Origin: a virus
Virus record (IMG/VR): IMGVR_UViG_3300017917_001903
Coordinates: 22,857-86,856 of that record
Reading direction: 5' to 3' (one strand)
Length of the DNA: 64,000 nucleotides
Shown: piece after piece, positions 1 to 64,000 of the stretch
Layout: every line of letters starts with the position of its first letter
Position numbering within the stretch: position 1 is the first letter of the stretch
Notes under the pieces: generated by a model
What the model was told of the DNA's origin: nothing
Seen by the model: the letters and a program-made list of their open reading frames with translations, nothing else
Databases searched by the model: none
Made by a program: the position numbers and the translations under genes

Positions 1-20
1 CATCTCTTGCCTCTCCTTAT
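1..20 (-). other. Start codon and RBS of a gene leaving the left edge
   Basis: On the minus strand an AAGGAG Shine-Dalgarno (about 13-18) is followed by an ATG at 3-1. Together with the sigma70 promoter at 101-129 this marks the beginning of a leftward gene. Its coding sequence is outside the window, so its product cannot be named. Confidence 0.6.
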
Positions 21-100
21 GAGTAAGTTTGATGACACGCAGAATATTTAAAGAGGGTTGAGCGTCCTAAGTCCTCTACTACTATTTAGATAGTCTTAGT

Positions 101-129
101 ATAATACTACAATTTTATTGGTTTGTCAA
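101..129 (-). promoter_or_regulatory. Sigma70-type promoter
   Basis: Minus strand: -35 TTGACA at 129-124, 17-base spacer, -10 TATTAT at 106-101. It points at the gene whose ATG is at 3-1, giving a leader of about 90 bases. It also sits just downstream of the nuclease gene, so a new early unit starts here. Confidence 0.7.
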
Positions 130-137
130 CAGGTAGA

Positions 138-581
138 TTACTTACACCAACTCTGTTTGGCTTCGCCGTAATACTCACGTGCATAGCCCTTGCTGATTAG
201 CAGGCCACGTAGACTTTGTCCATCGATGATTACATCGCCTAGTACACGACCACCATACTTGTCCCAATCCATTAGAACAATCTGTAGCTTCTTTGCACCG
301 GCAATTGAATCTTTGGTAAACTTAGTTGCTTCTTGGCCACGTGCATCTTCGCTAGGGCACATAGCTCTGTGGCCTTTTTCTGGTGTGTCTACACCAAACA
401 CACGAATGCTTAGTTCTTTCTTAAGAGGTTCAGGCAACCATGGCGCGGCAAACGCAACTGTGTCACCATCAATAACTCTTAGTATTGTAGCATCGTATGT
501 TACACCTGGCTTCTGCTTCTGTGCGAATGCTGGTGTTGCTGACACTAGTAGGGCCGCTACTAGCATAATTTGTTTGATCAT
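138..581 (-). CDS. Secreted thermonuclease-like (SNase) nuclease
   Basis: 147 aa. Residues 1-20 form a clean signal peptide ending AFA, so the product is probably exported to the periplasm or medium. The rest is a staphylococcal-nuclease OB fold: DGDTV near 38, RVFGVDTPEKG near 59-69 holding the calcium and catalytic residues, and DKYGGRVLG near 105-113 with the second arginine. SNases cut DNA and RNA with calcium. I start at ATG 581 because AGGGG lies just upstream; the upstream in-frame Met at 620 has no RBS and would bury the signal peptide. The RBS lies inside the 3' arm of the hairpin at 586-630. It follows the cell-wall hydrolase gene, suggesting a late or lysis-time role in host DNA or RNA scavenging (inference). 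Confidence 0.85.
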   Translation of the reverse strand: MIKQIMLVAALLVSATPAFAQKQKPGVTYDATILRVIDGDTVAFAAPWLPEPLKKELSIRVFGVDTPEKGHRAMCPSEDARGQEATKFTKDSIAGAKKLQIVLMDWDKYGGRVLGDVIIDGQSLRGLLISKGYAREYYGEAKQSWCK

Positions 582-585
582 AAAA

Positions 586-630
586 ATACCCCTGTGTGCT
601 TTATTGTTATATTTATGCACACAGGGGTAT
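586..630 (-). promoter_or_regulatory. RBS-hiding hairpin with embedded late promoter
   Basis: A perfect 14-base inverted repeat (586-599 with 617-630) encloses a 17-base loop. Read on the minus strand, the 3' arm contains the AGGGG RBS of the nuclease and is followed by TTTTT and the ATG. CATAAATA, one base from the T4 late box, lies at 617-610 at the start of the loop. A late transcript would begin near 604, after the 5' arm, leaving the RBS free. Read-through RNA from the hydrolase gene would fold it shut or terminate. Confidence 0.7.
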
Positions 631-636
631 CTAAAG

Positions 637-1191
637 TTAACTCATCTTATGGAATGAGTGGTTTCCAATTGTAGCAGTTCTAATAAAGTGTCTGCTCCAA
701 TCCGGATTTACTATGTTATAATTAAAATAATGTGTTGCACCATGGGTAGGGTCGCGAGTCCTACCTGATAAAACTTGAAATGCAATACGCATACTTTTAA
801 TCCATTCGTCATGGCTTCTGATGCGATCAGAATTACCATCACAGATCCAGCTGAATTGACAACTGCCTCCGATACGTTGGTAAACAACGCCACAAACTGA
901 TTTTGGAAATCTATGATGTGCTGCCCTGTTTAGTGTAACATGGGCTACAGCCTTCATTCCGCGCTCAGATTCGCCGCGGGCTTCAAAGTATACATTTTTA
1001 GCAAGACACATAAGTTGAGTTTTATCTATCGTGCTTACACTCTCATTATTTTTTACCCTATTGGTAATGAGCCCTTGCTCTAACTCAACTCTAGTTTGAG
1101 CTATTGCTGGATCAATACCTTTAAGCATTAAAAATGACATCAACGCGAATAACGCTACTGCTATTAATGCTTTTGTTCTTGACTTGGGCAT
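637..1191 (-). CDS. Cell wall hydrolase, SleB/Hydrolase_2 family
   Basis: 184 aa. A basic N-terminus and hydrophobic segment (about 8-31) form a signal or anchor sequence. From about residue 60 there is the SleB/CwlJ hydrolase domain: LAKNVYFEARGE carries the likely catalytic glutamate, then AVAHVTLNRAAH, SVCGVVYQ, QFSWICDG and ATHYFN. Family members cut peptidoglycan, acting as lytic transglycosylases or amidases. The start has a very strong RBS (AAAGGAGGT). In a phage this fits a lysis or exolysin role; two other wall enzymes (GH19 and M15) are at 31919-33043. The nuclease gene follows after a hairpin. Confidence 0.85.
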   Translation of the reverse strand: MPKSRTKALIAVALFALMSFLMLKGIDPAIAQTRVELEQGLITNRVKNNESVSTIDKTQLMCLAKNVYFEARGESERGMKAVAHVTLNRAAHHRFPKSVCGVVYQRIGGSCQFSWICDGNSDRIRSHDEWIKSMRIAFQVLSGRTRDPTHGATHYFNYNIVNPDWSRHFIRTATIGNHSFHKMS

Positions 1192-1286
1192 AGTCCTACC
1201 TCCTTTCGACTTTGGGTCTACAATCGTTCTGTAACTATGTCTTATGTCTACTACAAAAGTTTTCCTGTTAGTAGAGATACTGTATG

Positions 1287-1574
1287 TTAGACCATTTTAA
1301 TTGAAGATGTAGCTTCAATAAAGGCCTTTGCAATCTGCTCTTGTGTATGACCGTATGTAATGATTGCAGACTTATTTAGTCGAATACGGTCGGGCAAACT
1401 GCTGATCATCCAGGGTACAAAACCCATACCCTGTGCATTTCCAGCAAGTGTTACTGGCTTGCTGACATAGAAGCTGGAATCATCCTCGCTATCAAAACGA
1501 GCGATTACTTCCTCGCCACTAAGTAGTTTAATGGTGATTGTGTCACCATTAGAAATTGGTTTTTGAATTAACAT
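1287..1574 (-). CDS. Sm-like (LSM-fold) small protein
   Basis: 95 aa. ITIKLLSGEEVIARFDSEDDSSFYVSKPVTL followed by VPWMISSLPDRIRLNKSAIIT has the strand pattern of an Sm-like barrel of the kind common in T4-like marine phages. A second protein of this type is encoded at 42665-43009. Such proteins may bind RNA or scaffold complexes, but no function is shown for this one. It has its own sigma70 promoter at 1609-1637, so it is probably an early gene. Confidence 0.55.
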   Translation of the reverse strand: MLIQKPISNGDTITIKLLSGEEVIARFDSEDDSSFYVSKPVTLAGNAQGMGFVPWMISSLPDRIRLNKSAIITYGHTQEQIAKAFIEATSSIKMV

Positions 1575-1608
1575 GCTATTTAATTACCTTTTTATGCAGT
1601 AAAGTTAC

Positions 1609-1637
1609 ATTATACACTGGTTTTTTTAAAAAATCAA
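1609..1637 (-). promoter_or_regulatory. Sigma70-type promoter for the Sm-like gene
   Basis: Minus strand: -35 TTGATT at 1637-1632, 17-base spacer, -10 TATAAT at 1614-1609. It gives a leader of about 30 bases before the ATG at 1574. Confidence 0.65.
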
Positions 1638-1783
1638 CCGTTTTTTAGAAGAATTTTTGTTTTCTGTTAAATAATTGCGTGGACAGAATATGTTCAGTCT
1701 AACAATAAATGTTTTGCGTCCCTCTTAGTATACGCTATATAGTAGCCCAGTGCTGCAACTGACTGTCCTAATTTAATGAGTAG

Positions 1784-1801
1784 TTGGTAGGCGCCTACCA
1801 A
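1784..1801. repeat. 18-base perfect palindrome
   Basis: TTGGTAGGCGCCTACCAA reads identically on both strands, four bases beyond the stop of the glycosyltransferase gene. On the minus strand it can fold as a 7-bp stem with a GCGC loop but has no U run, so it is a weak terminator at best and could equally be a protein-binding site. The rest of 1641-1783 holds nothing I can support. Confidence 0.5.
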
Positions 1802-1805
1802 ATAC

Positions 1806-2642
1806 TTACTTAAATTCAATATTGACTGGTGCACCAGTCAAGTCTTTTACTACGTTTACGGTAGAGAACTCAAACTCTTCTCCGGTAATTCTGCGCCAAA
1901 GTTCCCATTGTAGCAATAAAGTATTGGCTGCACCGCGGGTGCCGTGTAGATGCATGATTTTTGCATCATTCATATGAATACCATTCCAATTTTTTAGATA
2001 TGCTTGTAGTGCAGGATTGTCTACATCACCAAATGGTACATTCATTGCTTGGAAGTTCATATCAGGACGCAACCAAGTTTTTACATCGGGGTCTTGGCTG
2101 TACATCATGGCATTGAAAATGATCTGCTCAGTACCCCAAATATCGTAATCCCAATCTTTTGCATAACTCCACCCAAGGTCCCAAAGTTCCTTAGGCATGG
2201 TGCTTGGATAGTAGCGCACGCCAGCGTTGAAATAATGTTCATGCTGTAGGCCATATTTGTTGTTAGCATCATCGCCTGACAATGTCTTTGGGTCAGTGTA
2301 ATTGAACAACTGGAACCTATCAAACTTACCAAATACCTCAACTGGTCCAACAACCAATGTGTCGCAGTCTAGGAACAGGATGTTGTGCGGACCATCCGCG
2401 CTGTTGAATTCGCTGTATACATGATCAAAGTTCTTGTGGAAGATTTCCTGATAACTGTCAACTTCGTCTTGGAACACTACGTATTCAAAATCTTCTTGAA
2501 TAAAAGTTTCAGCACTGTGAATTACAATCTCACTCATTGCCTGATAAACTTTGTGTGTGTTTTCGGCCCCCAACTGTTTGTTATATTCTAACTTACCGTT
2601 GGGCTTGATTTTGCTCACAGCCATACATAAGATATTGCTCAT
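1806..2642 (-). CDS. GT-A fold glycosyltransferase
   Basis: 278 aa. LFLDCDTLVVGPVE at about 90-103 contains the DxD motif (D92, D94) that binds the metal and nucleotide-sugar in GT-A enzymes of the GT8 type. It is followed by HYFNAGVRYYP and IWGTEQIIFNAM, typical acceptor-side segments of this fold. The predicted activity is transfer of a sugar from a nucleotide donor; the acceptor is unknown (host surface glycan, virion protein or DNA). Its ATG overlaps the stop of the upstream methyltransferase (ATGA), so the two are translationally coupled and probably act on the same glycan. Confidence 0.75.
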   Translation of the reverse strand: MSNILCMAVSKIKPNGKLEYNKQLGAENTHKVYQAMSEIVIHSAETFIQEDFEYVVFQDEVDSYQEIFHKNFDHVYSEFNSADGPHNILFLDCDTLVVGPVEVFGKFDRFQLFNYTDPKTLSGDDANNKYGLQHEHYFNAGVRYYPSTMPKELWDLGWSYAKDWDYDIWGTEQIIFNAMMYSQDPDVKTWLRPDMNFQAMNVPFGDVDNPALQAYLKNWNGIHMNDAKIMHLHGTRGAANTLLLQWELWRRITGEEFEFSTVNVVKDLTGAPVNIEFK

Positions 2643-3292
2643 AGAAATAACTCCGCTGGCATCAAATCAACCATACTAATATAATTTTGGTTAGCTGTAA
2701 TAATCATTATGTTATTATCTGTTTTATTGCTGTTATGCTTTAGCTGTAGCAGTCTGGTAGAAAAACCTAAATCCGTTGCAATCTTTGCAAGCTCGGTTCT
2801 AAAGTAATTTAATTCATTGTTGGGGATATCTTCGATAATAAAAATTCCCGTGGCACTAAGTTGTTTAAAACTATTTTCAAAAAATACTTTGTTGGCCTTG
2901 TATGTATGCAAGCCGTCGTCAATGATAATATCAAAATTATCCGCACCTACCTGACTCCACATTTCACTAACAACAGCTGGGTTAGTTTGGTCAACGTAGA
3001 ACTTGGTTATGCGTTCTTCTGGTTGAAGAATATCCTTGTCAATATCTGCCGCGTAAATTTGTGCATTTGGAAAAAACTCTCGCCATCCACGTAGACTGCC
3101 ACCGGGCGAATAAATCTGTTTCATATGGCTAGCGATTGAAGGGTTAACTGATCCAATTCCTAGCTCAAAAAGTTTTTTAACTTCGTTTCGCAAATTGTTA
3201 AACAATACAGAATAAATCTGCGTATAATTATGCCAATCATCGCCTTTATCACTGCCGTGATTTTTCATTATGTTACAAAGTTCTGTTTTCAC
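2639..3292 (-). CDS. Class I SAM-dependent methyltransferase
   Basis: 217 aa, GTG start with AGGAA upstream. KKLFELGIGSVNPS (motif I) followed by GGSLRGWREFFPNAQIYAADID resembles macrocin/mycinamicin-type sugar O-methyltransferases, with the acidic motif II residue in AADID. FDIIIDDGLHTYKAN supplies the metal or catalytic acidic residues, and GIFIIEDIPNN follows. It probably methylates a sugar hydroxyl. The 4-base overlap with the glycosyltransferase gene supports a two-step glycan decoration. Confidence 0.75.
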   Translation of the reverse strand: MKTELCNIMKNHGSDKGDDWHNYTQIYSVLFNNLRNEVKKLFELGIGSVNPSIASHMKQIYSPGGSLRGWREFFPNAQIYAADIDKDILQPEERITKFYVDQTNPAVVSEMWSQVGADNFDIIIDDGLHTYKANKVFFENSFKQLSATGIFIIEDIPNNELNYFRTELAKIATDLGFSTRLLQLKHNSNKTDNNIMIITANQNYISMVDLMPAELFL

Positions 3293-3371
3293 GGAATTTC
3301 CTATAAGCCTAAATACTGTTTCGTTATTTAACTGCTAAAACCTGTCAAGCAGGCTATTACTGGCTGGGGCA

Positions 3372-3575
3372 TTAGCCCATTATTTCTAATATTTCAAAAG
3401 CATCTCGAGCCCACTGTATATCGGGCTCATCTATAAAACCATTGTCCGATACCATGACATCTCGGTAGAAACAACGCTGTAGCCAAACCCACTTTCCGGT
3501 AACAGTCTTGTGCGGAAGCACAGCAAATGTATGCTTCCAATCGCTAACTGCATATAGGTGCAAATACTCAGCCAT
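3372..3575 (-). CDS. Small hypothetical protein
   Basis: 67 aa, Trp/Tyr-rich, with an HTFAVLPHKTVTGKWVWL beta-rich core and an acidic C-terminal helix. I do not recognise a characterised family. It overlaps the upstream gene by 8 bases, placing it at the end of the 5064-3372 leftward unit with uvdE. Confidence 0.6.
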   Translation of the reverse strand: MAEYLHLYAVSDWKHTFAVLPHKTVTGKWVWLQRCFYRDVMVSDNGFIDEPDIQWARDAFEILEIMG

Positions 3576-3798
3576 TCGTGTCTGACATAGCTAATATAAA
3601 GAATCCGGCATTTGCAGGAGTCATTGTGATAAATTCATGGCCGGGCCAACTTAGCATACGTACACCATAATGATGGCCTAAAAACCTGTCAACAATTTGT
3701 AGGCTAATGCCACGATACTTGAAATTATAGTGTTGCATCAACCAATTTTCAAAGTTCTTAAACTGCGAATCAGTCAATTTAAACTTAGTTAGATTCAT
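3568..3798 (-). CDS. Small hypothetical protein
   Basis: 76 aa. The start at ATG 3798 is fixed by an ATGA overlap with the upstream stop and a GAGGTGGGG RBS. The C-terminal half (GVRMLSWPGHEFITMTPANAGFFILAMS, read in pieces) is weakly like the downstream half of the preceding protein, so the two may be diverged relatives. Function unknown. Confidence 0.6.
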   Translation of the reverse strand: MNLTKFKLTDSQFKNFENWLMQHYNFKYRGISLQIVDRFLGHHYGVRMLSWPGHEFITMTPANAGFFILAMSDTNG

Positions 3799-4025
3799 CC
3801 CCACCTCAGAATAAACATAGCTAAGTCTTCTTTGCACTCAAAGGTCAACACCATGCCTTCATGCTTATAACGAGCACCAATACCAGTATCATCTAGCCAT
3901 TCAACAATGTGTTCAACATTGTCAACCCACCAGCTAGCACTTTTGATAATAGCATAGTTGCCTATGCCTTCTAAATCGCCGACTAGGAAATGTCCAGCAT
4001 TGTCACCCAGTGTAACTTCGCCCAT
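3795..4025 (-). CDS. Small hypothetical protein
   Basis: 76 aa from ATG 4025, chosen because CTAAGG lies upstream and it sits 13 bases after the uvdE stop. A longer reading from 4115 would overlap uvdE heavily. The sequence (HFLVGDLEGIG, ASWWVDNVEHIVEWLDD, MVLTFECKEDLAMFILRWG) suggests a compact alpha/beta protein. No family recognised. It is coupled to the next gene by ATGA. Confidence 0.55.
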   Translation of the reverse strand: MGEVTLGDNAGHFLVGDLEGIGNYAIIKSASWWVDNVEHIVEWLDDTGIGARYKHEGMVLTFECKEDLAMFILRWG

Positions 4026-4038
4026 ACGATCAGTTACC

Positions 4039-5064
4039 TTAGCCTTTTTGCTGTGCATGTTCGTAGAGTGCAAAACTAGCAAGATTCTTGGCCTTGCTTT
4101 CGCACATGATATCAAAGTTGTCGCGGAAGGTTAAGGCCCAGTCGTTAACTGCACTGTTCCAGTAGTAGTCGCTGTGTGCGCGAAGTTTTGCTTTCTTATG
4201 CCCTTGTGCAAGCAGTGTGTCTAAGCACGGGCGGCTGACACGGCAGGCATCAGGTAGTTGGTCTTCTCTGCTGACACTATAATGTATGACAGGACGCACA
4301 CCACGCCAACTATCAATAACCCTTTTAACACGGTCGTCATTTGCATCTATGTACTCTCCATTTCTAATCCAGTGGTGGTGAATGTCCAGTACCAGCGCAC
4401 AGTGGTCTACAAGCTCTAGGCTCGAATTGAGACCCCAGGACATTTCGTCGTTTTCGATTGTGAGGGTGTTTCTTGCTTCGGTGCTGAGTCTTGGGATAAC
4501 TCGCTTGATACCCTCGGGGCCTTGGCGACCCGCGATGTGGACGTTGATTTTAAAGTCCTGAAACGATTTACCATACCCCATCCATCGCGCCATATCTGCA
4601 TGGTATTCAAATTCCTCTATACTGCGGTCAACAATGTCTGGAGTGTCGCTTGCAAGTACACAAAATTGTCCGGGGTGAAAACTAAGTCGGACGCCGGTGT
4701 TTCGAGCGAGCTCACCAATAGCTGCAAAACGAGGTACCATAGCATCAATGACATCCACACGATTCCAAAAATAAGACCAGCTAGGCTCAGTATAAACGGG
4801 AAGAATATCACTGCCAAGACGCACCATGCGAAGATCTTCAGGTAACGTGGAAACATACTCAACTAATCTCCTTGCCGATTCAGTGTTATGTAACATAATA
4901 TCCCAAAGACGCTGTTCGGCATCATCCCGGGATTGTCTATTTAACCAGGCTACAGTTGTAGCTTTGGTGTTTAGAGGACGCTGTAATTCCTCTAAAATAC
5001 GTTTGGGCTGACTCTGATCTGGGTGCATATATTTACATGCAAAACCAATGCGTTTAACTGTCAT
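4039..5064 (-). CDS. uvdE: UV damage endonuclease UvdE (UVDE/UvsE)
   Basis: 341 aa, full length for the family. The TIM-barrel hallmarks are all present: RIGFACKYMHP at the start, RLGSDILPVYTEP, VRLSFHPGQFCVLAS, KINVHIAGRQG, LTIENDEMSW, VLDIHHHWIRNGEY, PVIHYSVSRE and KLRAHSDYYWN. These carry the His, Glu and Asp ligands for the metal cluster. The enzyme nicks DNA 5' to cyclobutane dimers, 6-4 photoproducts and abasic sites, starting excision repair without UvrABC. T4 uses the DenV glycosylase for this task; this phage carries a different solution. The gene overlaps its upstream neighbour by 11 bases. Confidence 0.93.
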   Translation of the reverse strand: MTVKRIGFACKYMHPDQSQPKRILEELQRPLNTKATTVAWLNRQSRDDAEQRLWDIMLHNTESARRLVEYVSTLPEDLRMVRLGSDILPVYTEPSWSYFWNRVDVIDAMVPRFAAIGELARNTGVRLSFHPGQFCVLASDTPDIVDRSIEEFEYHADMARWMGYGKSFQDFKINVHIAGRQGPEGIKRVIPRLSTEARNTLTIENDEMSWGLNSSLELVDHCALVLDIHHHWIRNGEYIDANDDRVKRVIDSWRGVRPVIHYSVSREDQLPDACRVSRPCLDTLLAQGHKKAKLRAHSDYYWNSAVNDWALTFRDNFDIMCESKAKNLASFALYEHAQQKG

Positions 5065-5317
5065 GTTTATTTCTCATCAAATCAAGGGCGGTGTCAATAG
5101 CGGCATCGTGGCGTTTATTATGGTCAAACTCGTTAATGTCTATTACAGACTTTGTTAGGCTGCTAATACAGTATACTAGCATACTGGTTAAATCAGCAAT
5201 AGATGCGCCCGAAATAACCAAATCATGTTTGGCTACAGGATTTAGATCTTCATCAAATTCAACAAGATATACACCGTATGTGCCAGTATCGTGTACAATT
5301 CTATAGTCTGTGATCAT
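5054..5317 (-). CDS. Small early protein, leaderless mRNA predicted
   Basis: 87 aa, no recognised family. The N-terminal half looks beta-rich (YGVYLVEFDEDLNPVAKHDLVI) and the C-terminal half helical. The -10 element TACAAT ends six bases before the ATG, so transcription would start at or next to the A of ATG and no Shine-Dalgarno can exist. It overlaps and precedes uvdE and is probably co-transcribed with it. Confidence 0.65.
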   Translation of the reverse strand: MITDYRIVHDTGTYGVYLVEFDEDLNPVAKHDLVISGASIADLTSMLVYCISSLTKSVIDINEFDHNKRHDAAIDTALDLMRNKHDS

Positions 5318-5323
5318 AGTTTT

Positions 5324-5352
5324 ATTGTACGACTAAACTTGAGTTTTGTCAA
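5324..5352 (-). promoter_or_regulatory. Sigma70-type promoter giving a leaderless transcript
   Basis: Minus strand: -35 TTGACA 5352-5347, 17-base spacer, -10 TACAAT 5329-5324. ATG 5317 follows after six bases. It drives the small gene and uvdE. Confidence 0.7.
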
Positions 5353-5361
5353 CCAACATTT

Positions 5362-5369
5362 GATAAATA
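5362..5369 (+). promoter_or_regulatory. T4-type late promoter
   Basis: GATAAATA on the plus strand, one base from the T4 late consensus TATAAATA, 32 bases upstream of the GTG of the first virion-type gene. It lies back to back with the leftward sigma70 promoter. Confidence 0.7.
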
Positions 5370-5401
5370 TGTTTATAAAACTTACCTTAATGGAGAATGC
5401 T

Positions 5402-6028
5402 GTGGTAGCACCTGTCAATAACAAAATCAAAAAATACAACTTAGCAGGTTTAAATGCTAATGTTGAATTAGGCAAACAAGGTTCATATATTTCAGGCAAC
5501 GCTAGCGCGATTGGTTTCTATACCAGCGCAGGCGCATTACAAAAGATTGCTATTGCTAACGCAACTGTAGGCAACGAAGCTGTTACAAAGGCACAATTAG
5601 ATGCAGCCGCTGGCGAACTAGTACAGCATATTACTGTTGATGTTGATTACAACTCCGGTAGTGCTAACCTAGCAAGCATTGCAGCCGGTAGCAGAATTTT
5701 AAGTGTTACTGTTGATATTCCCGGTGCATGGGGCGGTACTGCTGACAATACTACTACATTCATTGAAGTAGGTGATAGCAGTAACGGATCACGCTTTATC
5801 CGCGCACAGGACGTTGATGTATTGAAGGTAGGACAATACCACAGCCAATATCAATATGAATATACCAGTGCCGGCACATTAACATACAGTGTAACGCAAG
5901 GCAGTGCAAGTAGCGGTGCAGCTACAATTAGTGTTGTTCTAGCAAGTGACGCTGTAACTGTTACAGACTACGGTTCAATTAACCAAGCACAAAACAGCAA
6001 CGGCGATTTAGGCAACATTACGCTTTAA
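5402..6028 (+). CDS. Virion-type protein, tandem paralog 1
   Basis: 208 aa. I choose GTG 5402 because GGAG lies six bases upstream and because the next gene has the same GTG, spacing and N-terminus (KKYNLAG..ANVELGKQG). An ATG 12 bases earlier would overlap the RBS. Low-complexity Asn/Ser/Ala-rich beta sequence (ADNTTTFIEVGDSS, YEYTSAGTLTYSVTQGSASSGAATISVVLA) is typical of phage decoration, fibre or baseplate proteins. No enzyme motif is seen. It is expressed from a late promoter, fitting a structural role. Confidence 0.65.
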   Translation: MVAPVNNKIKKYNLAGLNANVELGKQGSYISGNASAIGFYTSAGALQKIAIANATVGNEAVTKAQLDAAAGELVQHITVDVDYNSGSANLASIAAGSRILSVTVDIPGAWGGTADNTTTFIEVGDSSNGSRFIRAQDVDVLKVGQYHSQYQYEYTSAGTLTYSVTQGSASSGAATISVVLASDAVTVTDYGSINQAQNSNGDLGNITL

Positions 6029-6040
6029 TAGGAGACCAGC

Positions 6041-6574
6041 GTGGTAGACTCAGTAAAACAATACAACTTAGCTGGCGTAGCTGCTAATGTTGAGTTAGGC
6101 AAGCAAGGTCCTGTTATTGATGGCAGTAACGCTAGTGTAATTGCTTTCAAAGACAAAAACGGTAATGCTAGTGTAATTACAGTAGCGGCAGGCACAGATC
6201 CTACTCATGCTGTCACATTAGATCAACTAGGCGACATCAGCGGCAACGCACTATCTTATGTAACTACTACAGTTAACTACAATTCAGGTAATGTTGTTGT
6301 AGGAAACATTAGTGCAGATAGCTTTGTTCATAGTGTGAGCGTAGAAAAGGGTGCCGGTAACTGGGCCGGTGCTGATGCAAATACAGAAATCACTGTAGGC
6401 GATACAGGTAGTGCCACTAGATTGTTTAGTGGGTTTGATACTTCTATGCAGGTCACACTTGATACAAAATACAAGTATGCAAGCGCCGACACAATTAGTA
6501 TTTTTGTTACACAGGGCGGCGCAAGTTCTGGTACTGCAAAAGTAACTATTTGGTATTCAGGAACTATTAACTAA
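6041..6574 (+). CDS. Virion-type protein, tandem paralog 2
   Basis: 177 aa from GTG 6041, with AGGAG upstream. It shares the N-terminal block (KQYNLAGVAANVELGKQG) and C-terminal block (YKYASADTISIFVTQGGASSG) with the gene before it, so the pair arose by duplication and has diverged in the middle. Probably a structural protein. Its TAA overlaps the next ATG (TAATG). Confidence 0.65.
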   Translation: MVDSVKQYNLAGVAANVELGKQGPVIDGSNASVIAFKDKNGNASVITVAAGTDPTHAVTLDQLGDISGNALSYVTTTVNYNSGNVVVGNISADSFVHSVSVEKGAGNWAGADANTEITVGDTGSATRLFSGFDTSMQVTLDTKYKYASADTISIFVTQGGASSGTAKVTIWYSGTIN

Positions 6575-7485
6575 TGAAAATATACGATATTCTAGAAGGC
6601 AAGGGCGAAAACCGCGAACTGTGGGATCGCATCAAATCAAAAGGTGTAGTGCCCAGCATCGATCGCGAACGTTACACTGACATGTCCGGTGAAGGACTAG
6701 AAGGTCCGTTCCGTATGAAGAACGGACAAGTATTGTACTACGATCCAAAAGAAGGCAAGTACTATAATCGAGATACAGATATGTACGTTGACTACGATGA
6801 CTATCGTGCAATGAATGAAGAAGATGCATACGACAAAGATGTTAAACCTTCTGGCAAGCCACATGATAAAGAAGCGGCTGCAAAACGTGCTAAGGCAGCG
6901 GCATTGGCAGCAGCTAAAAAAGCCAAAGAGCAAGGTATGGCGGAAGCTAGCGGCGACCAAGTTAAAAAAGTGTTTAAGAAAAATGGCGAGCCAGTAGGCG
7001 AAGTTGGTATTGATCCAGAAGCAAGTCCTGGTAACGGTCAATGGTACATGAAGTGCTATGCTTACAATATAGACAATTCAGGCTACGACTCATACGAAGA
7101 AGCTGTAGAAGAATTAAAATATTGTTTAAAGCAAGGTGTAGCCGAAGGCGACAAGCGTCCAGACTACGTAGTTAAAGCCAGCGACAAACCAAAGAAGGTT
7201 AAGCCAAGCATGGGCGGATCAAGCCCCCATCCTTATCAGGGCAAGCTAGTAGGTGCCACAGAAGCAGAAGTTGGTAGCACAGACTATCAATGGACACACG
7301 GTAAAAAGCCAAGTGGTCAAGGTAGCTGGTTCTTTGTTGCACATCGTGGCGGTGTTAACTTCTACAAAGATGTAGAGGGTGAAGATTACATTCAGCTACA
7401 TGGCATGAGCTACGGAGAAGCAAAGAAAGCAGCCATCAAGTGGGCAAAGTCCAAAGGACACACAAGCCTATTTGTAGGAACCTAA
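6574..7485 (+). CDS. Head-type structural protein with leader MKIYDILEG
   Basis: 303 aa. The N-terminus MKIYDILE ends in ILE, matching the [IL]-x-E cleavage rule of the T4 prohead protease, as in other proteins here. The middle has a charged Ala/Lys helix (about 100-125). There are two further x-A-E sites (GMAEA, GVAEG) and repeated small domains (NGEPVGEVGIDPEASPGNG; GSWFFVAHRGGVNFY). Family unknown; I infer a head-internal or scaffold-associated protein processed at several sites. Last gene before a strong terminator. Confidence 0.6.
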   Translation: MKIYDILEGKGENRELWDRIKSKGVVPSIDRERYTDMSGEGLEGPFRMKNGQVLYYDPKEGKYYNRDTDMYVDYDDYRAMNEEDAYDKDVKPSGKPHDKEAAAKRAKAAALAAAKKAKEQGMAEASGDQVKKVFKKNGEPVGEVGIDPEASPGNGQWYMKCYAYNIDNSGYDSYEEAVEELKYCLKQGVAEGDKRPDYVVKASDKPKKVKPSMGGSSPHPYQGKLVGATEAEVGSTDYQWTHGKKPSGQGSWFFVAHRGGVNFYKDVEGEDYIQLHGMSYGEAKKAAIKWAKSKGHTSLFVGT

Positions 7486-7503
7486 CAATTTATTTTACAA
7501 CAC

Positions 7504-7530
7504 AATGGGCCTTAATGGCCCATTTTTTTT
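7504..7530 (+). terminator. Rho-independent terminator
   Basis: AATGGGCC (7504-7511), TTAAT loop, GGCCCATT (7517-7524), then an unbroken T run to 7530. It ends the 5402-7485 late unit. Confidence 0.85.
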
Positions 7531-7559
7531 CGCCGTAAGTAACACACAGGAGTAGTAAG

Positions 7560-7709
7560 ATGGCAAAAAAATCACTAGGCGCTAATACAGCACCACACGT
7601 AAAGATTGAAAAAAGAACCAGCCAGGGTAGCAAAAACCCAAAGCCCAAGACCAGTTCAATGAATAAGCATAAACGCAGATCATTTAAGAAGTACCGAGGA
7701 CAAGGCTGA
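7560..7709 (+). CDS. Small basic protein of T4-like phages
   Basis: 49 aa, starting MAKKSLGANTAPHVKIEKR and ending SFKKYRGQG. Lys/Arg make up about a third of the residues. The RBS AGGAG is at 7548-7552. Very similar short basic proteins with the KTSSMNKHKRRSFKKYRGQG ending are, from memory, common in T4-like marine phages, with no assigned role. Nucleic-acid binding is plausible from composition only. Confidence 0.7.
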   Translation: MAKKSLGANTAPHVKIEKRTSQGSKNPKPKTSSMNKHKRRSFKKYRGQG

Positions 7710-7710
7710 T

Positions 7711-7731
7711 CATAAGTATATTATACTTATG
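7711..7731. repeat. 21-base palindrome over a start codon
   Basis: CATAAGTATA at 7711-7720 and TATACTTATG at 7722-7731 are exact inverted repeats around one central base, and the right arm contains ATG 7729. The next gene has no Shine-Dalgarno. It could be an operator or an unusual promoter whose transcripts start at the ATG. Confidence 0.55.
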
Positions 7732-9009
7732 GTTTCTGTTTATTATAGTAATAACTCCACAGGCAATGAAGTTTACGATCTTTGTGTTTACAAAGACCCA
7801 TCAACGTTGCCGTTCAATCTGCCGTTATATAACGGCAGCGGAAGATACATCTATCCTATTCTCCTGAGCAGTCAAATTTGTACTAAATGGAATTCACACG
7901 TAACCGGTGCTGTTCCAAATATTGTTGAAAAAGAATTTGGCAGCTACGACAATTTTTTTATTGCCATTCCTGAAAAAGTACTCAGTGATGTTCGTAGCAA
8001 CATTTGTAAAATTGTATTTGATTATTCCAACGAGCTAGCTGATGTTCTGCATGGTGCAGTTGGCGAATATGCTGTTCCTATCATTCAGAATACAATGAAA
8101 AAGTATAATCTGCATAAGGATCATGTTTTATTCTGTACAGGAAACTACAAGTCGACCTGCGAACACGAATCATTTCATGTATGCATATTAAATGTATGCT
8201 GGCAAACTATACCTGTTAATCACCAACTAGTTGAAGAACAAAAAAAATTAATTTCTATATCGCATCAACGTAATAAAAAAATATTATGCTTGATGAGACT
8301 TCCGCATTCTCATCGTTTATTATTTGGGCAACTTATTCACAAGCATCAGTTGTTATCAGATAACATAGTATCGTTGATGAATCCTAATCAAACAGTTAAT
8401 ATCAATGAAAAACTTTTCCTACAAAAAACACCATTCAACAAAGAATTTATAGATAGCTTGCCATGGATTGCCGACATAGATCATAGAAATTATAAATTTG
8501 ATCATAATAATATCTGGCAGCAAACTATTAAAGAAGTTCCTTGGTTTATTAATCGACCTGAGGAACAGCAACTATACTTGCAAACATACATGAACTGTGT
8601 GATTGAAACTGTGGTAGAAAGTACTACTGCCAGTTTAAATAATGTAGAGCTTGACTTTAGCGAAAAAACCTTTAAGCCAATTTCAACGCTGCAACCTTTT
8701 ATAGTTTACGGACAACCAGGTATACTTAAATACCTAAGGGAACGCGGATACAAAACATTTGATCGTTGGTGGGACGAAAGTTACGATAGTACCTATCACA
8801 CAAGATCTCGACAGTATATGGTATTTGAAATCTTTAAAAAATTCTCCAGCGCAAGTCATACTGAGCTTGCCAGTTTGTTAAATGAAATGTTGCCTGTACT
8901 AGAACATAACTTTGAACTGTTTGCTGATACTGTTGAGAATTATCGTTATCTAGATCATTTTAATCAAACCCTTAATACAATGTTTGGCAATTATGTACAC
9001 AGCAATTAA
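7729..9009 (+). CDS. Glycosyltransferase-like protein, tandem paralog 1
   Basis: 426 aa. The C-terminal part, DFSEKTFKPISTLQPFIVYGQPG then YLRERGYKTFDRWWDESYD, resembles the donor-binding end of GT10-type (fucosyltransferase-like) GT-B enzymes, where a [ST]EK motif precedes the nucleotide-sugar site. The N-terminal half has no motif I recognise. The assignment is inference from this motif; the sure fact is that the next gene is a paralog sharing the same block. No Shine-Dalgarno is visible; the start lies in a palindrome. Confidence 0.55.
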   Translation: MVSVYYSNNSTGNEVYDLCVYKDPSTLPFNLPLYNGSGRYIYPILLSSQICTKWNSHVTGAVPNIVEKEFGSYDNFFIAIPEKVLSDVRSNICKIVFDYSNELADVLHGAVGEYAVPIIQNTMKKYNLHKDHVLFCTGNYKSTCEHESFHVCILNVCWQTIPVNHQLVEEQKKLISISHQRNKKILCLMRLPHSHRLLFGQLIHKHQLLSDNIVSLMNPNQTVNINEKLFLQKTPFNKEFIDSLPWIADIDHRNYKFDHNNIWQQTIKEVPWFINRPEEQQLYLQTYMNCVIETVVESTTASLNNVELDFSEKTFKPISTLQPFIVYGQPGILKYLRERGYKTFDRWWDESYDSTYHTRSRQYMVFEIFKKFSSASHTELASLLNEMLPVLEHNFELFADTVENYRYLDHFNQTLNTMFGNYVHSN

Positions 9010-10180
9010 GCACACGCCTGGTCCAGCATCCGACGATAATTTTCGTTATTTGTATGATAAAAATCATTCGCCCGTATGGAAGCACTTTAGCGAGTACACC
9101 GGTAAAGGCAAATATCTTTATATCTACTTCATGCATAACGATGTCATGAGTAGAAAGAATGTGAGGAACATTTCTGTTGGTAAAGAAAATTACTTTTTAC
9201 AACTTGATGATAAAATTGTCAATGACATAAAACATAATGTATGTAAATTAATATTTGAATACACTACTGAAGCACACGACTTTTTTTACAACACTGGCAT
9301 AGATCTATCTTTGCACTATATACAGAATACAATTAAGCATTATGGGTTTGAAAAAGACCACGTGATTGTTTGCACAGGCAATTTAAAGGCACAGACTGAG
9401 AACTGGCCTTTCCATGCAACTGTACTTAATAGATGGTACCATTGTGAAGTTGCGCCAATGGGAAATAATTATGTTGAAACACAAACCCGTTTAATCAAAG
9501 AAAAAACTATTAGAAAAAACAAGCTATTATGTCTTATGCGTAAGGCACACTATCATAGACTATGGGCGGCAGAAAAGATATTTCTCAAAGGGCTAAAAGA
9601 TGACAACTTAGTTAGTATGTCAGTTAACTCAAAGTTTGCCTGGCTTAAACAAAAATTTGACAATAACTTTATTGATTCGTTGCCCTGGCACTGTGATATT
9701 CCTACTACACAGGTGATACTGGATTTATTTAAACAGCCTGTATTTAATGTTGCAGAGAATCTGCACTTAGACACATATATAAATTTCACAGTTGAAACTT
9801 GGCTCGGGCATTCAGCTGTTGGGGATTGGGAATTAAATTTAACTGAAAAGGTTATTAAACCTATAGCAGCAATGCAGCCGTTCATACTAGCGTCCCAGCC
9901 ACGTGCCCTAGAGTTTCTACGCGACGAAGGCTATAAAACGTTTGATCGCTGGTGGGATGAAAGCTACGATACTGAGCTAGATCACTTCAGACGACTAGAA
10001 TTGTGCGTTAACATTTTTGAGAAATTATCTGGTTTATCCCATACTGAACTGGCACAAATGATGCACGAAATGCTGCCCGTGCTAGAGCATAATCAACAAC
10101 TACATGCCGCTAAGTTCAAAGAACAACATAATTTTAAACAATTCCTAAATTTAGTGGACTATTGTTTCTCCACAAACTAG
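8993..10180 (+). CDS. Glycosyltransferase-like protein, tandem paralog 2
   Basis: 395 aa from ATG 8993, inside the last 17 bases of the upstream gene; translation is probably coupled. It aligns with the previous protein throughout (CTGN, LCLMR.HxHR, FIDSLPW, LxEKxxKPI..xQPFI, GYKTFDRWWDESYD, SHTELAxxxxEMLPVLEHN). The predicted role is again sugar transfer, possibly with different specificity. It could also be a non-enzymatic protein using the same fold. Confidence 0.55.
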   Translation: MYTAIKHTPGPASDDNFRYLYDKNHSPVWKHFSEYTGKGKYLYIYFMHNDVMSRKNVRNISVGKENYFLQLDDKIVNDIKHNVCKLIFEYTTEAHDFFYNTGIDLSLHYIQNTIKHYGFEKDHVIVCTGNLKAQTENWPFHATVLNRWYHCEVAPMGNNYVETQTRLIKEKTIRKNKLLCLMRKAHYHRLWAAEKIFLKGLKDDNLVSMSVNSKFAWLKQKFDNNFIDSLPWHCDIPTTQVILDLFKQPVFNVAENLHLDTYINFTVETWLGHSAVGDWELNLTEKVIKPIAAMQPFILASQPRALEFLRDEGYKTFDRWWDESYDTELDHFRRLELCVNIFEKLSGLSHTELAQMMHEMLPVLEHNQQLHAAKFKEQHNFKQFLNLVDYCFSTN

Positions 10181-10187
10181 ATAAATA
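10180..10187 (+). promoter_or_regulatory. T4-type late promoter
   Basis: GATAAATA starting at the last base of the upstream gene, 24 bases before the next ATG. Confidence 0.65.
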
Positions 10188-10211
10188 GTTTTACTAAAAA
10201 AGGTACATGTC

Positions 10212-10613
10212 ATGAGAATTAACGATATTACTATTGTTGAAAGTCCGCAAGTAGGCGACTACTTTGATATAGAGTTAAACGAATCAGAGATAGCATCAAC
10301 ATGGATTCATTCTGTTAACGGCAATAATATTGTAATACACGCAGACAATGAATTGTTTGAAGCTCTTACACAAGAAGCTGAATATCAAGGTCGCGACGTT
10401 CCGCTAGGTAAGCCTATGCAGGGCGATGTTAAGAAGTTTAAAGTATATGTAAAAAATCCCAAGGGTAACGTAGTTAAAGTTAACTTTGGTGATCCTAATA
10501 TGCGTATCAAGAAATCAAACCCCGCACGTCGTAAGAGCTTCCGTGCTAGACACAACTGCGACAATCCGGGTCCACGTCATAAAGCACGTTACTGGTCTTG
10601 CCGCAAGTGGTAA
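10212..10613 (+). CDS. Virion-type protein with basic, Cys-containing tail
   Basis: 133 aa. N-terminus MRINDITIVES ends in IVE, the candidate prohead-protease site. The C-terminal third (FGDPNMRIKKSNPARRKS, then RARHNCDNPGPRHKARYWSC) is a block I recall as widely shared by T4-like cyanophage and marine phage structural proteins; it is basic with two Cys and may bind nucleic acid or zinc. Late promoter upstream. Function not established. Confidence 0.65.
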   Translation: MRINDITIVESPQVGDYFDIELNESEIASTWIHSVNGNNIVIHADNELFEALTQEAEYQGRDVPLGKPMQGDVKKFKVYVKNPKGNVVKVNFGDPNMRIKKSNPARRKSFRARHNCDNPGPRHKARYWSCRKW

Positions 10614-11231
10614 ATGCTCAAACGGGCCAATACCCCCACTAGGTCAGACCCTATATGTTATCGCAGTGTAGATAACATAATTGTTACCGATTTCTATTAC
10701 TACGACAAAGACGGGTTTGAGCTAAATCAGGCAGAGCAAAAATATTATGCCGCAATGGGGCATCCTATAGATTATCCATGCTTGAATCATGTGTGCTGGC
10801 AAGAGCCTTGGTACTATTTAGAACCAAATGATTTACTGTTATTAGATCACAGTTTGGTCTTACATAGATGTAGATACGAAGGTGATGCAGCCAAGCAACT
10901 GCATGACATATCCAGATCAATACCATACGCACACTTACTATTGCAAACAAAACCTAAGTGGGGATTAGACTTTGCATTAGATGCAGTGTATGGAGACCAC
11001 GTTTACGAAGTATTGCACATTGAATACGATAGCAGGGATTATGATCAATTCTGTAATCAAAAAATAATACTAGAATATACTTTTAATCATATGGATTGGA
11101 ATGATGCTGCCAGCCAGATATGGCAACATAGAAATGAATGGCAACACCTTAAAGGTTACGATCAGAATCATTGGAAGGCCAAATATCTGCTGGGTTGGGA
11201 CTACGCCGAACTTCTAGAAAAAGCAGGATAG
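10614..11231 (+). CDS. Hypothetical protein
   Basis: 205 aa, rich in Tyr, Trp, His and Asp, starting directly after the previous stop (TAAATG). ADxx-type metal sites are possible (FYYYDKDG, LLLLDHSLVLHRCRYEGD), but I recognise no family. It is translationally coupled to the upstream virion-type gene and precedes an oxygenase. Confidence 0.5.
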   Translation: MLKRANTPTRSDPICYRSVDNIIVTDFYYYDKDGFELNQAEQKYYAAMGHPIDYPCLNHVCWQEPWYYLEPNDLLLLDHSLVLHRCRYEGDAAKQLHDISRSIPYAHLLLQTKPKWGLDFALDAVYGDHVYEVLHIEYDSRDYDQFCNQKIILEYTFNHMDWNDAASQIWQHRNEWQHLKGYDQNHWKAKYLLGWDYAELLEKAG

Positions 11232-11236
11232 CATCA

Positions 11237-11244
11237 ATTAAATA
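11237..11244 (+). promoter_or_regulatory. Late-promoter-like box five bases before an ATG
   Basis: ATTAAATA matches TATAAATA at six of eight positions and is followed by five bases and ATG 11250. A transcript from it would be leaderless, as at 12737 and 42662. A weaker case than those. Confidence 0.4.
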
Positions 11245-11249
11245 GTGCT

Positions 11250-11810
11250 ATGGAATATGTTAGATTAATTGACACCAATATTGATGCTGACCTTCTCAAG
11301 GTTGAAGTATTTCAACTACTTAATAAACATTCACTGCTGGATAAACAACAGATAAGTTTAACATCAATTACCGGTGACGATGACTGGGAGGCAGGTGTAG
11401 GGAAAATTGTAAATTTACCCAAACCCGAAAGACTATACAGTACAGTTATGCAATCTCTCAAGGGCACCTATATAGAGGAATGCATCCAACGCTACTCTAA
11501 TTATTACAGGTGGCGATTATTAAAACTTGAAAGTCGTCAAACATATAGCGTACACTACGACGGCGACGGCGTTAATCAAAACTTTAGATTACACATTCCG
11601 GTAGTAACTAATCCAGATAGTTTCTTATGTTTTTTTGATCAACGTCCGCAGTCTGGCCAATCGGTTACACTAAGGCATGAGCATCTAACTGCCGGAAACA
11701 GCTATCGTGTAAACACAACCAATTATCATACGGCTGTTAATTATGGACATGAAACCAGATATCACATTGTAGGAGTACGCTATGAAAATAGCAATAACAG
11801 GACACACTAA
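11250..11810 (+). CDS. Fe(II)/2-oxoglutarate oxygenase-like (aspartyl hydroxylase type)
   Basis: 186 aa. TYSVHYDGDGVNQNFRLHIPVVTNP has the HxD iron-binding pair and the LHIPVVTN strand of the aspartyl/asparaginyl beta-hydroxylase cupin. LTAGNSYRVNTTNYHTAVNYG supplies the distal His, and TRYHIVGVRYE the 2-oxoglutarate Arg. Such enzymes hydroxylate peptides or small molecules; the substrate is unknown. The C-terminus overlaps the next gene by 29 bases in another frame. Confidence 0.7.
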   Translation: MEYVRLIDTNIDADLLKVEVFQLLNKHSLLDKQQISLTSITGDDDWEAGVGKIVNLPKPERLYSTVMQSLKGTYIEECIQRYSNYYRWRLLKLESRQTYSVHYDGDGVNQNFRLHIPVVTNPDSFLCFFDQRPQSGQSVTLRHEHLTAGNSYRVNTTNYHTAVNYGHETRYHIVGVRYENSNNRTH

Positions 11811-12318
11811 AGGTATTGGTAAAGCAATTGCTGACTTATATTATACCGACGAAGTTGTAGGCTTTAGTCGTAGCAACGGATACGACATTGTTCATCCTGG
11901 TAATGTAGCACGAATAATTGCTGAAAGTGCCGAATGTGATATATTTGTTAATAATGCTTATCACGACTTTGTTCAATGTGATTTGCTAGATGGGATATAC
12001 GATTTATGGAAAAATGACCCAACTAAAACTATTGTTAACATCATTAGCAGAGCACGTTATGGATTAGGCAAAGCAAAGTTCTATGGCCAGACTAAAATGG
12101 AATTATACAGCAAAGCTAAAACTATGATGTTTAGTGACAAACGCTGTCGTATTATTAACATTAATCCGGGTTATGTAAAAACAGATATGGTAGCACATGT
12201 ACCTGACACTGTTAAGATGCTAACACCAGAACAGTTAGCAACTATGATCAAATGGTGCTTAGACCAACCCCAAGGTGTTGAGGTTGGTGAACTAAGTGTT
12301 TGGTGTACTACTCTTTAG
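11782..12318 (+). CDS. Short-chain dehydrogenase/reductase (SDR)
   Basis: 178 aa, short for the family (usually about 250). MKIAITGHTKGIGKAIAD is the dinucleotide-binding glycine motif, FVNNAYHD the NNAG-like motif, and NIISRARYGLGKAKFYGQTK gives Ser and the YxxxK catalytic pair. NINPGYVKTDM is the conserved PG-[FY]-V-x-T-x-M segment. It should reduce or oxidise a small alcohol or sugar with NAD(P). Missing C-terminal parts make substrate prediction unsafe. The gene ends tail to tail with iscU, overlapping 11 bases. Confidence 0.8.
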   Translation: MKIAITGHTKGIGKAIADLYYTDEVVGFSRSNGYDIVHPGNVARIIAESAECDIFVNNAYHDFVQCDLLDGIYDLWKNDPTKTIVNIISRARYGLGKAKFYGQTKMELYSKAKTMMFSDKRCRIININPGYVKTDMVAHVPDTVKMLTPEQLATMIKWCLDQPQGVEVGELSVWCTTL

Positions 12319-12697
12319 CACAACTGCACTTGGCTTCGTAGTCGCTGATTGCTGCTTTAATAGCATCCTCAGCTAGTATTGAGCAATGTATCTTTACCGG
12401 GGGGAGTGCTAGTTCTTCTGCAATTTGGGTATTTTTGATTGTCTTAGCATCATCTAGTGTACGTCCTTTAACCCATTCTGTAACAAGACTTGAGCTTGCA
12501 ATCGCTGATCCACAACCATACGTTTTAAATTTTGCATCAGTAATAATACCATCTTCAACTTTAATTTGAAGCTTCATAACGTCGCCGCATGCTGGTGCAC
12601 CAACCATACCTGTTCCCACTGACGGATCGCCCTTTTCAAAACTACCAACATTTCGGGGATTTTCGTAGTGGTCAATGACTTGATTTGAATAAGCCAT
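12308..12697 (-). CDS. iscU: IscU Fe-S cluster assembly scaffold
   Basis: 129 aa, full length and very close to the classic bacterial IscU. MAYSNQVIDHYENPRNVGSF at the start; ligand Cys37 and Asp39 in APACGDVMK, Cys62 in KTYGCGSAIASSS, the HscA-binding LPPVK at 98-102 and Cys105 in KIHCSILAEDAIKAAI. IscU builds a [2Fe-2S] cluster with sulfur from IscS and passes it to apo-proteins. No iscS, hscA or fdx is nearby, so it would have to work with host partners. I start at ATG 12697, where all IscU proteins start. The tail CSCAKE adds two Cys. A GATAAATA late box is 27 bases upstream. A metabolic gene of host origin is likely. Confidence 0.95.
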   Translation of the reverse strand: MAYSNQVIDHYENPRNVGSFEKGDPSVGTGMVGAPACGDVMKLQIKVEDGIITDAKFKTYGCGSAIASSSLVTEWVKGRTLDDAKTIKNTQIAEELALPPVKIHCSILAEDAIKAAISDYEAKCSCAKE

Positions 12698-12723
12698 AAC
12701 CATCCTTTCTAAAGTGATACAAA

Positions 12724-12744
12724 TATTTATCACAGTGATAAATA
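12724..12744. promoter_or_regulatory. Palindromic pair of divergent late promoters
   Basis: Ten-base arms (12724-12733 and 12735-12744) around one base form a perfect palindrome, each arm ending in GATAAATA on its own strand. The left-facing copy serves iscU. The right-facing copy stops five bases before ATG 12750, so that mRNA would have no leader. Confidence 0.7.
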
Positions 12745-12749
12745 CTAAT

Positions 12750-14423
12750 ATGAACAAAGTCGTTATATACCCGGGTAGATTTCAGCCTATGCTGAGTCAC
12801 CATGCTGAAGTATTCAAACAACTACATGCACAATTCCCCGATGCAGAAGTGTACATAGGCACTAGCGATAAAGTAGAAGCACCAAAGAGCCCTTTTAACT
12901 TTAAGGAAAAGCAAGCAATTGCAACAGCACACGGTATTCCTGCTAACCGCGTTTTGTCAGTAACACGCCCATACCATCAAGAAGATTATGCAAAGTATTT
13001 TGATCCTAATAGCACTATAATTATTTTCGCAGTTGGCGAAAAAGATCTAGATCGTTTTCCGTTTAACAATGTAGACCCAAACACAGGCCTAGATATGACG
13101 GTGCGCGGCGAAGCTAGACCAAAGTACTATCAGAAGATAAATACACTAAAGGCAGATCCTCGTCCTATGAGTGAGCGCGGTTATATTACACTAGCGCCAA
13201 CAATTATGACAGGGAATGAAGTTGCTAGTGCAAGTGCTTTTAGAGATGCTCTAAAGTCTGCTCCCGATAAAGAAGCAGCCAAAGCGGTTTTCCAAAAGCA
13301 GTTTGGACAGTATGACGACAAGATTTTTAACCTAATTTATAGCAAGGTAACAGGTGCAAATATGAGCGAACAAATTAATATTCTAAGAAAGCTAGCAGGT
13401 CTTCCAGTTGCAGAAGCAGCACCTGTTGAATTTGGTGCAAATGCAGATGCTAAGTCCGCAAAGTTTTTACCACCAAGCCCATCCAGTGCTAAGATGAGCA
13501 TTGCTAACCGTTTCCCCAAAGGTGCAGACGTTAACGATCCTGCTACCAAGCAAGAGCAGTTCATCCAGGCATTGCTACGCTCACCTGAAGCACTAATTTC
13601 AGAATTCAGCGAGCGCCTAGATCCTAAAGATGACAACAGCCTAGCAGTTGGCCAAAAGCTAAGTGATATTGTTCAGCTTATGAACCAAAAGGACATTGGT
13701 GTTTCAGGCCTACCAAAAGACCTAAAGCAGTTTGTACTAGACCTAACAGTTAATGCTGTCAAGAACATGGATCTAAGTGCCGGCGATACAAGCCCAGCAT
13801 ACAGCGACATGGACGACGAAGATGAGTTTAACAAAGAAAGTGTTGACCTATCAAACATCCGCGGCGAATATGGTATTGAAGAATCAAAGCCAGACTTCTT
13901 AGACCTAGATGATGATGGCAATGAAGAAGAATCAATGAAAGACGCGGCAGCTGATGCTGAAGAAGATGATGTAAAGGAAGGATTCAGCAGTGAAGCTGAT
14001 CAAGTCTTAGCACAGTGCGGTTCAGGTGAACTAGATTGCTACGATGTGATGACAAGACCACAAGGCCCTGCACAAGAAGAAGCAGCCAAAGTTATCCAAG
14101 ATATGTATGACGAAGTATCAATTGATCATCACTTACACCCAGACGACGACTTTGAGCAGATCCTAGATATTGTTGCAGACCAACTAGCGGATCAATATGG
14201 TGACAGCGACGAAGATACTCTTGAAGCTAAGAATCCGTATGCAGTTGGCATGGCATCTGCTATGAAGTCAACTGGGGACGAGCCACCACTCAAGAAGTCA
14301 ACAATTAAGAAGGCACATAAGATTGCCAAAGCTGTTGCCAAGAATGAAGCAGTTGACGAAACAGTAAACAATGCAATGAGTGCTGCTATGGCAGAACTAC
14401 GCAAACTAGCAGGTTTAAGATAA
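12750..14423 (+). CDS. Nucleotidyltransferase-headed structural protein
   Basis: 557 aa. Residues 1-200 form a HIGH-superfamily nucleotidyltransferase: VVIYPGRFQPMLSHHAEVF with H17/H18 in place of HxGH, IGTSDKVEAPKSPFNFKEK, and FAVGEKDLDRF, closest in style to NMN adenylyltransferase or cytidylyltransferase domains of T4-like phages. From residue 205 (internal Met at 13362) a separate acidic region begins MSEQINILRKLAGLPVAEA, with a second LRKLAGL at the C-terminus. These motifs recur in the next protein and look like head or scaffold signals. A fusion of an enzyme to a virion protein is likely; the internal Met may also be a separate start. Confidence 0.65.
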   Translation: MNKVVIYPGRFQPMLSHHAEVFKQLHAQFPDAEVYIGTSDKVEAPKSPFNFKEKQAIATAHGIPANRVLSVTRPYHQEDYAKYFDPNSTIIIFAVGEKDLDRFPFNNVDPNTGLDMTVRGEARPKYYQKINTLKADPRPMSERGYITLAPTIMTGNEVASASAFRDALKSAPDKEAAKAVFQKQFGQYDDKIFNLIYSKVTGANMSEQINILRKLAGLPVAEAAPVEFGANADAKSAKFLPPSPSSAKMSIANRFPKGADVNDPATKQEQFIQALLRSPEALISEFSERLDPKDDNSLAVGQKLSDIVQLMNQKDIGVSGLPKDLKQFVLDLTVNAVKNMDLSAGDTSPAYSDMDDEDEFNKESVDLSNIRGEYGIEESKPDFLDLDDDGNEEESMKDAAADAEEDDVKEGFSSEADQVLAQCGSGELDCYDVMTRPQGPAQEEAAKVIQDMYDEVSIDHHLHPDDDFEQILDIVADQLADQYGDSDEDTLEAKNPYAVGMASAMKSTGDEPPLKKSTIKKAHKIAKAVAKNEAVDETVNNAMSAAMAELRKLAGLR

Positions 14424-14788
14424 TGAACGAGATTGAACGCTTACAACATCTAGCTGGCATTATGCCAAGAACTATTGCCCTAGAAGCAGAAGAACCAAAC
14501 ACTGGCGATCAAGTTGTAAAAACTGTAGTTGGTCACGAAGACGATGAACCTGGTATGATTCGTCAAGAGCTATTTAAGATTGGCAAGTATGCAGTTGAGC
14601 TTTACAAGATGCTAGGTACTGTGCCAGATGGAGACTTGCCACAATGGTGGACTGCTAAGATTGTTAAGGCTGGTGAGTTCATGGATTCAGCTAAACACTA
14701 TCTAGAAGCAGAACTCGAAGCACCTGATGCAGAAGTAAGTGTTACTCCTGATGTAGAGGACAACACCGATCCTAGCGGTGTTAGTTAA
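14423..14788 (+). CDS. Head-type hypothetical protein
   Basis: 121 aa, TAATG-coupled to the previous gene. The N-terminus MNEIERLQHLAGIMP repeats the LxxLAG[IL] motif of the upstream protein. The central helix (MIRQELFKIGKYAVELYKML, then WWTAKIVKAGEFMDSAKHYLEAEL) is of a type I recall next to scaffold-like proteins in T4-like phages. Acidic C-terminus. No enzymatic motif. It ends tail to tail with the GH6 gene. Confidence 0.6.
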   Translation: MNEIERLQHLAGIMPRTIALEAEEPNTGDQVVKTVVGHEDDEPGMIRQELFKIGKYAVELYKMLGTVPDGDLPQWWTAKIVKAGEFMDSAKHYLEAELEAPDAEVSVTPDVEDNTDPSGVS

Positions 14789-15632
14789 GCCAACTAGTAT
14801 TAAGAACTAATTGTTCAGCATAAACGGGCCAGAAGCGACCAGCTCTAGGCCCGTTATTTTTTCTCCCATCGCTTTCACCTGGGATTTTAATCCACAAGTA
14901 AGCATCGCATAGTGTATGCCCGGTATTAGTTGTTGGTGCTTGCCCAATAGCACGACCTGGTGGATTGCACCATTCATTACCATATGGGCCATTTCCATTG
15001 CGACTAGTATCTACTACATAGTGTTTGCAGTTAGCATATTCGCTTACACGCTCTGCCCACTTAACAGACTCTGCTGTGGTGCGGAAGTTACTTACATTAA
15101 CGCTAAAGCCTCGCACCATAGGATTGCTGACTGTGTTCAACAGTTTACCTGCTGTTTCAGGATCAAGCCAATTGCTGTGGCCTATGTCTACATATACCAG
15201 TGCATTGGTACGCTCTGTGAGAATTAGCAATGCTTGACGCATCAGGTCGTAACGCCACAGTGCTTCAGCAGGATCCATCTCTGTACTGTGAGGTAACGCA
15301 TCTGGTTCAAAGATAACAATGGGTGCAAGTTCTCCTACACCTAGTGCAAAACTTTCAATGAACTCTAAGTAACTGGCAGCACTGCCTGCGCCGCCTTTGC
15401 TATACTGCCCCATGTCTCGGTTAGGGAGGTTGTACAGCACAAACACAGGAAGGCTTGGCAATGTTCTGCGGAACAATCTTGCCAAGCTCTTTTCTAAATG
15501 TTTAACAGGTTTGCCGTTCCTTTGACCGTACCAGAATGCAACCGGATGCTTAAATATCTTTCTTACTAAAGGATACTTTTTGGCATGGTCTCGCACACGG
15601 TCAAAGTTGTTAACATAAAACGGATAGTCCAT
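14781..15632 (-). CDS. Glycoside hydrolase family 6 (cellulase-like)
   Basis: 283 aa, a complete GH6 catalytic domain without signal peptide or binding module. Hallmarks: LPVFVLYNLPNRDMGQYSKG (Asp73), APIVIFEPDALPH (Asp111, the proton donor position), ALVYVDIGHSNWL (Asp149), GFSVNVSNF, YVVDTSRNGNGP and WCNPPGRAIG, DAYLWIKIPGESDG (Asp255). Known GH6 enzymes cut beta-1,4-glucan (endoglucanase or cellobiohydrolase) with inversion. In a phage it might clear bacterial cellulose in biofilms, remodel another glucan or act on lysis. The lack of an export signal implies release by lysis or carriage on the particle. Confidence 0.9.
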   Translation of the reverse strand: MDYPFYVNNFDRVRDHAKKYPLVRKIFKHPVAFWYGQRNGKPVKHLEKSLARLFRRTLPSLPVFVLYNLPNRDMGQYSKGGAGSAASYLEFIESFALGVGELAPIVIFEPDALPHSTEMDPAEALWRYDLMRQALLILTERTNALVYVDIGHSNWLDPETAGKLLNTVSNPMVRGFSVNVSNFRTTAESVKWAERVSEYANCKHYVVDTSRNGNGPYGNEWCNPPGRAIGQAPTTNTGHTLCDAYLWIKIPGESDGRKNNGPRAGRFWPVYAEQLVLNTSWLN

Positions 15633-15638
15633 TGCATA

Positions 15639-16229
15639 TTACTTTATGCGGCGCTCAATCTTTTTGAATCGCTTATCGCGCTTTTCCTTTGCACGACGAA
15701 GTTTGAAATCACTGACAATGTCAATAAAGTTTACACCTTGTAGGTGATCGTACTCGTGAAGGAAACAACGTGCATCAATCCCGTCCAACCACATTTCAAC
15801 TTGAGTTTCACCGTCGTTTTTATAAAAACGAACTTTGATTTTTGCAGGACGTTTGATATGAATGTAGAGAAGTGGCCAAGTTAAACAGCCCTCCTCAATG
15901 TCTACTTCACCTTCAGTTTCTACAATCTCAGGCTTGTACACGCCAATGTCGCCCAAGAAGCTATGGCGCATAACAAACATATTGTAACTACTGCCCACTT
16001 GAGGTGCAGCCAAGCCTACACCTAGGTTAGCATGCATGAGCTTAATCATTTCCTGTTCGCGATCAGCCCAATCAATGTCTCCCGAAAAAGGATCCACAGA
16101 TGCACTCTTATGGAGGGCAGGATGATTTGGTTCTACCAAAGAACATTGCCAGTCCTCTACAAGGAAATCTCCTAGTGAGATATCTGAGCTACTAGCGTAC
16201 TTATCGTAAGGGTTGTATTGTTTAATCAT
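15639..16229 (-). CDS. def: Peptide deformylase
   Basis: 196 aa. The three family motifs are intact: GVGLAAPQ (70-77), EEGCLTW (112-118, Cys115 a metal ligand) and HEYDH (158-162, two His ligands and the catalytic Glu159). The enzyme removes formyl groups from nascent proteins. The N-terminal 50 residues are longer than in host enzymes, and the C-terminus is a Lys/Arg-rich tail. PDFs are recurrent in marine T4-like phages, where they may favour phage or photosystem protein turnover. It is seven bases from the GH6 start. Confidence 0.93.
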   Translation of the reverse strand: MIKQYNPYDKYASSSDISLGDFLVEDWQCSLVEPNHPALHKSASVDPFSGDIDWADREQEMIKLMHANLGVGLAAPQVGSSYNMFVMRHSFLGDIGVYKPEIVETEGEVDIEEGCLTWPLLYIHIKRPAKIKVRFYKNDGETQVEMWLDGIDARCFLHEYDHLQGVNFIDIVSDFKLRRAKEKRDKRFKKIERRIK

Positions 16230-16273
16230 ACGTATATTTAATGCTGTTGAAATCTAGAGCAATAAAATACTGA

Positions 16274-16624
16274 CTATACAATAACAGTTTTTTGTTTGCC
16301 CATGCCTTCACCAAATAGCTTAACGCCACGCTTACGGATCATATCTGCACACATTTGTGGACTAGCTTCCCACATGTCGCGCCAATCCTGCTCAGTGATA
16401 CCCGGGTCGCAGTCTACAGCATATACTTCGTAGAACCGTTGAGCATTGAACCGAGCTCGCATGAGTATAGCATTGAGCGTACTGTTGAGTGGATTAGGCT
16501 TGGTACTCTTACCTTGTAGTACTTCAAACGCACATGTAGTTTCCCAATCCTCGTATTGTGTGATTGGGATAATGGCTTCAACGCCTGTGCAGTCCCAACT
16601 CATTAAGAAAGCATTAACAGTCAC
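16274..16624 (-). CDS. Hypothetical protein
   Basis: 116 aa with an N-terminal strand-rich half (FLMSWDCTGVEAIIPI) and a C-terminal helical, basic end. No family recognised. It overlaps the upstream gene by 11 bases, within a run of small early genes (18294-16274). Confidence 0.55.
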   Translation of the reverse strand: MTVNAFLMSWDCTGVEAIIPITQYEDWETTCAFEVLQGKSTKPNPLNSTLNAILMRARFNAQRFYEVYAVDCDPGITEQDWRDMWEASPQMCADMIRKRGVKLFGEGMGKQKTVIV

Positions 16625-16823
16625 GATTTTTCCAAGTCATTGTAAAGAATGCCGCATCAGCACTAGAATCAAATTTATATACTGCTAGTTCATCAGCACT
16701 AGGACTAAATTCGTGTATGTCGCAAATAGTTACACCTTGATAGCTAGAGCAACAGTCCCGAGCCCAACGATCGGCAGCACCAAAATTTTTGCATTCGCCA
16801 TCGTCTAAATATACTTCAATCAT
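16614..16823 (-). CDS. Small hypothetical protein
   Basis: 69 aa, five Cys, no CxxC pair typical of zinc ribbons (adjacent CC in ARDCCSSYQG). ATGA overlap with the upstream gene. Function unknown. Confidence 0.5.
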   Translation of the reverse strand: MIEVYLDDGECKNFGAADRWARDCCSSYQGVTICDIHEFSPSADELAVYKFDSSADAAFFTMTWKNRDC

Positions 16824-17056
16824 TTATCTACTAACATCTTATTTGGATTTTTAACACACATAACTTCATACAGTTCGCGGTAGTCAGGCCAGCCCTTTTC
16901 TCCGTTGCTTTCCTTAAAGGCTTTTACATTATCGCAATAGACTTGTTCTTCGCGCTGTGCATCCTCGTAGTCTGTTCTACCAGCAAGCCCTGCTAGCATA
17001 ACAAAAACAACAAAACCAACACCGACCCAAAACCAATTGATATTTTTATTAGTCAT
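16820..17056 (-). CDS. Small membrane protein
   Basis: 78 aa. One clear membrane segment at about 9-25 (FWVGVGFVVFVMLAGLAG), then a charged Cys-containing domain, probably outside the cytoplasm. No family recognised. Confidence 0.6.
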   Translation of the reverse strand: MTNKNINWFWVGVGFVVFVMLAGLAGRTDYEDAQREEQVYCDNVKAFKESNGEKGWPDYRELYEVMCVKNPNKMLVDK

Positions 17057-17068
17057 GTTTAATATCCT

Positions 17069-17461
17069 TTAAACCATTGTTAAGTGTTTACAGGTCTTAC
17101 GGAAACCAAAGCCAGGACATGTGCAACTAGAGCGGCTTCCCTCCTTAATAACTGTATAAGTGTTACCCTTAGATCCTGCTACTGTACGCTCAATACGCTC
17201 CACCTTGGGCAGAGGTTTAAACTTTACTTCAGCACCATTTACCTCAAGAATGCGTTCGCGACGAATGCGTCGGAAAGGAAAGTCCGGGTTACCAGTTGTG
17301 ATACCAATCTCATCATCAGCAAACCATTTCTCACGCATAATAGTGCCGGTATAGTAATTGTACTGCTGACTAACCACACCGGTAGCGTAAAGATGCCGGC
17401 TGGGCCAGAGAATGTTCTCTACCTTAATAGTAACAGTATTACCAATTGCCAGCTGATCCAT
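17069..17461 (-). CDS. SWIM-type zinc finger protein
   Basis: 130 aa. The C-terminus SCTCPGFGFRKTCKHL fits the SWIM zinc finger CxCx(n)CxH, a motif found in DNA-binding and ubiquitin-pathway proteins and in MuDR/Zn-dependent factors. The first 90 residues are a basic beta domain (RIRRERILEVNGAEVKF). I use ATG 17461, four bases after the upstream stop; the alternative TTG at 17479 overlaps it. Role unknown, DNA binding plausible. Confidence 0.65.
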   Translation of the reverse strand: MDQLAIGNTVTIKVENILWPSRHLYATGVVSQQYNYYTGTIMREKWFADDEIGITTGNPDFPFRRIRRERILEVNGAEVKFKPLPKVERIERTVAGSKGNTYTVIKEGSRSSCTCPGFGFRKTCKHLTMV

Positions 17462-17465
17462 ATCT

Positions 17466-17606
17466 TTAGCCCTGTACAATTAATTCTGCTCGACGCACAC
17501 CGGTGCTACGACTTATACGATTGTAAAAACCTTTTGCCGCTACATAGGTGTCGAAGCTCTTGCTTTGACGAGCGTAATTGTAATAGCTGTATGTCACAGT
17601 ATACAT
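17466..17606 (-). CDS. Short basic protein
   Basis: 46 aa, MYTVTYSYYNYARQSKSFDT at the start, ending AELIVQG. It has a textbook AAGGAG RBS and a TAATG junction with the gene before and a four-base gap to the one after, so it is a real operon member despite its size. Tyr- and Arg-rich; function unknown. Confidence 0.6.
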   Translation of the reverse strand: MYTVTYSYYNYARQSKSFDTYVAAKGFYNRISRSTGVRRAELIVQG

Positions 17607-17953
17607 TATGCAATCTCCTTAAAGCCAAAACGGTCAACCATAACACTACGACCTTCTTCGTCAACGATAATGTCGCCAACACTCACGCTGTGCATGCGGG
17701 CAAGTCGCGTAATGCTTTCTTCGGGACCAATGTTACCAACGTCAAACGCACGGTTCAAGTTGTCTGCTTCAATGATGCATACGGGCTTGTAAAACTCACT
17801 GTACTCGGGCTTGTAACCATCACTGCCCTTGAACATTGTGTCCATATATGCACGATATTCGGGGAAAGCCTGAGCCGCTTCTTCATGACCCAAACGGTTT
17901 ACTTGGTCGTAAACGCGATCTGCGATCTGGATTTGCTTTACGGTGAATTTCAT
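17606..17953 (-). CDS. Hypothetical early protein
   Basis: 115 aa from ATG 17953, where AGGG precedes; the region upstream is promoter. It has an N-terminal helical segment and a C-terminal segment (MHSVSVGDIIVDEEGRSVMVDRFGFKEI) like the small beta-barrel domains that T4-like phages share. First gene under the 17984-18011 promoter. Confidence 0.6.
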   Translation of the reverse strand: MKFTVKQIQIADRVYDQVNRLGHEEAAQAFPEYRAYMDTMFKGSDGYKPEYSEFYKPVCIIEADNLNRAFDVGNIGPEESITRLARMHSVSVGDIIVDEEGRSVMVDRFGFKEIA

Positions 17954-17983
17954 TTTCTGCCCTTTATCAAACACTATATGCAT

Positions 17984-18011
17984 ATAATAACATCTTATGC
18001 CCAATTGTCAA
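17984..18011 (-). promoter_or_regulatory. Sigma70-type early promoter
   Basis: TTGACA 18011-18006, 16-base spacer, TATTAT 17989-17984, followed by ATGCATATAGTG. It belongs to the family of near-identical promoters at 18325, 21806, 22321 and 22612. Confidence 0.8.
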
Positions 18012-18024
18012 CCATTTTTTGGTC

Positions 18025-18294
18025 TTAGGCTATTTCTTCGCCCCACTCGTAAAACGTAACGCTGGGGTCGAGCTTCTTAAGTTGCTTTGCCGCACCCATT
18101 AGTTCGCGATAGCGACGGTTAACTTCTGCACGGGGCAGTTCGCCATCACAGGTTAGGTTCTCGGGACTAAGTGCGGCATCGATCATATCAGCAACACGCT
18201 GGCGACCTTGCGCGGTCTTGATTTCGTACTGTTCGCCGTTGAAAAAGCTGTTCCAGTGATTTTTCTGGGCGATAAACGTTTGCAGTGCTTTCAT
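18025..18294 (-). CDS. Hypothetical early protein
   Basis: 89 aa from ATG 18294 (RBS TAAGGAG). Helical and basic (IAQKNHWNSFF, RAEVNRRYRELMGAAKQLKKL). No family recognised. Upstream in-frame codons lie within the promoter and are not used. Confidence 0.6.
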   Translation of the reverse strand: MKALQTFIAQKNHWNSFFNGEQYEIKTAQGRQRVADMIDAALSPENLTCDGELPRAEVNRRYRELMGAAKQLKKLDPSVTFYEWGEEIA

Positions 18295-18324
18295 CTTTAA
18301 CTCCTTATTTCTTACTATATACAT

Positions 18325-18352
18325 AGTATAGCACAAATAAGAAAAAGGTCAA
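18325..18352 (-). promoter_or_regulatory. Sigma70-type early promoter
   Basis: TTGACC 18352-18347, 16-base spacer, TATACT 18330-18325, with GTGC before and ATGTATATAGT after the -10, shared with the promoter at 22612-22639. Confidence 0.8.
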
Positions 18353-18379
18353 CCGCCTATAAGTTGTTGATTTACAACA

Positions 18380-18438
18380 GAAAAACCCTGCTAAAAGTGT
18401 GGGTTTTTTACAAATAACCACAAAATAAGCAGGGTTTT
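18380..18438 (-). terminator. Long-loop terminator
   Basis: AAAACCCTGCT (18382-18392) pairs exactly with AGCAGGGTTTT (18428-18438) across a 35-base loop. On the minus strand the 3' arm runs into TTTTT. It follows the SpeD-like gene. Confidence 0.65.
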
Positions 18439-18443
18439 AACGT

Positions 18444-18818
18444 TTATGCTAGGGGAATTTCGATTAAATCATGTTCGCGATCAATATACTTCATCTGCAC
18501 ATTAACCGGATCAAACTCCTGGATAGCGTTAACTACATCATACGGGTCTAACGTACTACATGTATAAACATCTAGTTGCATTAGGGCAGGTTCTTCCTCG
18601 TCCCAAACATGCATTGCTATATGACTAGTCTCAATAATAGTTACCGCTGTGAGTCCTCTGTTGCCTACCATTTCGCTGTAAACAGAATACGGACCCATTA
18701 AGATTTTCATATCAATTTTTGCTACTAGCGTTCTCATCCATTCATTAATGGCTTCTGAACATTTTGGCGGATTATTCAATTCAGCACGTACAATTAAGTG
18801 CTTATGAAATAATGCCAT
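18444..18818 (-). CDS. speD: SpeD-family pyruvoyl-dependent decarboxylase
   Basis: 124 aa. The AdoMet decarboxylase core is clear: GNRGLTAVTIIETSHIAMHVW, then LMQLDVYTCSTLDP (conserved DVxTC). Ser65 would become the pyruvoyl group by self-cleavage. The residue before it is Thr instead of the usual Glu (canonical E-S-H, here E-T-S-H), so self-cleavage geometry or specificity may differ. True SpeD makes decarboxylated AdoMet for spermidine; some SpeD relatives, including phage ones, are arginine or ornithine decarboxylases. No spermidine synthase gene is nearby. Confidence 0.8.
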   Translation of the reverse strand: MALFHKHLIVRAELNNPPKCSEAINEWMRTLVAKIDMKILMGPYSVYSEMVGNRGLTAVTIIETSHIAMHVWDEEEPALMQLDVYTCSTLDPYDVVNAIQEFDPVNVQMKYIDREHDLIEIPLA

Positions 18819-18832
18819 CTACCTATACCTCT

Positions 18833-19015
18833 CTATTGATCAATTTTTAGTAATTCAATATCACCCTTTACTCTACGCCACTTTACAAAATTATTCTTAA
18901 TCATCAAGTCTATAGTAATTGATGAGCCGCGTCTAACACCGTAACTAAAGCCAAAGTGTAAGCCTACTAGTGTGCCAACGATGTACCCAACAATTAATAC
19001 TAGTTCTACAGACAT
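18833..19015 (-). CDS. Small membrane protein
   Basis: 60 aa. N-terminal membrane helix with GxxxG spacing (LVLIVGYIVGTLVGLHFGF), then a basic cytoplasmic tail. A late promoter precedes it. Could be a lysis accessory or virion-associated peptide; unproven. Confidence 0.6.
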   Translation of the reverse strand: MSVELVLIVGYIVGTLVGLHFGFSYGVRRGSSITIDLMIKNNFVKWRRVKGDIELLKIDQ

Positions 19016-19038
19016 CAGTTAAATCCTTCAGTGAGTTT

Positions 19039-19046
19039 TATTTATA
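19039..19046 (-). promoter_or_regulatory. Perfect T4 late promoter box
   Basis: TATAAATA on the minus strand, 24 bases upstream of the small membrane protein ATG at 19015. Confidence 0.75.
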
Positions 19047-19050
19047 TCAT

Positions 19051-19800
19051 TTAGTCCCAGAGGTTCTCATAATAACGACCAAAAAGTCTAAAGCCATTGC
19101 TGATACGCTTCTGGTAAGCCTTCAGTCCCTTCATGTCAACCTTGTGTGTATCATTAGGTCCTTTGACCAGTTGATATAACTTAGGCTTGCCGTTCTCATC
19201 AAACTCAGTTGCTTTGCTAACAAAATCATACTCACCAGTGTAGAACTGATCTTCCCATTTACCTTCATCTAGTTTACTGCGGAAGGCAAAGATCATTTCG
19301 TCAAGCACCCACTCCCAACGCTTAAAGTGCAAGTCATCTACAGCACCACAGTCTTTGTCCTTTTCACTTAGTGGAGGTGCGCTGGTGCTACGCAATTCCT
19401 TGGGCACATCCTTGTCGTCTACAAAAGGTGCGCCATGCTTAGTCTTTTGCAGTTGCTCTAGCATAGGCAATACAATATATGCTAGAGTATGATCCATACT
19501 CCAGGTATCCCAACGGTCAATATGTACTTGTAACTTACGCTTCTTCTTGCTGTCCACCCATAGTAGAAACTTGTAAAGCCAAGTGGTTGGGCGATCGTCT
19601 CTCCATTGACTGATTGGATTCTCTGGTGTAGGGTCAGGTAGAACGCTACCATGTGCAAGCCATTCGCCAAAGTCGTGAACCCAATCAGGCTTGCTTTCAA
19701 TACCCCATTCGTCTTTGACTGGCTTGGCCCAGAAGCAGAGCAGTTCTGCTAGCTGGTATGGACCAAACCAATTCTTATATGGTCCAATTTTAACTTTCAT
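19051..19800 (-). CDS. Hypothetical phage protein
   Basis: 249 aa from ATG 19800 (AAGGA upstream). Trp-rich and charged: KVKIGPYKNWFGPYQLAE, IDRWDTWSMDHTLAYIVLPML, FKRWEWVLDEMIFAF. I recall similar proteins, annotated as hypothetical, in many T4-like phages. No catalytic motif seen. Overlaps the upstream gene by 11 bases. Confidence 0.65.
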   Translation of the reverse strand: MKVKIGPYKNWFGPYQLAELLCFWAKPVKDEWGIESKPDWVHDFGEWLAHGSVLPDPTPENPISQWRDDRPTTWLYKFLLWVDSKKKRKLQVHIDRWDTWSMDHTLAYIVLPMLEQLQKTKHGAPFVDDKDVPKELRSTSAPPLSEKDKDCGAVDDLHFKRWEWVLDEMIFAFRSKLDEGKWEDQFYTGEYDFVSKATEFDENGKPKLYQLVKGPNDTHKVDMKGLKAYQKRISNGFRLFGRYYENLWD

Positions 19801-20254
19801 TTTGTTGTTCCTTAGTAAGTTTGCATACTGCAATGAAGTAGTCAAATGCATCACGTACATTAGGGTTCTGCATCAGCTTATTAGCTTCTTCCATCATTGC
19901 ATCAATGCCAGCCTCTGCAATATCGCGCATACTTGAACCTTGCAGTGTAGCAAGTTCGTCGCCAAATGCTTCAGCAAGTTTCTTCCATGCACGTTGCTGT
20001 GCTGGAGTGATAGGTGTCTTAGCTGGACGAAGTTCGCTGGCCTTGTGCATAGCTTTACACATTGCATCTTCTGCAACACGGCCAGCGGCAATCATTGCCG
20101 CATAGTTAGGGTCAATGTTGAAACGACGACTTGATCCGCCTGGGTATACCATAACCAAATGATTACCCTTTGGAAACGCATCTAGAAGATCATTGTCATA
20201 TTCGCTTACAGGAATATAACGACGACCCACCTTTTCGTAAAAAATCTTTTTCAT
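19790..20254 (-). CDS. Hypothetical protein
   Basis: 154 aa. N-terminal beta part (MKKIFYEKVGRRYIPVSEYD, GNHLVMVYPGGSSRR), then a long helical region with AQQRAWKKLAEAFGDE. No family recognised. Start at ATG 20254; MPNGFH at 20272 is an alternative overlapping the upstream gene. Confidence 0.55.
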   Translation of the reverse strand: MKKIFYEKVGRRYIPVSEYDNDLLDAFPKGNHLVMVYPGGSSRRFNIDPNYAAMIAAGRVAEDAMCKAMHKASELRPAKTPITPAQQRAWKKLAEAFGDELATLQGSSMRDIAEAGIDAMMEEANKLMQNPNVRDAFDYFIAVCKLTKEQQNES

Positions 20255-20264
20255 GTGAAACCCG

Positions 20265-20507
20265 TTAGGCATTTGTTAGTTTGAGATTTAATACAAAGTT
20301 TTCAACAAGTAGTTTAGTCAATGATGCAAGTGCAACAGTAAATTGTTCATCCTTGGGTACTTGGCTAAACAATTCTAGAAGATGTGAAGCCATAAGTGCA
20401 TATGCTTCATCTTCGCCAATGTTGAGCATACCCCAATCAATGGGGTCTCCTAGTTCAACCTCTTTTGCAAGGCTTACTAAATCAGCTAATGTTAGAGGTT
20501 GCGACAT
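20265..20507 (-). CDS. Small hypothetical protein
   Basis: 80 aa, mostly helical, acidic in the middle (VELGDPIDWGMLNIGEDEAYAL). It sits between two overlapping genes in the 21736-19051 early run. Function unknown. Confidence 0.55.
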   Translation of the reverse strand: MSQPLTLADLVSLAKEVELGDPIDWGMLNIGEDEAYALMASHLLELFSQVPKDEQFTVALASLTKLLVENFVLNLKLTNA

Positions 20508-20796
20508 TGTTTTCCTTTGCTTTACGATTACGAACTGTCCACGGATCTCGGGTTACTAGTAAACGATCAAACGCTTTGCGGACGATAGCATCCTGCTCTT
20601 GTTCGCTGTATTCGCCATTACCACGACGATGCGCATAACTCCAAGAGCAGATGTTTTTAATTAAATCACCTACTACTTCGTGATCCATGACTACTTCTGC
20701 ATTCATTTGAATCTTGTGTAGCAGTTGTTCATAGACCTGTACCTTTTCACGTAGCTCTATGAGCTCACCTGCGTAACGTTCAAGCTCGAGGTTCAT
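20482..20796 (-). CDS. Hypothetical protein, coiled coil
   Basis: 104 aa from ATG 20796. Residues 1-35 form a probable coiled coil (LERYAGELIELREKVQVYEQ), the remainder is charged and ends with a Lys/Arg-rich VRNRKAKE. Function unknown. Confidence 0.55.
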   Translation of the reverse strand: MNLELERYAGELIELREKVQVYEQLLHKIQMNAEVVMDHEVVGDLIKNICSWSYAHRRGNGEYSEQEQDAIVRKAFDRLLVTRDPWTVRNRKAKENNVATSNIS

Positions 20797-20917
20797 CGTC
20801 TGGCTTCCCGTAATGAAATCCTTTTTCGTCCTCGTAACCTTCGGGCGCACGGTAAATCAAAAAGATTACAAAGCCTGCGGCCAGTAAAAACATTCCAAGT
20901 GCAACTTCCCACATCAT
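20780..20917 (-). CDS. Small membrane protein
   Basis: 45 aa, MMWEVALGMFLLAAGFVIFL at the start, one membrane helix, acidic tail ending DDEPRA. Its ATG follows the upstream stop by one base (TAATATG) and its end overlaps the next gene by 17 bases, so it is placed exactly as an operon member. Confidence 0.6.
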   Translation of the reverse strand: MMWEVALGMFLLAAGFVIFLIYRAPEGYEDEKGFHYGKPDDEPRA

Positions 20918-20918
20918 A

Positions 20919-21116
20919 TTACCAATTCTCCACTCCTGAGATTTCTACGCGAAACTCTCCCGCTGTATTATTAACTGTTAAAGGAAAGTCTGCCTCTAGA
21001 ATATTGCCAATGCCATTACCTGCGCTTTGTCGCAGTGTAACAAACTCGCTGTCAAAATCATTCATCAGCTTGATGATTTGCTCAAGCTCTGATTTTTGTA
21101 ACAACATTTTTTTCAT
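20919..21116 (-). CDS. Small hypothetical protein
   Basis: 65 aa, N-terminal helix then strands (FPLTVNNTAGEFRVEISGVENW). The start is uncertain between ATG 21116 and ATG 21107, both within the end of the upstream gene and neither with a clear RBS. Confidence 0.5.
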   Translation of the reverse strand: MKKMLLQKSELEQIIKLMNDFDSEFVTLRQSAGNGIGNILEADFPLTVNNTAGEFRVEISGVENW

Positions 21117-21324
21117 TTGCGGCACTCATATATTTAGCGGTGACATACTTTGCAATCTTAGCATTAATCATTGCTGGGATTTCAATGTACGGAAATTCAA
21201 TTTGAAACTTACAAGTCTCTAACCAACGACCTTGCTCTAAATATATAGCATACTCTTTCAAATGATCTTCATTTGCTGGGTCAAATTTAACTTTATTGCG
21301 GACTGCTAATGAACTATATGACAT
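21082..21324 (-). CDS. Small hypothetical protein
   Basis: 80 aa with a good AAGGAGGG RBS. Basic C-terminus. First gene after the hairpin at 21369, with a lone TTGACA at 21359-21354 but no convincing -10. Confidence 0.55.
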   Translation of the reverse strand: MSYSSLAVRNKVKFDPANEDHLKEYAIYLEQGRWLETCKFQIEFPYIEIPAMINAKIAKYVTAKYMSAANEKNVVTKIRA

Positions 21325-21368
21325 ATGCCCTCCTTAGGCAGTTAACTAACCTTTGTCAATAAAAGTAA

Positions 21369-21384
21369 GGGGCGTTACCGCCCC
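21369..21384 (-). terminator. GC-rich hairpin, probable terminator
   Basis: GGGGCG, TTAC loop, CGCCCC between the stop of the 21416-21736 gene and the next ATG. The following minus-strand bases (ACTTTTA) are only partly T-rich, so termination may be partial. Confidence 0.5.
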
Positions 21385-21415
21385 CTACCAGTTGAAGTAA
21401 CGTCAGTGTCACTAA

Positions 21416-21736
21416 TTACTCAGTAACAGCGGTCTCAACAGCAGGAGCCTGCGTTACAGGAGCCTGGTAGGACGGGAAAGCACGGATTGGTGACTTCTTG
21501 TCCCAACGCTTACCCTGGCGAACTTCAACAGTTACACCGCGGTCACGCTGTGTGTTGATATAGAGCGCCATATCAACATCTTCCTCAAGATAAGAGCTCT
21601 TGCCCTTAGTGTATGAGAACGCAGTAATCTTATCCGCGATACCGAGCTCAGCAAGCTCGCGGGTCTTTACTGCAAGCCAGCCGTGACCAGCATCAGAGTG
21701 AAAAAACTTAACAACATTTGCCTTAGACTTTGCCAT
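21416..21736 (-). CDS. Hypothetical early protein
   Basis: 106 aa. FFHSDAGHGWLAVKTRELAELGI, then KITAFSYTKGKSSYLEEDVD resembles a protein common in phage early regions, with no assigned role. The C-terminal 25 residues are Pro/Ala/Thr-rich. It has a strong sigma70 promoter 70 bases upstream. Confidence 0.65.
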   Translation of the reverse strand: MAKSKANVVKFFHSDAGHGWLAVKTRELAELGIADKITAFSYTKGKSSYLEEDVDMALYINTQRDRGVTVEVRQGKRWDKKSPIRAFPSYQAPVTQAPAVETAVTE

Positions 21737-21805
21737 GATGATATTTCCTTTTAGGTTAAATTTAAAATTGTAACAACGTTACTTCAACTTCTCAACAACA
21801 TACAT

Positions 21806-21833
21806 AGTATAGCACTATGTTTCTTTTTGTCAA
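21806..21833 (-). promoter_or_regulatory. Sigma70-type early promoter
   Basis: TTGACA 21833-21828, 16-base spacer ending GTGC, TATACT 21811-21806, then ATGTATGTT. Same family as 18325 and 22612. Confidence 0.85.
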
Positions 21834-21838
21834 CCGGT

Positions 21839-22291
21839 TTAGGAACCAGTTGTCAAAATCAGGTTATTGCCGTCCTGCACAAATCCTTCAATGAAGACGT
21901 GATGATCGTCTCCGCTTTGACGGATACATGCATTAGCGGCCATGTATATAGCGGCCCAAGTAGAACCGTATACTGCACAATGTACAGGCTTTTCGCCCCA
22001 GTGATCCTTGTACACAACAAACACATCACCAGCGAAAGGGTGGCGTTCGTTCAAATTCTCGATCTCGTAAACGCTCCAAATAGCGTCAAGACCAAGATCC
22101 TTGCGGACGCTTGCATAGTGATCTGACTTGCGCTCAAAGTCGCTACGTTCTTGCTCGTATGCACCCTTGAGCGCACCGCGAATAGTCTCAACAAGCTCGC
22201 TTACCTTAGGATTGTCTAAACAATCCAAATAGTAGAGGCTGTTATGGAGTGTCTTAAACTCTTCAGCTTTCAGTGTTACATCGCAGTTCAT
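21839..22291 (-). CDS. Hypothetical early protein
   Basis: 150 aa, N-terminal helical hairpin (about 1-65) and C-terminal alpha/beta part (VYKDHWGEKPVHCAVYGSTWAAIYMAAN in pieces; GFVQDGNNLILTTGS). No family recognised. Monocistronic: own promoter, then another promoter right after its stop. Confidence 0.6.
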   Translation of the reverse strand: MNCDVTLKAEEFKTLHNSLYYLDCLDNPKVSELVETIRGALKGAYEQERSDFERKSDHYASVRKDLGLDAIWSVYEIENLNERHPFAGDVFVVYKDHWGEKPVHCAVYGSTWAAIYMAANACIRQSGDDHHVFIEGFVQDGNNLILTTGS

Positions 22292-22320
22292 ATCAGTCCT
22301 TTATCAAACACTATATGTAT

Positions 22321-22348
22321 ATTATACCGGAATTTCGCAAAAGGTCAA
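22321..22348 (-). promoter_or_regulatory. Sigma70-type early promoter
   Basis: TTGACC 22348-22343, 16-base spacer, TATAAT 22326-22321, then ATACATATAGTG. Drives the 150-aa gene with a leader of about 25 bases. Confidence 0.85.
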
Positions 22349-22368
22349 CCACTTGTAAGTTGTTGTTT

Positions 22369-22581
22369 TTACACAACAATTTTAGCGACCCCGTACAGCA
22401 AAAAGCCCAAACATACAGCATTCACCAAAAAAAGTGCGGATTCGCGCATTTTGTAAGCAGCCACTAACCACAAAAACGTGCCCAGTGCGCCAGCAACAAG
22501 ATCAATGTTATGGTACTCAAAAGCACGGGCGGCAGTAGCAACAATAATCAGTGCCGTAGCACCCCACTTAATACCATTCAA
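22369..22581 (-). CDS. Small membrane protein
   Basis: 70 aa from TTG 22581, with GAAGGA upstream. The apparent earlier ATG at 22611 lies in the -10 region and cannot be transcribed from that promoter. Three hydrophobic stretches (WGATALIIVATAA, AGALGTFLWLVAAY, ALFLVNAVCLGFLLYGV) suggest a polytopic inner-membrane protein. No family recognised. Confidence 0.6.
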   Translation of the reverse strand: MNGIKWGATALIIVATAARAFEYHNIDLVAGALGTFLWLVAAYKMRESALFLVNAVCLGFLLYGVAKIVV

Positions 22582-22611
22582 TGCACTATCCTTCTTTCTC
22601 ACTATATACAT

Positions 22612-22639
22612 AGTATAGCACATAGCAGGAAAAGGTCAA
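22612..22639 (-). promoter_or_regulatory. Sigma70-type early promoter
   Basis: TTGACC 22639-22634, 16-base spacer ending GTGC, TATACT 22617-22612, then ATGTATATAGT. Confidence 0.85.
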
Positions 22640-22649
22640 CCGGTTTTTG

Positions 22650-22689
22650 ACCAAAAAGAAACCCTTGCAAATCAATGACTTACAAGGGT
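22650..22689 (-). terminator. Rho-independent terminator
   Basis: ACCCTTG (22661-22667) pairs with CAAGGGT (22683-22689) across 15 bases, followed on the minus strand by TTCTTTTTGG. It ends the 22715-22909 gene's unit just before the next promoter. Confidence 0.65.
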
Positions 22690-22714
22690 CGCTAAGTTGT
22701 TGATTTTATTAGGT

Positions 22715-22909
22715 TTATTTTAGCGGCTTTTTAAGCCCAATTTGTTGTGTTTTTACAACACGCATAATCAGGAAAAACGCTGAAATAAGCAATTGTAGCA
22801 GAACAAACCAACCAAACCCAATATGGAAACCATCAATAATCCATACAGCTAGTGCTACTGCTAAACTAACTGCACAGCTCTTGGCTAATATAGCCCACAC
22901 TTCTTGCAT
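22715..22909 (-). CDS. Small membrane protein
   Basis: 64 aa from ATG 22909 (GGAG upstream). Two hydrophobic helices (SCAVSLAVALAVWIIDGF and GWFVLLQLLISAFFLIMRVV) and a basic C-terminus (KTQQIGLKKPLK). This layout also fits a small holin, but its position next to a middle gene is not diagnostic. Confidence 0.6.
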   Translation of the reverse strand: MQEVWAILAKSCAVSLAVALAVWIIDGFHIGFGWFVLLQLLISAFFLIMRVVKTQQIGLKKPLK

Positions 22910-22913
22910 ATTA

Positions 22914-23732
22914 TTAAATCTCCAGTACTTCAAATTTGTCTAGGATTGAGTAAAAGTTAAAATTGTAAAACTTGTGTTTCAACGGCTTTACACGACAACG
23001 TAGTGTAATTGGTCTAGATGCAATCACAGATAAGAACGGAATCAGCGAATTCTTAAGTTCTGTTGCCAACGAATAAAGATATCCGTTAGAATCAGTAAAA
23101 TAAAATTGATGTACCTTTTGATGCCGCCTATCAACCTTAACTTGATCAACTAGGTTAAGTGTAACTACCTTAAACTCAGATACATTGCCACTGTCGGTTT
23201 CTGCGGAAGATACACTCTTATACTCACTAGTGAGCTTTTCAAGTTTAATATCTTCATTATAGAAGCTGGGCAGTTTAATCAGCATTGGCATAAAACTGCG
23301 CTTAGTTTGGCACATGTCTAGCAGAGCTAGTGCCATGATAAGATCGCTACGATAGTCACTGCGCCGACGCTTTGAACTAAGAGTGTCAGTGATAATCTTA
23401 GCCCTATAGTACTCTTTAATCTCATCAGCTAGCTTAATGTTATCCTCTGAAATCTTTAGATCAGTTACAGATTCAACATGCATAGCATCAACGATTTCCC
23501 AAGTCTGCCTACCATTTTCTAGTAACTGAAGGATGACTGCTAGTGGAGAAACAATATAATTAAGTACTGTTTCGTTGGTGTCTTTCTTACGTTTCCATGG
23601 CGATTCGTTTAGGATATCCCCTAGTGAAAATGTGTCCACAGTATCAGACGATCCAAGAGTAATTGTATTCATGTTATCAAATACGATAGTAGGACTGTCG
23701 CTTATTGAAATAGTGTAATCGTCGTCACCCAT
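22914..23732 (-). CDS. Hypothetical protein
   Basis: 272 aa. N-terminal 35 residues beta-rich and Asp/Ser/Thr-rich (DYTISISDSPTIVFDN), then a mostly helical, basic protein with RHQKVHQFYFTDSNGYLYSLATEL near 215. No recognised motif. It lies directly downstream of the tRNA-Leu gene. Confidence 0.6.
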   Translation of the reverse strand: MGDDDYTISISDSPTIVFDNMNTITLGSSDTVDTFSLGDILNESPWKRKKDTNETVLNYIVSPLAVILQLLENGRQTWEIVDAMHVESVTDLKISEDNIKLADEIKEYYRAKIITDTLSSKRRRSDYRSDLIMALALLDMCQTKRSFMPMLIKLPSFYNEDIKLEKLTSEYKSVSSAETDSGNVSEFKVVTLNLVDQVKVDRRHQKVHQFYFTDSNGYLYSLATELKNSLIPFLSVIASRPITLRCRVKPLKHKFYNFNFYSILDKFEVLEI

Positions 23733-23757
23733 GTGTGTGTGTCCTATAAAATAAAAA

Positions 23758-23841
23758 TGGTACGGATGGCCGGACTCGAACCGGCACGGATCAACCGAGG
23801 GATTTTAAGTCCCTTGCGTCTACCAATTTCGCCACACCCGC
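23758..23841 (-). tRNA. tRNA-Leu (anticodon UAA)
   Basis: 84 bases with encoded CCA. Type II cloverleaf: 7-bp acceptor, anticodon stem GGGAC/ATCCC region with loop TTAAAAT reading TAA, variable arm CGGTTGATCCG, TTCGAGT T-loop. Reads UUA codons. Second gene of a tRNA-Arg/RNA/tRNA-Leu unit. Confidence 0.95.
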
Positions 23842-23859
23842 ATATAAACATTCAACTCT

Positions 23860-23967
23860 TAAACTAGACCCCGCACTCGTTTTGTCGAGTTGTATCTACT
23901 GATACTGCACCTCACGAAGCCGCCCCTTTAAGAGGTTTTCAACACTCTATCAGCCCCGTCTAGTTTA
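23860..23967 (-). ncRNA. Candidate structured RNA between two tRNAs
   Basis: A perfect 10-bp closing stem (23860-23869 with 23958-23967) encloses at least two helices on the minus strand: CTGATA/TATCAG surrounding ACCTC/GAGGT, and a 5-bp hairpin ACTCG/CGAGT with an ACAAAA loop. This makes a three-way junction of 108 bases with no reading frame. T4 also encodes stable RNAs of unknown function (RNA C and D) within its tRNA cluster, a fair parallel. Sequence not recognised. Confidence 0.55.
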
Positions 23968-23992
23968 TGCCCTCGTCTTTCCCTCTGTAATC

Positions 23993-24069
23993 TGGCCTGC
24001 CGAGAGGGGCTCGAACCCCCGACCTAGAGCTTAGAAGGCTCTTGCTCTATCCAGCTGAGCTACCGGCAG
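23993..24069 (-). tRNA. tRNA-Arg (anticodon UCU)
   Basis: 77 bases, encoded CCA, acceptor CTGCCGG/TCGGCAG, anticodon loop CTTCTAA (TCT), T-loop TTCGAGC. Reads AGA, a codon rare in many hosts. First gene of the unit under the promoter at 24096-24123. Confidence 0.95.
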
Positions 24070-24082
24070 ATATGTAACGCTT

Positions 24083-24123
24083 TATTTATACCTTCATTAT
24101 ACAAGGTTTTTAATTTTTGTCAA
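24083..24123 (-). promoter_or_regulatory. Stacked sigma70 and late promoters for the tRNA unit
   Basis: Minus strand: TTGACA 24123-24118, 16-base spacer, TATAAT 24101-24096 (near-consensus). A perfect late box TATAAATA lies at 24090-24083, 13 bases from the tRNA-Arg 5' end. The tRNAs could thus be made early and late. Confidence 0.75.
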
Positions 24124-24131
24124 TAAAAAAA

Positions 24132-25421
24132 TTAAATCTTTTCGCCTGGTGCAAATCCACGGAATCGAAGGAAACGTGGAAAACGCAAACTATAGCTACC
24201 ATCCTGATTTTGTGTTACAGCATCAGCGCGGACTTCAACAATGTTACCAATACAGCTATCGCGGTGATTCCAAAAATCATCTCGATTAGCATCACTAAAG
24301 CCACTCCCAACATTGACAGTAATAGTTTTCCCGTCGTCAACTCCGGAGCAAACAAAAGCGCCAAGTCGTCCCACGTTTCTACCAGTGCCTTCTTCAACAT
24401 GAGTTACCTCCAAAGAAACTTCAATGAAGGGCTTGAGCTTGAGCCAGGCTGTGCTACGCTTGCACTCATACGGAGCATTCAAGTCCTTAATCATGATACC
24501 TTCGTAACCATTTTCTACTGCACTCTTGTTGTACATAGAAAACAACTTTTGTCCTTGATCCGTGTCGAGGTCAACTGTTGCATGATCAAGTACAGTTACG
24601 TTGGGCAACTTGGTCATGTTATCTTCGTACCATTGCTTAAGCCAAGCAGTACGTTCATGTTGCTTAACTGTAAACTTACCCTCTTGAAACTTATCAAGTG
24701 GAATAATATCAAACAAGTGCAACACAGCATCACCGGCTGTTACGTTTTCCTTGCGGTGAACCTGCTTCATCAGATCCTGGAAACTGCTGCTCATAATCTC
24801 CCCGTCGAAAACGGTCGGTGAGCTCAACTTGCTCGCTACTGTTGCGAACTGCTCTTTGATGTGTCCAAAGTTTAACAACTCCTTGCCATTGCGACTGAAC
24901 TGGTCCACTCGCCCATCTGGATATACTACGGTCAAGACTCGCACACCATCCAGTTTTACTTCGATCATTTTCTTGCCGCATACTTTGCTTTCATGGTTAG
25001 CACTGTCATGACTTAGCTGACATTCAAAAATAGGGATAGCACCCTTAACTACTTTGTTGATAGTTTTTTCGCTTACGCCACAGCGTAGATCCTTAATAAG
25101 AATGCGACGATACCAATGATTCCACTGCTCTTGTGTAGCAGAGTTCATCATTGTTGTTACCATATCGCGAGCTGTATTGCCGGTGACGTTGCGAGTAACG
25201 AAACCAGTAAGAGCGAGAGTAAAACTATCCCAATCCAGACCAGGACCATCTTCATTTGTTTTCTCCGGAATTTGTTTAAGCCCAAATGTAATCATTGGGT
25301 CAAGTGCTAGTCGGCAACCTTCTAAGAATAGGCTGTTGTCATGATTAGCTTCAATAATCTGCTCCTTGTTGGTACGCAGATTGTGTTCTTCTAGGTCCTT
25401 GATAATTTGCCAGGGTTCCAT
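24132..25421 (-). CDS. ATP-dependent DNA ligase (T4 gp30 type)
   Basis: 429 aa from ATG 25421 (CGAGG upstream, TAATATG junction with the exonuclease). The adenylation motif is MIEVKLDGVRVL with Lys156 as the AMP-lysine. Downstream are DQFSRNGKEL, FDGEIMS (motif III), ENGYEGIMIKDL (motif IV) and AWLKLKPF (motif V). An N-terminal helical domain (LKDLRCGVSEKTIN) matches gp30-type ligases. It seals nicks during phage replication and repair. Confidence 0.93.
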   Translation of the reverse strand: MEPWQIIKDLEEHNLRTNKEQIIEANHDNSLFLEGCRLALDPMITFGLKQIPEKTNEDGPGLDWDSFTLALTGFVTRNVTGNTARDMVTTMMNSATQEQWNHWYRRILIKDLRCGVSEKTINKVVKGAIPIFECQLSHDSANHESKVCGKKMIEVKLDGVRVLTVVYPDGRVDQFSRNGKELLNFGHIKEQFATVASKLSSPTVFDGEIMSSSFQDLMKQVHRKENVTAGDAVLHLFDIIPLDKFQEGKFTVKQHERTAWLKQWYEDNMTKLPNVTVLDHATVDLDTDQGQKLFSMYNKSAVENGYEGIMIKDLNAPYECKRSTAWLKLKPFIEVSLEVTHVEEGTGRNVGRLGAFVCSGVDDGKTITVNVGSGFSDANRDDFWNHRDSCIGNIVEVRADAVTQNQDGSYSLRFPRFLRFRGFAPGEKI

Positions 25422-25422
25422 A

Positions 25423-25962
25423 TTACCTCGGTAGTACATTAAAATGTTTAAAGGTTCGTTGTACGCATACTGCCTGCCAGTATGAGTCCTCGTCTGCACT
25501 GTGTAGGTTTTGCTGAATCTCTTTGCGAGGATCCTTCGGCATCATATTAAAGATTGTGCGGCAATCACATACTTGCCAATACGCCCAGTTACGATGATGG
25601 TCAAACTGCCGGAACAGGTCTTCTAGGATCACCATGTCAAACTGTGGACCTTGGCACCAAATCTTATCTACACCAACTAGATAACGATTTAGGTCTTTAA
25701 AGAACATGTCAAGATCAACACGCCCAAATTCGCTAAATGCTTCTTCTCGAATATGTTCTGCTTGTTTGCCCCACCACTCTAGCGTACCTTGATCCACACT
25801 GCGATCAGCTTTTAACTGTTCATCTGCGCTAGGACGCCAAAGTGTTTTTGAGTGGGGCTCGTTAAGTGTATAAGGGTCAAACTTAACAGCACCAACACTA
25901 AGTACTACGCAATCTGGATTAGTACCTAATGTTTCAATATCGATCATTGCATGTGTGGTCAT
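25423..25962 (-). CDS. dexA: DexA-type 3'-5' exonuclease (DEDD family)
   Basis: 179 aa. MIDIETLGT holds the first Asp/Glu pair (D8, E10), WCQGPQFDMVILEDLF the second Asp, and NLHSADEDSYWQA the final HxAxxD. The RNase T/DnaQ fold with this spacing matches T4 DexA (exonuclease A). Upstream Met at 25986 falls before the predicted transcription start; -10 TATACT ends six bases before ATG 25962, so the mRNA is probably leaderless. Co-transcribed with ligase. Confidence 0.85.
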   Translation of the reverse strand: MTTHAMIDIETLGTNPDCVVLSVGAVKFDPYTLNEPHSKTLWRPSADEQLKADRSVDQGTLEWWGKQAEHIREEAFSEFGRVDLDMFFKDLNRYLVGVDKIWCQGPQFDMVILEDLFRQFDHHRNWAYWQVCDCRTIFNMMPKDPRKEIQQNLHSADEDSYWQAVCVQRTFKHFNVLPR

Positions 25963-25968
25963 ATTGCT

Positions 25969-25996
25969 AGTATAACACAACTGCAATGTTTGTCAA
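25969..25996 (-). promoter_or_regulatory. Sigma70-type promoter giving a leaderless transcript
   Basis: TTGACA 25996-25991, 16-base spacer, TATACT 25974-25969, then AGCAAT and ATG 25962. Drives dexA and ligase. Confidence 0.8.
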
Positions 25997-25997
25997 G

Positions 25998-26855
25998 TCA
26001 TAATGTGATAGTTTCTTCGTCTGCAATTCGATCTTTTTCAACTGCACCAAGCTGACCGGCTCCTTTAACGCCTTTGGCCCATTTCATTTTAACAAAAGGA
26101 TCTTGCTTACCAGCAACAACATTGTCCCACCATGTGCTGTGTTGACCAATTTTATCCAAGAACCATGCTAATTTATATGCCGTGGCTACTCGGGCTTGTT
26201 GCATAGTTGGATGACCAAAATCTTTAGGATCGCTCGGGTTACCTTCCATGTACTTGCGATTTTGGAAAGTTGAGTCATCGTTGTTGCCTGTAATGTCGGC
26301 ACGGTCATGTGTAACATTTACATCTGTGCGTTCAAAGATGTCTAGCATATATGCAATGTGGCTTAGCCAAGCATCATTTTGTGCATTCTGGCTAAGATGA
26401 TCTAACAACATATACCAGTCACGTGGAACAATTGGGAAAATAGCGTAAGGATGACCATTATGGTTATCAGTTGGTGCTAGTAACTTAAACTGCCCATCGT
26501 ACCCGCGAATGATATCATCCCAACCTTCGCTGTTCATGATTGCATCATCATTCCAAAAGAATAGCCAATCCCCGTTGCTGTATCCTGCTAGTGTATTAAC
26601 ATATGTGTGCAAGTTTTCATAACCAAGTGGTTTAAAAACATTTGCGCGGCACTCAACATTATACTTCATTAACATTGGTGCAATTTCTTTTTTAATGTAT
26701 TCAGTTGTAGCTTGATCGTCGTCATCGAGGCCAAGTAACAGTTCAACACGGTTAGGCTGTGCAGCCTTTGTAATTAAACTTTCTAGACTATTCTTCAAGG
26801 TCTCAGTACGACCGCGAGTAGGGAGAAGAATTGAGATGATTGTATCACTTGCCAT
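25998..26855 (-). CDS. Family 2-like glycosyltransferase (GT-A)
   Basis: 285 aa from ATG 26855 with AGGTG upstream; it overlaps the preceding gene by 11 bases. ISILLPTRGRTETLKNSLES is the GT2 opening, VELLLGLDDDDQAT the first acidic site and WLFFWNDDAIMNSEGW the DxD-like site. The C-terminal half (DITGNNDDSTFQNRKYMEGNP) is found in phage homologs of unknown acceptor. Predicted to add a sugar to a glycan or phage component. Confidence 0.8.
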   Translation of the reverse strand: MASDTIISILLPTRGRTETLKNSLESLITKAAQPNRVELLLGLDDDDQATTEYIKKEIAPMLMKYNVECRANVFKPLGYENLHTYVNTLAGYSNGDWLFFWNDDAIMNSEGWDDIIRGYDGQFKLLAPTDNHNGHPYAIFPIVPRDWYMLLDHLSQNAQNDAWLSHIAYMLDIFERTDVNVTHDRADITGNNDDSTFQNRKYMEGNPSDPKDFGHPTMQQARVATAYKLAWFLDKIGQHSTWWDNVVAGKQDPFVKMKWAKGVKGAGQLGAVEKDRIADEETITL

Positions 26856-27783
26856 GCTTATTTTCACCTGTAAATAGTTTACGAATATTACCACGGAAGG
26901 TATAGTGACCAACGTGATTAAGTGCTGTGCGTGGATCCAAGTAAACTTCGCCGCCCATCTGCTGCCACAAACGGCAGAACATATAATCTTCACTTAGATA
27001 ACGTCTGCTCTCTGGGTCAATCATGGTATCAAACAGTGCATACATATATGGCTCAAACTTATTATCAACGTTGATGTCGTTTACATACTTGAGTTCTGGA
27101 TGAGCATCCATCATCTGTTGAATAACTTCTTTCTTGATGCACATAAAGCCTGTACCAGCATCTTTAAGTCGTACTAGGTTATCTACAATCTGTACCTGTG
27201 GAGTACGGTTGCCGTTTTCATCTTTGAGGAAGTCAAAGTTTACAACATAGTTTGAGCTGTGTCCTTCAATGGTATCCGGTGTCTCTTCGGGGATATTACG
27301 AGCAGCATGTACAATACTCTGCCAATTAATAGCCTTCTTAGGATAAGCACCAACTACAATTGGCTTGTCATAAGCTACTTGACGTAGTAGGTCTTCTGGT
27401 TGGAATTCAATGTCAGCATCAATAAAGAACAAGTGTGTAGCATCCTTATTTTCCATAAAGAAACTAACAAGTGTATTACGTCCGCGAGTAATCAAACTTT
27501 CGTTTGCAAGTGTGCTGATGGTATACTTAATATCGTACTTGTTGCACAAAATAGCAAGCCTCATCATACTACGGAAATACGGTTCGCCAATCTGGCCGCC
27601 ATAACACGGAGTAGCAATAAAGATATGTTTTGACCGTAATAGTCCAATTGGAATTTCAATTTTAGCATCAAGTAGACGATACATGACATCGTCTGTAGGT
27701 GCAGTATTTTCCGTTGATGCAGCAACCGGATTGGATTGCTTTTGTGATTTGGCAGCAACTCTGCGTTGATTTCTGTTTGACAT
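26845..27783 (-). CDS. GT-A fold glycosyltransferase-like protein
   Basis: 312 aa. After a 35-residue polar N-terminus, HIFIATPCYGGQIGEPYFRS opens a GT-A domain, with HLFFIDADIEFQPEDLLR carrying DAD, VVGAYPKK, then AGTGFMCIKKEVI and YLSEDYMFCRLW. Proteins of this kind are frequent in T4-like marine phages. Paired with the next glycosyltransferase, they probably modify one shared target. Confidence 0.8.
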   Translation of the reverse strand: MSNRNQRRVAAKSQKQSNPVAASTENTAPTDDVMYRLLDAKIEIPIGLLRSKHIFIATPCYGGQIGEPYFRSMMRLAILCNKYDIKYTISTLANESLITRGRNTLVSFFMENKDATHLFFIDADIEFQPEDLLRQVAYDKPIVVGAYPKKAINWQSIVHAARNIPEETPDTIEGHSSNYVVNFDFLKDENGNRTPQVQIVDNLVRLKDAGTGFMCIKKEVIQQMMDAHPELKYVNDINVDNKFEPYMYALFDTMIDPESRRYLSEDYMFCRLWQQMGGEVYLDPRTALNHVGHYTFRGNIRKLFTGENKHGK

Positions 27784-27873
27784 AATAATCCTGTATCTGT
27801 GTGTTATGTTTTCTACACTTGAAAAACCCGCATATTGCGCATCGTTGAGAGGCTTTTTGGGTGTTGTTAAACT

Positions 27874-27949
27874 TGGTGGAGGATAACGGGATCGAACCGT
27901 TGACCTATAGCTTGCAAAGCTACCGCTCTCCCAGCTGAGCTAATCCCCC
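27874..27949 (-). tRNA. tRNA-Ala (anticodon UGC)
   Basis: 76 bases, encoded CCA, acceptor GGGGGAT/ATCCTCC, anticodon loop TTTGCAA (TGC), T-loop TTCGATC. The 90 bases downstream (27784-27873) contain only a weak ACCC...GGGTTTTT hairpin and no gene. Confidence 0.95.
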
Positions 27950-27987
27950 AGTCACTAATATATATCTTTAGCCACAGGATAGTAACA

Positions 27988-28653
27988 TTATTCTAGGCTA
28001 TTATAAATTTGAAAATCTAGATCATAAAACTTGTATATGCGATCTAGTGTATGTGCAGGTAGTTCAGGCAAAGTAACTGCGGATGATCTCAGAGAGTAAC
28101 TTGAGAAGTCGTCAACGCTGTCAATGTTATAGTAGCCTGCAATAGATTTTACCATATTCTTTATATCATGATATTTATAAATCTTATTAATACGCTGCCC
28201 ATTAAATAATAGCCAGTTTGACTGTGGATACAATTTGTCAAAGACAATGTCTGAGTAAACAATGTATTCTAAAAACTGTTGTTGCTTTTTAGGACTACTA
28301 ACCTCAACTTTATAAAAATTATGTAACTGCCTGCAAAAACTTTTAAAGCGGTCTACTGGATCTCTGCATATTGCATATATGCTGTAATCCTGCCAATTGT
28401 GCTCTAACATGCCGTGTGCAATTATCTGCGGCAGAGTAAGATGCTGTGTATCAACATTGTTTATATTGTTGATATTTTTTGAGGGTAGCAGAAGATCTTC
28501 TACGTTTAAAGTACCAACAGAATCTGCTTCGAGTCCTGCATGGATAATGCTATCTTCTAAATTAAGTCGATCGTGAATATACGATGTTACTGAAGTTGAA
28601 CCAGTTCTGGGTACTCTTAAGTAAATGTACTTGTGTTTGTTACTGATAATCAT
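27988..28653 (-). CDS. Sulfotransferase-like protein
   Basis: 221 aa. KYIYLRVPRTGSTSVTSYI is the 5'-phosphosulfate loop (RxPxTGSTS) and YAICRDPVDRFKSFCRQLHNF the 3'-phosphate motif of PAPS-dependent sulfotransferases (family 2 type). The predicted reaction is sulfation of a sugar or peptide hydroxyl using host PAPS. It lies between tRNA-Ala and tRNA-Gly, near two glycosyltransferases and a methyltransferase, so surface-glycan decoration is a reasonable inference. Confidence 0.75.
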   Translation of the reverse strand: MIISNKHKYIYLRVPRTGSTSVTSYIHDRLNLEDSIIHAGLEADSVGTLNVEDLLLPSKNINNINNVDTQHLTLPQIIAHGMLEHNWQDYSIYAICRDPVDRFKSFCRQLHNFYKVEVSSPKKQQQFLEYIVYSDIVFDKLYPQSNWLLFNGQRINKIYKYHDIKNMVKSIAGYYNIDSVDDFSSYSLRSSAVTLPELPAHTLDRIYKFYDLDFQIYNSLE

Positions 28654-28669
28654 TTACTATTCTTAGAAC

Positions 28670-28745
<76 letters not shown>

Positions 28746-28751
28746 ATACAT

Positions 28752-29378
28752 TTATTTATCCTTGGTAAATATTCGCCAATCGAAAACTTTGGGCAACTCT
28801 TTGTATTTAAATTTTGGTACTATATGATCGCATACAAAACCAACTGTTGCTAACTTAGATTCTTCTTCACACATGTACGGATAAATTTTTGCGTAGTCAT
28901 TGGAATTATTTTCAGCGATCCAAGTAGTATCATCAAACACTATCATTCCATTTGGTTTAAGCAATTGATCTATCAATACAAATGCTAGTGCTGTATTATG
29001 AAAATCATGGCCGCCATCTATATAACAAAAATCAAAAATGGGTCCATCGTTATCTTTTATTAGTTTACCAAGTTCCCAATTAAAACTTTTTTCTGCTACT
29101 GTTTTTGTAACAAACTCTTCTAGATTAAAGAACTTTAATAGCTCGTCAACGTTAGGCTTTACTTGATTTTGTACTTTATCAAATGTATGTAAAGTACCAA
29201 ATCCTTGCTCTTTTAATATTGCAGCGAGATAAGACGTACTCTTTCCATGATAATAACCTAGTTCACATAAACTGCTAAAACCATTAGAGAGTATTATGTC
29301 ACGCAAGTATAGTGCATGATCATGAGTCATGTAGTTAAGATTAATACATTTTCTAGATATTTGATTTATTAACAACAT
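28752..29378 (-). CDS. Class I SAM methyltransferase (Methyltransf_24 type)
   Basis: 208 aa. FSSLCELGYYHGKSTSYLA is motif I (ExGxxxGxS), TLHTFDKV motif II, FDFCYIDGGHDFHNTALA the post-motif with a likely metal-binding Asp, and NGMIVFDDTTW motif IV. Related enzymes methylate sugars or small hydroxyls. The TAA stop overlaps the late promoter of tRNA-Gly. Confidence 0.75.
   Translation of the reverse strand: MLLINQISRKCINLNYMTHDHALYLRDIILSNGFSSLCELGYYHGKSTSYLAAILKEQGFGTLHTFDKVQNQVKPNVDELLKFFNLEEFVTKTVAEKSFNWELGKLIKDNDGPIFDFCYIDGGHDFHNTALAFVLIDQLLKPNGMIVFDDTTWIAENNSNDYAKIYPYMCEEESKLATVGFVCDHIVPKFKYKELPKVFDWRIFTKDK
28753..28760 (-). promoter_or_regulatory. T4-type late promoter for tRNA-Gly
   Basis: GATAAATA on the minus strand, with a predicted start near 28747, two bases before the tRNA-Gly 5' end. 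It overlaps the end of the methyltransferase gene. Confidence 0.6.
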
Positions 29379-29390
29379 GTCTCAGGTTTT

Positions 29391-29421
29391 AAAAACATCA
29401 GCGCACATAAGTACGCTGACG
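29391..29421 (-). terminator. Rho-independent terminator
   Basis: On the minus strand an 11-bp stem (29421-29411 with 29406-29396, two wobble pairs) and a TTAT loop is followed by TTTTT. It ends the EF-hand gene. Confidence 0.8.
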
Positions 29422-29432
29422 TAATATAGTTA

Positions 29433-29687
29433 TTAAGATTTCTTAATTTCTTTTTGACAATCTGAAAACAAATAAGCCCTAGCTGTTCTCATCTCAGCTT
29501 CGCTAAGAACATTATCATTATCTTTGTCTGCAAGCTCAAACAACTGTTTAGATACTTTGCATTTTGATACGAGCTCTACATAGTTTACATGTAGATCTTT
29601 GTCAATATCAAACTTTTTAACTCTTTCGGCTGCATCTACTGTCATAGATGACAGTCCAACTATTACTACTGCTAATAAACGGTACAT
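29433..29687 (-). CDS. Secreted EF-hand protein
   Basis: 84 aa. Signal peptide 1-19 (LLAVVIVGLSSMTVDA|AE). The mature 65 residues hold one canonical EF-hand, DKDNDNVLSEAE (x, y, z ligands and the -z Glu), and a degenerate partner DIDKDLHVNYVE, plus two Cys. It should bind calcium in the periplasm or outside the cell. EF-hand proteins of this size are common in proteobacteria and unusual in phages. A cofactor-supply or wall-calcium role for the calcium-dependent secreted nuclease is speculation. Its RBS is buried in a hairpin (29691-29746). Confidence 0.8.
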   Translation of the reverse strand: MYRLLAVVIVGLSSMTVDAAERVKKFDIDKDLHVNYVELVSKCKVSKQLFELADKDNDNVLSEAEMRTARAYLFSDCQKEIKKS

Positions 29688-29690
29688 AAA

Positions 29691-29753
29691 ATTACCTGCT
29701 ATCTTGCTTAACCCCTGTACAGGTTATGTACAGGATAGCAGGTAATATTTATG
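29691..29753 (-). promoter_or_regulatory. RBS-hiding nested hairpin with late promoter
   Basis: A perfect 13-bp stem (29691-29703 with 29734-29746) encloses an 8-bp stem CCTGTACA/TGTACAGG. The 3' arm carries AGGT, the RBS of the EF-hand gene. Late box CATAAATA is at 29753-29746, so a late transcript would start near 29740 and lose exactly the half of the 5' arm that pairs with the RBS. Same layout as 586-630. Confidence 0.65.
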
Positions 29754-29765
29754 ACTACTATGCAG

Positions 29766-30275
29766 TTATCCTACTAGAACTTTGCACACGCTGTTCATAA
29801 CACTAGCAATGCGACCAATGTCTTTTAGCTGATCTAAACTATAACCAGCTTCCTTAAGTGTATTAAAGTGACTCTTTACACAGAAGTGACACTTGCCCAC
29901 AATGCTAGCTGCTAGGCTGTAGGCTTCAAAGTTTTCCTTTGAAGTACCACCATGTGTAGCAATAGCATTCATACGCAGTCCAGGACTCATGCCTTTGAAC
30001 GCATCATCAACCATTTCATTATATGGGTACCAAATGTTATTTTGAGCCATGATACTAGCTGCTGTCATAGCAGCGTCGCGCTCTTGCTCGTTGGTCATAC
30101 CACCTAAGATAATGCCAACGATCTTTCCGTTGCCTGTAGCAACTGCGGCAGCTAACGCACAACCTTCTGCAACAACTGGATCTAAACTTGAACGTAATAG
30201 TACACCATCCAAATTTAGTCTAGTATCTTTTGCGTAGTCGGGTAGAGCCAACTTAAACCCTTCTATCCAATTCAT
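29766..30275 (-). CDS. AhpD-like alkylhydroperoxidase
   Basis: 169 aa, all helical. VGKCHFCVKSH gives the redox CxxC (C129, C132) and the following His136 of the AhpD catalytic site. AhpD reduces peroxides itself and, in mycobacteria, recharges AhpC. Last gene of a three-gene operon with AhpC and a TerC protein, joined by a 4-base ATGA overlap, which supports a working AhpC/AhpD pair. Confidence 0.88.
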   Translation of the reverse strand: MNWIEGFKLALPDYAKDTRLNLDGVLLRSSLDPVVAEGCALAAAVATGNGKIVGIILGGMTNEQERDAAMTAASIMAQNNIWYPYNEMVDDAFKGMSPGLRMNAIATHGGTSKENFEAYSLAASIVGKCHFCVKSHFNTLKEAGYSLDQLKDIGRIASVMNSVCKVLVG

Positions 30276-30865
30276 ATTGTTTCTCCTATAGGGGCATGTT
30301 CCATAAATGCCTCCTTGACAAACGGCTCGTTAACCATCATCTGAATAGCAACAATAACTAACACGGCTGCACCAACCCAAATAGTCTTTGGCCAACGCAA
30401 CATGATCTTAGATACCATTGTACTACCAAACAAGATGATTGGTACACTAACCAATAATCCAAATATAATCAACCACCAGTTACCACCTGCGGCACCAGCA
30501 ATAGCCAGTGCATTGTCTAATCCCATGACAGCGTCGGCCCAAACGATAGTACCCATAGCACCCCAGAAGGTACTTGCGGCTGTGACATTGTGTTCACCAT
30601 CTTCTGTGGTTACTAACTTGTAAGCAATGTATAACAATGCAATGCCACCAACAAGTCTAAGTCCAGGAATCATTAGCAAGTAAGTCAATGCCGCAACACT
30701 TAAGAAGCGAACAGCAACAGCACCAAATGTTCCCCAGAGCATAGCCTTGCGGCGCAACTCCGGTGGTAGCTTGTTAGCCGCCATAGCAATAACCAAAGCG
30801 TTCTCGCCGCCAAGCACCACATCAATTAAAATGATGGCTCCAAGAGCCCAGAGTAGTTCTAGCAT
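30272..30865 (-). CDS. TerC-family membrane protein
   Basis: 197 aa, about six to seven membrane helices. The family signature repeats occur twice: IDVVLGGENALVIAMAANKLP and ADAVMGLDNALAIAGAAGG, with acidic residues inside the membrane. TerC/YjbE proteins are linked to tellurite resistance and, in several bacteria, manganese export or metallation of secreted proteins. TAATG and ATGA junctions bind it to ahpC and ahpD. Together the three genes look like a peroxide and metal stress module. Confidence 0.88.
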   Translation of the reverse strand: MLELLWALGAIILIDVVLGGENALVIAMAANKLPPELRRKAMLWGTFGAVAVRFLSVAALTYLLMIPGLRLVGGIALLYIAYKLVTTEDGEHNVTAASTFWGAMGTIVWADAVMGLDNALAIAGAAGGNWWLIIFGLLVSVPIILFGSTMVSKIMLRWPKTIWVGAAVLVIVAIQMMVNEPFVKEAFMEHAPIGETI

Positions 30866-31410
30866 TATAGTGTATCACCACCAATTGGACGGCTGCATGG
30901 GCATAGTTCGCCTGTCTGTAGTGCATCTAAAACACGAAGTGTTTCTTCAGGGCTACGACCAACGTCTAGATTGTTAACAGTTACGTGCTGGATAACATTG
31001 TCTGGGTCAACAATGAATGTTGCACGAAGTGCGGCGCCAGCTGGTGCATAGAAAATGCCTAGCTGATTAGCAAGACTTAATTCGTCACGAGCAACGTCTG
31101 CAAACATCCAACTGTTTGTCTTCTTTAGATCTTCATGGGCTGCACGCCAAGCTAGCTTACAGAACTCGTTGTCTGTGCTGCCAACTAATAGTACCGCGTC
31201 GCGATCAGCAAAGTCACGGTTGAGCTTGTCGTAGGCTACAATTTCTGTTGGGCATACGAAAGTAAAGTCCTTTGGATAGAACACAATTACCTTCCACTTA
31301 CCTTCAAAGCTCTTTTCTGTGATGGTCTCAAAAGCACCATCTGGTGTTAGTGCGCCTGGCTTAACACCTGTTACTGCAAAAGTTTCAATTTTATCACCAA
31401 CTGTTTTCAT
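30865..31410 (-). CDS. ahpC: 2-Cys peroxiredoxin (AhpC/Prx1)
   Basis: 181 aa, full length. FYPKDFTFVCPTEI places the peroxidatic Cys53 with Thr50; the resolving Cys is in ELCPCSRP (C170 or C172). GSTDNEFCKLAW and the Arg in GAALRATFIVDP complete the active site. It reduces hydrogen peroxide and organic peroxides. In the operon it comes first, followed by TerC and AhpD. RBS GGAG upstream. Such an operon in a T4-like phage is unusual. Confidence 0.93.
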   Translation of the reverse strand: MKTVGDKIETFAVTGVKPGALTPDGAFETITEKSFEGKWKVIVFYPKDFTFVCPTEIVAYDKLNRDFADRDAVLLVGSTDNEFCKLAWRAAHEDLKKTNSWMFADVARDELSLANQLGIFYAPAGAALRATFIVDPDNVIQHVTVNNLDVGRSPEETLRVLDALQTGELCPCSRPIGGDTL

Positions 31411-31421
31411 TTAGTTTCTCC

Positions 31422-31769
31422 TTAATGTTTCTGTGCCTTACAATTCGGACAGATCAGTACCAGGTTTTCCTCGGCACTGTTGTGAGTATTGCCATCAGCA
31501 TAATCAATCGCTAATGGTATTTCCTTTCCGTTATGCGTTCTACTGCCACAGACTTGACAACTATGGCCTCTGACCTCAATGAGATATTTCTTAACCCATT
31601 CAGGTACCTGTCTCCACGCTGTAGTTTCAGGATGCTGTTTCCATTCGTTAACTAATAGTCTGCTACGATGTTGCTGTTGGCAACTGTTGTTACAGTATTT
31701 GTTAGTATAACTGTGTCCTTTAACTGGGTTATTCTTACCACAGTTTAGACAGGTAAAGCAAGCGTTCAT
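31422..31769 (-). CDS. HNH-like zinc protein, catalytic His replaced
   Basis: 115 aa. Two zinc modules: CLNCGKN...KYCNNSC at the N-terminus and CQVCGSR...CPNC at the C-terminus. Between the latter, PLAIDYADGNTHNSAEENLVLICPNCKAQ follows the HNH homing-nuclease template, where IDHIDGN...NLRLLCPNCHAQ is usual. Here both catalytic His positions differ (DY for DH, CK for CH). So it is probably a decayed or repurposed HNH protein. A GAGG RBS is intact. Confidence 0.7.
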   Translation of the reverse strand: MNACFTCLNCGKNNPVKGHSYTNKYCNNSCQQQHRSRLLVNEWKQHPETTAWRQVPEWVKKYLIEVRGHSCQVCGSRTHNGKEIPLAIDYADGNTHNSAEENLVLICPNCKAQKH

Positions 31770-31788
31770 TGTGTCCTCTTTGTGTGCA

Positions 31789-31832
31789 GTAGAGCATATC
31801 GTAAAGCACTCTATATGTATTTATTGCTCTAC
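31789..31832 (-). promoter_or_regulatory. Hairpin with late-type box in its loop
   Basis: GTAGAGCA (31789-31796) pairs with TGCTCTAC (31825-31832). The 28-base loop holds AATAAATA on the minus strand (31825-31818). A start near 31812 would drop the upstream arm. The HNH-like RBS lies outside the hairpin, so here the hairpin may only stop read-through. Confidence 0.5.
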
Positions 31833-31866
31833 AACAATATCAGCGAATAAAGTGGCAAATTTTAGT

Positions 31867-31895
31867 CAAAAAAATAGGGTACGAAGACCCTATTT
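31867..31895 (-). terminator. Rho-independent terminator
   Basis: AATAGGGT (31873-31880) pairs with ACCCTATT (31887-31894); on the minus strand TTTTTTT follows. Ends the two-gene lysis unit (M15 and GH19). Confidence 0.9.
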
Positions 31896-31918
31896 TCTTT
31901 TTGTAGCGTTGGTATTGG

Positions 31919-32533
31919 TTATGCTAACCAACTAGCATACTTTTTAGTTTTTTCAGCACGATCGTCTAAACCGTGTGTTCCACCATTGATGCGCTTTGTT
32001 AGCTCTAGGATAGCGGCATCGTTTACACCTTTATCACAGATAGCCCATAGCTTATTTGTTTCAAAGAAGAACATAGCACTTTCAAAAGCATACTTAGATG
32101 CAACAACATCTGGATTAGTCATTACTTCTGGATCACCGATGTATTTTGAAAACGCTTCGTAGTTGCTCTTACCTGTTAGCTGAATAGCACCTCGGCCGCG
32201 GAACTTGTAACCATCGCCTGATGCTTCCGGACCATTGCCCATTCTGCCACCGTATACACGGTTAGCAATCATTTCTGGCTTACGCTCATACTTAGCGGCT
32301 GTAGCGGCATCTGGAAAATACTTCTTAAAGATACCTAGTAAGCCTTGTGCGCCGTAGTTTAGGTTTTCGTTGAATGTTTTAAATCCGCCCGACTCATGAG
32401 CGCACTGTGCAAAGAAGTGTGCTGCTCTAGCATCACTTAGTTTGTAAAATGCTTGTGCAGCCTTTAGTGTACCAGGACCCCAAGCACCATCTGCTGTAGC
32501 ACCAACTTTTTCTTGTAGAATTTTTACTGACAT
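31919..32533 (-). CDS. GH19-type endolysin
   Basis: 204 aa. FAQCAHESGGFKTFNENLNY carries the catalytic Glu47 of the chitinase-19/lysozyme fold, then FPDAATAAKY, ANRVYGGRMGN and KFRGRGAIQLTGKSNY, all standard for phage GH19 endolysins. The first 30 residues (LQEKVGATADGAWGPGTL) are a short peptidoglycan-binding-like repeat. It cleaves the glycan backbone of peptidoglycan. RBS AAGGAG. Directly downstream of the M15 peptidase gene. Confidence 0.92.
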   Translation of the reverse strand: MSVKILQEKVGATADGAWGPGTLKAAQAFYKLSDARAAHFFAQCAHESGGFKTFNENLNYGAQGLLGIFKKYFPDAATAAKYERKPEMIANRVYGGRMGNGPEASGDGYKFRGRGAIQLTGKSNYEAFSKYIGDPEVMTNPDVVASKYAFESAMFFFETNKLWAICDKGVNDAAILELTKRINGGTHGLDDRAEKTKKYASWLA

Positions 32534-32542
32534 ATGTGCTCC

Positions 32543-33043
32543 TTATAGCTTTTTCCAAGCATCTGTAGCATCAAAGTCATTGGTTGGTAGATACTTAGTT
32601 GATGAACCGTCTTTCTTAGCGATTAGTTTTTGTTTACGGTTTCCACCACCCTTCTTAATAGATGCGTGTACCCACCCCGAGTTCTTATCACCCTCTACAT
32701 AAAATTCTAGGATAACTTGGTCAAACTCTAGGTTTTCAGAAACCCAGTCTGCAACAACCTTGTTGCTGATGCCTTGGATTTCAAAGTCAACAGCTTCACC
32801 GTTAACGTGCTGACTTGTTGTTGAACCACCAACTGCCTTGTTTAATGCTGGGCAGCGATAGCTTGAATTGATTGTTATTGGTTTACCAAAATGAGCGCGA
32901 GCTGGCTCAAGGATCTTCTCGCAAACATAACGCATGTTTTCGAGGTGTTCAGGTGTGGGTGTGTTTGCAATACCCTTAGCTTTTGCTGTTGGGCTTGCTG
33001 TAAGCTCTTCAACTGTGAAGTGTTCAGTTAATTTTGTAGCCAT
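32543..33043 (-). CDS. M15 peptidase (D-Ala-D-Ala type endolysin)
   Basis: 166 aa. ITINSSYRCPALNKAVGGS, SQHVNGEAVDFEI (HxxxxxxD zinc ligands) and GWVHAS (third His) define the M15A zinc peptidase fold. It cuts peptide stems of peptidoglycan. With GH19 it gives a two-enzyme lysis cassette attacking sugars and peptides. Expressed from a late promoter inside a hairpin at 33045-33094. Confidence 0.9.
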   Translation of the reverse strand: MATKLTEHFTVEELTASPTAKAKGIANTPTPEHLENMRYVCEKILEPARAHFGKPITINSSYRCPALNKAVGGSTTSQHVNGEAVDFEIQGISNKVVADWVSENLEFDQVILEFYVEGDKNSGWVHASIKKGGGNRKQKLIAKKDGSSTKYLPTNDFDATDAWKKL

Positions 33044-33044
33044 T

Positions 33045-33094
33045 GTGTTTCCTTCCTGCTAGTGTTTATATACACTATTTATGAAAAGAAACAC
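33045..33094 (-). promoter_or_regulatory. Hairpin plus late promoter at the M15 endolysin
   Basis: GTGTTTC (33045-33051) pairs with GAAACAC (33088-33094). CATAAATA lies in between (33083-33076), and an inner stem TAGTGT/ACACTA follows. The 3' arm abuts the GGAAGG RBS and the ATG at 33043. Starts near 33070 would lose the outer 5' arm. T4 lysozyme gene e is controlled the same way. Confidence 0.6.
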
Positions 33095-33120
33095 CAAAAA
33101 TAAGTACTCGGTTTATCTCC

Positions 33121-33197
33121 GTCCGGTCGACACGGACTTGATCCTACTCATTGCCATCGCTGTGCGACAAACCTTACACCGAAAGGTAGGGCGGCAA
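33121..33197 (-). ncRNA. Candidate structured RNA downstream of tRNA-Thr
   Basis: No reading frame. Possible helices: TTGCC/GGCAA (33151-33155 with 33193-33197), CCTAC/GTAGG (33143-33147 with 33186-33190) which would make a pseudoknot with the first, TCGC/GCGA (33157-33167) and GTCCG/CGGAC (33121-33137). It follows tRNA-Thr by a few bases and ends before the endolysin promoter. Covariation is untested. Confidence 0.4.
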
Positions 33198-33201
33198 ATT
33201 C

Positions 33202-33277
33202 TGGTGCCCTCACCATGATTCGAACACGGGACCTACTGATTACAAATCAGTTGCTCTACCAGCTGAGCTATAAGGGC
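33202..33277 (-). tRNA. tRNA-Thr (anticodon UGU)
   Basis: 76 bases, encoded CCA, acceptor GCCCTTA/TGAGGGC, anticodon loop TTTGTAA (TGT), T-loop TTCGAAT. Confidence 0.95.
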
Positions 33278-33284
33278 GATGCAT

Positions 33285-33292
33285 TATTTATT
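33285..33292 (-). promoter_or_regulatory. Weak late-type box before tRNA-Thr
   Basis: AATAAATA on the minus strand, eight bases upstream of the tRNA-Thr 5' end, the same spacing as at tRNA-Gly. Confidence 0.45.
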
Positions 33293-33311
33293 GGTTAGCT
33301 ATATAAAGAAT

Positions 33312-33337
33312 AAAAAAATAGGCCATATGGCCTATTT
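33312..33337 (-). terminator. Rho-independent terminator
   Basis: AAATAGGCC, ATAT loop, GGCCTATTT, then a seven-T run on the minus strand. Ends the 33358-33528 gene. Confidence 0.9.
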
Positions 33338-33357
33338 GTTTTGCAAGTCAAAAAGTA

Positions 33358-33528
33358 TTACTTGCTTTCGTATGGTTTCTTGCTTACGAAATCATTTAGC
33401 TTTTCGGCTTCTTTAATAACATCTTCTGTGCTTGGCATATCTTCTGGATTTTTAGCACGGGCTTGCAAAATTTCTTTTGCTTCACGCACCAAGTCCAAGC
33501 GGATTTCATATGGTGTTTTATTTGACAT
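33358..33528 (-). CDS. Small T4-like phage protein
   Basis: 56 aa: MSNKTPYEIRLDLVREAKEI at the start, ending FVSKKPYESK. Helical, amphipathic. I recall short proteins with the same KTPYEIRL[DE]L opening in many T4-like marine phages, where they are unassigned. Late promoter GATAAATA 41 bases upstream, AAGGA RBS and a terminator right after: a complete monocistronic late gene. Confidence 0.7.
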   Translation of the reverse strand: MSNKTPYEIRLDLVREAKEILQARAKNPEDMPSTEDVIKEAEKLNDFVSKKPYESK

Positions 33529-33568
33529 AACTGTTTAAATCCTTAATACTTTTGGTATTATATAGAAA

Positions 33569-33576
33569 TATTTATC
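33569..33576 (-). promoter_or_regulatory. T4-type late promoter
   Basis: GATAAATA on the minus strand for the 56-aa gene. Confidence 0.65.
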
Positions 33577-33609
33577 ACAAAATGTACTAATCATTAAAAC
33601 AGTATATTG

Positions 33610-33694
33610 GCACTCTGGCCCAAATGGTAGCGAATCATTTGTTGCCCAGCAGTTCCCGCTGTTGACGCCCTGCCGCGAACGGTCCTAGGGACAT
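33610..33694 (-). ncRNA. Candidate late small RNA, with possible 19-codon leaderless frame
   Basis: It begins six bases after a perfect late box. Minus-strand helices: CCCT..CCG-TTCG-CGG..AGGG (33690-33668), CAGC/GCTG (33661-33647) and CAAATG/CATTTG with an outer CTGG/CCAG (33649-33615). The same stretch opens with ATG at 33694, exactly five bases after the box, and reads 19 codons (MSLGPFAAGRQQRELLGNK). Structured RNA and short peptide are rival readings. Confidence 0.4.
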
Positions 33695-33699
33695 AATAG

Positions 33700-33707
33700 T
33701 ATTTATA
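33700..33707 (-). promoter_or_regulatory. Perfect T4 late promoter box
   Basis: TATAAATA on the minus strand directly after a terminator, with no ordinary gene for 170 bases downstream. It must serve the small RNA or peptide. Confidence 0.65.
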
Positions 33708-33729
33708 AAAAAAGGAGCATACGCTCCTT
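33707..33729 (-). terminator. Rho-independent terminator
   Basis: AAGGAGC, ATAC loop, GCTCCTT, then seven T on the minus strand. Ends the Lys-rich secreted protein gene; its T run overlaps the next late promoter. Confidence 0.9.
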
Positions 33730-33733
33730 AATG

Positions 33734-33904
33734 TTACTTCTTACCTTCTTCTTTCTTAGCTTCAGGTTTTTTAGCCTCAAGCTTCTTAGCGTCTTCCTTT
33801 TTGGCTTCCGCTTTAGCTGGTTTAGCTTCTTCTTTCTTAGCGTCCGCTGCAACTGCTGTTACTGCAAATAGTCCTACAAATAATGATGCTAAAATTGCTT
33901 TCAT
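33734..33904 (-). CDS. Secreted Lys/Ala/Glu repeat protein
   Basis: 56 aa. Signal peptide 1-20 (LASLFVGLFAVTAVAA). The mature 36 residues are a run of AKKEE/AKKPEA-type repeats, almost pure Lys, Glu, Ala and Pro, so highly charged and probably helical or disordered. No family. Own late promoter (33951-33958), 5' hairpin, AAGGA RBS and terminator. Could shield the envelope or bind surface polymers; unknown. Confidence 0.7.
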   Translation of the reverse strand: MKAILASLFVGLFAVTAVAADAKKEEAKPAKAEAKKEDAKKLEAKKPEAKKEEGKK

Positions 33905-33950
33905 TTTTATTTTCCTTATTAAAAAGCAGAAGTATTAGTTTCTGCTAATA

Positions 33951-33958
33951 TATTTATA
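33951..33958 (-). promoter_or_regulatory. Perfect T4 late promoter box
   Basis: TATAAATA on the minus strand. The transcript would start near 33945 with a hairpin AGCAGAA/TTCTGCT and a T run before the RBS of the Lys-rich protein. Confidence 0.7.
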
Positions 33959-33975
33959 GGGAAATTTTTACAAGT

Positions 33976-34144
33976 GCGATTTTTTCTGTTGCTAGGAAAA
34001 ATCGCAAACCCCGGAGAATTACGCTGCTAGAGCGTAATCACCATATGCAAAGTCATTATCGTTTGCAGTTACTTTTTTTGGCACTTTGCCAGTCAATCAG
34101 TCTCGGCATTCCTATTCCGCGTCAATCGATCCTATTTCAGGCCC
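33976..34144 (-). ncRNA. ssrA: tmRNA coding piece (two-piece, permuted ssrA)
   Basis: The minus strand opens GGGCCTGAAATAGGATCGAT, matching the conserved tmRNA 5' end (acceptor strand, D-loop region). A PK1-like TGGCA/TGCCA hairpin and A-rich stretch follow. Then the tag frame: resume codon GCA at 34066, tag ANDNDFAYGDYALAA, stop TAA 34021-34019 inside an 8-bp helix ATTACGCT/AGCGTAAT, as in all tmRNAs. A 9-bp hairpin (33976-34005) closes the piece. The 5' seven bases pair with the acceptor piece 3' end at 34364-34370. tmRNA frees stalled ribosomes and tags the peptide for proteolysis. The exact 3' end is not known. Confidence 0.9.
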
Positions 34145-34145
34145 A

Positions 34146-34346
34146 TCATAAAAAAACTGCTGCTAGCGCAAGAAAAATAGCAAATGCAAGTAATGCTCTA
34201 CCCCAATACTCTTGGTCGCTTTCATTGGGAATACTGCGACCATAATATTTGTCTACTATCTTGTGCCATTCTGCTAATTCCTTGTCCGAGAGTGTCCCAG
34301 GAAAGTGATAGCCTCTCCAATATAAACGATTCTCTTCCTCAGTCAT
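34146..34346 (-). CDS. 66-aa membrane protein inside the tmRNA intervening segment
   Basis: 66 aa: charged, Tyr/Trp-rich N-terminal 45 residues (NRLYWRGYHFPGTLSDKE, KYYGRSIPNES) and one C-terminal membrane helix (GRALLAFAIFLALAAVFL) ending at the stop: a tail-anchored layout. It has its own RBS (AAGGA, eight bases from the ATG). Its stop lies one base before the tmRNA coding piece, and its RBS starts directly after the acceptor piece CCA. It therefore fills the whole spacer normally discarded during tmRNA maturation. I do not recognise a family. Confidence 0.8.
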   Translation of the reverse strand: MTEEENRLYWRGYHFPGTLSDKELAEWHKIVDKYYGRSIPNESDQEYWGRALLAFAIFLALAAVFL

Positions 34347-34359
34347 AGCAATTTCCTTA

Positions 34360-34408
34360 TGGTGGACCTGCCCGGTACTGCCCCGGGGTCTTGCCGCTTT
34401 TATTGTCA
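34360..34408 (-). ncRNA. ssrA: tmRNA acceptor piece (3' part with CCA)
   Basis: Minus strand: T-arm CCCGG-GGCAGTA-CCGGG, then CAGGTCC-A-CCA ending at 34360. CAGGTCC pairs with GGGCCTG of the coding piece (one G-U), rebuilding a 7-bp acceptor stem. CGGCA at about 34391-34395 can pair with TGCCG in the coding piece as part of the connecting helix P2. The acceptor piece comes first in the gene, as expected for a circular permutation. Its 5' end may reach into the SGNH gene. Confidence 0.85.
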
Positions 34409-35044
34409 GCTGTCAACAACTGATGTATTATTTAGTATTGTAATTACGTCCTCAGCAAATTTATAGTGTGCAAGTTTTCCAGGATGCTCATTGTCTAACG
34501 CTGGAGAAAAATTAAGTGATATATCATTCATAAACACTTTTTCTATTTTAGCTGTAGACCAACTAAATTTAACTATCATTCTCTTAGAAACTAAAAAGTG
34601 TAAAACTTTAATACCACGTTTTTTAAAATGTAAATCAGCATACTCAATTCTAGTATAAAGGTCAACGTTGGCATCATAGTCATCATATAGTGTATAAAAA
34701 TGTTTAGTCGCTGGATCATCTGAATCAGCAGGAATGAAACGTTTAAATTTATTGGTAATGTGTGCATCTGCAGATTGTACAATGCAGGATCGTTCAGGGT
34801 ACGTCCAAAGTATAACCACAATGTCATCATCTTGAAAAGCAAAGTTTTGTATCTTAAAAAGTATCTCTTTATTACTTGCGCCCGGAAAACTTGTGTTTAT
34901 ACATTCTCTTTTAAGATGCTTTGCAACCATAGCTGGCCAAGCAAACGAACTAGGTTTACTAAGAGGCTTTTTTGCAACATGATCCCAACAGTCTGGTAAG
35001 CCGTGACCATATGTTAGACTGCATCCAAAGGTAATTAATCTCAT
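34406..35044 (-). CDS. SGNH/GDSL hydrolase
   Basis: 212 aa. ITFGCSLTYGHGLPD is block I with the Ser nucleophile, NTSFPGASNKEI block II (Gly), VVILWTYPERSC near block III, and LDNEHPGKLAHYKFAE block V with Asp and His. Such enzymes remove acyl groups from carbohydrates or lipids. Cluster with two 2OG oxygenases, all overlapping by 1-4 bases. The end of the gene abuts or overlaps the tmRNA acceptor piece. Confidence 0.8.
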   Translation of the reverse strand: MRLITFGCSLTYGHGLPDCWDHVAKKPLSKPSSFAWPAMVAKHLKRECINTSFPGASNKEILFKIQNFAFQDDDIVVILWTYPERSCIVQSADAHITNKFKRFIPADSDDPATKHFYTLYDDYDANVDLYTRIEYADLHFKKRGIKVLHFLVSKRMIVKFSWSTAKIEKVFMNDISLNFSPALDNEHPGKLAHYKFAEDVITILNNTSVVDS

Positions 35045-35532
35045 GATTTGGTTCTGCTGTACGAATTGAGTTTATATGCCCATGGGTTGATTGCACAACT
35101 CATTCTCTCACCGGCAAACTTTTCAACTGCATGTTGTAAGCCCGGTGAAAATGCTATTAGTCTATTTTGTCTCGGTACTGCCAAGTGAGATTTAGTTACA
35201 AATCGTCCGCCGGACATGTTTTTAATATACGGATAATAAACAATGCTACAAACAGGATGCTTTAATTCTTTAAGATCAGACCATGCTTCTTCATCTTTGT
35301 CAACATGCCAACTTGCTCTAGTATTAACATGCGACCAACATTCATATCCAACAGCTTGACTTAGGTCAAATGTTTTAGATACTATATTGATAATTTTTTC
35401 TAGTGGGAAACTTACTTCGCTGCCGAGGTCTATCCAACTAGAGTTGCCGTTGCTCAACCCTAGAAAAAAGTTTCTAGTTGATTCCATCTCCTCCGGAGAT
35501 AGTACATCGTCAACAACAAGAAAAGTAGTCAT
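35041..35532 (-). CDS. Fe(II)/2-oxoglutarate dioxygenase (prolyl hydroxylase type)
   Basis: 163 aa. ASWHVDKDEEAW is the HxD iron site, GGRFVTKSHLAVPRQNRLIAFSPGLQHAVEKF supplies the distal His, and GERMSCAINPW the Arg that binds 2-oxoglutarate. The double-stranded beta helix matches phage P4H-like oxygenases. Target unknown. ATGA overlap with the SGNH gene. Confidence 0.8.
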   Translation of the reverse strand: MTTFLVVDDVLSPEEMESTRNFFLGLSNGNSSWIDLGSEVSFPLEKIINIVSKTFDLSQAVGYECWSHVNTRASWHVDKDEEAWSDLKELKHPVCSIVYYPYIKNMSGGRFVTKSHLAVPRQNRLIAFSPGLQHAVEKFAGERMSCAINPWAYKLNSYSRTKS

Positions 35533-36239
35533 CAGACAAATCTAATCCAGCTACTCATTGGTTGGAGACCCAGTGATCTACGATTGTTAGGATCTTTGAA
35601 TGTCATTAGGAAGTCGCCGGAAATACTGATGCGACGATTTTTAAGCACCTCAGGATCCTTACTAGTGTCATCAATTTCGTATGGTGAATTTGGCGAGATA
35701 GTTGCATGTCGAAGTTTACCAGGAAACATTAGTAAGTTTCCCTCTAGTGCATCAAATGCCGGTGACGAATTAAACTCGTTGCGCTCCAAGACACTTGATT
35801 CGCCAGCATAACTATCTTGAAACAATCCGCTGGTTAAATCATTGAAATGATTGTATGGTGGCAAAAAGACTAACTTGTTACTGTTAGCTGGCACATTCAG
35901 ATAATATACAAACGACAAGTGTGCATCGCTGTGATCGTGTTCTGGTATGTTTGATTTTTCGTTTGAATTCCACCACGACTTGACAAGATGGTAAGCCCAT
36001 ACATTAGGGTCAACTCCTAATTTAGAAACATACTGCTTGGCGCAACTTGCAACAAAGGTATAAAACGGATTGAGTTCTTCAAACTTGTGAAGTACTACTG
36101 TGCCCGATTCATCCTGTGTACCACTGTCGTAGGGCGAGATGTATTTGTCAATGTTTTCAAAAAATATCTTTTTAAAATCGTCGTGATGCTGATAATCATA
36201 ATCACATATTAAAATAGGGAACAGCCCAATTGCATTCAT
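35532..36239 (-). CDS. Fe(II)/2-oxoglutarate dioxygenase (TIGR02466-like)
   Basis: 235 aa. NIPEHDHSDAHLSFVYYLNVP is the HxD region, EGNLLMFPGKLRHATISPN the distal His, and NRRISISGDFLMT the Arg strand, in the style of putative 2OG oxygenases common in marine phages. The substrate is unknown. Coupled to the following oxygenase by one-base overlap. Confidence 0.75.
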   Translation of the reverse strand: MNAIGLFPILICDYDYQHHDDFKKIFFENIDKYISPYDSGTQDESGTVVLHKFEELNPFYTFVASCAKQYVSKLGVDPNVWAYHLVKSWWNSNEKSNIPEHDHSDAHLSFVYYLNVPANSNKLVFLPPYNHFNDLTSGLFQDSYAGESSVLERNEFNSSPAFDALEGNLLMFPGKLRHATISPNSPYEIDDTSKDPEVLKNRRISISGDFLMTFKDPNNRRSLGLQPMSSWIRFV

Positions 36240-36418
36240 GTCTCACCGGTACTTTCAATTTTTGAGATGTGTAAGCAACCGTTAATGACTTCAACGTTTA
36301 ATGTGTCGCCTTCCTTCCATCCTGTGCTATTAATTATTTCAGGAGGGAAAGTTAGTAGTATATTACCGGCGTCACCTTCAATTTCGCTGAATAGATCTTC
36401 AGACAGATAAGTCTTCAT
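36236..36418 (-). CDS. AbrB/MazE-like small protein
   Basis: 60 aa. ILLTFPPEIINSTGWKEGDTLNVEVINGCLHISKI follows the swapped-hairpin AbrB pattern (I-x-[IL]P-x-x[IL]...GW.xGD.[IL].[IV]), as in transcription regulators and antitoxins. No toxin gene is adjacent. A phage regulator is possible. Overlaps sprT by 20 bases. Confidence 0.55.
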   Translation of the reverse strand: MKTYLSEDLFSEIEGDAGNILLTFPPEIINSTGWKEGDTLNVEVINGCLHISKIESTGET

Positions 36419-36887
36419 TTTCTAGCCCCATTTGTTTTTTGCAGTATCGCGCAAGTGCAAGCTCTTTGCTAAATGCTTCACGTTCCCACGGACTATCTCT
36501 GTACGGGTCAGCTTTTTTGCGTATGCGCCATATTTTCCCTCGCCACGCATCAAAACCCCTAATCGTAGATATATCACGTTTTAGATACTGCTTTGCATGA
36601 ATCATTTCGTGCGCAAGTGTACGTAGCATTAGTCCAAAACGCTTACGTCTAGCTAACACTATGTCTATAGTCCAATACCCGTTTTTGAACTCACCAATGC
36701 AAGTACCTTGGGCATCACCGTCAATCCACTTATTTGTAACGCGACCTAAACGAATGTTTAAAACACCGCGATGATAATTTAAGGCTAGCTTTTTGGACAT
36801 TATATTTACAGCATGTGCGATACTGTTAGCCACCGTTTTACTGTACGGTTTGCCTCCTCGCAACCCCTGTATTTTAACTGTGAGCAT
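36399..36887 (-). CDS. SprT-like zinc metalloprotease
   Basis: 162 aa. MLRTLAHEMIHAKQYLKRD holds the HExxH zinc site of SprT/Spartan domains, with further His/Glu in DSPWEREAF. Spartan proteins degrade DNA-crosslinked proteins; bacterial and phage SprT roles are less clear. Late box GATAAATA 30 bases upstream. The C-terminus lacks the zinc ribbon of larger SprT proteins. Confidence 0.8.
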   Translation of the reverse strand: MLTVKIQGLRGGKPYSKTVANSIAHAVNIMSKKLALNYHRGVLNIRLGRVTNKWIDGDAQGTCIGEFKNGYWTIDIVLARRKRFGLMLRTLAHEMIHAKQYLKRDISTIRGFDAWRGKIWRIRKKADPYRDSPWEREAFSKELALARYCKKQMGLENEDLSV

Positions 36888-36916
36888 ACGGTCTCTCCGC
36901 AGAATGTCCTCACTAG

Positions 36917-36924
36917 TATTTATC
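36917..36924 (-). promoter_or_regulatory. T4-type late promoter for sprT
   Basis: GATAAATA on the minus strand between tRNA-Leu(CAA) and sprT. Confidence 0.6.
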
Positions 36925-36933
36925 TGTTTTTAT

Positions 36934-37016
36934 TGGTGCCCCAGGAGGGACTCGAACCCCCACCCTTTCGGAGCGGATTTTGAGTCCGCTGCGTCTACCA
37001 ATTTCACCACTGGGGC
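36934..37016 (-). tRNA. tRNA-Leu (anticodon CAA)
   Basis: 83 bases, encoded CCA, acceptor GCCCCAG/CTGGGGC, anticodon loop CTCAAAA (CAA), variable arm CTCCGAAAGGGTGGG region, T-loop TTCGAGT. Reads UUG. Abuts the next tRNA-like gene with no gap. Confidence 0.95.
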
Positions 37017-37108
37017 TGGTACCTCGGGCCGGAGTCGAACCGACATTGGCCAATTATCTGTTGCACACGGGATATAAATCCGCTGTTTTACCGTTAAACT
37101 ACCGAGGC
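37017..37108 (-). tRNA. Aberrant tRNA-like gene (possible anticodon UAU)
   Basis: 92 bases with encoded CCA. Acceptor GCCTCGG/CCGAGGT, D-arm GTTT/AAAC and T-arm GTCGG-TTCGACT-CCGGC are normal. The anticodon stem is poor (GCGGA opposite CCCGT, one mismatch), with loop TTTATAT reading TAT (Ile AUA) in the normal frame. The variable region is about 22 bases, long for an Ile tRNA. It could be a decayed gene, a type II oddity or a tRNA with an insertion. Confidence 0.6.
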
Positions 37109-37120
37109 ATAGAACTGCTA

Positions 37121-37138
37121 CTTTAGAGTACTCTAAAG
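37121..37138. repeat. 18-base perfect palindrome
   Basis: CTTTAGAGTACTCTAAAG between the deaminase gene end and the aberrant tRNA. It could fold as a processing or terminator hairpin; no T run. Confidence 0.5.
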
Positions 37139-37198
37139 CAAACTTTTAGTTCATATTCGGTGAGTATTAACAGTCATCATCTTACTAGTATTTAGTAC

Positions 37199-37693
<495 letters not shown>

Positions 37694-37699
37694 AATGCT

Positions 37700-37727
37700 A
37701 TTATAGCAGATCTAGAACACATGTCAA
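37700..37727 (-). promoter_or_regulatory. Sigma70-type promoter giving a leaderless transcript
   Basis: TTGACA 37727-37722, 16-base spacer, TATAAT 37705-37700, then AGCATT and ATG 37693. Near-consensus, also transcribing the CAU tRNA. Confidence 0.85.
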
Positions 37728-37728
37728 C

Positions 37729-38751
37729 CTAGAAATCAAATCTATATAAATTACACGGTTCTAAATTATTATCAATTATCAATTTCTGGGCTTGATCAAG
37801 AATTTTAGAAATTTTACCTTTTTGGTGATCACCAGAAGTTTTAGTAGCTATGTTTTTAGCCCATGGTTGCGATAATATCAGATCATACAAAGGATGTCTA
37901 TATAGCTTATCAAATTGATTGTAAATACCAGTTTCCTGTGCAAGCATCTTTTTAACTGTTTCAAACCCTGTTGCTTTATATAATGGCGGCATTAACTTAG
38001 CGCCTAACAGACTATAGTAATGTTGCTTGTATAGGTAGTTTGAATCCTGATATGAGCTCAGTTCTGCAAAATAGGTATTGCACTGCTGAATTACATCTAA
38101 ATTAAACTTTAGCGAAAGATAGTTAGTATATTGATCCATCTTAAATGGATCCTTAATCACTGGTATATTACTTTCGACAGCAAAGTTGTAAAAAGCACAT
38201 AAATTATTAACTATAAATCCTTTGTGAGAATTTACCAAAGACATACTGTTTTTAGCCAAGTCATATTTAACAATTGTAGGGTCACCTCCCAAGATGCACA
38301 CATTGTTAGCAGCGAGTTCTAGCATCTTAATTTGTGCTGTAATTTGAGGGCTCCCTGTGCGGTATTTCAAACCAATGCTAACATATTCCTCGCTTTCAAA
38401 CAGTTCTTTAAGATCAAGCACAAACATACGATATGTGAGATCGTTTAAATTAGCATATCGCTGAGCAGCCAAAACGTCGTGGGCATTTACAGTAACATCG
38501 CCCCAACGCATGTCACAGATAACTGTATCAATGCTGACCTTTAATGTCTTTAAAAGATGTAGAGAAAATTGACTATCTAAACCCCCGCTTAAAAACAGTT
38601 GGCATTCTTTAATATTCTTGAACTTTTCAGCCCAAATATCATACAGTGTTATATTGTTACCCGGGTCTGCATAAAAGGATACTACGCTTGTTGTTGAGTA
38701 ATCTACTTGTATTGCAGCCGGATCACCAATTTGTAAGATATTGTTAGACAT
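37729..38751 (-). CDS. PP-loop ATPase (asparagine synthetase-like domain)
   Basis: 340 aa from ATG 38751. CQLFLSGGLDSQFSLHLL is the PP-loop SGGxDS that binds ATP to form an adenylated intermediate. The rest (VICDMRWGDVTVNAHD, CILGGDPTIVKYD) matches the C-terminal synthetase domain of asparagine synthetase-type enzymes without the glutaminase domain. Related phage proteins make amides or modified nucleosides. Its substrate is unknown. Confidence 0.75.
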   Translation of the reverse strand: MSNNILQIGDPAAIQVDYSTTSVVSFYADPGNNITLYDIWAEKFKNIKECQLFLSGGLDSQFSLHLLKTLKVSIDTVICDMRWGDVTVNAHDVLAAQRYANLNDLTYRMFVLDLKELFESEEYVSIGLKYRTGSPQITAQIKMLELAANNVCILGGDPTIVKYDLAKNSMSLVNSHKGFIVNNLCAFYNFAVESNIPVIKDPFKMDQYTNYLSLKFNLDVIQQCNTYFAELSSYQDSNYLYKQHYYSLLGAKLMPPLYKATGFETVKKMLAQETGIYNQFDKLYRHPLYDLILSQPWAKNIATKTSGDHQKGKISKILDQAQKLIIDNNLEPCNLYRFDF

Positions 38752-38780
38752 CAATTTTTCTCTCTCGCATGCGCTGATAT

Positions 38781-38788
38781 GATAAATA
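38781..38788 (+). promoter_or_regulatory. T4-type late promoter
   Basis: GATAAATA, 43 bases upstream of the subtilase ATG, diverging from the PP-loop gene. Confidence 0.7.
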
Positions 38789-38831
38789 CTTATAACTGAA
38801 CTGTAAAAGTTTAATATAATTTGGAGCTCAA

Positions 38832-40379
38832 ATGGCTAGATATATCGTAACATTAGACCCTGCGATTCATGCTAATGAAACTGAGGCTGAAGCTGCTATA
38901 GCATCAGCCGGTGCTACATTGCTTAAATCCTTTAACTTTAACCAGACTTTCTTAATTGAAGCTTCTAACGAGCAGAAGTCTGCAATTGTTGGTTTAGCAA
39001 GTAGTGAATTAGCGGATTCCCCGTTGCAGGTTTCACTACAAGTGTTAAACATTGATCACTTGAAATTAACACTATTAAGTGATGATGGTGAGCTTGTTCC
39101 AGCAACGTACAACCCAATGAATAGAGGTGCCGGACAGCACATTTATTTGGTTGATACTGGTGTTAGAGCAACACACGAACAATTCACCGGTGTATCTATT
39201 AATAACCTATATTCAAACTTTACCGGTAACGATGCATATGATGAGTTTGGTGACACAACAGGTCACGGAACTATTGTAGCTAGTGTGATTGTTGGTAAAG
39301 ACTTAGGTCCAGCCAAAGATGCTACATTACATAACGTAAAACTTTTTAATTCTGGTTCTGACACTAGTACTGTTGTAGAGATTGTGGATGCGCTAGATGC
39401 TGTATTACAGCATCACTTAGCAAACAGCCCTTCTCAAGCAAAGGTTGTGTGTATGCCATGGATTGCAACAAGAAACGCATTCATTGATAGTAAGGTGCTA
39501 GAAATGAATTCGTCAAACCTTGTTGTAGTTGCTGCTGCCGGTAATAATGGTGCAGACGTATCAGATTATTCACCGGCTGGTATCAGACAAATTATCACAG
39601 TAGGTGCGTTTGACAGCCAATTTGCTGTAGGCCCATTTGTTAACATGCCATGGGATAACACAAACGCTGTAACTACATATAATAACTACGGTGCCGAGAT
39701 TGATATTTTTGCTATGGGTGTTAATGTGTATACCGCATCAGGTACTTCTGACACAGCCTACTTAGATACAGCAACAGGTACCAGTGTCTCATCAGGTATC
39801 ACTGCTGGTGTTGCTGCACAATATATTGCAAGGTACCCATCATATAACTCAGCTAAAATCAAAGATGTCATGCTACAAGAAGGTCACCTCTTAGGTATGG
39901 ACTTACTTGCGTTTAATCAAGTCCCAGCTGGTGTAGATTACACAACAGTAAACAAATCTATTGTTGTATTTGATGAACTTAACGAAGAAATGCTAACTAC
40001 TCTACCGTCAGGCAGAATTGCAACACTAGCAGTTGGCCAAACTACAACTGTAAACTTAGGTTTAAATAGTTCAGCAACCGAAGTTAGTGCATTAGACTTT
40101 GCTCCGCTACCACCATTTGCTACATTTGATACAGCAACTGGTATTGTTTCAATTAACACATCAACAGTTGATTCTAGCGTTGTACCAGGTTCATTTGTAT
40201 TTGCTATCAAAGGCAAGATCAACGGTGTAACCAAAGTTGAAGAATTTAGTATTGCAGTGTACAACACTAGCGAAACTGAAATTGAAGGTTCATCACAGTA
40301 TTATTATGATGCTGACTCAAACGCATACGATCCTGTTGTTAGCTTCCAAGTAGCACCAGGAAACGTTGCTAAAAACTAA
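38832..40379 (+). CDS. Subtilisin-like serine protease (S8), late expressed
   Basis: 515 aa. Triad present: Asp108 in IYLVDTGVRATH, His145 in TTGHGTIVAS, Ser318 in ATGTSVSSGITAGVAA; oxyanion Asn in AAAGNNG. The serine context is GTSVSSG rather than the usual GTSMAxP. Residues 1-80 look like an inhibitor-type propeptide (RYIVTLDPA), and from about 370 a beta-sandwich (putative Ig-like) follows. No signal peptide. The late promoter suggests a virion-associated protease, or one released at lysis that acts on host surface protein. Unusual in T4-like phages. Confidence 0.88.
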   Translation: MARYIVTLDPAIHANETEAEAAIASAGATLLKSFNFNQTFLIEASNEQKSAIVGLASSELADSPLQVSLQVLNIDHLKLTLLSDDGELVPATYNPMNRGAGQHIYLVDTGVRATHEQFTGVSINNLYSNFTGNDAYDEFGDTTGHGTIVASVIVGKDLGPAKDATLHNVKLFNSGSDTSTVVEIVDALDAVLQHHLANSPSQAKVVCMPWIATRNAFIDSKVLEMNSSNLVVVAAAGNNGADVSDYSPAGIRQIITVGAFDSQFAVGPFVNMPWDNTNAVTTYNNYGAEIDIFAMGVNVYTASGTSDTAYLDTATGTSVSSGITAGVAAQYIARYPSYNSAKIKDVMLQEGHLLGMDLLAFNQVPAGVDYTTVNKSIVVFDELNEEMLTTLPSGRIATLAVGQTTTVNLGLNSSATEVSALDFAPLPPFATFDTATGIVSINTSTVDSSVVPGSFVFAIKGKINGVTKVEEFSIAVYNTSETEIEGSSQYYYDADSNAYDPVVSFQVAPGNVAKN

Positions 40380-40402
40380 ACCAAAAGTTAAATTTTGATA
40401 GA

Positions 40403-40434
40403 AAAACCGCGCTAAATACTAGTGCGGTTTTTTT
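40403..40434 (+). terminator. Terminator abutting the next start codon
   Basis: AAAACCGC (40403-40410) pairs with GCGGTTTT (40424-40431), followed by TTT and immediately ATG 40435. GCTAAATA, a weak late-type box, lies at 40410-40417 in the loop. It ends the subtilase unit and leaves the next gene with no Shine-Dalgarno. Confidence 0.75.
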
Positions 40435-41394
40435 ATGATCACAGTTGATATAACTACAAAGAATACAGTGTTTGATCCATTATCTGGGCAAGGTAGTTGG
40501 ATTCAACATCGGTTTGGGCAAAGAAATTATCCTTGCTTAGATTTAAATCTCGATTGTATAACAGAAATTATAAATTCACATGATATAATATTTTTGCGAT
40601 CTGTATACGGCGATCCGTTATGCCACCCTGAAATCAAAGAAATTATTGGCGTCGCCAATAAGATGCGCAAAACTCTAATCATATTCTCTTATCTCAATAC
40701 CAGCAACAGTGAGGTGCTAGATCAAATCCTACAGTCTGAAACTGTGTCTGTGTACGTGCCCGTAGATGGATTTGAGAATTATGGGTGTACAATACTAGAT
40801 TCAAATAAGTCAACAGTGTTTGAAAATCTAATCAAATTAGGATCAAAAGCTACTGTTGAATTCTTATTATATAGTTACAATATCAATGATTTAAAAGATT
40901 TAAGAGAATTTTGTGATACTCACGGTTGTTTATTAAAAACTCATCCTGGGAGAAACTTTGGGTTACCTGTTACATCAATTGTTAACAAAGACGGACATTG
41001 GTTATATGATGTGTTTCCGTTGACTTCAGAATTGGATGCAATTTGGGATAATCGTGTTAAAGAAAAAACAGTTGAAGGTTATAGATCACTACTAGACTAC
41101 GTGGGTAAAATCGAGGGTATTTCAATATTGGATGATCCGGCTATAACAAAAATATTCAAGACTGACGAATCGTTTAATGATGACATGCCTGCTGTTTCTG
41201 TTACAGGGCATGTATTTAAAAATACAGAATCAATGTTTGCATTTTCAAATGCATTATGTACAGACTGGGCTATTAATACCAGTACCTTGTCAAAGCAGAA
41301 ACATCAGCTAGACAACTATACTATTTTAATTGGAAAAACTTTAAATGAAATACTAGATAAAGGATTACAACGTTTTAGTAATAGCAATATCTGA
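40435..41394 (+). CDS. Hypothetical protein, possibly radical-SAM-like without Cys cluster
   Basis: 319 aa. A (beta/alpha) pattern such as CLDLNLDCITEIINSHDIIFLRS, HPEIKEIIGVANKMRKTLIIFSYLN and ATVEFLLYSYNINDLKDL recalls the barrel of radical SAM proteins, where an N-terminal CxxxCxxC should be. That cluster is absent. It runs tail to tail with a true radical SAM gene, overlapping 30 bases. It may be a substrate-binding partner or an unrelated protein. Confidence 0.5.
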   Translation: MITVDITTKNTVFDPLSGQGSWIQHRFGQRNYPCLDLNLDCITEIINSHDIIFLRSVYGDPLCHPEIKEIIGVANKMRKTLIIFSYLNTSNSEVLDQILQSETVSVYVPVDGFENYGCTILDSNKSTVFENLIKLGSKATVEFLLYSYNINDLKDLREFCDTHGCLLKTHPGRNFGLPVTSIVNKDGHWLYDVFPLTSELDAIWDNRVKEKTVEGYRSLLDYVGKIEGISILDDPAITKIFKTDESFNDDMPAVSVTGHVFKNTESMFAFSNALCTDWAINTSTLSKQKHQLDNYTILIGKTLNEILDKGLQRFSNSNI

Positions 41395-42381
41395 AATGTT
41401 ATTACAAAATTCATATGGGCATTCTGTTTCGGTAACAGGCAATACCCAATTATCTAAGTTAGATATATTACCAAAGTGCTTGGCACCACACCAGCTACTA
41501 TAGATATCTCCCGTAGCATCAATATTAATGCTTTCAAATCCTAAGTGGCAGCGCATGCCCTTAAACTTGTTTAAGCCTTCATTTACAATCTGATGGCTTT
41601 GTACGTACTTGGCGGTCCCGTCATCAAATAAGAATTCTGTCATCCAGGCAGTAGGATCTGGCGGAGGAGGGGTTGCTGCATTAGGATCTGGCAGTGGTGC
41701 AGGTCTAGGTTTAATACCAGGTCTGCGTAAAACTTCTTGTTCTGCATCGGTGTAGGGCCAATATGTTTCCTGCTTGCTGTTACGTCCAAGCAATTTAGCA
41801 TACATTGTTTTGACACAGATACTTACGTTGTCGTATCTATTGCGATCGCAGTCTAAGAACAAGTTTCGAATATCTTCAACATCTTGTCCTAATTGCTCTA
41901 CCTGACCAGCTATACCAGCTATGTTAATGTCAATGGTAACATCGTGTTTGATTTCGTTAATAACGTTAACAAGATGTTCTTTGCTCATACTCTGAGGGTG
42001 CCAGGTAATTACAACACCGTCTAGATATTCTTTGGCTTTACTCCACCAATTAATAGTTCTGCTTGCATTGGTGAATACACAACTATGCGTATTGTACTCA
42101 GCTATCTTGCGTATAATATCTTCAAAGCCACGCATAACAGTGACTTCTCCGCCGATGATTTCAAAGTCAACTCTTTTGCCTATACTGTTGTAATGAGAAC
42201 AGATGCGGTCGACTGTGCCTAGATATGCATCTAGTGGTAACCAAGGTTTAGATCCATCGTGCAATATTGGCGGGCAATACTCACATTCAAAGTTGCATTG
42301 GTTACCCATGTTCCATTGAACACGGATATTATCCATTGGGCCACGTGCATGAGGACCACGAACGGATACAAGCCTTGCCAT
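41365..42381 (-). CDS. Radical SAM enzyme
   Basis: 338 aa. WNMGNQCNFECEYCPP has the CxxxCxxC motif (C29, C33, C36) for the [4Fe-4S]-AdoMet cluster; FEIIGGEVTVMRGFEDII is the GGE motif. The C-terminal Cys set (MRCHLGFESINIDATGDIY, SWCGAKHFGNI, CPYEFC) resembles SPASM/twitch auxiliary clusters. A Pro-rich insert (about 235-255: RPAPLPDPNAATPPPPDP) is unusual. Substrate unknown, peptide or sugar modification likely. Confidence 0.88.
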   Translation of the reverse strand: MARLVSVRGPHARGPMDNIRVQWNMGNQCNFECEYCPPILHDGSKPWLPLDAYLGTVDRICSHYNSIGKRVDFEIIGGEVTVMRGFEDIIRKIAEYNTHSCVFTNASRTINWWSKAKEYLDGVVITWHPQSMSKEHLVNVINEIKHDVTIDINIAGIAGQVEQLGQDVEDIRNLFLDCDRNRYDNVSICVKTMYAKLLGRNSKQETYWPYTDAEQEVLRRPGIKPRPAPLPDPNAATPPPPDPTAWMTEFLFDDGTAKYVQSHQIVNEGLNKFKGMRCHLGFESINIDATGDIYSSWCGAKHFGNISNLDNWVLPVTETECPYEFCNNISDIAITKTL

Positions 42382-42656
42382 TAATTCCCTATAAAGACAT
42401 CAATTGAGCCAGTTGTAACCTGATGAGAACAGCTAGCAGCACTAATAGTTTGTACTGTTGCTGGTCGATTTTCAAAATATACTGTTGTGCTACCATTAGC
42501 AATAGTAGCTGCGGTATGAGGTGCTTCGCCATGTGGTCCTACACCGTCGCCTTGTACACTGGCAATAATATTGTTTACCATAACAGAAGGAGCACCTGGG
42601 CCTGTGATAACCCCTGCGGATGCTAAATCTGTTTGTATTCTTGCTACGCCTGGCAT
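42381..42656 (-). CDS. PAAR-domain tail spike tip
   Basis: 91 aa, the whole protein is a PAAR repeat: MPGVARIQTDLASAGVITG, then SVQGDGVGPHGEAPHTAATIANGS, VQTISAASCSHQVTTGS. PAAR proteins form the sharp zinc- or iron-bound cone at the end of the gp5-like spike in contractile tails. His residues and Cys near 80 fit the metal site. Late box CATAAATA is five bases from the ATG. Confidence 0.92.
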   Translation of the reverse strand: MPGVARIQTDLASAGVITGPGAPSVMVNNIIASVQGDGVGPHGEAPHTAATIANGSTTVYFENRPATVQTISAASCSHQVTTGSIDVFIGN

Positions 42657-42661
42657 ACGAT

Positions 42662-42669
42662 TATTTATG
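42662..42669 (-). promoter_or_regulatory. Late promoter giving a leaderless PAAR mRNA
   Basis: CATAAATA on the minus strand, then ATCGT and ATG 42656. The predicted start is at or next to the A of the ATG. The box overlaps the stop of the upstream gene. Confidence 0.55.
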
Positions 42670-43009
42670 CTTCTTCGAGTGTTTCTTCATCACTGTCAGC
42701 AGTGGAATCAAGCTCTCGCTTGATTTCTTCTTCGGCGCAAATCATATCTAAATAGTCGTTTGCACTAGTTTCAATTGTCTTCATGACTGTTAGCAATTGG
42801 TCAGTTTGCATAAAAACTGTTTCTGTTTCAGCAGTTAGTGCAAATGGTACTAGTGCAACATCCTGGCCTGCAATAACAACAATCTTTGGATTCTTAATTG
42901 TTAGCACTGTCTTATTATCGTCTACTCCCATGAGAGTACCGATAAATTCTTCACCTTTTTGTGTCTTTAGTGTTACTACTTTTCCAAGTAGATCGTTAAT
43001 ATAGTACAT
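42665..43009 (-). CDS. Sm-like (LSM-fold) protein
   Basis: 114 aa. LGKVVTLKTQKGEEFIGTLMGVDDNKTVLTIKNPKIVV follows the Sm1 pattern (hydrophobic-x-G-x-E...G.L...D), then VALVPFALTAETETVFM. An acidic C-terminal tail (about 30 residues) follows. Second such protein in the window (1287-1574). Role not known. Confidence 0.6.
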   Translation of the reverse strand: MYYINDLLGKVVTLKTQKGEEFIGTLMGVDDNKTVLTIKNPKIVVIAGQDVALVPFALTAETETVFMQTDQLLTVMKTIETSANDYLDMICAEEEIKRELDSTADSDEETLEEA

Positions 43010-43024
43010 GTGTGTTTCCTGTGT

Positions 43025-43306
43025 TTATAGTGATCCCAATGATCCTACATCTAGATTTTCATTCAGCTTTTGTTTAATGCCATCAGATCCTAATTTACTT
43101 AATCCTGCATAGCCACCTTCAACAAATAATTCTGCACCTTTGTAAATTTGAGGCATTGTCTTGTGACCAGCATTAATAACAAAGTCACGTGCTTCTGGGA
43201 CTTCTTCAATGTTTACTTCATCGTATTCAATACCAGCACCTTTTAGTAGGCTTTTAGCCATTAAGCAATAGCTGCAATTATTTTTTGTGTATACTGTTAA
43301 ACTCAT
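43025..43306 (-). CDS. Glutaredoxin
   Basis: 93 aa. [19 protein letters not shown] holds the CxxC site as CSYC (11-14), in place of the common [14 protein letters not shown] contains the cis-Pro and GGYAGLSKL the GG turn that binds glutathione. It probably reduces NrdA/NrdB, whose genes overlap it by 4 bases, and could also serve oxidative defence. Confidence 0.92.
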
Positions 43307-44439
43307 AGTGATAAACCTGCAAATGTATTTTCTGTAATGTCTTGTTTTGTTCCACCAATAACATAACTGCTAATTTCTGTTTCTTGCGGAGCAACTTGTA
43401 CTTCGCCGCCGGAGATCCATTTCTGTGTCCATGGCAGCGGATTAGTACCAGATGTCTTATAAGGTGCATCAATTCCCAAGGAGCGCATACGTTTAGCAGC
43501 AATCCATTCAACGTACTGCTTGAGTAGTTCGGCATTGAGCCCAATCATCGAACCATCGCGGAACAAATAATCCGCCCAGTCCTTTTCTTGTTGAACTGCT
43601 TGCATAAACATTTCCATGCATGCACCTTTTGTTTCTTCGGCAATCTTAGCAAAGTCTGGATCGTCTTGCGGTAAGACTTTTAGAATATGCTGAGTGCTAG
43701 CTAAGTGTACGTTTTCATCGCGAGCAATTAGCTTAATAATCTTGGCATTGCCTTCCATCTTCTTTAGTTCAGCAAACGCCCAGCTACATGCAAAGCTAAC
43801 ATAGAAGCGTACACCTTCTAGAATGTTTACACTCATCAAGCATAGCCATAGTTGTTTCTTTAGCTCATATAAGTCAACAACAACCTTCTTACCGTTAACT
43901 GTATGCTCGCCCTCACCTAGTAGGTTATACCAGCTGCTCATTTCAATTAGCTTATCGTAGTTCTTGCTAATGCTATCAGCACATGTGATAATCTCTTGCA
44001 TGTCCATCATCTCATCAAACACTTTGCTTGGATCTGAATAAATGTTACGAATGATGTGCGTATAGCTGCGGCTATGAATAGTTTCGCTAAATGCCCATGT
44101 TTCAATCCATGTTTCTACTTCTGGTAAACTAACAATAGGCAAGAACGCAACGTTAGGACTGCGACCTTGTACGCTGTCTAGCAGGATCTGACGCTTTAGG
44201 TTGCTGGTAAAAATATGCTGTTCGTGATCTGTTAGATCCTTAAAGTCTTTAGCATCACGAAGAATATCTACTTCTTCAGGACGCCAGAAGAAACCCAACT
44301 GCTTATCAGTTAGCTTGTCAAATTGACGATATTTAAGAACGTCGTAACGTTGCATAGTTACACCGCCGCTGGTGTCCAAGAACATAGTAGCAGTGGTGTG
44401 ATCCTTACGATTGGTAGGATCAAAAACGGAATAAGTCAT
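43303..44439 (-). CDS. nrdB: Ribonucleotide reductase class Ia beta subunit
   Basis: 378 aa, full length. [20 protein letters not shown] carries ligands Glu119 and His122 and the radical Tyr126. Further ligands are in RRPEEVDIL-type [24 protein letters not shown] and [11 protein letters not shown]-terminus ends NTFAGLSL, the subunit-binding tail. It makes the tyrosyl radical for NrdA. Confidence 0.96.
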
Positions 44440-44453
44440 AAATCTCGCCTCTA

Positions 44454-46766
44454 TTAAATTTTACAGCTATCGCAATCATCGTCCCCACTGCCAGTGTCAC
44501 TGAGGATTTCTGTTTGAGAAACTGAAGCAGATATTTTTTCAACATCGACTTCTCCTTGCCCATCGTAGGTGTTGTTGTAGTAAAGTTGCTTTCCACCATA
44601 CTTATAGAACATAATAATATGTTGCAATAGCACACTCATCGGAATCTTTTCGTCGTCAAAGAATTGTGGGTTATAGCTAGTGTTGACACTAATACCTTGG
44701 TCAATGTACTTTTGTAACACAGCACAAATCTTTAAGTAACCTTCGGGACTCTTTTGATCCCAAAGTAAATCATATTTGTTCTTTAGTCTGCGATATTCAG
44801 GTACCACTTGCTTAAGAACACCATCCTTACTTTGTTTAATGCTAACATAGCTACGTGGTGGCTCAATACCGTTGGTACTGTTACTGATCTGTGCAGATGT
44901 TTCTGCTGGCATTAGTGCCATTAGTGTACTGTTACGTACACCATACTGCTTTAGATCCTTACGTAGAGTTTTCCAGTCCATGCGCTCTCGGTGCTTGACC
45001 AGTTCATCTACTTCCTTCTTGTAGGTCATATTAGGCGTAATACCTTCAGCATACTTGGTTTCGTTGCTCTTTAGACATGCACCCTTTTCTTGTGCTAGCT
45101 TTACGCTAGCCTTAATTAGATAGTAACTCCATGCTTCGGCCCACTCGTCAACTAGTTCTAAGTTTGGATTCTGATAGTTAGTATCATTCTTAGCAAGCCA
45201 ATAAGCAAAGTTAATGATACCAACACCCAGTGGACGACGATTCATTGTACTCAGGTGTGCGGCAATAACTGGATAGCTTTGGTAGTCTAGCAACTCATCT
45301 AGCGCACGTACTGCTAGTTCGCAAGGTTTCTCAAAGTCTGCTGGAGTCTTAATGTTACCCCAGTTAATTGCGCTTAGTGTACAGAGACTAATTTCACCTT
45401 CTGGATCATTGATATCCGTAAGAGGCTTAGTTGGAAGATTGATTTCACAGCAAAGATTACTTTGGCGAATAGGTGCAAGGTCTTCCTTAAATGCGCCATG
45501 ACTGTTAGCATGGTCAACATTCATCAAGTAGATTCGGCCTGTGTCTTTGCGCTCAGTAACAAACGCACTAAACAACTCAACCGCTTTCATTGTCTTTTTG
45601 CGAATTCGTGAATTCTTTTCTGCTGCTTCGTATAGCTCGCGGAATTTTTCTTGATCGTTAAAGAAAGCATCATACAAACCCGGAACGTCGTTGGGTGACA
45701 TCAGTGTAATTTCGCCACCAGTTAGTAGACGCTCATACATCAGCTTGTTGAACTGTACGCCATAGTCCATATGACGAACACGATTATCTTCTGTGCCTTT
45801 GTTGTTCTTTAGTACCAGTAGATCTTCTACTTCGTAGTGCCAGATTGGATAGTAGAGTGTTGCTGCTCCGCCTCTGACTCCACCTTGCGAGCAGCTCTTG
45901 ACCGCGCTCTGGAAGTGCTTATAGAACGGTATGACACCAGTGTGGCTAGCATCACCGTTCCGAATGGGAGAGCCAATAGCCCTAATGCGACCGGCGCCGA
46001 TACCAATTCCTGCTTTTTGAGATACGTACTTAACGATTGAAGATGCTGTCGCATTGATTGAGTCCAAACTGTCATCTGTTTCAATTAGCACACATGAGCT
46101 AAATTGACGTTGTGGTGTTCTAACACCAGCCATAATGGGAGTAGGCAAGCTGATGTCAAAGGTACTAGTAGCATCGTAAAAATCTTTTACAAACTGCATA
46201 CGTGTTTCTTTAGGATAACGCCCAAATAATGTAGCAGCGATCATCATGTACGCTACTTGTGGTGTTTCAAAGATTTGCTTGGCAGCGCGATTCTGTACAA
46301 GATACTTGCCACGGAATTGTTCCATGGCTGCATATGTTAAAAGGTTATCGCGGTCATGCTTGATATAAGCGTCTAGCTCATTGATCTCTTCAACTGTATA
46401 TAGATCGAGAATTTCCTTGTCGTAGAAACCTTTAGCAATATTTGTCTTAATAATATCCACTAGTGGCGGCGGCAGAAATTCGCCGTATACGTGCTTGCGC
46501 AAATGGTAGTTAATCAGTCTGCCTGCAACATACTGATAGTTTGGGGTTTCTTCAGTAATAAGGTCGGCTGCACTCTTAATAAGAGTTTCTTGAATATCAC
46601 TGCTGGTAATGCCATTGTAAAATTGGATATGGCTTTTGATTTCAACTTCGCTTGGACTTACACCTGTAATACCATCGCATGCATAAAAGACTACTTTATG
46701 AAGTTTATCTAGATTTAATTCTTCCTTGGTTCCGTTTCTTTTTGTAATAAGAATAGACTTTGACAT
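44454..46766 (-). CDS. nrdA: Ribonucleotide reductase class Ia alpha subunit
   Basis: 770 aa from ATG 46766 (AGGATG upstream). ATP-cone at 1-95 ([19 protein letters not shown]). Catalytic Cys pair in [11 protein letters not shown] and [49 protein letters not shown] is the family signature. The C-terminal redox Cys pair is CDSCKI. It reduces ribonucleoside diphosphates to make DNA precursors. Own sigma70 promoter. Confidence 0.96.
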
Positions 46767-46799
46767 ATGCATCCTGTGTTATTATAGTGTTCGTTTTTA

Positions 46800-46828
46800 A
46801 TTATAGATGATAATACTTATCATGTCAA
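46800..46828 (-). promoter_or_regulatory. Sigma70-type promoter for nrdA-nrdB-grx
   Basis: TTGACA 46828-46823, 17-base spacer, TATAAT 46805-46800. Leader about 30 bases. Its -35 lies just inside the end of the next gene upstream. Confidence 0.8.
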
Positions 46829-47262
46829 CAACAAAGTTTATCTGCTGCTATAATATGTTCAGCAAACTTTGTTGAATTAGAAGCCACAAATTCTTTGTCT
46901 ACAATCTTTCCTGGGAGAAAGTTGTAGTACAAACCATTGTGTTCGAGGATTAACCCATCGGCTCCTGTGATATGATTACTTACCACTTCAAAGTGCAAGT
47001 CAGGGGATTTTATGATGCCCAAGTGTATTAAGGTTGCGGTCATAACCAAGGTCAAACCGCTCTGGCAAAAGTATCCGTTTTTAACTATTTCAAAAACGTC
47101 AAGCCATTCTTCGGGTGTGTAATAATCTATATATCGTGTTGTTAGTTTAACTTCAGCAAAGGCGTCAACTATAGCTTCTGCTGATCCATCTTTGGGAAAA
47201 TTTTGCCTGAATGATCTCCATGCTGCTAGGCGAGCAGTTGGACTCTGTGTCTTTGTAAACAT
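46825..47262 (-). CDS. Hypothetical protein downstream of the fibre gene
   Basis: 145 aa from ATG 47262 (GGAAAG upstream, 11 bases after the fibre stop). SPTARLAAWRSFRQNFPKDGSAEAIVDAFAEV, DYYTPEEWLDVFEIVKNGYFCQSG and a C-terminal helix ending in CC. A Cys and a His in the middle might be catalytic (FCQSG, FEVVSNHITGADG), but no family is recognised. Probably a fibre chaperone or virion protein by position. Confidence 0.6.
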   Translation of the reverse strand: MFTKTQSPTARLAAWRSFRQNFPKDGSAEAIVDAFAEVKLTTRYIDYYTPEEWLDVFEIVKNGYFCQSGLTLVMTATLIHLGIIKSPDLHFEVVSNHITGADGLILEHNGLYYNFLPGKIVDKEFVASNSTKFAEHIIAADKLCC

Positions 47263-47273
47263 AACTTTCCATT

Positions 47274-49730
47274 TTAGCTTGGGTCTGACGACCAACGTTT
47301 AATCAAATATTTAATAGACAAATCTCTGTTAACATTATTTACTGCATTTAGAATAATCTCATCATTTACCAACGATGCACTAAACACAACATTACCTGTT
47401 GTGGTTGAATCAACCATTTCACTTGATACGTCGCTGAATAAAACTTCGCCGTTAGCATTGAAATCAGATCTACCAGACATATACATTGTACCAATGCGTT
47501 GATACTTTGCATCTGACACACTGCTTGCCTCAGTGATTGTATAATCAATTAAGTATGTGTTATATACGCTGATGCTTTGTGTCATGCTGTTAATATTGCC
47601 GCCGCCGGCTGGGATAGTAGCAGTATTCATTTCGGTATACGAAATAGTCTTATCACCAACAACTGCCGCGGTACGAGTCTGCAATTCAATATTAGTCTTG
47701 AGATTTACAAGACCTTTGATATCGCTACTGGTTCTTTCAAAGTATAAGTTATTAACTGTTTTATTAAAGTCTCTAGCTTCTTCGCGACTATTAAAAGTAA
47801 TCTCGTCAAAGGTATTATCAATGTTGAGTATGTAATCATCAATACTAGGAACATTGCCAGGTAATGCATACTTAGCACCAACAAATACTTTGGTAAACAA
47901 GTTAACATCATCAGATTCAAGGATAGAATTCATCCAAGTTTCTAGTTTTGCTTTAACTGTAGTTGAAGTGCTATATTCTCCTGGTACAAGTTTGAATACA
48001 CTAGCAGTTGGTGTAACTGGATCTTCGTGTATTCTAAAATTAATACCAACACTGCTATATGCATTTCTATGTGTTAGGTATACTCGAGAACTTGAACCAG
48101 GCAGTAGATTCATGGATGGCCAATCTTCTACGCTGTTTACTGTTGCTGTTGCTGCCAAAACTGTTGTATTACTACTCAAGTCAATACTACGCACTGGAGT
48201 AATATAATTTGTTGTATATACGTTAGCTAGGTCAGGACTAATATTAAATGTAACATTTTTCACGTTAGCAGATGTGCCTGTTAGAACAAATGTATTTTCA
48301 GTAGTTGCACCAATGGTATATGTTGCATTAAGCAATTGGCTTGTATTTGATGAGCTAGACACATCAACTACTAGGTTAGCTAATTCACCGTGACCTTTGC
48401 TATATGCAATGACTTCATTACTAGCGTTGTAGCTAACAAAACTAATGTTGCTGTCTAACACTGAATTGAATAGACTAACGTTAGCAATGTTTACAACAAA
48501 TGCTGTTGTATTAGCTGAAACAACTGTGAAAGTATTTCCTGCAATGTTACTATTAGCACTACCAACAATATAGACGTTTGTGCTAGCTGCCACACCTTCA
48601 GCATTACCAGTTAATACAATGTTACTTGAGCTACCTGTTTGTACGGCTGCGGTAACTGTTCGTGCAGTAGTTGCAGCATTTGAAGGAATAGCAACACTAA
48701 TGGTATTTGCAGTATTTGCAGTTATTTGGAATAATTTATCATTTAAATAAATGTTTGCATTAGTGTCTGTTACATATACGTATGCAAATGGACCATTAAC
48801 ATTGTAGTCATGTCCTTCGTCGACACTAAAGGTAATTGTAGAGTTTGCAATTGTGGTGTTGGTTAATACTGCATCATCGCTGCGGCTTAACAATAAGTTG
48901 CCTAAGGTTAATCCTGTGGTTGAACTCATGTTGTCAGTGCCGTTAGCTGTTACAGCAATATGTTTATACTCTAAACCAATCAGGCCATGACCAGATGTTG
49001 TACTTACAGTTACAAGCTCTTCGGGGATTTTCAAATAATCTGGAATATTATATGTTGTATAAAAACTCTGGATAGTTGTGCCGGGATAAATGACGGTTGT
49101 ATTTGACAATGCATCCAAAACGGCAGCATTACTATAATAACAAATATCTATTTCATCAGATGAACGCGGTGCAGTTCTTAGAGTTAAGATATGTGTATTA
49201 GCTGAATCTCTGCTGGCTGCAAAACTATAATCCTTACTAGCAGTTGGGGTTGAATTGCCCGAGTCACCAACTAATAGTGTGCCATTCTTAAGCACTAAAA
49301 TATCAGTAGCTGTAAATGCAGAGTTAGTAACAATACTTGTTATACCTGTAGCATTGCTTGCACCAGATGTAATGTTTTCAGAGAACACTGGCACGCCTGA
49401 ACCAATGTATGTATTTTCAGTAGGATTCCAAGATTTAGTGTCTGTGATGCCGTCAAATGAACCTCGAGGGTATTGCTTGTACGGTACAGTAAACGCAATT
49501 ATCTGATTGTTAGCAATACTGATAGTGATATCTTTTGCGTTAGTTGTTGTTTCAAACACACTAACTTTGTTATAACCACCACTGGTAGCATCATCGGGAT
49601 CTGCACCAATGTATACTTGTCGTGTATCTAGTGCGAATCCAATTTCACCCGGACGTAGTGGCTGAGGTAAATCCTGCTTTAAACCACGTCTGTTTTGAAT
49701 TCGCGAAATAATTACGTTTGCGTTTGCCAC
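47274..49730 (-). CDS. Long tail-fibre or baseplate protein
   Basis: 818 aa. I start at GTG 49730: AGGAG lies eight bases upstream, and the late promoter box occupies the earlier frame. The N-terminus ANANVIISRIQNRRGLKQDLP, then PLRPGEIGFALDTRQVYIG, is the fibre/baseplate attachment block of T4-like phages. The rest is Asn/Thr/Val-rich repetitive beta structure (TANTISVAIPSNAATTARTV), and the C-terminus has SISVYNTYLIDYTITEA..., a fold found in receptor-binding proteins. Recognises the host surface (inference). Confidence 0.8.
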   Translation of the reverse strand: MANANVIISRIQNRRGLKQDLPQPLRPGEIGFALDTRQVYIGADPDDATSGGYNKVSVFETTTNAKDITISIANNQIIAFTVPYKQYPRGSFDGITDTKSWNPTENTYIGSGVPVFSENITSGASNATGITSIVTNSAFTATDILVLKNGTLLVGDSGNSTPTASKDYSFAASRDSANTHILTLRTAPRSSDEIDICYYSNAAVLDALSNTTVIYPGTTIQSFYTTYNIPDYLKIPEELVTVSTTSGHGLIGLEYKHIAVTANGTDNMSSTTGLTLGNLLLSRSDDAVLTNTTIANSTITFSVDEGHDYNVNGPFAYVYVTDTNANIYLNDKLFQITANTANTISVAIPSNAATTARTVTAAVQTGSSSNIVLTGNAEGVAASTNVYIVGSANSNIAGNTFTVVSANTTAFVVNIANVSLFNSVLDSNISFVSYNASNEVIAYSKGHGELANLVVDVSSSSNTSQLLNATYTIGATTENTFVLTGTSANVKNVTFNISPDLANVYTTNYITPVRSIDLSSNTTVLAATATVNSVEDWPSMNLLPGSSSRVYLTHRNAYSSVGINFRIHEDPVTPTASVFKLVPGEYSTSTTVKAKLETWMNSILESDDVNLFTKVFVGAKYALPGNVPSIDDYILNIDNTFDEITFNSREEARDFNKTVNNLYFERTSSDIKGLVNLKTNIELQTRTAAVVGDKTISYTEMNTATIPAGGGNINSMTQSISVYNTYLIDYTITEASSVSDAKYQRIGTMYMSGRSDFNANGEVLFSDVSSEMVDSTTTGNVVFSASLVNDEIILNAVNNVNRDLSIKYLIKRWSSDPS

Positions 49731-49760
49731 TGTTAAGTCTCCTAGCTTAACAGTATTTAT
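49728..49760 (-). promoter_or_regulatory. Late promoter and RBS-in-loop hairpin of the fibre gene
   Basis: GATAAATA 49760-49753, then CTGTTAAG, loop CTAGGAGA holding the RBS, CTTAACAG (8-bp perfect stem) ending in the GTG at 49730-49728. A late start near 49747 would remove most of the 5' arm and open the RBS. Confidence 0.65.
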
Positions 49761-49772
49761 CACTTTGATAAC

Positions 49773-50441
49773 CTAGCGGCTATAGTACTGCGCAAGCCGA
49801 TCTCCCCATATATTGCAATAGTGGTCAAACTCGTCGCCTTTGATAATGTAGTCCTGAAACTTAGCTTCTCGGTCTACCATTAAGATACTAACTTTGCGGA
49901 TATTTGTGCCAAACATTTCATTGTGTGCTAGGGCATACGCACAGCCCTGCAAAAAGTAGTCCTCGATCCACTCACGCTTTTTTAGCTTCTTAGCAGTCTT
50001 AAAGTCAATGATGCTGTCTTCGCCTTCGTAGATGCCAATAGCATCACTGGTACCAGCGTATAAACCCTTAGCAATAAGCCCCACTTCTGTACCCCAAAGT
50101 TCGTTAACTTTGCCCAACCCTTGCTCAATCATAACGCGGCTCATTTTGCCAGCTAGAATACTGACCATGTTGTTGCCAAAGTTATCCCACTCTTCACCTA
50201 GAATGAACTTTTCTAGTGCAGTGTGAACTTTGGTACCAAGCCCGGCGGCTTGCTGAGTCTGTCGATTGGCTTCTTCTTCGCCTATGCGTTTTTTCCACTC
50301 AAAGAGATGAGTTTTGTCGGCGGTACTGTCGAGAATAGTAGTAACGCTGGGAACAGGTTCAGCATCATCGCCTACATACTGTCGCCCAGCGGGTGTTTGT
50401 AATCTTTTGAGTTGTGGATAATTGTATTTGTTGATAAGCAT
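49773..50441 (-). CDS. PD-(D/E)XK nuclease (RecB/Cas4-like)
   Basis: 222 aa. GTKVHTALEKFILGE, then LYAGTSDAIGIYEGEDSIIDFKTAKK and FLQGCAYALAHNE give the His/Glu, Asp and D-F-K-T-A-K-K core and the Q..aYA helix of RecB-type nucleases. It could be an exonuclease for recombination, as in many marine T4-like phages. ATG lies five bases after the -10 box: leaderless early mRNA. Confidence 0.85.
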   Translation of the reverse strand: MLINKYNYPQLKRLQTPAGRQYVGDDAEPVPSVTTILDSTADKTHLFEWKKRIGEEEANRQTQQAAGLGTKVHTALEKFILGEEWDNFGNNMVSILAGKMSRVMIEQGLGKVNELWGTEVGLIAKGLYAGTSDAIGIYEGEDSIIDFKTAKKLKKREWIEDYFLQGCAYALAHNEMFGTNIRKVSILMVDREAKFQDYIIKGDEFDHYCNIWGDRLAQYYSR

Positions 50442-50446
50442 GTCTT

Positions 50447-50475
50447 AGTATAACATACTTAACCAACACTGTCAA
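50447..50475 (-). promoter_or_regulatory. Sigma70-type promoter giving a leaderless transcript
   Basis: TTGACA 50475-50470, 17-base spacer, TATACT 50452-50447, then AAGAC and ATG 50441. Confidence 0.75.
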
Positions 50476-50478
50476 ATT

Positions 50479-50622
50479 TTATTTAAAAAATGGTAAAAAG
50501 GCTTTTACCTTATCAATATACTTTTGTAGATACTTTGCTTGAAAGTTTTTTGCGAACTGTGGTTGTGGGAAGTTCCAACCAATAAATGCACCAACTACGA
50601 CCCAAAATAATGTTTCTAACAT
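50479..50622 (-). CDS. Small membrane protein of T4-like phages
   Basis: 47 aa: MLETLFWVVVGAFIGWNFPQ, then a basic helix to AFLPFFK. One membrane segment. Its RBS is GAGGT. I recall very similar peptides in T4-like marine phages near structural genes; function unassigned. The stop overlaps the -35 of the nuclease promoter. Confidence 0.65.
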   Translation of the reverse strand: MLETLFWVVVGAFIGWNFPQPQFAKNFQAKYLQKYIDKVKAFLPFFK

Positions 50623-50643
50623 ATCAACTACCTCTCTGGTTAA

Positions 50644-50964
50644 TTACCAACTAATGTTCCAAGTGAGTGTGTTGTTTGATGTATTGTTTGTTCCAATATA
50701 TACAGCGTATCCTAAGTTAACAAAATAATCTTTAACATAGTTAATTTGATCTAGTTTTGTTGCATCATCCGTTACGCCATTCCATGCATTATAGTATGAA
50801 ACATTACTGGTCATTGTAGTGCCGCTAGTAACGTTTGCATAAAGTATGCCTGCATCAATATTTCCTAATACAGCACTTTCAATGCTGCGAACTTCGCTAT
50901 GAATGACGCTGTTGTTTCTAGAATCTCTTCTAGCAGTTGTTGCATTTACAAAAATGTTCGCCAT
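50644..50964 (-). CDS. Small structural protein
   Basis: 106 aa, Asn/Thr/Ser-rich with a YVKDYFVNLGYAVYIGTNN segment and ending LTWNISW. Compact beta protein typical of fibre or neck accessories. Starts at the upstream stop (TAATG). Confidence 0.6.
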   Translation of the reverse strand: MANIFVNATTARRDSRNNSVIHSEVRSIESAVLGNIDAGILYANVTSGTTMTSNVSYYNAWNGVTDDATKLDQINYVKDYFVNLGYAVYIGTNNTSNNTLTWNISW

Positions 50965-51293
50965 TACACATCTGCCTTAATATCTTGCATGGCTTGATTA
51001 CCAGCCATCTTACCAACATCAACTGACGCTTCAGCATCTTTCATGTTGTCGGGTAATTCACCCTTAGGAACAATTTTTTCGCTATCAACAGAAGTAACAA
51101 ATTCGCTGTCATTTAATGCAGCAATCAATTCGTCGTCTGTGGTTACATAACCTTGTTTAGCCAGCAGACTTTTAAATCGTTCTGTGCTAATCTCTTTAAG
51201 GCCTTTATTCATAACGCGAATAAGGAGATCCTGTACAGCAACAATCAAGTCGTTGTAATAACTCTCTTTAACAAAGAGCTCGTATAGTCTCAT
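50964..51293 (-). CDS. T4-like hypothetical protein
   Basis: 109 aa. Starts MRLYELFVKESYY, in the style of the short leaders discussed elsewhere but without an [IL]-x-E site. AKQGYVTTDDELIAALNDSEFV resembles an HTH or SAM-like helical domain. C-terminus NQAMQDIKADV. One-base overlaps on both sides link it to virion genes. Confidence 0.6.
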   Translation of the reverse strand: MRLYELFVKESYYNDLIVAVQDLLIRVMNKGLKEISTERFKSLLAKQGYVTTDDELIAALNDSEFVTSVDSEKIVPKGELPDNMKDAEASVDVGKMAGNQAMQDIKADV

Positions 51294-52645
51294 TATACTG
51301 CTGCTCGACCTAGTGGTTCGTCTTCTGGACCGGCTGCTGCGGGTTCGTTAACGTCAACAGTTGGCTCTTCTTCGGGCATATCTGGTTCTGCTAGACTAGC
51401 AGGACTTGGCTCACCTAAGCCGCCAGTGTCACCTAAGCCACCAACTGCTTCGCCGCCTGTTAGGCTTGCTACAGAATTATCAACACCTGCTTTAGCTGCC
51501 TTAGCAGATTCTAAGTGTTGATTTAGTACTTGTGTTGTGCTATCAACAAAGCTCTGTGCAGCTTGTGCGCCCATTTCGCCGCGCATCTTATCAGCAATAG
51601 CTGGAAGGTCTTCATTAATCATACGACCTAGACGTTCAATCTGATCTTGAATATCATCAGCTAATGCACGAATAGCCATTACAACTTCGGCCTGCTCAAC
51701 GTCAACTTCTTCGTTTAGTAGATCGTCAACTAAGTTGCCTAAGATACTTTCATTCTTTGAACCAGAAATCTTATGTGCAGTATCCTTGCTCATCTTAACT
51801 GGATGCATCTTACCTGAGCCTCTTGGAAACTCAAATTCTTTAGCACCACTACGAGCAGCATCTGCCGCTGCCTGGTTATATGCATTCTGTTCAGCAATCT
51901 TGCGGCCAAACATTTGGATGCCAGCTACTAGTGCTGCTTCGTCGAGGCTGTTTAAGAACTCAACTACAGCATCTCGGCTTTTGCCGCTTACTTTAGCAAA
52001 GCCATTTAGTTTTTCTTCAATAGCTTGATAGCTTGTAGTGTCTTTTAGCTCAACACCTGCTTCTTTGGCTAGAACACGAAGAACTTGTTCAGCAACATTT
52101 TTAGAACTTAGTTCGTTATGTGCTGGCATGCCAGTAATGGTATTACCAACTGTTGCACCCATGTTGCCGCCGGCTAGGCCTTCACCCATGCTGCACTCGT
52201 CCATGTACTTTTTAGCAGCGGTAATAACGATTGGCATAACGTGACCGTCATCGTATGCAAAGCGGTTATCCATTCTATAACGATTCATACACTCTGATGT
52301 AGCTTCATCTACAGTATATCCACTATCCATAAGTTGGCGTACTGTACTTTCAATCATTTCCTTCATAGCTAAGTATGCAGGACTTTCAGCATACATGCCT
52401 TCGTTGATCATTGTTTCAACTACGTCCTTAATACCAAGGAACTTAGCATAATCAGGTTCTAAGTGAAACTTCACGTTTGAACCACGAAGTGTTACTAACG
52501 CTTTTTCAGCATTTTCTTTAAGTGCTACTAGTTTAGCCTTCTTGGGGAAACTAGCAGTGATGCTAATACCAAAATGCTCACTGAGCAACTTGTTTAGCTT
52601 TGATAATTTTTTACTTGACGGTTGTTTGAACTCTTTTAAGTACAT
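51293..52645 (-). CDS. Large head- or tail-associated protein
   Basis: 450 aa. N-terminal basic helical domain, then a long helical region (QAIEEKLNGFAKVSGKSRD, MAIRALADDIQDQIERLGRM, EMGAQAAQSFVDSTTQVLNQ) and an acidic Pro/Gly/Glu-rich tail from about 400. Similar proteins are annotated as structural in T4-like cyanophages, from memory. Late promoter 34 bases upstream. Confidence 0.6.
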   Translation of the reverse strand: MYLKEFKQPSSKKLSKLNKLLSEHFGISITASFPKKAKLVALKENAEKALVTLRGSNVKFHLEPDYAKFLGIKDVVETMINEGMYAESPAYLAMKEMIESTVRQLMDSGYTVDEATSECMNRYRMDNRFAYDDGHVMPIVITAAKKYMDECSMGEGLAGGNMGATVGNTITGMPAHNELSSKNVAEQVLRVLAKEAGVELKDTTSYQAIEEKLNGFAKVSGKSRDAVVEFLNSLDEAALVAGIQMFGRKIAEQNAYNQAAADAARSGAKEFEFPRGSGKMHPVKMSKDTAHKISGSKNESILGNLVDDLLNEEVDVEQAEVVMAIRALADDIQDQIERLGRMINEDLPAIADKMRGEMGAQAAQSFVDSTTQVLNQHLESAKAAKAGVDNSVASLTGGEAVGGLGDTGGLGEPSPASLAEPDMPEEEPTVDVNEPAAAGPEDEPLGRAAV

Positions 52646-52678
52646 GGGATATATCCTTGATGTTCTAGTTATAACACT

Positions 52679-52686
52679 TATTTATC
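52679..52686 (-). promoter_or_regulatory. T4-type late promoter
   Basis: GATAAATA on the minus strand for the 450-aa gene. Its RBS AAGGA lies within a GGATATATCC palindrome. Confidence 0.65.
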
Positions 52687-52699
52687 ATAAAACTCTATT

Positions 52700-53623
52700 T
52701 TAAAGCCCCTCATTTTTTAGAGCTTGTATCATGTTTTCTGCTATAGAAGCATGAACATTTTTACCAAAATGCATTAAGTCCCTGGCATAATCAGTAGAAC
52801 CAGCAGAAGAAATAGATAAACTATTTGAAAACAATGTTTTGCTTATTAAAGGAACATTCCATTGCTTTGCTAATAACTTCAATGCCTGTATGTTTAATCT
52901 ATAATTGATTGCTGCTGTAAAAGGCAGTCTTTCATAGAGACTATGCACTAGTATATTTTGTTTATACTCGTCGAGTATATGTTTTAAAATGTCAATTTTT
53001 AATCTATCGTGTTTAAAATAATAAAGTTCTAGACGATTTGGGGGAGGTTCAAGCACAATAATTGCTTTAGGATTTGGAATATCATTGGGCCAGTTCATAA
53101 GATAAAACGTACCTGTTGTTAATCCCATACCCGGGGCGCCTAGGTTCCACGATTCTAGATTAAAGTAAGATGATACTAGTGTTGGCCATATGTCATTTAA
53201 TAGCATGCCAGTACCATATGTATTACTGCATCCAACATAAACAATGCCCGGTGCATCAGTAAAGTTATTGCATCTAAAACCAAACTGATTAATTTTATAC
53301 TCTATGTCGATAGGTTGCCCGTTTACTAGCCAACCAAACTCTTCTAACTTTTGTCTACCAAATTCATCTTGTAAATGAATCTCTAATCGCGATCTATTGT
53401 CGGATGTATTAAATTTGTATAACGTATATTCGTCGGAATGAACAATATCGCCATCTTTTCTTTCGTCTGCTGGGTTCCAAAAGCCTGTAGCATTATTTTT
53501 TATGCCATCTATATAAGATTGCTTAAAGACGTCAATGTCATCAGTGAAACAATAATAACCATCATCAAATGATCGTCTTATTGCATCGAGGATTTCCGGC
53601 GATGCTTTATATCTACCAACCAT
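52700..53623 (-). CDS. SGNH-hydrolase-like protein
   Basis: 307 aa. GIVYVGCSNTYGTGM is block I with the Ser nucleophile, SWNLGAPGMGLTTGTF block II, PKAIIVLEPPPNR near block III and DLMHFGKNVHASIAENMI block V (Asp and His). The N-terminal 120 residues are specific. Related to the SGNH protein at 34406 only in the motifs. Possible sugar or lipid deacylase on the virion or in the cell. Confidence 0.7.
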   Translation of the reverse strand: MVGRYKASPEILDAIRRSFDDGYYCFTDDIDVFKQSYIDGIKNNATGFWNPADERKDGDIVHSDEYTLYKFNTSDNRSRLEIHLQDEFGRQKLEEFGWLVNGQPIDIEYKINQFGFRCNNFTDAPGIVYVGCSNTYGTGMLLNDIWPTLVSSYFNLESWNLGAPGMGLTTGTFYLMNWPNDIPNPKAIIVLEPPPNRLELYYFKHDRLKIDILKHILDEYKQNILVHSLYERLPFTAAINYRLNIQALKLLAKQWNVPLISKTLFSNSLSISSAGSTDYARDLMHFGKNVHASIAENMIQALKNEGL

Positions 53624-53627
53624 TATT

Positions 53628-54071
53628 TTAAACTGCTACATATTGCTGCATCTGTTGGTTTAGACTCTTTAATTTAACTAATGTAACATCTAAACGTGTA
53701 AGTGCTATTTCAACTCGCATTATATCTTTGGCTACTTTTATAGTATGTCTATAAAAAATGCAATCATTGTTCAGTTTGTGATAGCTGTATATCAAGTGTT
53801 GCAAATCCACAAAGAACTTTCTTTTATTGGTATCACGCTTATTATTAAAATAATCGCAGATGGATTTAGCTAAAGAGAGTGTTGGAATATCAACAATAAC
53901 AACATTTTTGTTAAAGTAATCTACTAAGTTGAAGAACCCATCCGAGTTTCGTTCAACTACCAGAACACCGCGCTTGATGACACGGTTAGCTATAGTATCT
54001 AGCTTTTCAGCAAGATAAGTCTGATAACTATAGTTTTGATCTTTGTGCGTGTATTTTGTAGCCAATTGCAT
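53628..54071 (-). CDS. Hypothetical protein
   Basis: 147 aa, basic, with a Rossmann-like stretch (RGVLVVERNSDGFFNLVDYF, NVVIVDIPTLSLAK) and a C-terminal helix pair. No family recognised. Overlaps the next upstream gene by 44 bases. Confidence 0.55.
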   Translation of the reverse strand: MQLATKYTHKDQNYSYQTYLAEKLDTIANRVIKRGVLVVERNSDGFFNLVDYFNKNVVIVDIPTLSLAKSICDYFNNKRDTNKRKFFVDLQHLIYSYHKLNNDCIFYRHTIKVAKDIMRVEIALTRLDVTLVKLKSLNQQMQQYVAV

Positions 54072-54249
54072 GACCTTTTTTCACTTTTTGAAGAATGTTC
54101 TTTTTATGAAGATCTTCTGCAACATGCAGATCTCTCTCATTAAGTGTACTTATGTCTAAAAAGTTGTTAAGATCTACTTTATTGAATATGGCTGTTTGAG
54201 CTCTATCAATAAGTTGAAGATTACCATATTTGTCTTTAACGGCTCTCAT
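54028..54249 (-). CDS. Hypothetical basic protein
   Basis: 73 aa from ATG 54249 (AAGAAG upstream). MRAVKDKYGNLQLIDRAQTA, then helices and a Lys/Arg-rich end (IGYKIHAQRSKL). Possibly DNA binding by composition. Unassigned. Confidence 0.55.
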   Translation of the reverse strand: MRAVKDKYGNLQLIDRAQTAIFNKVDLNNFLDISTLNERDLHVAEDLHKKNILQKVKKGHAIGYKIHAQRSKL

Positions 54250-54376
54250 TTTTCTTCTTCTTTTTCTTGGCTTTATATATGCTGGGATTTGGACGCTTAA
54301 TAACAGCACCCAAAGGTTGAGCTACTACAGCTATGCCACCGCTAGTAGTTTCAACTATGATCTCGTTAATCTTCAC
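54236..54376 (-). CDS. Short protein with head-type leader
   Basis: 46 aa from GTG 54376 (GGAG nine bases upstream). MKINEIIVETTSGGIAVVAQ at the start, then a lysine run (KAKKKKKKNESR). The IVE at residues 7-9 matches the candidate prohead-protease site. Overlaps genes on both sides. Confidence 0.6.
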   Translation of the reverse strand: MKINEIIVETTSGGIAVVAQPLGAVIKRPNPSIYKAKKKKKKNESR

Positions 54377-54554
54377 TTAAGGATCTCCCACCTGGTTTAA
54401 TTATTTCGTTGTTACTATTTACACAAATCATTTCGCTTGCTTTAGTTTTCCATACGTTTGGTAACATTCCGTGTACCAGCAGTATACCTGCTATCTTCCA
54501 TGCCCTCAACAAGTGTTCAAAATATCCGTACCCTGTATCCGACAAATGGCTCAT
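54366..54554 (-). CDS. DUF6356-like small protein
   Basis: 62 aa. YGYFEHLLRAWKIAGILLVHGMLPNVWKTKAS has the pattern of a small capsule-region family (DUF6356, by memory): a short amphipathic and one membrane-like helix. Found in bacteria and marine phages; function unknown. Confidence 0.65.
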   Translation of the reverse strand: MSHLSDTGYGYFEHLLRAWKIAGILLVHGMLPNVWKTKASEMICVNSNNEIIKPGGRSLSED

Positions 54555-54557
54555 AAA

Positions 54558-54767
54558 TTACTCCCGGCGGCTCGACTGCTTTCCGCCCATGTATCCACCT
54601 ATAATACCAATTAATCCCGTAATACTCATTTTCATAAGTGTTATAATTTCTGAATTTAGATCTCGTCCTGTCTTAACAGCAATAATATAGTCACCAATAA
54701 TAATGCCTGCAAGAAGTAGCAACACACCTGCTGTTATTGTATAGATAATTTTATCTACAACATTCAT
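54558..54767 (-). CDS. Small membrane protein, holin candidate
   Basis: 69 aa, two membrane helices (TITAGVLLLLAGIIIGDYI and MSITGLIGIIGGYMGG) and a basic C-terminus (KQSSRRE). A class II holin layout, but located among head-type genes rather than beside endolysins, so this is only a candidate. Confidence 0.55.
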   Translation of the reverse strand: MNVVDKIIYTITAGVLLLLAGIIIGDYIIAVKTGRDLNSEIITLMKMSITGLIGIIGGYMGGKQSSRRE

Positions 54768-54958
54768 TTCTTGCCGCCTTTCATATTAGCACACCAGTGA
54801 TACATTTTGCCTTTCTCGCCGCCATACTTACGAGCTTTGGCTCTCAAATCAGTAACTGAACCTGCACAACTAGCGCCGGCACGTTTTACACGGCCTGGGC
54901 GACTCTTGCCTTTTACTTTACCGTCTGCAAAGTTTTCAATGATGTCAGTTATCTTCAT
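54764..54958 (-). CDS. Small basic Cys-containing head-type protein
   Basis: 64 aa. Leader MKITDIIEN with IIE site, then GKVKGKSRPGRVKRAGASCA and MYHWCANMKGG. I recall the KSRPGRVKRAGASC...YHWCANMK block from many T4-like marine phages. Strongly basic with two Cys: DNA binding inside the capsid is plausible. ATGA overlap with the membrane protein. Confidence 0.7.
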   Translation of the reverse strand: MKITDIIENFADGKVKGKSRPGRVKRAGASCAGSVTDLRAKARKYGGEKGKMYHWCANMKGGKK

Positions 54959-55529
54959 TGTTCTTAAACCTAAAGTTCATACTAATAACAATACGCAAAT
55001 CATCACTGTGATTCTTTGTAACAAAGTGTGGCATAGTAGAGTCAAACATCACAAACTTGTTAGGTTCTGCTTTAACTACTTCTTGTCTAATAATATAAGG
55101 ATTTGGCTTATATTGAAATACAAAGTCACCACTGTTAGGTGGAACTTTAACATAAAATGCTGCACTAACATGTGCGCCGCCTATGTAGTTGTCTGCTGAT
55201 TCGTGACTGTGTAAGTTAGTCATTTCACCTTTGGCATGTACCACTGACCAAAAAGCAGAATTAGGATCGCCGCCTTCTTGTCCTTGCCAGCATAATTCAA
55301 TGTCATCGCCAAACTCTTTAAACCACTCTTGTTCAAGTGTGCGTGCAATACGCTGTACTTGCGGAGTAAAATTAATTCTAATATCTTCGTAACGTATATC
55401 GTCGGCCCAATGAGCAATATTGCGTCCTTCATTGTAGTTACGCAATATCATAGCTTCAAGATCTGATAGGTCCTCATTGAGAGAACCTACCAGATATTCT
55501 GCCTTGTATAGTGTTACACGATCTGCCAT
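54945..55529 (-). CDS. 2OG-Fe(II) oxygenase-like protein (TIGR02466 style)
   Basis: 194 aa. MTNLHSHESADNYIGGAHVSAAFYVKVP has the HxH/HxD-like iron region and GDFVFQYKP the sheet; MFDSTMPHFVTKNHSDDLRIVISMNFRF gives the distal His and Arg. Resembles the 35532 protein. Fourth oxygenase-like protein of the window. Iron site less standard, so activity is uncertain. Confidence 0.65.
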   Translation of the reverse strand: MADRVTLYKAEYLVGSLNEDLSDLEAMILRNYNEGRNIAHWADDIRYEDIRINFTPQVQRIARTLEQEWFKEFGDDIELCWQGQEGGDPNSAFWSVVHAKGEMTNLHSHESADNYIGGAHVSAAFYVKVPPNSGDFVFQYKPNPYIIRQEVVKAEPNKFVMFDSTMPHFVTKNHSDDLRIVISMNFRFKNNEDN

Positions 55530-56806
55530 TAGTGTACAGTTGGTAGTTGACTATAATCTACTTCATAGAAACCGTCAATGCCTAAACGCACTGCTGAATC
55601 GTACTTAGTACCTACTAGCTCTTGAGCTAATACGCCTGTATAAGTTACAGTGTCGTTCAAGTAGTTGTATGAGTAGAAATTAATACCATCTACTGTAGCA
55701 ACCTTAGCAATGTTTTCTTTTAGACGCTGGTCGCTCTTAAAGAACTTCTTAGCGCCTTTGCTTACGTCCTTAGTAGTTTTTGATGCGCCCTTGCTGATGT
55801 CATTACCTACATCAGATGCACCTTTGGCAACATCATTTGCTGCTTTGTTGGCAGCATCGGCTGCATCTTTGGCTGCTTTCTCTGCTGCTTTAGCTGCATC
55901 GTCTGCTGCCTTCTGTGCGGCAGCGGCTTGCTCTTTAGCAATGCGATCTGCTTCTGCAGCCGCATCTGCGGCTGCTTTGGCTGCGTCATCTGCTGCCTTA
56001 GCAGCTTGGTTAGCAGTATCGATAGCTGGATTTAGATCAACGTTCATGTTAACATCGCCTTCTAAACCAACTAGTAATGCAGCATCGCCTGAAATACCTA
56101 CACTGACTTCGCCGTCTTTGTATGTAGCATGTGCTTCACCTTCAGCGCCAACTTGTGCGCCAATACTTGCGCCAGCACTACCACTAACTTCTGCGCTGCC
56201 TACTGCGGTTTTGATCTTAGCTGAACCGCCAGCATCTACCCCAACACTAGCACCAGCAATAGCGCCGCCGCTTACGCTTGCACCGTTCTCACCAATTGAT
56301 GCGCTACCGCCTGCTCTAGCATATGCATCTGCATTAGCGTTAACACCACCTTGTGCTGAAACGCCTGCTAGGTCAACCCCGCCAATACCAACACTTGCAT
56401 CACCGCTTGCACTTGCACCTGCGCTAGCACTTGCTTCTGCGCCAACGTTTGCACCGGCCGATGCGTTCTTACCGTCCCATCCACCGTGTGCTTCTGCACT
56501 TGCTTCTACGCTAGCTTCTGCACTGGCTTGTCCCGAAGCGCCTGCTGTTGCTGTGGCATCTACACCACCTGCAATTTCTTGCTTGGCGTGTGCTTCTGCT
56601 GAACCTTCTGCGCTAGCATTAGCTGACACACCTGCACTTGCACCTGCACTTGCATATGAACCGTCTACACCTGCACTTGCACCAGCATGGGCTTCGCCAC
56701 CTGCGCTTGCTGACCCACCAGCACTTGCGCCAGCTTTGTCATTACCTGTTGATGTGGATGCACCAGTTGATGCGCCTCCGCTTACTCCTACCTTTTCTTC
56801 AGCCAT
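55529..56806 (-). CDS. Gly/Ala/Ser-repeat fibre with S74 chaperone domain
   Basis: 425 aa. Residues 8-250 are imperfect repeats of small residues (GASAGG, ASAEGSAEAH, GANVGAEASASAG), a silk-like or beta-helix pattern. 250-340 is an Ala-rich coiled coil (DDAAKAAADAAAEADRIAKE). The last 70 residues, SDQRLKENIAKVATVDG, then YTGVLAQELVG, form an S74 intramolecular chaperone with the Ser and Lys for self-cleavage. Trimeric fibre is likely. Followed by an oxygenase gene. Confidence 0.88.
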   Translation of the reverse strand: MAEEKVGVSGGASTGASTSTGNDKAGASAGGSASAGGEAHAGASAGVDGSYASAGASAGVSANASAEGSAEAHAKQEIAGGVDATATAGASGQASAEASVEASAEAHGGWDGKNASAGANVGAEASASAGASASGDASVGIGGVDLAGVSAQGGVNANADAYARAGGSASIGENGASVSGGAIAGASVGVDAGGSAKIKTAVGSAEVSGSAGASIGAQVGAEGEAHATYKDGEVSVGISGDAALLVGLEGDVNMNVDLNPAIDTANQAAKAADDAAKAAADAAAEADRIAKEQAAAAQKAADDAAKAAEKAAKDAADAANKAANDVAKGASDVGNDISKGASKTTKDVSKGAKKFFKSDQRLKENIAKVATVDGINFYSYNYLNDTVTYTGVLAQELVGTKYDSAVRLGIDGFYEVDYSQLPTVH

Positions 56807-56818
56807 TGTGTGTACCTC

Positions 56819-59581
56819 TTATTTTTTAAGTGTTAATTCAATCGTTAGATATGAATTGCCGTCTGCGCCGGTGACAGATTTTTCTCCGGCTACTTCATAG
56901 TCAGGCATTAGCCTTGTAGCTCTGCGTGCCAGTGTTCTATAAAGTTTAATTCTACTCTCATCATCTGCTTTACTAGCGATGATAACGCCTGTTGGCTTTT
57001 GCTGTTCTACTTCTTTTTGTAAAATAGCTGCCACTGTACTAAACACACGAACTGCGTCACCTGTACCAGTTTTGCCAGTTTTGGGCTTACCAGTTTTCAT
57101 ATCAGTGAGGTCAAAATGTATTTCTAGTTTATTAGACATATCTGGACTTTGACGATTGAACACTTGTACGCGATATAATTGGCCCGAATCTGTTTGGAAG
57201 CGGTATGCACGTTTGTCTGGTGTTTTTACATTTTGGATATAGTCGTATGGACTATCAGCTAGCTCGTTAACAATTGAGTATAGTCTGCCAGGCTTTTTAT
57301 TTTCTACAGGAAAGACTGGGTCTGGACTTTTAAAGTCTTGCTTGCGCATGATTGTTTTAGCTACTAAATCAAGCTCTTGGGTATCTCTGTCCCATTTTAA
57401 AACAAATGGCATGTTAACATTAGTTTGCATGTCTTTCATTACAGCTTCAGCATCAGGTCCCATCTGTGCAATAGGTTTACCCCAACGTTTAAACTCTTGT
57501 TTAAACAAACGTGTCAGTTCAGCAGGTGTAATTGGTTTTACATTACGAGCATCGTTAACACGATCAATGAAATGACGAGTAAAGTTTACATCAATACCAA
57601 CCTTGCTGAATAGCTTGTCAGCATATTGTTCGATAACATCTAAATCAGCCTGTGAAACATCTTCGCCTAATTTGCCTGTGTGAATTTCTGGCTCTTCGTG
57701 TGATCCGCCAATATCTTTCCATGCAACGCCCAGTCGGTCTAGTGTCTTTTTCATTTTCTCCATTTCTTCTGGTGAAGCAAATGTAATAGTCATGTCCGAT
57801 GGTCCAACACCTAACTCATGCTTGTCGTAGTTTGCAAGACTAGTATAGTGTTGCCCTAGCTTATAAAAGTCCATGTCATCGGATTTATCTACAACTAGTG
57901 TGTATTTTGGTGCTGTTAAGTTTGAATGTTGATAGCCAGGCTCGTCGGGTTCTACTGGTGCTTTCTCGCCCATGTGCTTAAAATATTGAACTTGGCGCTC
58001 ACGCTTTTCTGCACCAGCTTTGCTAGGATATGTACCTAAATTCTTTTTACCGTCTTTACTGTATAATCTGTATCCGCCTTTTACTTTGCGAATAGTTTCG
58101 TCAACACCTGCTCCTAGATACTTATCCAATGTTGCTTTAACATCACTAATGTTGCCCACGTGGCCTTTATACTTAACACCAATGCCGCCGGCATTAGTCC
58201 ACTTCTCGAGATACTTAGGATAGTCGTCAATAAGAATGTTTGGTGTACCATCTGGCTGTGTAGCAAACTGTGCTTTGTCGCCGGTGAAGTGCATGCCTTT
58301 AGGTTGGATCTTTAGATACTTACGTACCCATGCTGCTTTGTGTTTAGCACTGCCTTCACGGTCATACTTAAGTGGCGAACTGAGAATGTACCAGTCGCCG
58401 CCGCTCATTTGATTGACCATTGCGATAAGTTGATCTGCTTGATCATACTTAGGCAAAGTATAAAAGAAATCAGTGCCAGAAAATGATGCCATTGCATCTT
58501 CAATATCTTGTAATGCTAGCGCACGCGGTTCTGCGTGCCCTGTTGCAGCCGTAACACCAGCATAGAAGTTAGCAAGTACGCCGTCCATGTCTACGTAAAC
58601 TTTTGGCTTGCCTTGTGGTGCTTCCTCGTTGCGGATGCCTTTGCTCTTAGTACCGCCTTGACGTCTAATTGCGTTTAATTCATCATATGCAGAAACAACT
58701 GTGTTTAGAGTATTAGACAACTGCTTAACATGTTGTGCTGCACTACGGAATGCTTGTCCATGATCGACTTCTAAATCTTTTGCTAAACTTGATGCTTCTC
58801 TGCGAGCCTTGTTGCGCAATCCAGCCAAGCTATAACGGCCAGCACCACCGAGGACTAATACCTCAGTGTTGTCCATGGGGGCATCTTTATCTAATCTATA
58901 GATGACTTTACTGTCTACATCTTCTTCAGTTACACTTTTTTGTAACTGTGCTTTACTGATCCAATCACGTGCTTGTGCAGTTACTGGTGCGTCAATAAAC
59001 CTGTCTACTCTTTTCAGTGGAGTATTAAAATCTGGATTCTCATCGTTGATTACTTCAACGAAGTTTTCGCCAAACACTTCAGCTAGCTGGACTTTGTTTT
59101 CCTGTACTTGCTTGTGAGACTTCAAAACAATTTCTGATGGAACTTTTCTATCACGCATTAAGTTTCGTTGTAGCGCAATTTTTAAACTGGTGTTAACAAA
59201 CACCATCATTGTTTGATAGCCAATTGCTTCTAACTCAATCTTCAGCTTGACCATCTTGTTTACATCTTTAGCAGTGCCATCAATGATAAGACCTAAGCGA
59301 CCATCTAGATACATGTCTTGCTTTTTCTTAGTAATGTCTTTAGCACGCTGACGTGCAACATCACGTTCTGGTTGCTCTTCGGGCGGCATTTCAAAACTTA
59401 GATTACGTTTACGCATTAAATATTCAAATGCGTCATCGCTATTAACTACTTTTAGTCCACGTGAAACAAGTCCTAGTTGAGCAGCTACATAACTCTTGCC
59501 GCTACCAGGGCCGCCGGCCAAAAAGATAGCTTTAAAAATTCCAGGGTCGTTAGGACCTTCTTGTAAGTCAGTAAATCTCAT
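56819..59581 (-). CDS. 920-aa kinase/phosphatase fusion, head-type leader
   Basis: 920 aa. Leader MRFTDLQEG with LQE site. Residues 15-200: P-loop kinase (AIFLAGGPGSGKSYVAAQ, then LGLIIDGTAKD). About 325-500: HAD-type 5'(3')-nucleotidase with YVDMDGVLANFYAGV and NILIDDYPKYLEKW. From about 650, NFTRHFIDRVNDARNVKPIT and FVLKWDRDTQELDLVAKTIM, a domain I recall from phage proteins, possibly nuclease-like. The N-terminal kinase plus HAD domain order recalls T4 polynucleotide kinase-phosphatase. A DNA- or RNA-end repair enzyme carried in the head is a hypothesis. Confidence 0.7.
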   Translation of the reverse strand: MRFTDLQEGPNDPGIFKAIFLAGGPGSGKSYVAAQLGLVSRGLKVVNSDDAFEYLMRKRNLSFEMPPEEQPERDVARQRAKDITKKKQDMYLDGRLGLIIDGTAKDVNKMVKLKIELEAIGYQTMMVFVNTSLKIALQRNLMRDRKVPSEIVLKSHKQVQENKVQLAEVFGENFVEVINDENPDFNTPLKRVDRFIDAPVTAQARDWISKAQLQKSVTEEDVDSKVIYRLDKDAPMDNTEVLVLGGAGRYSLAGLRNKARREASSLAKDLEVDHGQAFRSAAQHVKQLSNTLNTVVSAYDELNAIRRQGGTKSKGIRNEEAPQGKPKVYVDMDGVLANFYAGVTAATGHAEPRALALQDIEDAMASFSGTDFFYTLPKYDQADQLIAMVNQMSGGDWYILSSPLKYDREGSAKHKAAWVRKYLKIQPKGMHFTGDKAQFATQPDGTPNILIDDYPKYLEKWTNAGGIGVKYKGHVGNISDVKATLDKYLGAGVDETIRKVKGGYRLYSKDGKKNLGTYPSKAGAEKRERQVQYFKHMGEKAPVEPDEPGYQHSNLTAPKYTLVVDKSDDMDFYKLGQHYTSLANYDKHELGVGPSDMTITFASPEEMEKMKKTLDRLGVAWKDIGGSHEEPEIHTGKLGEDVSQADLDVIEQYADKLFSKVGIDVNFTRHFIDRVNDARNVKPITPAELTRLFKQEFKRWGKPIAQMGPDAEAVMKDMQTNVNMPFVLKWDRDTQELDLVAKTIMRKQDFKSPDPVFPVENKKPGRLYSIVNELADSPYDYIQNVKTPDKRAYRFQTDSGQLYRVQVFNRQSPDMSNKLEIHFDLTDMKTGKPKTGKTGTGDAVRVFSTVAAILQKEVEQQKPTGVIIASKADDESRIKLYRTLARRATRLMPDYEVAGEKSVTGADGNSYLTIELTLKK

Positions 59582-59614
59582 AGCAATAGTGTTCCATTTA
59601 TTGCTATATTTATC
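59580..59614 (-). promoter_or_regulatory. Late promoter and hairpin over a start codon
   Basis: GATAAATA 59614-59607, then a 9-bp perfect stem ATAGCAATA/TATTGCTAT (59607-59599 with 59588-59580) with the RBS (TGGAA) in the loop and the ATG at the stem end. A late start near 59601 removes most of the 5' arm. Confidence 0.65.
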
Positions 59615-59628
59615 ACTTTTATCAAATG

Positions 59629-60504
59629 TTAAATAATTTTACTATGCAGGTCTGTTTTTGTTCTATCCCATTGAAGATCAGACACAGGACAACGTGAACA
59701 CACATCTTCAGGTGCATGAATCTGAGACCAGCTGTCTGCATTGTGGTCAGACAGCAAATCGTAAGGCACATAGTCTCTTAAGAATTGCCAGCTACTGTTG
59801 TATAAATTTTTAGATTCAACAACTTTTAACAACATTGCCGTCATTGGGCATTTGTAGATTTTGCCGTCTTTAATGTGCGGTGTAGGACATAAGCATTTTT
59901 TAAATGCATCTTCTTTAGAATTATTAAATCTCACAGGTAACTCGTGTTCATCTAGCAATGGATATTTCCATTCTATGCCCGAGTTATATGTAAAGCGAAT
60001 ACCAATTCTATTGTAAATTGCTATACGATCATATTTTTGTGTGATGCTGTGTTTACATAAAAATCGTTTAACTTCATCCGCTGGTATGTTTAAAAACTCA
60101 GCTATACTATTGCATAAATTTGTTATGTACTTAGAATCAATTTTAGGATCATAGTGTACACTAATTGACACTAATAGTTTAGGATCGGTGTCTATTACTT
60201 CTTTAAGCCATTTGTTTTTATGTAGTAGTAAACCGTTGGTAGTAAGTGTATACTTTTTTGCAGGCGCAAGTTTTTTAATCAACTTGGGCAAGTGGGGATA
60301 CATTAATGTTTCCCCACCGGCTATTTCTATATGAGCTACTTCAAAACGATCAAATAAAATATCTAAATCTCTATCCCAGTGTACTTCATCTGGTATGTTT
60401 CTAGTTTCTAAATGATTAGAGTAATTAACACAACCTCTACAAGACAGATTGCAATTAAATGTAGGATGATATACTACATCGTTGAGAAGAATTTTTTCCG
60501 GCAT
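59629..60504 (-). CDS. Radical SAM enzyme
   Basis: 291 aa. YHPTFNCNLSCRGCVNYS has CxxxCxxC (C18, C22, C25), HIEIAGGETLMYP the GGE motif, KYTLTTNGLLL and ISVHYDP later barrel motifs. The C-terminal Cys set (CLCPTPHIKDGKIYKCPMTA and VCSRCPVSD) suggests SPASM-type auxiliary clusters. Substrate unknown; it sits between two head-type genes. Confidence 0.88.
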   Translation of the reverse strand: MPEKILLNDVVYHPTFNCNLSCRGCVNYSNHLETRNIPDEVHWDRDLDILFDRFEVAHIEIAGGETLMYPHLPKLIKKLAPAKKYTLTTNGLLLHKNKWLKEVIDTDPKLLVSISVHYDPKIDSKYITNLCNSIAEFLNIPADEVKRFLCKHSITQKYDRIAIYNRIGIRFTYNSGIEWKYPLLDEHELPVRFNNSKEDAFKKCLCPTPHIKDGKIYKCPMTAMLLKVVESKNLYNSSWQFLRDYVPYDLLSDHNADSWSQIHAPEDVCSRCPVSDLQWDRTKTDLHSKII

Positions 60505-60507
60505 AGA

Positions 60508-61077
60508 TCACGATGTTAATCTTGCGTTAATTATTTCCCAATTGATTATGCGCCAAATATTATCTAGATATTTGCTTTTGTCGTGTTCGTAGTCTAGTGC
60601 CCAGGCATGTTCCCACCAGTCGACTAATAATGCAATATCATTTTTAATTTCATGGTTGGCGATAGTTTTAATCTCGCCCTTCTTACTGAGGTATACCCAA
60701 CCGCTACCTTGTATAGCCATAGCGGCTTCTTTAAACTTATCTTTAAAGTTTTCAAAACTTTCATAATGAGCCATGATAAGACTTGAAGATAGACCGTGAG
60801 GTCTGTTACCGCTTACCGGTTTCTTAAATTGTGGGAACAGTACATTATGTAAAAATGCGCCAGCTTCATTAAAATCTGGGTCACCATCGCTAGCATTAAA
60901 ACGTTCTACATAACCTTTGTGTAATTTGTTATAGTGATACTTCATCGCTTCTTCGCTGATCACAGGCTCAAGGTCGTCGAGCTCGTATGGCAAACGCTCA
61001 CGCACTAGCCATGGCCTATTACCAATACTCATTATTGATGATGGCTTTGCACCTTCCTCTAAGTGACTTAATTTCAT
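60508..61077 (-). CDS. Fe/Mn superoxide dismutase with head-type leader
   Basis: 189 aa. The leader MKLSHLEEG (LEE) precedes a full SOD: LPYELDDLEPVISEEAMKYHYNKLHKGYV with metal ligand His48, GAFLHNVLF (His77), FKEAAMAIQGSGWVYLS and LLVDWWEHAWALDYEHDK with Asp153 and His157. All four metal ligands are kept, so it may be active; the usual Trp/Gln environment is partly changed. SOD turns superoxide into oxygen and peroxide, the substrate of the AhpC/AhpD pair encoded at 29766-31410. Confidence 0.85.
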   Translation of the reverse strand: MKLSHLEEGAKPSSIMSIGNRPWLVRERLPYELDDLEPVISEEAMKYHYNKLHKGYVERFNASDGDPDFNEAGAFLHNVLFPQFKKPVSGNRPHGLSSSLIMAHYESFENFKDKFKEAAMAIQGSGWVYLSKKGEIKTIANHEIKNDIALLVDWWEHAWALDYEHDKSKYLDNIWRIINWEIINARLTS

Positions 61078-63087
61078 TTAGATTTTTCCAGATTTCTTAA
61101 GATTTAACTGCAAGAACATTTCTGTTGGGCCTGCCTTGGTTGGAATAAAGCTAACACCAGGGGCGCCAGCGTGTGGACCAGCAAAGAAGTCAGCAAATTC
61201 TTGTGCGCTAGTAATGTAAACTGTTTTCTTAGCGTTAAGGACTAAGCCAAGCAATGCAGCAAAGCCGCTTTTTTCTTTGTAGTCTTCATAGTTTGCAATA
61301 GCAAAATCTTTAAGTACAGCTGATGCGTTTGAGTTATTTTTAAAGCTGGTAGCAATAAACTTTGCAGCCTTGTCACTCATAAATGCACCGTATACTGCAT
61401 AAGCAATATTATATCTGCGTTGATCGCCTACTGGTAAATCATTATTCATTAACTGCACAGCATTGCCTAAACCTAAACTTGCATTAGATTGCATGTGTTG
61501 CATGATGCTAGGTATATCGTTTTGGAACTTAGACAAGATTGCTAGTACCTGAGGCTGACTTAATGGATTCATACCCAAACGTCCGCCGCCGCTGCTGGTC
61601 TCGCTACTACTTGCTTTAAGTTCTACTAGCTCATTGTCAACAACAATGTCGCCGCCGCCTTCGCTGAGCTTAATTCTGTTACTTAACATAGCAAGAGCAA
61701 ACTCACCTGGGCCTTTCTTTTGCTTGCCAGCACCATAAGGCATCAATGCTTTAAACACATCAAACGCCATTTGGCTCTTAAAGATATTAGCAAAACTATT
61801 TACGCCTGGCTTTTTAAGTTCTTCAACATTTATTGCTGTACCTGACTCTTCAAGATCATCCAGGAACACCTTGATTGTTTTGTAATCGCTTTCAACTTGA
61901 TAGATAACTTTGGTTAAAACTTTTGTAGCTGCTTCTTTGTTCATTGCTGTTTCATCGGCAATAGGCTTTGCTACTACGTTACCAATAACACTTTGAATAT
62001 GATCGCTGTTTAAGATACGCCAGATCTGGTCAACTAGTTTAGCATCACGCTCATCGCTGATGTCTAGTGTCTTGATGATTTCAGCAATCTTTGCTTGTTC
62101 AGCAGCAAGGTCATCATACTCTCTTAGCTTTACACTTTCGTTGAGATTGAGTTGTTTTATTAACATAGGATGCATCTTCTTTACATAGTTTCTTAGTATT
62201 GGTCGTAGGCAAACACCATCACCGTGTTCTGCTCGCGCACGACGAAAATCATTAATCATATTTGGATCAGGTATCGCAAAAAATGCGTTCATCTGACCTT
62301 TAATATCTGTAGCTGGGAAAGGCTTACTTAGTAAATCATTTAGTATTCTAACTTTACTGTTGTCAGGAACGCTGTCACGTAGTACGCTTTCCTTAACACT
62401 TTCAGGTACACAGTTAGGAACAGTTTTACCGCCCTTCTTCTTTGTGCCTACCGGCTTGTAACCATCCCAGCATGGATTGTCCTTGGGATTACGCAAACTC
62501 TTTTTGCGCTCATTGGTTTTTTTCTTACCGGCGCAATGTGCCTTTTGACTGAAGCCTTTGGGATTAGAACAGTTGATGCTGTCCTTGTATTTTTTTGACC
62601 ATGCTTCGTGGATGACTGCGCTGTCAACAGTTGCTAACTTTGTTAACTGCTCACCTAAGCTAAGTTGTTCTAGTTCGTTGATAAGACTTTCCATTTCAGG
62701 ATCCTGATCAATGTTAAATTTTTCATCTGGTTCAACTACGTCATATTTGTTTAGTTTGTTCTTGATAACAACCGCGTCTGGATTGTTTTCTTTATCACCA
62801 ATTGGTGTAACTACTGTGCCAACTAGCTTGCCACTTTTATCTTTAATCTCGGTATCAACAGGAATGTCTTTTACAGGCTTTGTAATAGTAGTTGGTTGCT
62901 CTGGCTCTTTTACTAGTGGTGCTTTTTGTGTTGTTGGGCTAGCTGCCTGACTTTTGGTAGTAGGACTAGCTGATGTTGCTTTGGCAACACTGCCAGTTTG
63001 TTGTTGGCCAACAGGTGTAGGTGTACCTGGCTGTAAACCATATTCCATAAGCAAATGCTCTAGAGTTTGTATATTTTTAAATTTCAT
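61078..63087 (-). CDS. Large head-type protein with nuclease-like core
   Basis: 669 aa. Leader MKFKNIQTLEHLLMEYG (LME). Residues 20-130 are Pro/Thr-rich. About 165-225 a Cys-rich block (INCSNPKGFSQKAHC, NPCWDGYKPVGTKKKGGKTV) recurs in T4-like marine phages. Near 485, GGGDIVVDNELVELKASSS looks like a PD-(D/E)XK core (D-x(n)-E-x-K). The C-terminal half is helical. Virion or injected protein with nuclease activity is a hypothesis. Confidence 0.6.
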   Translation of the reverse strand: MKFKNIQTLEHLLMEYGLQPGTPTPVGQQQTGSVAKATSASPTTKSQAASPTTQKAPLVKEPEQPTTITKPVKDIPVDTEIKDKSGKLVGTVVTPIGDKENNPDAVVIKNKLNKYDVVEPDEKFNIDQDPEMESLINELEQLSLGEQLTKLATVDSAVIHEAWSKKYKDSINCSNPKGFSQKAHCAGKKKTNERKKSLRNPKDNPCWDGYKPVGTKKKGGKTVPNCVPESVKESVLRDSVPDNSKVRILNDLLSKPFPATDIKGQMNAFFAIPDPNMINDFRRARAEHGDGVCLRPILRNYVKKMHPMLIKQLNLNESVKLREYDDLAAEQAKIAEIIKTLDISDERDAKLVDQIWRILNSDHIQSVIGNVVAKPIADETAMNKEAATKVLTKVIYQVESDYKTIKVFLDDLEESGTAINVEELKKPGVNSFANIFKSQMAFDVFKALMPYGAGKQKKGPGEFALAMLSNRIKLSEGGGDIVVDNELVELKASSSETSSGGGRLGMNPLSQPQVLAILSKFQNDIPSIMQHMQSNASLGLGNAVQLMNNDLPVGDQRRYNIAYAVYGAFMSDKAAKFIATSFKNNSNASAVLKDFAIANYEDYKEKSGFAALLGLVLNAKKTVYITSAQEFADFFAGPHAGAPGVSFIPTKAGPTEMFLQLNLKKSGKI

Positions 63088-63094
63088 TTTAATC

Positions 63095-63388
63095 TCATTT
63101 GTTCATGGACTTATTCATAGACTGCAATCTACGACTTGTTGGATTTACTCTTTTTGTTCGTCTAGACTTAAGGGACATTCTTTTACCCATTTTTGCCTTG
63201 CTTCGCTTTAAGGTTAGACGTTTTTTAAAATCTACTGGAGCACTGCATTGACTTGCTTTGCTAACTACACGACCTTTACGACGGCCGCCGGTACAACGAA
63301 CTGCACGTTTGATTTTGCTGCCTGTACGGCGCCACACCATTCTTGCTTCGACTAATGTATCTTCATTGTGTAGTTCGTTTATTTGCAT
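63095..63388 (-). CDS. Basic T4-like head protein
   Basis: 97 aa, Lys/Arg about 30 percent. Leader MQINELHNEDTLVEAR (LVE). RRTGSKIKRAVRCTGGRRKG and ASQCSAPVDFKKR form a block I recall from many T4-like phages, unassigned. Likely a DNA-binding internal protein. Confidence 0.65.
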   Translation of the reverse strand: MQINELHNEDTLVEARMVWRRTGSKIKRAVRCTGGRRKGRVVSKASQCSAPVDFKKRLTLKRSKAKMGKRMSLKSRRTKRVNPTSRRLQSMNKSMNK

Positions 63389-63389
63389 T

Positions 63390-63632
63390 TTATTTTCCTA
63401 CAAAATTAACAACTATAGCTACCACAACACTTAACAATGTTGTGACAGTAATACCAACAATACCAACTATCCAGTTTTCTAATTTATCCAAACGCTTTTC
63501 TGTGCCTTGTTTAAAATCTCTAAGCTCGGTAGTAATGTTCTCAATACGCAACATATCAGCAATTATGTGTGCTTCTAAGTTACCCGATTCTAAATACGGT
63601 TGTGGTTTTTCTTTGGTGTTTTCTTTAGACAT
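63390..63632 (-). CDS. Membrane protein with coiled coil, holin candidate
   Basis: 80 aa. Charged coiled coil (ELRDFKQGTEKRLDKLENW) then one membrane helix to the end (IVGIVGITVTTLLSVVVAIVV). This XhlA-like layout occurs in lysis accessory proteins. Head-gene neighbours make the role uncertain. Confidence 0.6.
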   Translation of the reverse strand: MSKENTKEKPQPYLESGNLEAHIIADMLRIENITTELRDFKQGTEKRLDKLENWIVGIVGITVTTLLSVVVAIVVNFVGK

Positions 63633-63633
63633 T

Positions 63634-64000
63634 TTATAGCAGATCCTGTTTTGTGAATTCCATGTTCACTGTGTTTTTGGTATCAATAGTACCATCATTC
63701 AACACAATACCATGCAACTCGTCTTGTAAAGTCTGTATACTATGCACAGCAGCTCGCTCAAAAGCAAACTTATAAATCCATCCCGCACCTGTGATGGTAG
63801 GAGCACCATAGTTTTCTAAAACCAGGCTACCAGTACCATTTAAGTAAACAGGGTCATTCATCATAATAGGCATAGCTCTCAAACCAATTACTTGTACAAC
63901 ACTTTCAAAGTCTTTTTGACTATTATCGTTGTAGTTGCCTGTGCGTGTAATGTCTAAGGTGGTGTACAGTGTATAGAACTCAATATTACCAGTTACTACT
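63634..64000 (-). CDS. Virion structural protein, 5' end beyond window
   Basis: Partial: open to the right edge, C-terminal 121 residues seen. GNIEFYTLYTTLDITRTGNY, then FESVVQVIGLRAMPIMMNDP and GWIYKFAFERAA are typical of a conserved T4-like marine phage structural protein (baseplate or neck, unassigned). A short reading from TTG 63882 would be a truncation and is not used. Confidence 0.65.
   Translation of the reverse strand, partial: VVTGNIEFYTLYTTLDITRTGNYNDNSQKDFESVVQVIGLRAMPIMMNDPVYLNGTGSLVLENYGAPTITGAGWIYKFAFERAAVHSIQTLQDELHGIVLNDGTIDTKNTVNMEFTKQDLL

What the first reader, a model, noticed from the sequence alone, without database searches (positions are those of the whole stretch)
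60508..61077. Superoxide dismutase with a head-targeting-type leader
All four metal ligands are present and a MKLSHLEE leader precedes the enzyme, between a radical SAM gene and a head-type gene. A packaged SOD would protect DNA or protein during entry; it may instead have become a structural protein.
Basis: partly seen in the sequence, partly recalled or inferred. Interest (0 to 1): 0.78.

Follow-up and report, generated by a model that had tools for sequence, protein, structure and literature searches.

The report
Phage-packaged superoxide dismutase (predicted)
A large T4-type virus of lake bacteria carries an intact iron/manganese superoxide dismutase with a short, cleavable head-packaging tag, so the antioxidant enzyme is probably loaded into the virus particle and delivered with the DNA; no virus of bacteria has been shown to do this in the papers I could search.

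Summary
ORF 60508-61077(-) is a Fe/Mn superoxide dismutase (Pfam Sod_Fe_N/C; model pLDDT 90.7; best Foldseek hits are all SODs). All four ligands (H48, H77, D153, H157) and second-sphere residues Y56, H142 and E156 are invariant in 45 phage relatives, so it is very probably an enzyme, not a repurposed structural protein. It starts with MKLSHLEE|GAK, a T4 gp21-type [L/I]xE| site in a disordered leader. Across 42 distinct leaders, which average only 30% identity against 62% for the enzyme, 36 keep [LI]xE|[AGS] (shuffles: mean 2, max 8). Background ORFs from the same loci have it in 8.6%. T4 IPII/IPIII (MKTYQEFIAE|A) and gp24 (MAKINELLRE|S) have the same leader type. A relative record encodes gp21 protease and gp23 alongside this SOD. 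The distant isolate PA5oct encodes a homologue (annotated hypothetical) with MNDSIKKYISIAE|A, flagged ESI-MS/MS in its record. Best reading: an internal head protein, cleaved and co-ejected, that removes superoxide at entry; relatives often sit beside phage iscU/iscA. Packaging is predicted, not proven: the PA5oct MS set also contains soluble enzymes.

The parts
60508..61077 (-). Fe/Mn superoxide dismutase precursor, 189 aa
   Evidence: Pfam Sod_Fe_N/C; AF2 model pLDDT 90.7; best Foldseek PDB hits all SODs, E 3e-14
61054..61077 (-). Predicted capsid-targeting leader MKLSHLEE, residues 1-8, cleaved after E8 (LEE|G)
   Evidence: [LI]xE|[AGS] kept in 36/42 distinct leaders, 41/42 with [LI]xE; leader region disordered in the model; same type as T4 IPII/IPIII/gp24
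60511..61053 (-). Predicted mature SOD, residues 9-189
   Evidence: folded core begins near residue 21-28
60934..60936 (-). Metal ligand His48
   Evidence: invariant in A1/A2
60847..60849 (-). Metal ligand His77
   Evidence: invariant
60652..60654 (-). His142, C-terminal water-coordinating position
   Evidence: invariant; C-terminal His type as in PMC10172142
60619..60621 (-). Metal ligand Asp153
   Evidence: invariant
60607..60609 (-). Metal ligand His157
   Evidence: invariant
56819..59581 (-). Large P-loop kinase/nucleotidase multidomain protein, leader MRFTDLQE|GP
   Evidence: leader in 7/7 family members; domains; part homologous to an MS-flagged PA5oct protein
61078..63087 (-). Upstream co-directional gene, leader MKFKNIQTLEHLLME|YG (P1' not AGS)
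   Evidence: adjacent to the SOD in the closest relatives
50964..51293 (-). 109-aa protein, leader MRLYELFVKE|S
   Evidence: homologue of PA5oct 157529-157843, MS-flagged and leader-bearing
51293..52645 (-). Virion structural protein (phrog_14154, head and packaging)
   Evidence: homologue of PA5oct 156341-157528, MS-flagged and leader-bearing
63634..63999 (-). Structural protein (partial, at window edge)
   Evidence: 41% identical to PA5oct 154760-155224, annotated structural, MS-flagged

Best explanation
This is a catalytically intact Fe- (or Fe/Mn-) superoxide dismutase of a large T4-superfamily phage. It is made as a precursor with an 8-residue N-terminal capsid-targeting sequence. Steps: (1) the leader binds the scaffold core during prohead assembly; (2) the phage's gp21-type protease cuts after Glu8 (LEE|G) in the prohead; (3) mature SOD stays in the head with the DNA; (4) it is co-ejected into the next host, where it removes superoxide before phage genes are expressed. 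Shown: the SOD fold and conserved active site; the conserved gp21-type leader across divergent relatives; gp21 and gp23 in a relative that carries the SOD; an MS flag on the PA5oct homologue. Inferred: packaging, cleavage, ejection, activity, and the benefit. The benefit may be protection of the phage's iron enzymes (RNR, Fe-S assembly clients) as well as DNA.
For: SOD identity. Invariant ligands and second sphere. Leader motif 41/50 vs 29/339 background, 36/42 vs shuffled mean 2.0 and maximum 8, with leader identity 0.30 vs core 0.62. Of 52 protein families in these phages only three keep the leader in most members: SOD 49/56, the adjacent kinase/nucleotidase protein 7/7, and a 109-aa family 3/4 whose PA5oct homologue is MS-flagged. 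T4 internal and head proteins show the same leaders, and the gp21 specificity L/I-x-E and the role of the CTS are established (PMC9026906, PMC7697877). Relative G017 carries SOD, gp20, gp21, gp22 and gp23, with YLAE|SATAGA in its capsid protein. PA5oct SOD has the leader and the ESI-MS/MS flag; in PA5oct strict leaders are in 6/93 MS-flagged vs 2/269 other proteins, p=0.0045.
Against: No direct virion data for this phage. The PA5oct MS list also includes RNR, thymidylate synthase, ligase and FtsH, so co-purification is possible. Leaderless SODs exist (L012, L038, Vibrio phage 2.275.O). In most relatives the SOD lies with iscA/iscU, not head genes, which fits a cytoplasmic role. The window's own 86.9-kb record ends before the gp20-gp23 cluster, so its own protease was not seen.
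Confidence: 0.72

Rival explanations
1. A cytoplasmic auxiliary enzyme: SOD is expressed during infection and works with phage IscU/IscA, RNR and AhpC/AhpD to keep iron enzymes working. The N-terminal extension is incidental or serves another interaction.
For: An IscA homologue lies near the SOD in 46/80 loci and IscU in 26/80. L065 has nrdA-iscA-iscU-iscA-SOD-...-nrdB-...-ahpC-ahpD. Leaderless members exist.
Against: Does not explain why a rapidly diverging N-terminus keeps one gp21 cleavage motif in nearly all members, including those beside iscU, nor the MS flag on the PA5oct homologue.
Confidence: 0.2
2. The SOD fold has been recruited as a structural or decoration protein of the head and no longer acts as an enzyme.
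For: Packaging leader; an MS flag in PA5oct; loss of the usual His30-equivalent (L52) and of the partner Tyr (A160).
Against: All four ligands, the water-coordinating His142, Tyr56 and Glu156 are invariant in divergent members; a scaffold role would not require this.
Confidence: 0.05
3. The leader motif is a chance or inherited feature with no processing.
For: The sequences are related, so counts are not independent; short motifs occur in 8.6% of ORFs.
Against: The leader differs in length (cut site at residue 8-15) and sequence yet keeps the motif; shuffling gives 2 of 42.
Confidence: 0.03

Closest known systems
T4 internal proteins IPI, IPII, IPIII (and Alt): capsid-targeting-sequence internal head proteins
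   Same: Short N-terminal leader ending in [L/I]xE|[A/S], T4-type gp21 protease in the phage group, small soluble cargo
   Different: Cargo is a metalloenzyme of host-like metabolism, a SOD; T4's known cargo are anti-restriction or ADP-ribosylating proteins
PA5oct gp223 (YP_010678991.1) and homologues in MIJ3, Paride, Callisto
   Same: SOD homologue (41% identity) with leader MNDSIKKYISIAE|A, flagged ESI-MS/MS
   Different: Annotated hypothetical in PA5oct (sodB in MIJ3/Callisto); the records do not describe it as a packaged SOD
Chlorovirus PBCV-1 A245R, virion-packaged Cu/Zn SOD
   Same: A virus that packages an SOD; lower superoxide in infected cells is attributed to it (PMC7019647)
   Different: Unrelated fold and metal (own knowledge), alga-infecting virus, no CTS/gp21 route
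SodFM (Fe/Mn SOD) subfamilies, especially those with C-terminal His
   Same: Fold, ligands, C-terminal His water ligand
   Different: The phage clade lacks the second His of HxxxHH (HYNKL); it is one group apart from the bacterial SODs sampled (100/100)

Membership tests
Fe/Mn superoxide dismutase (SodFM) | Sod_Fe_N and Sod_Fe_C domains | tested here: met
   Pfam 1.1e-11 and 1.7e-22, above cut-offs
Fe/Mn superoxide dismutase (SodFM) | Three His and one Asp metal ligands | tested here: met
   H48, H77, D153, H157 invariant in 45 sequences
Fe/Mn superoxide dismutase (SodFM) | SOD fold | tested here: met
   AF2 pLDDT 90.7; Foldseek top hits all SODs, TM about 0.8
Fe/Mn superoxide dismutase (SodFM) | Superoxide dismutase activity with Fe or Mn | not testable with these tools
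   needs an assay
SodFM4 subfamily | C-terminal water-coordinating His | tested here: met
   H142 invariant; definition in PMC10172142
SodFM4 subfamily | Loss of the last His of HXXXHH | tested here: inconclusive
   Window has HYNKLH: last His kept, middle His lost; most relatives lose both
T4-type CTS internal head protein | Short N-terminal leader ending in [L/I]xE, cut C-terminal to Glu | tested here: met
   Motif present and conserved: MKLSHLEE|G; 36/42 distinct leaders vs 2.0 by shuffle; consensus from PMC9026906. The cut itself was not observed.
T4-type CTS internal head protein | Phage encodes a gp21-type prohead protease | tested here: inconclusive
   Present in SOD-bearing relative G017 (PF03420 6.8e-25) and PA5oct; the window's record is a fragment without the head cluster
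T4-type CTS internal head protein | Present in mature virion | tested here: inconclusive
   PA5oct homologue flagged ESI-MS/MS, but soluble enzymes are flagged too
T4-type CTS internal head protein | N-terminus cleaved in the virion and protein ejected | not testable with these tools
   needs N-terminal proteomics and an ejection assay

The most novel reading that the evidence does not exclude
A widespread group of large freshwater T4-superfamily phages packages an active Fe/Mn SOD in the capsid by a capsid-targeting sequence and injects it with the DNA, as an immediate-early antioxidant protein that needs no gene expression. It would add a redox enzyme to the known injected cargo, and members with a C-terminal motif (Vibrio phage 2.275.O, ..MLDE|SVNIRHLINFISK) may use a C-terminal tag instead.
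Probability: 0.5. Interest if true: 0.8.

Novelty: new variant of a known kind. Interest (0 to 1): 0.66.

Why it matters
If true, oxidative stress at the moment of entry is a barrier that phages counter with a pre-made enzyme, as chloroviruses may do with an unrelated SOD. It also gives a simple, testable rule, a conserved [LI]xE|[AGS] leader, for picking injected enzymes out of uncultured phage genomes. Laboratory phages of the same lineage (Paride, MIJ3) make it testable now.

Tried and rejected
Structural-only reading rejected: the active site is invariant. Host-contaminant reading rejected: the SOD lies in an 86.9-kb virus record, in a phage SOD group with 100/100 support, and 250 viral-contig relatives were found. 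Leader as an ORF-calling artefact rejected: the internal ATG at residue 16 is not conserved (Leu in L002 and L004), while the upstream ATG and the motif are. Phage records from Staphylococcus, Salmonella, Listeria, Enterococcus and others (H13-H27) are distant and look like ordinary host SODs; they were not used. Paper searches for packaged or phage-encoded Fe/Mn SOD found none in bacteriophages; the PA5oct omics paper is not held, so the meaning of its ESI-MS/MS flag rests on the record and on the MIJ3 paper, which says a similarly flagged PA5oct protein (FtsH) was annotated structural. Errors or refusals. The C-terminal domain fused to the SOD in L012 matched nothing.

Full report
WHAT IS THERE. 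The ORF at 60508-61077 on the minus strand (189 aa) is as described. It starts on the base after the stop codon of the upstream gene 61078-63087 (one search shows CTAAATG, with GGA about 9 bases before the ATG). Pfam gives Sod_Fe_C 1.7e-22 and Sod_Fe_N 1.1e-11; phmmer against PDB returns 155 distinct sequences, with the 60 shown nearly all named as SODs. AlphaFold2 on 43 phage sequences gives pLDDT 90.7, with residues 1-20 poorly ordered and the rest well folded. Foldseek's listed best PDB hits are all Fe/Mn SODs.

ACTIVE SITE. In 45 aligned phage SODs, including PA5oct and Vibrio phage 2.275.O, the four ligands (H48, H77, D153, H157), Y56, H142 and E156 are invariant (window numbering with Met = 1). 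H142 is at the water-coordinating C-terminal position, seen as His in most SodFM3/4 enzymes and more often associated with Fe preference (PMC10172142). The second His of the HxxxHH motif is replaced by an invariant Leu (L52), and the Tyr two residues past the WEHA motif is also replaced. Metal preference is therefore predicted to lean to Fe, with low certainty. This pattern argues for a working enzyme.

THE LEADER. The window protein begins MKLSHLEEGAK. T4 gp21 cuts after L/I-x-E, and ten N-terminal residues of IPIII suffice for targeting into the head (PMC9026906; PMC7697877). T4's own genes read MKTYQEFIAE|A (IPII, IPIII) and MAKINELLRE|S (gp24). The best 80 IMG/VR relatives (250 found) nearly all have an extension of similar kind: MKVNDLLIE|S, MKLNDFLIE|A, MAYNFIQKFIVE|G, MREIIDLVE|A and so on. 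Of 50 distinct N-termini 41 carry [LI]xE[AGS] in residues 5-22, against 29 of 339 other ORFs from the same loci; several of the 9 misses are wrong start choices. With starts corrected, 36 of 42 distinct leaders have the strict motif and 41 of 42 have [LI]xE; shuffling each leader gives 2.0 (maximum 8) and 14.7 (maximum 28). Mean pairwise identity is 0.30 in the leader and 0.62 in the enzyme. Related sequences are not independent, so these numbers are not probabilities, but a fast-changing segment that keeps one processing motif is best explained by selection for processing. Among 52 protein families in these phages, only three keep the leader in most members: the SOD, the gene directly downstream in the window's closest relatives (MRFIDLQE|GP, 7/7), and a 109-aa family related to window 50964-51293.

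THE MACHINERY. The window's record (86,856 bases) is a fragment without the gp20-gp23 cluster. A 281,658-base record carrying a relative SOD (G017, L050) encodes portal, gp21 (PF03420, 6.8e-25), gp22 and gp23 (PF07068, 5.8e-99), with a matching site YLAE|SATAGA in the capsid protein. These capsid and protease genes are 67% and 53% identical to those of Pseudomonas phage PA5oct, placing the group near Arenbergviridae.

INDEPENDENT EVIDENCE FROM PA5oct. In PA5oct the strict leader is in 6 of 93 MS-flagged and 2 of 269 other proteins (p = 0.0045); the six include the capsid protein, the SOD, and homologues of window 51293-52645 and 50964-51293. Caution: RNR, thymidylate synthase, ligase and FtsH are also flagged, so the flag alone does not prove a virion location; the paper behind the record is not held.

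CONTEXT AND FUNCTION. In the window group the SOD lies downstream of gene 61078-63087 and near or next to the leader-bearing 56819-59581 gene; in the window the radical SAM gene lies between. In other relatives it sits near iscA (46 of 80 loci) and next to iscU (26 of 80), and in L065 with nrdA, nrdB, ahpC and ahpD. The window itself encodes IscU, AhpC, AhpD and a TerC-family (YjbE) protein. The most likely role is therefore protection of iron-dependent enzymes, and perhaps DNA, from superoxide, starting with enzyme delivered by the particle. Shown: fold, active site, leader conservation, machinery in relatives. Inferred: packaging, cleavage, ejection, activity, benefit.

PHYLOGENY. Phage SODs, with PA5oct, Vibrio phage 2.275.O and two sequences from MAG contigs, form one group (100/100) apart from 34 bacterial SODs; the bacterial sampling was limited to pattern matches. 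PA5oct and the Vibrio sequence are on long branches, so their exact places are unsure.

KNOWN OR NEW. Capsid-targeting sequences and injected internal proteins are known in T4-type and giant phages. A virion-packaged SOD is known in chloroviruses, but with an unrelated fold and route. I found no report of an SOD packaged in a bacteriophage, within an open-access library that misses many papers. I rate it a new variant of a known kind: a new cargo enzyme on a known packaging route.

Noticed in passing
window 29766-31410 (-): Operon of AhpD-family alkylhydroperoxidase, TerC/YjbE-family metal transport protein and AhpC-type peroxiredoxin on the same phage; AhpC and AhpD homologues also lie near the SOD in L065.
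   Followed up: partly
L087:11643-12889 and 46 of 80 SOD loci: SOD is near phage-encoded IscA and often next to IscU: a recurrent Fe-S assembly plus SOD module. The window has IscU at 12308-12697 away from the SOD.
   Followed up: partly
L022:5823-7211: The IscU gene is split by about 890 bases that read like an intein (CLTSNALINTPTKSKKISELSVGDEVLAW).
   Followed up: no
L102:3968-4537 (Vibrio phage 2.275.O): SOD without N-terminal leader but with a C-terminal extension MLDESVNIRHLINFISK holding the same LxE|S motif: possible C-terminal tag.
   Followed up: no
L012:5878-6993: Leaderless SOD fused to a C-terminal domain of about 200 aa with no Pfam or PHROG match.
   Followed up: partly
window 6574-7485 (+), 10212-10613 (+), 63095-63388 (-): Further ORFs with gp21-type leaders (MKIYDILEG, MRINDITIVES, MQINELHNEDTLVEA): candidate internal head proteins of unknown function.
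   Followed up: no
G017:C1:174496-175641 (-): Nucleotidyltransferase-like protein (GRMNPPTIGH) with leader MLLNELFE|AG: another candidate packaged enzyme.
   Followed up: no
window 55529-56806 (-): Highly repetitive Ala/Gly/Ser-rich protein ending in a peptidase S74 chaperone domain, probably a tail fibre.
   Followed up: no
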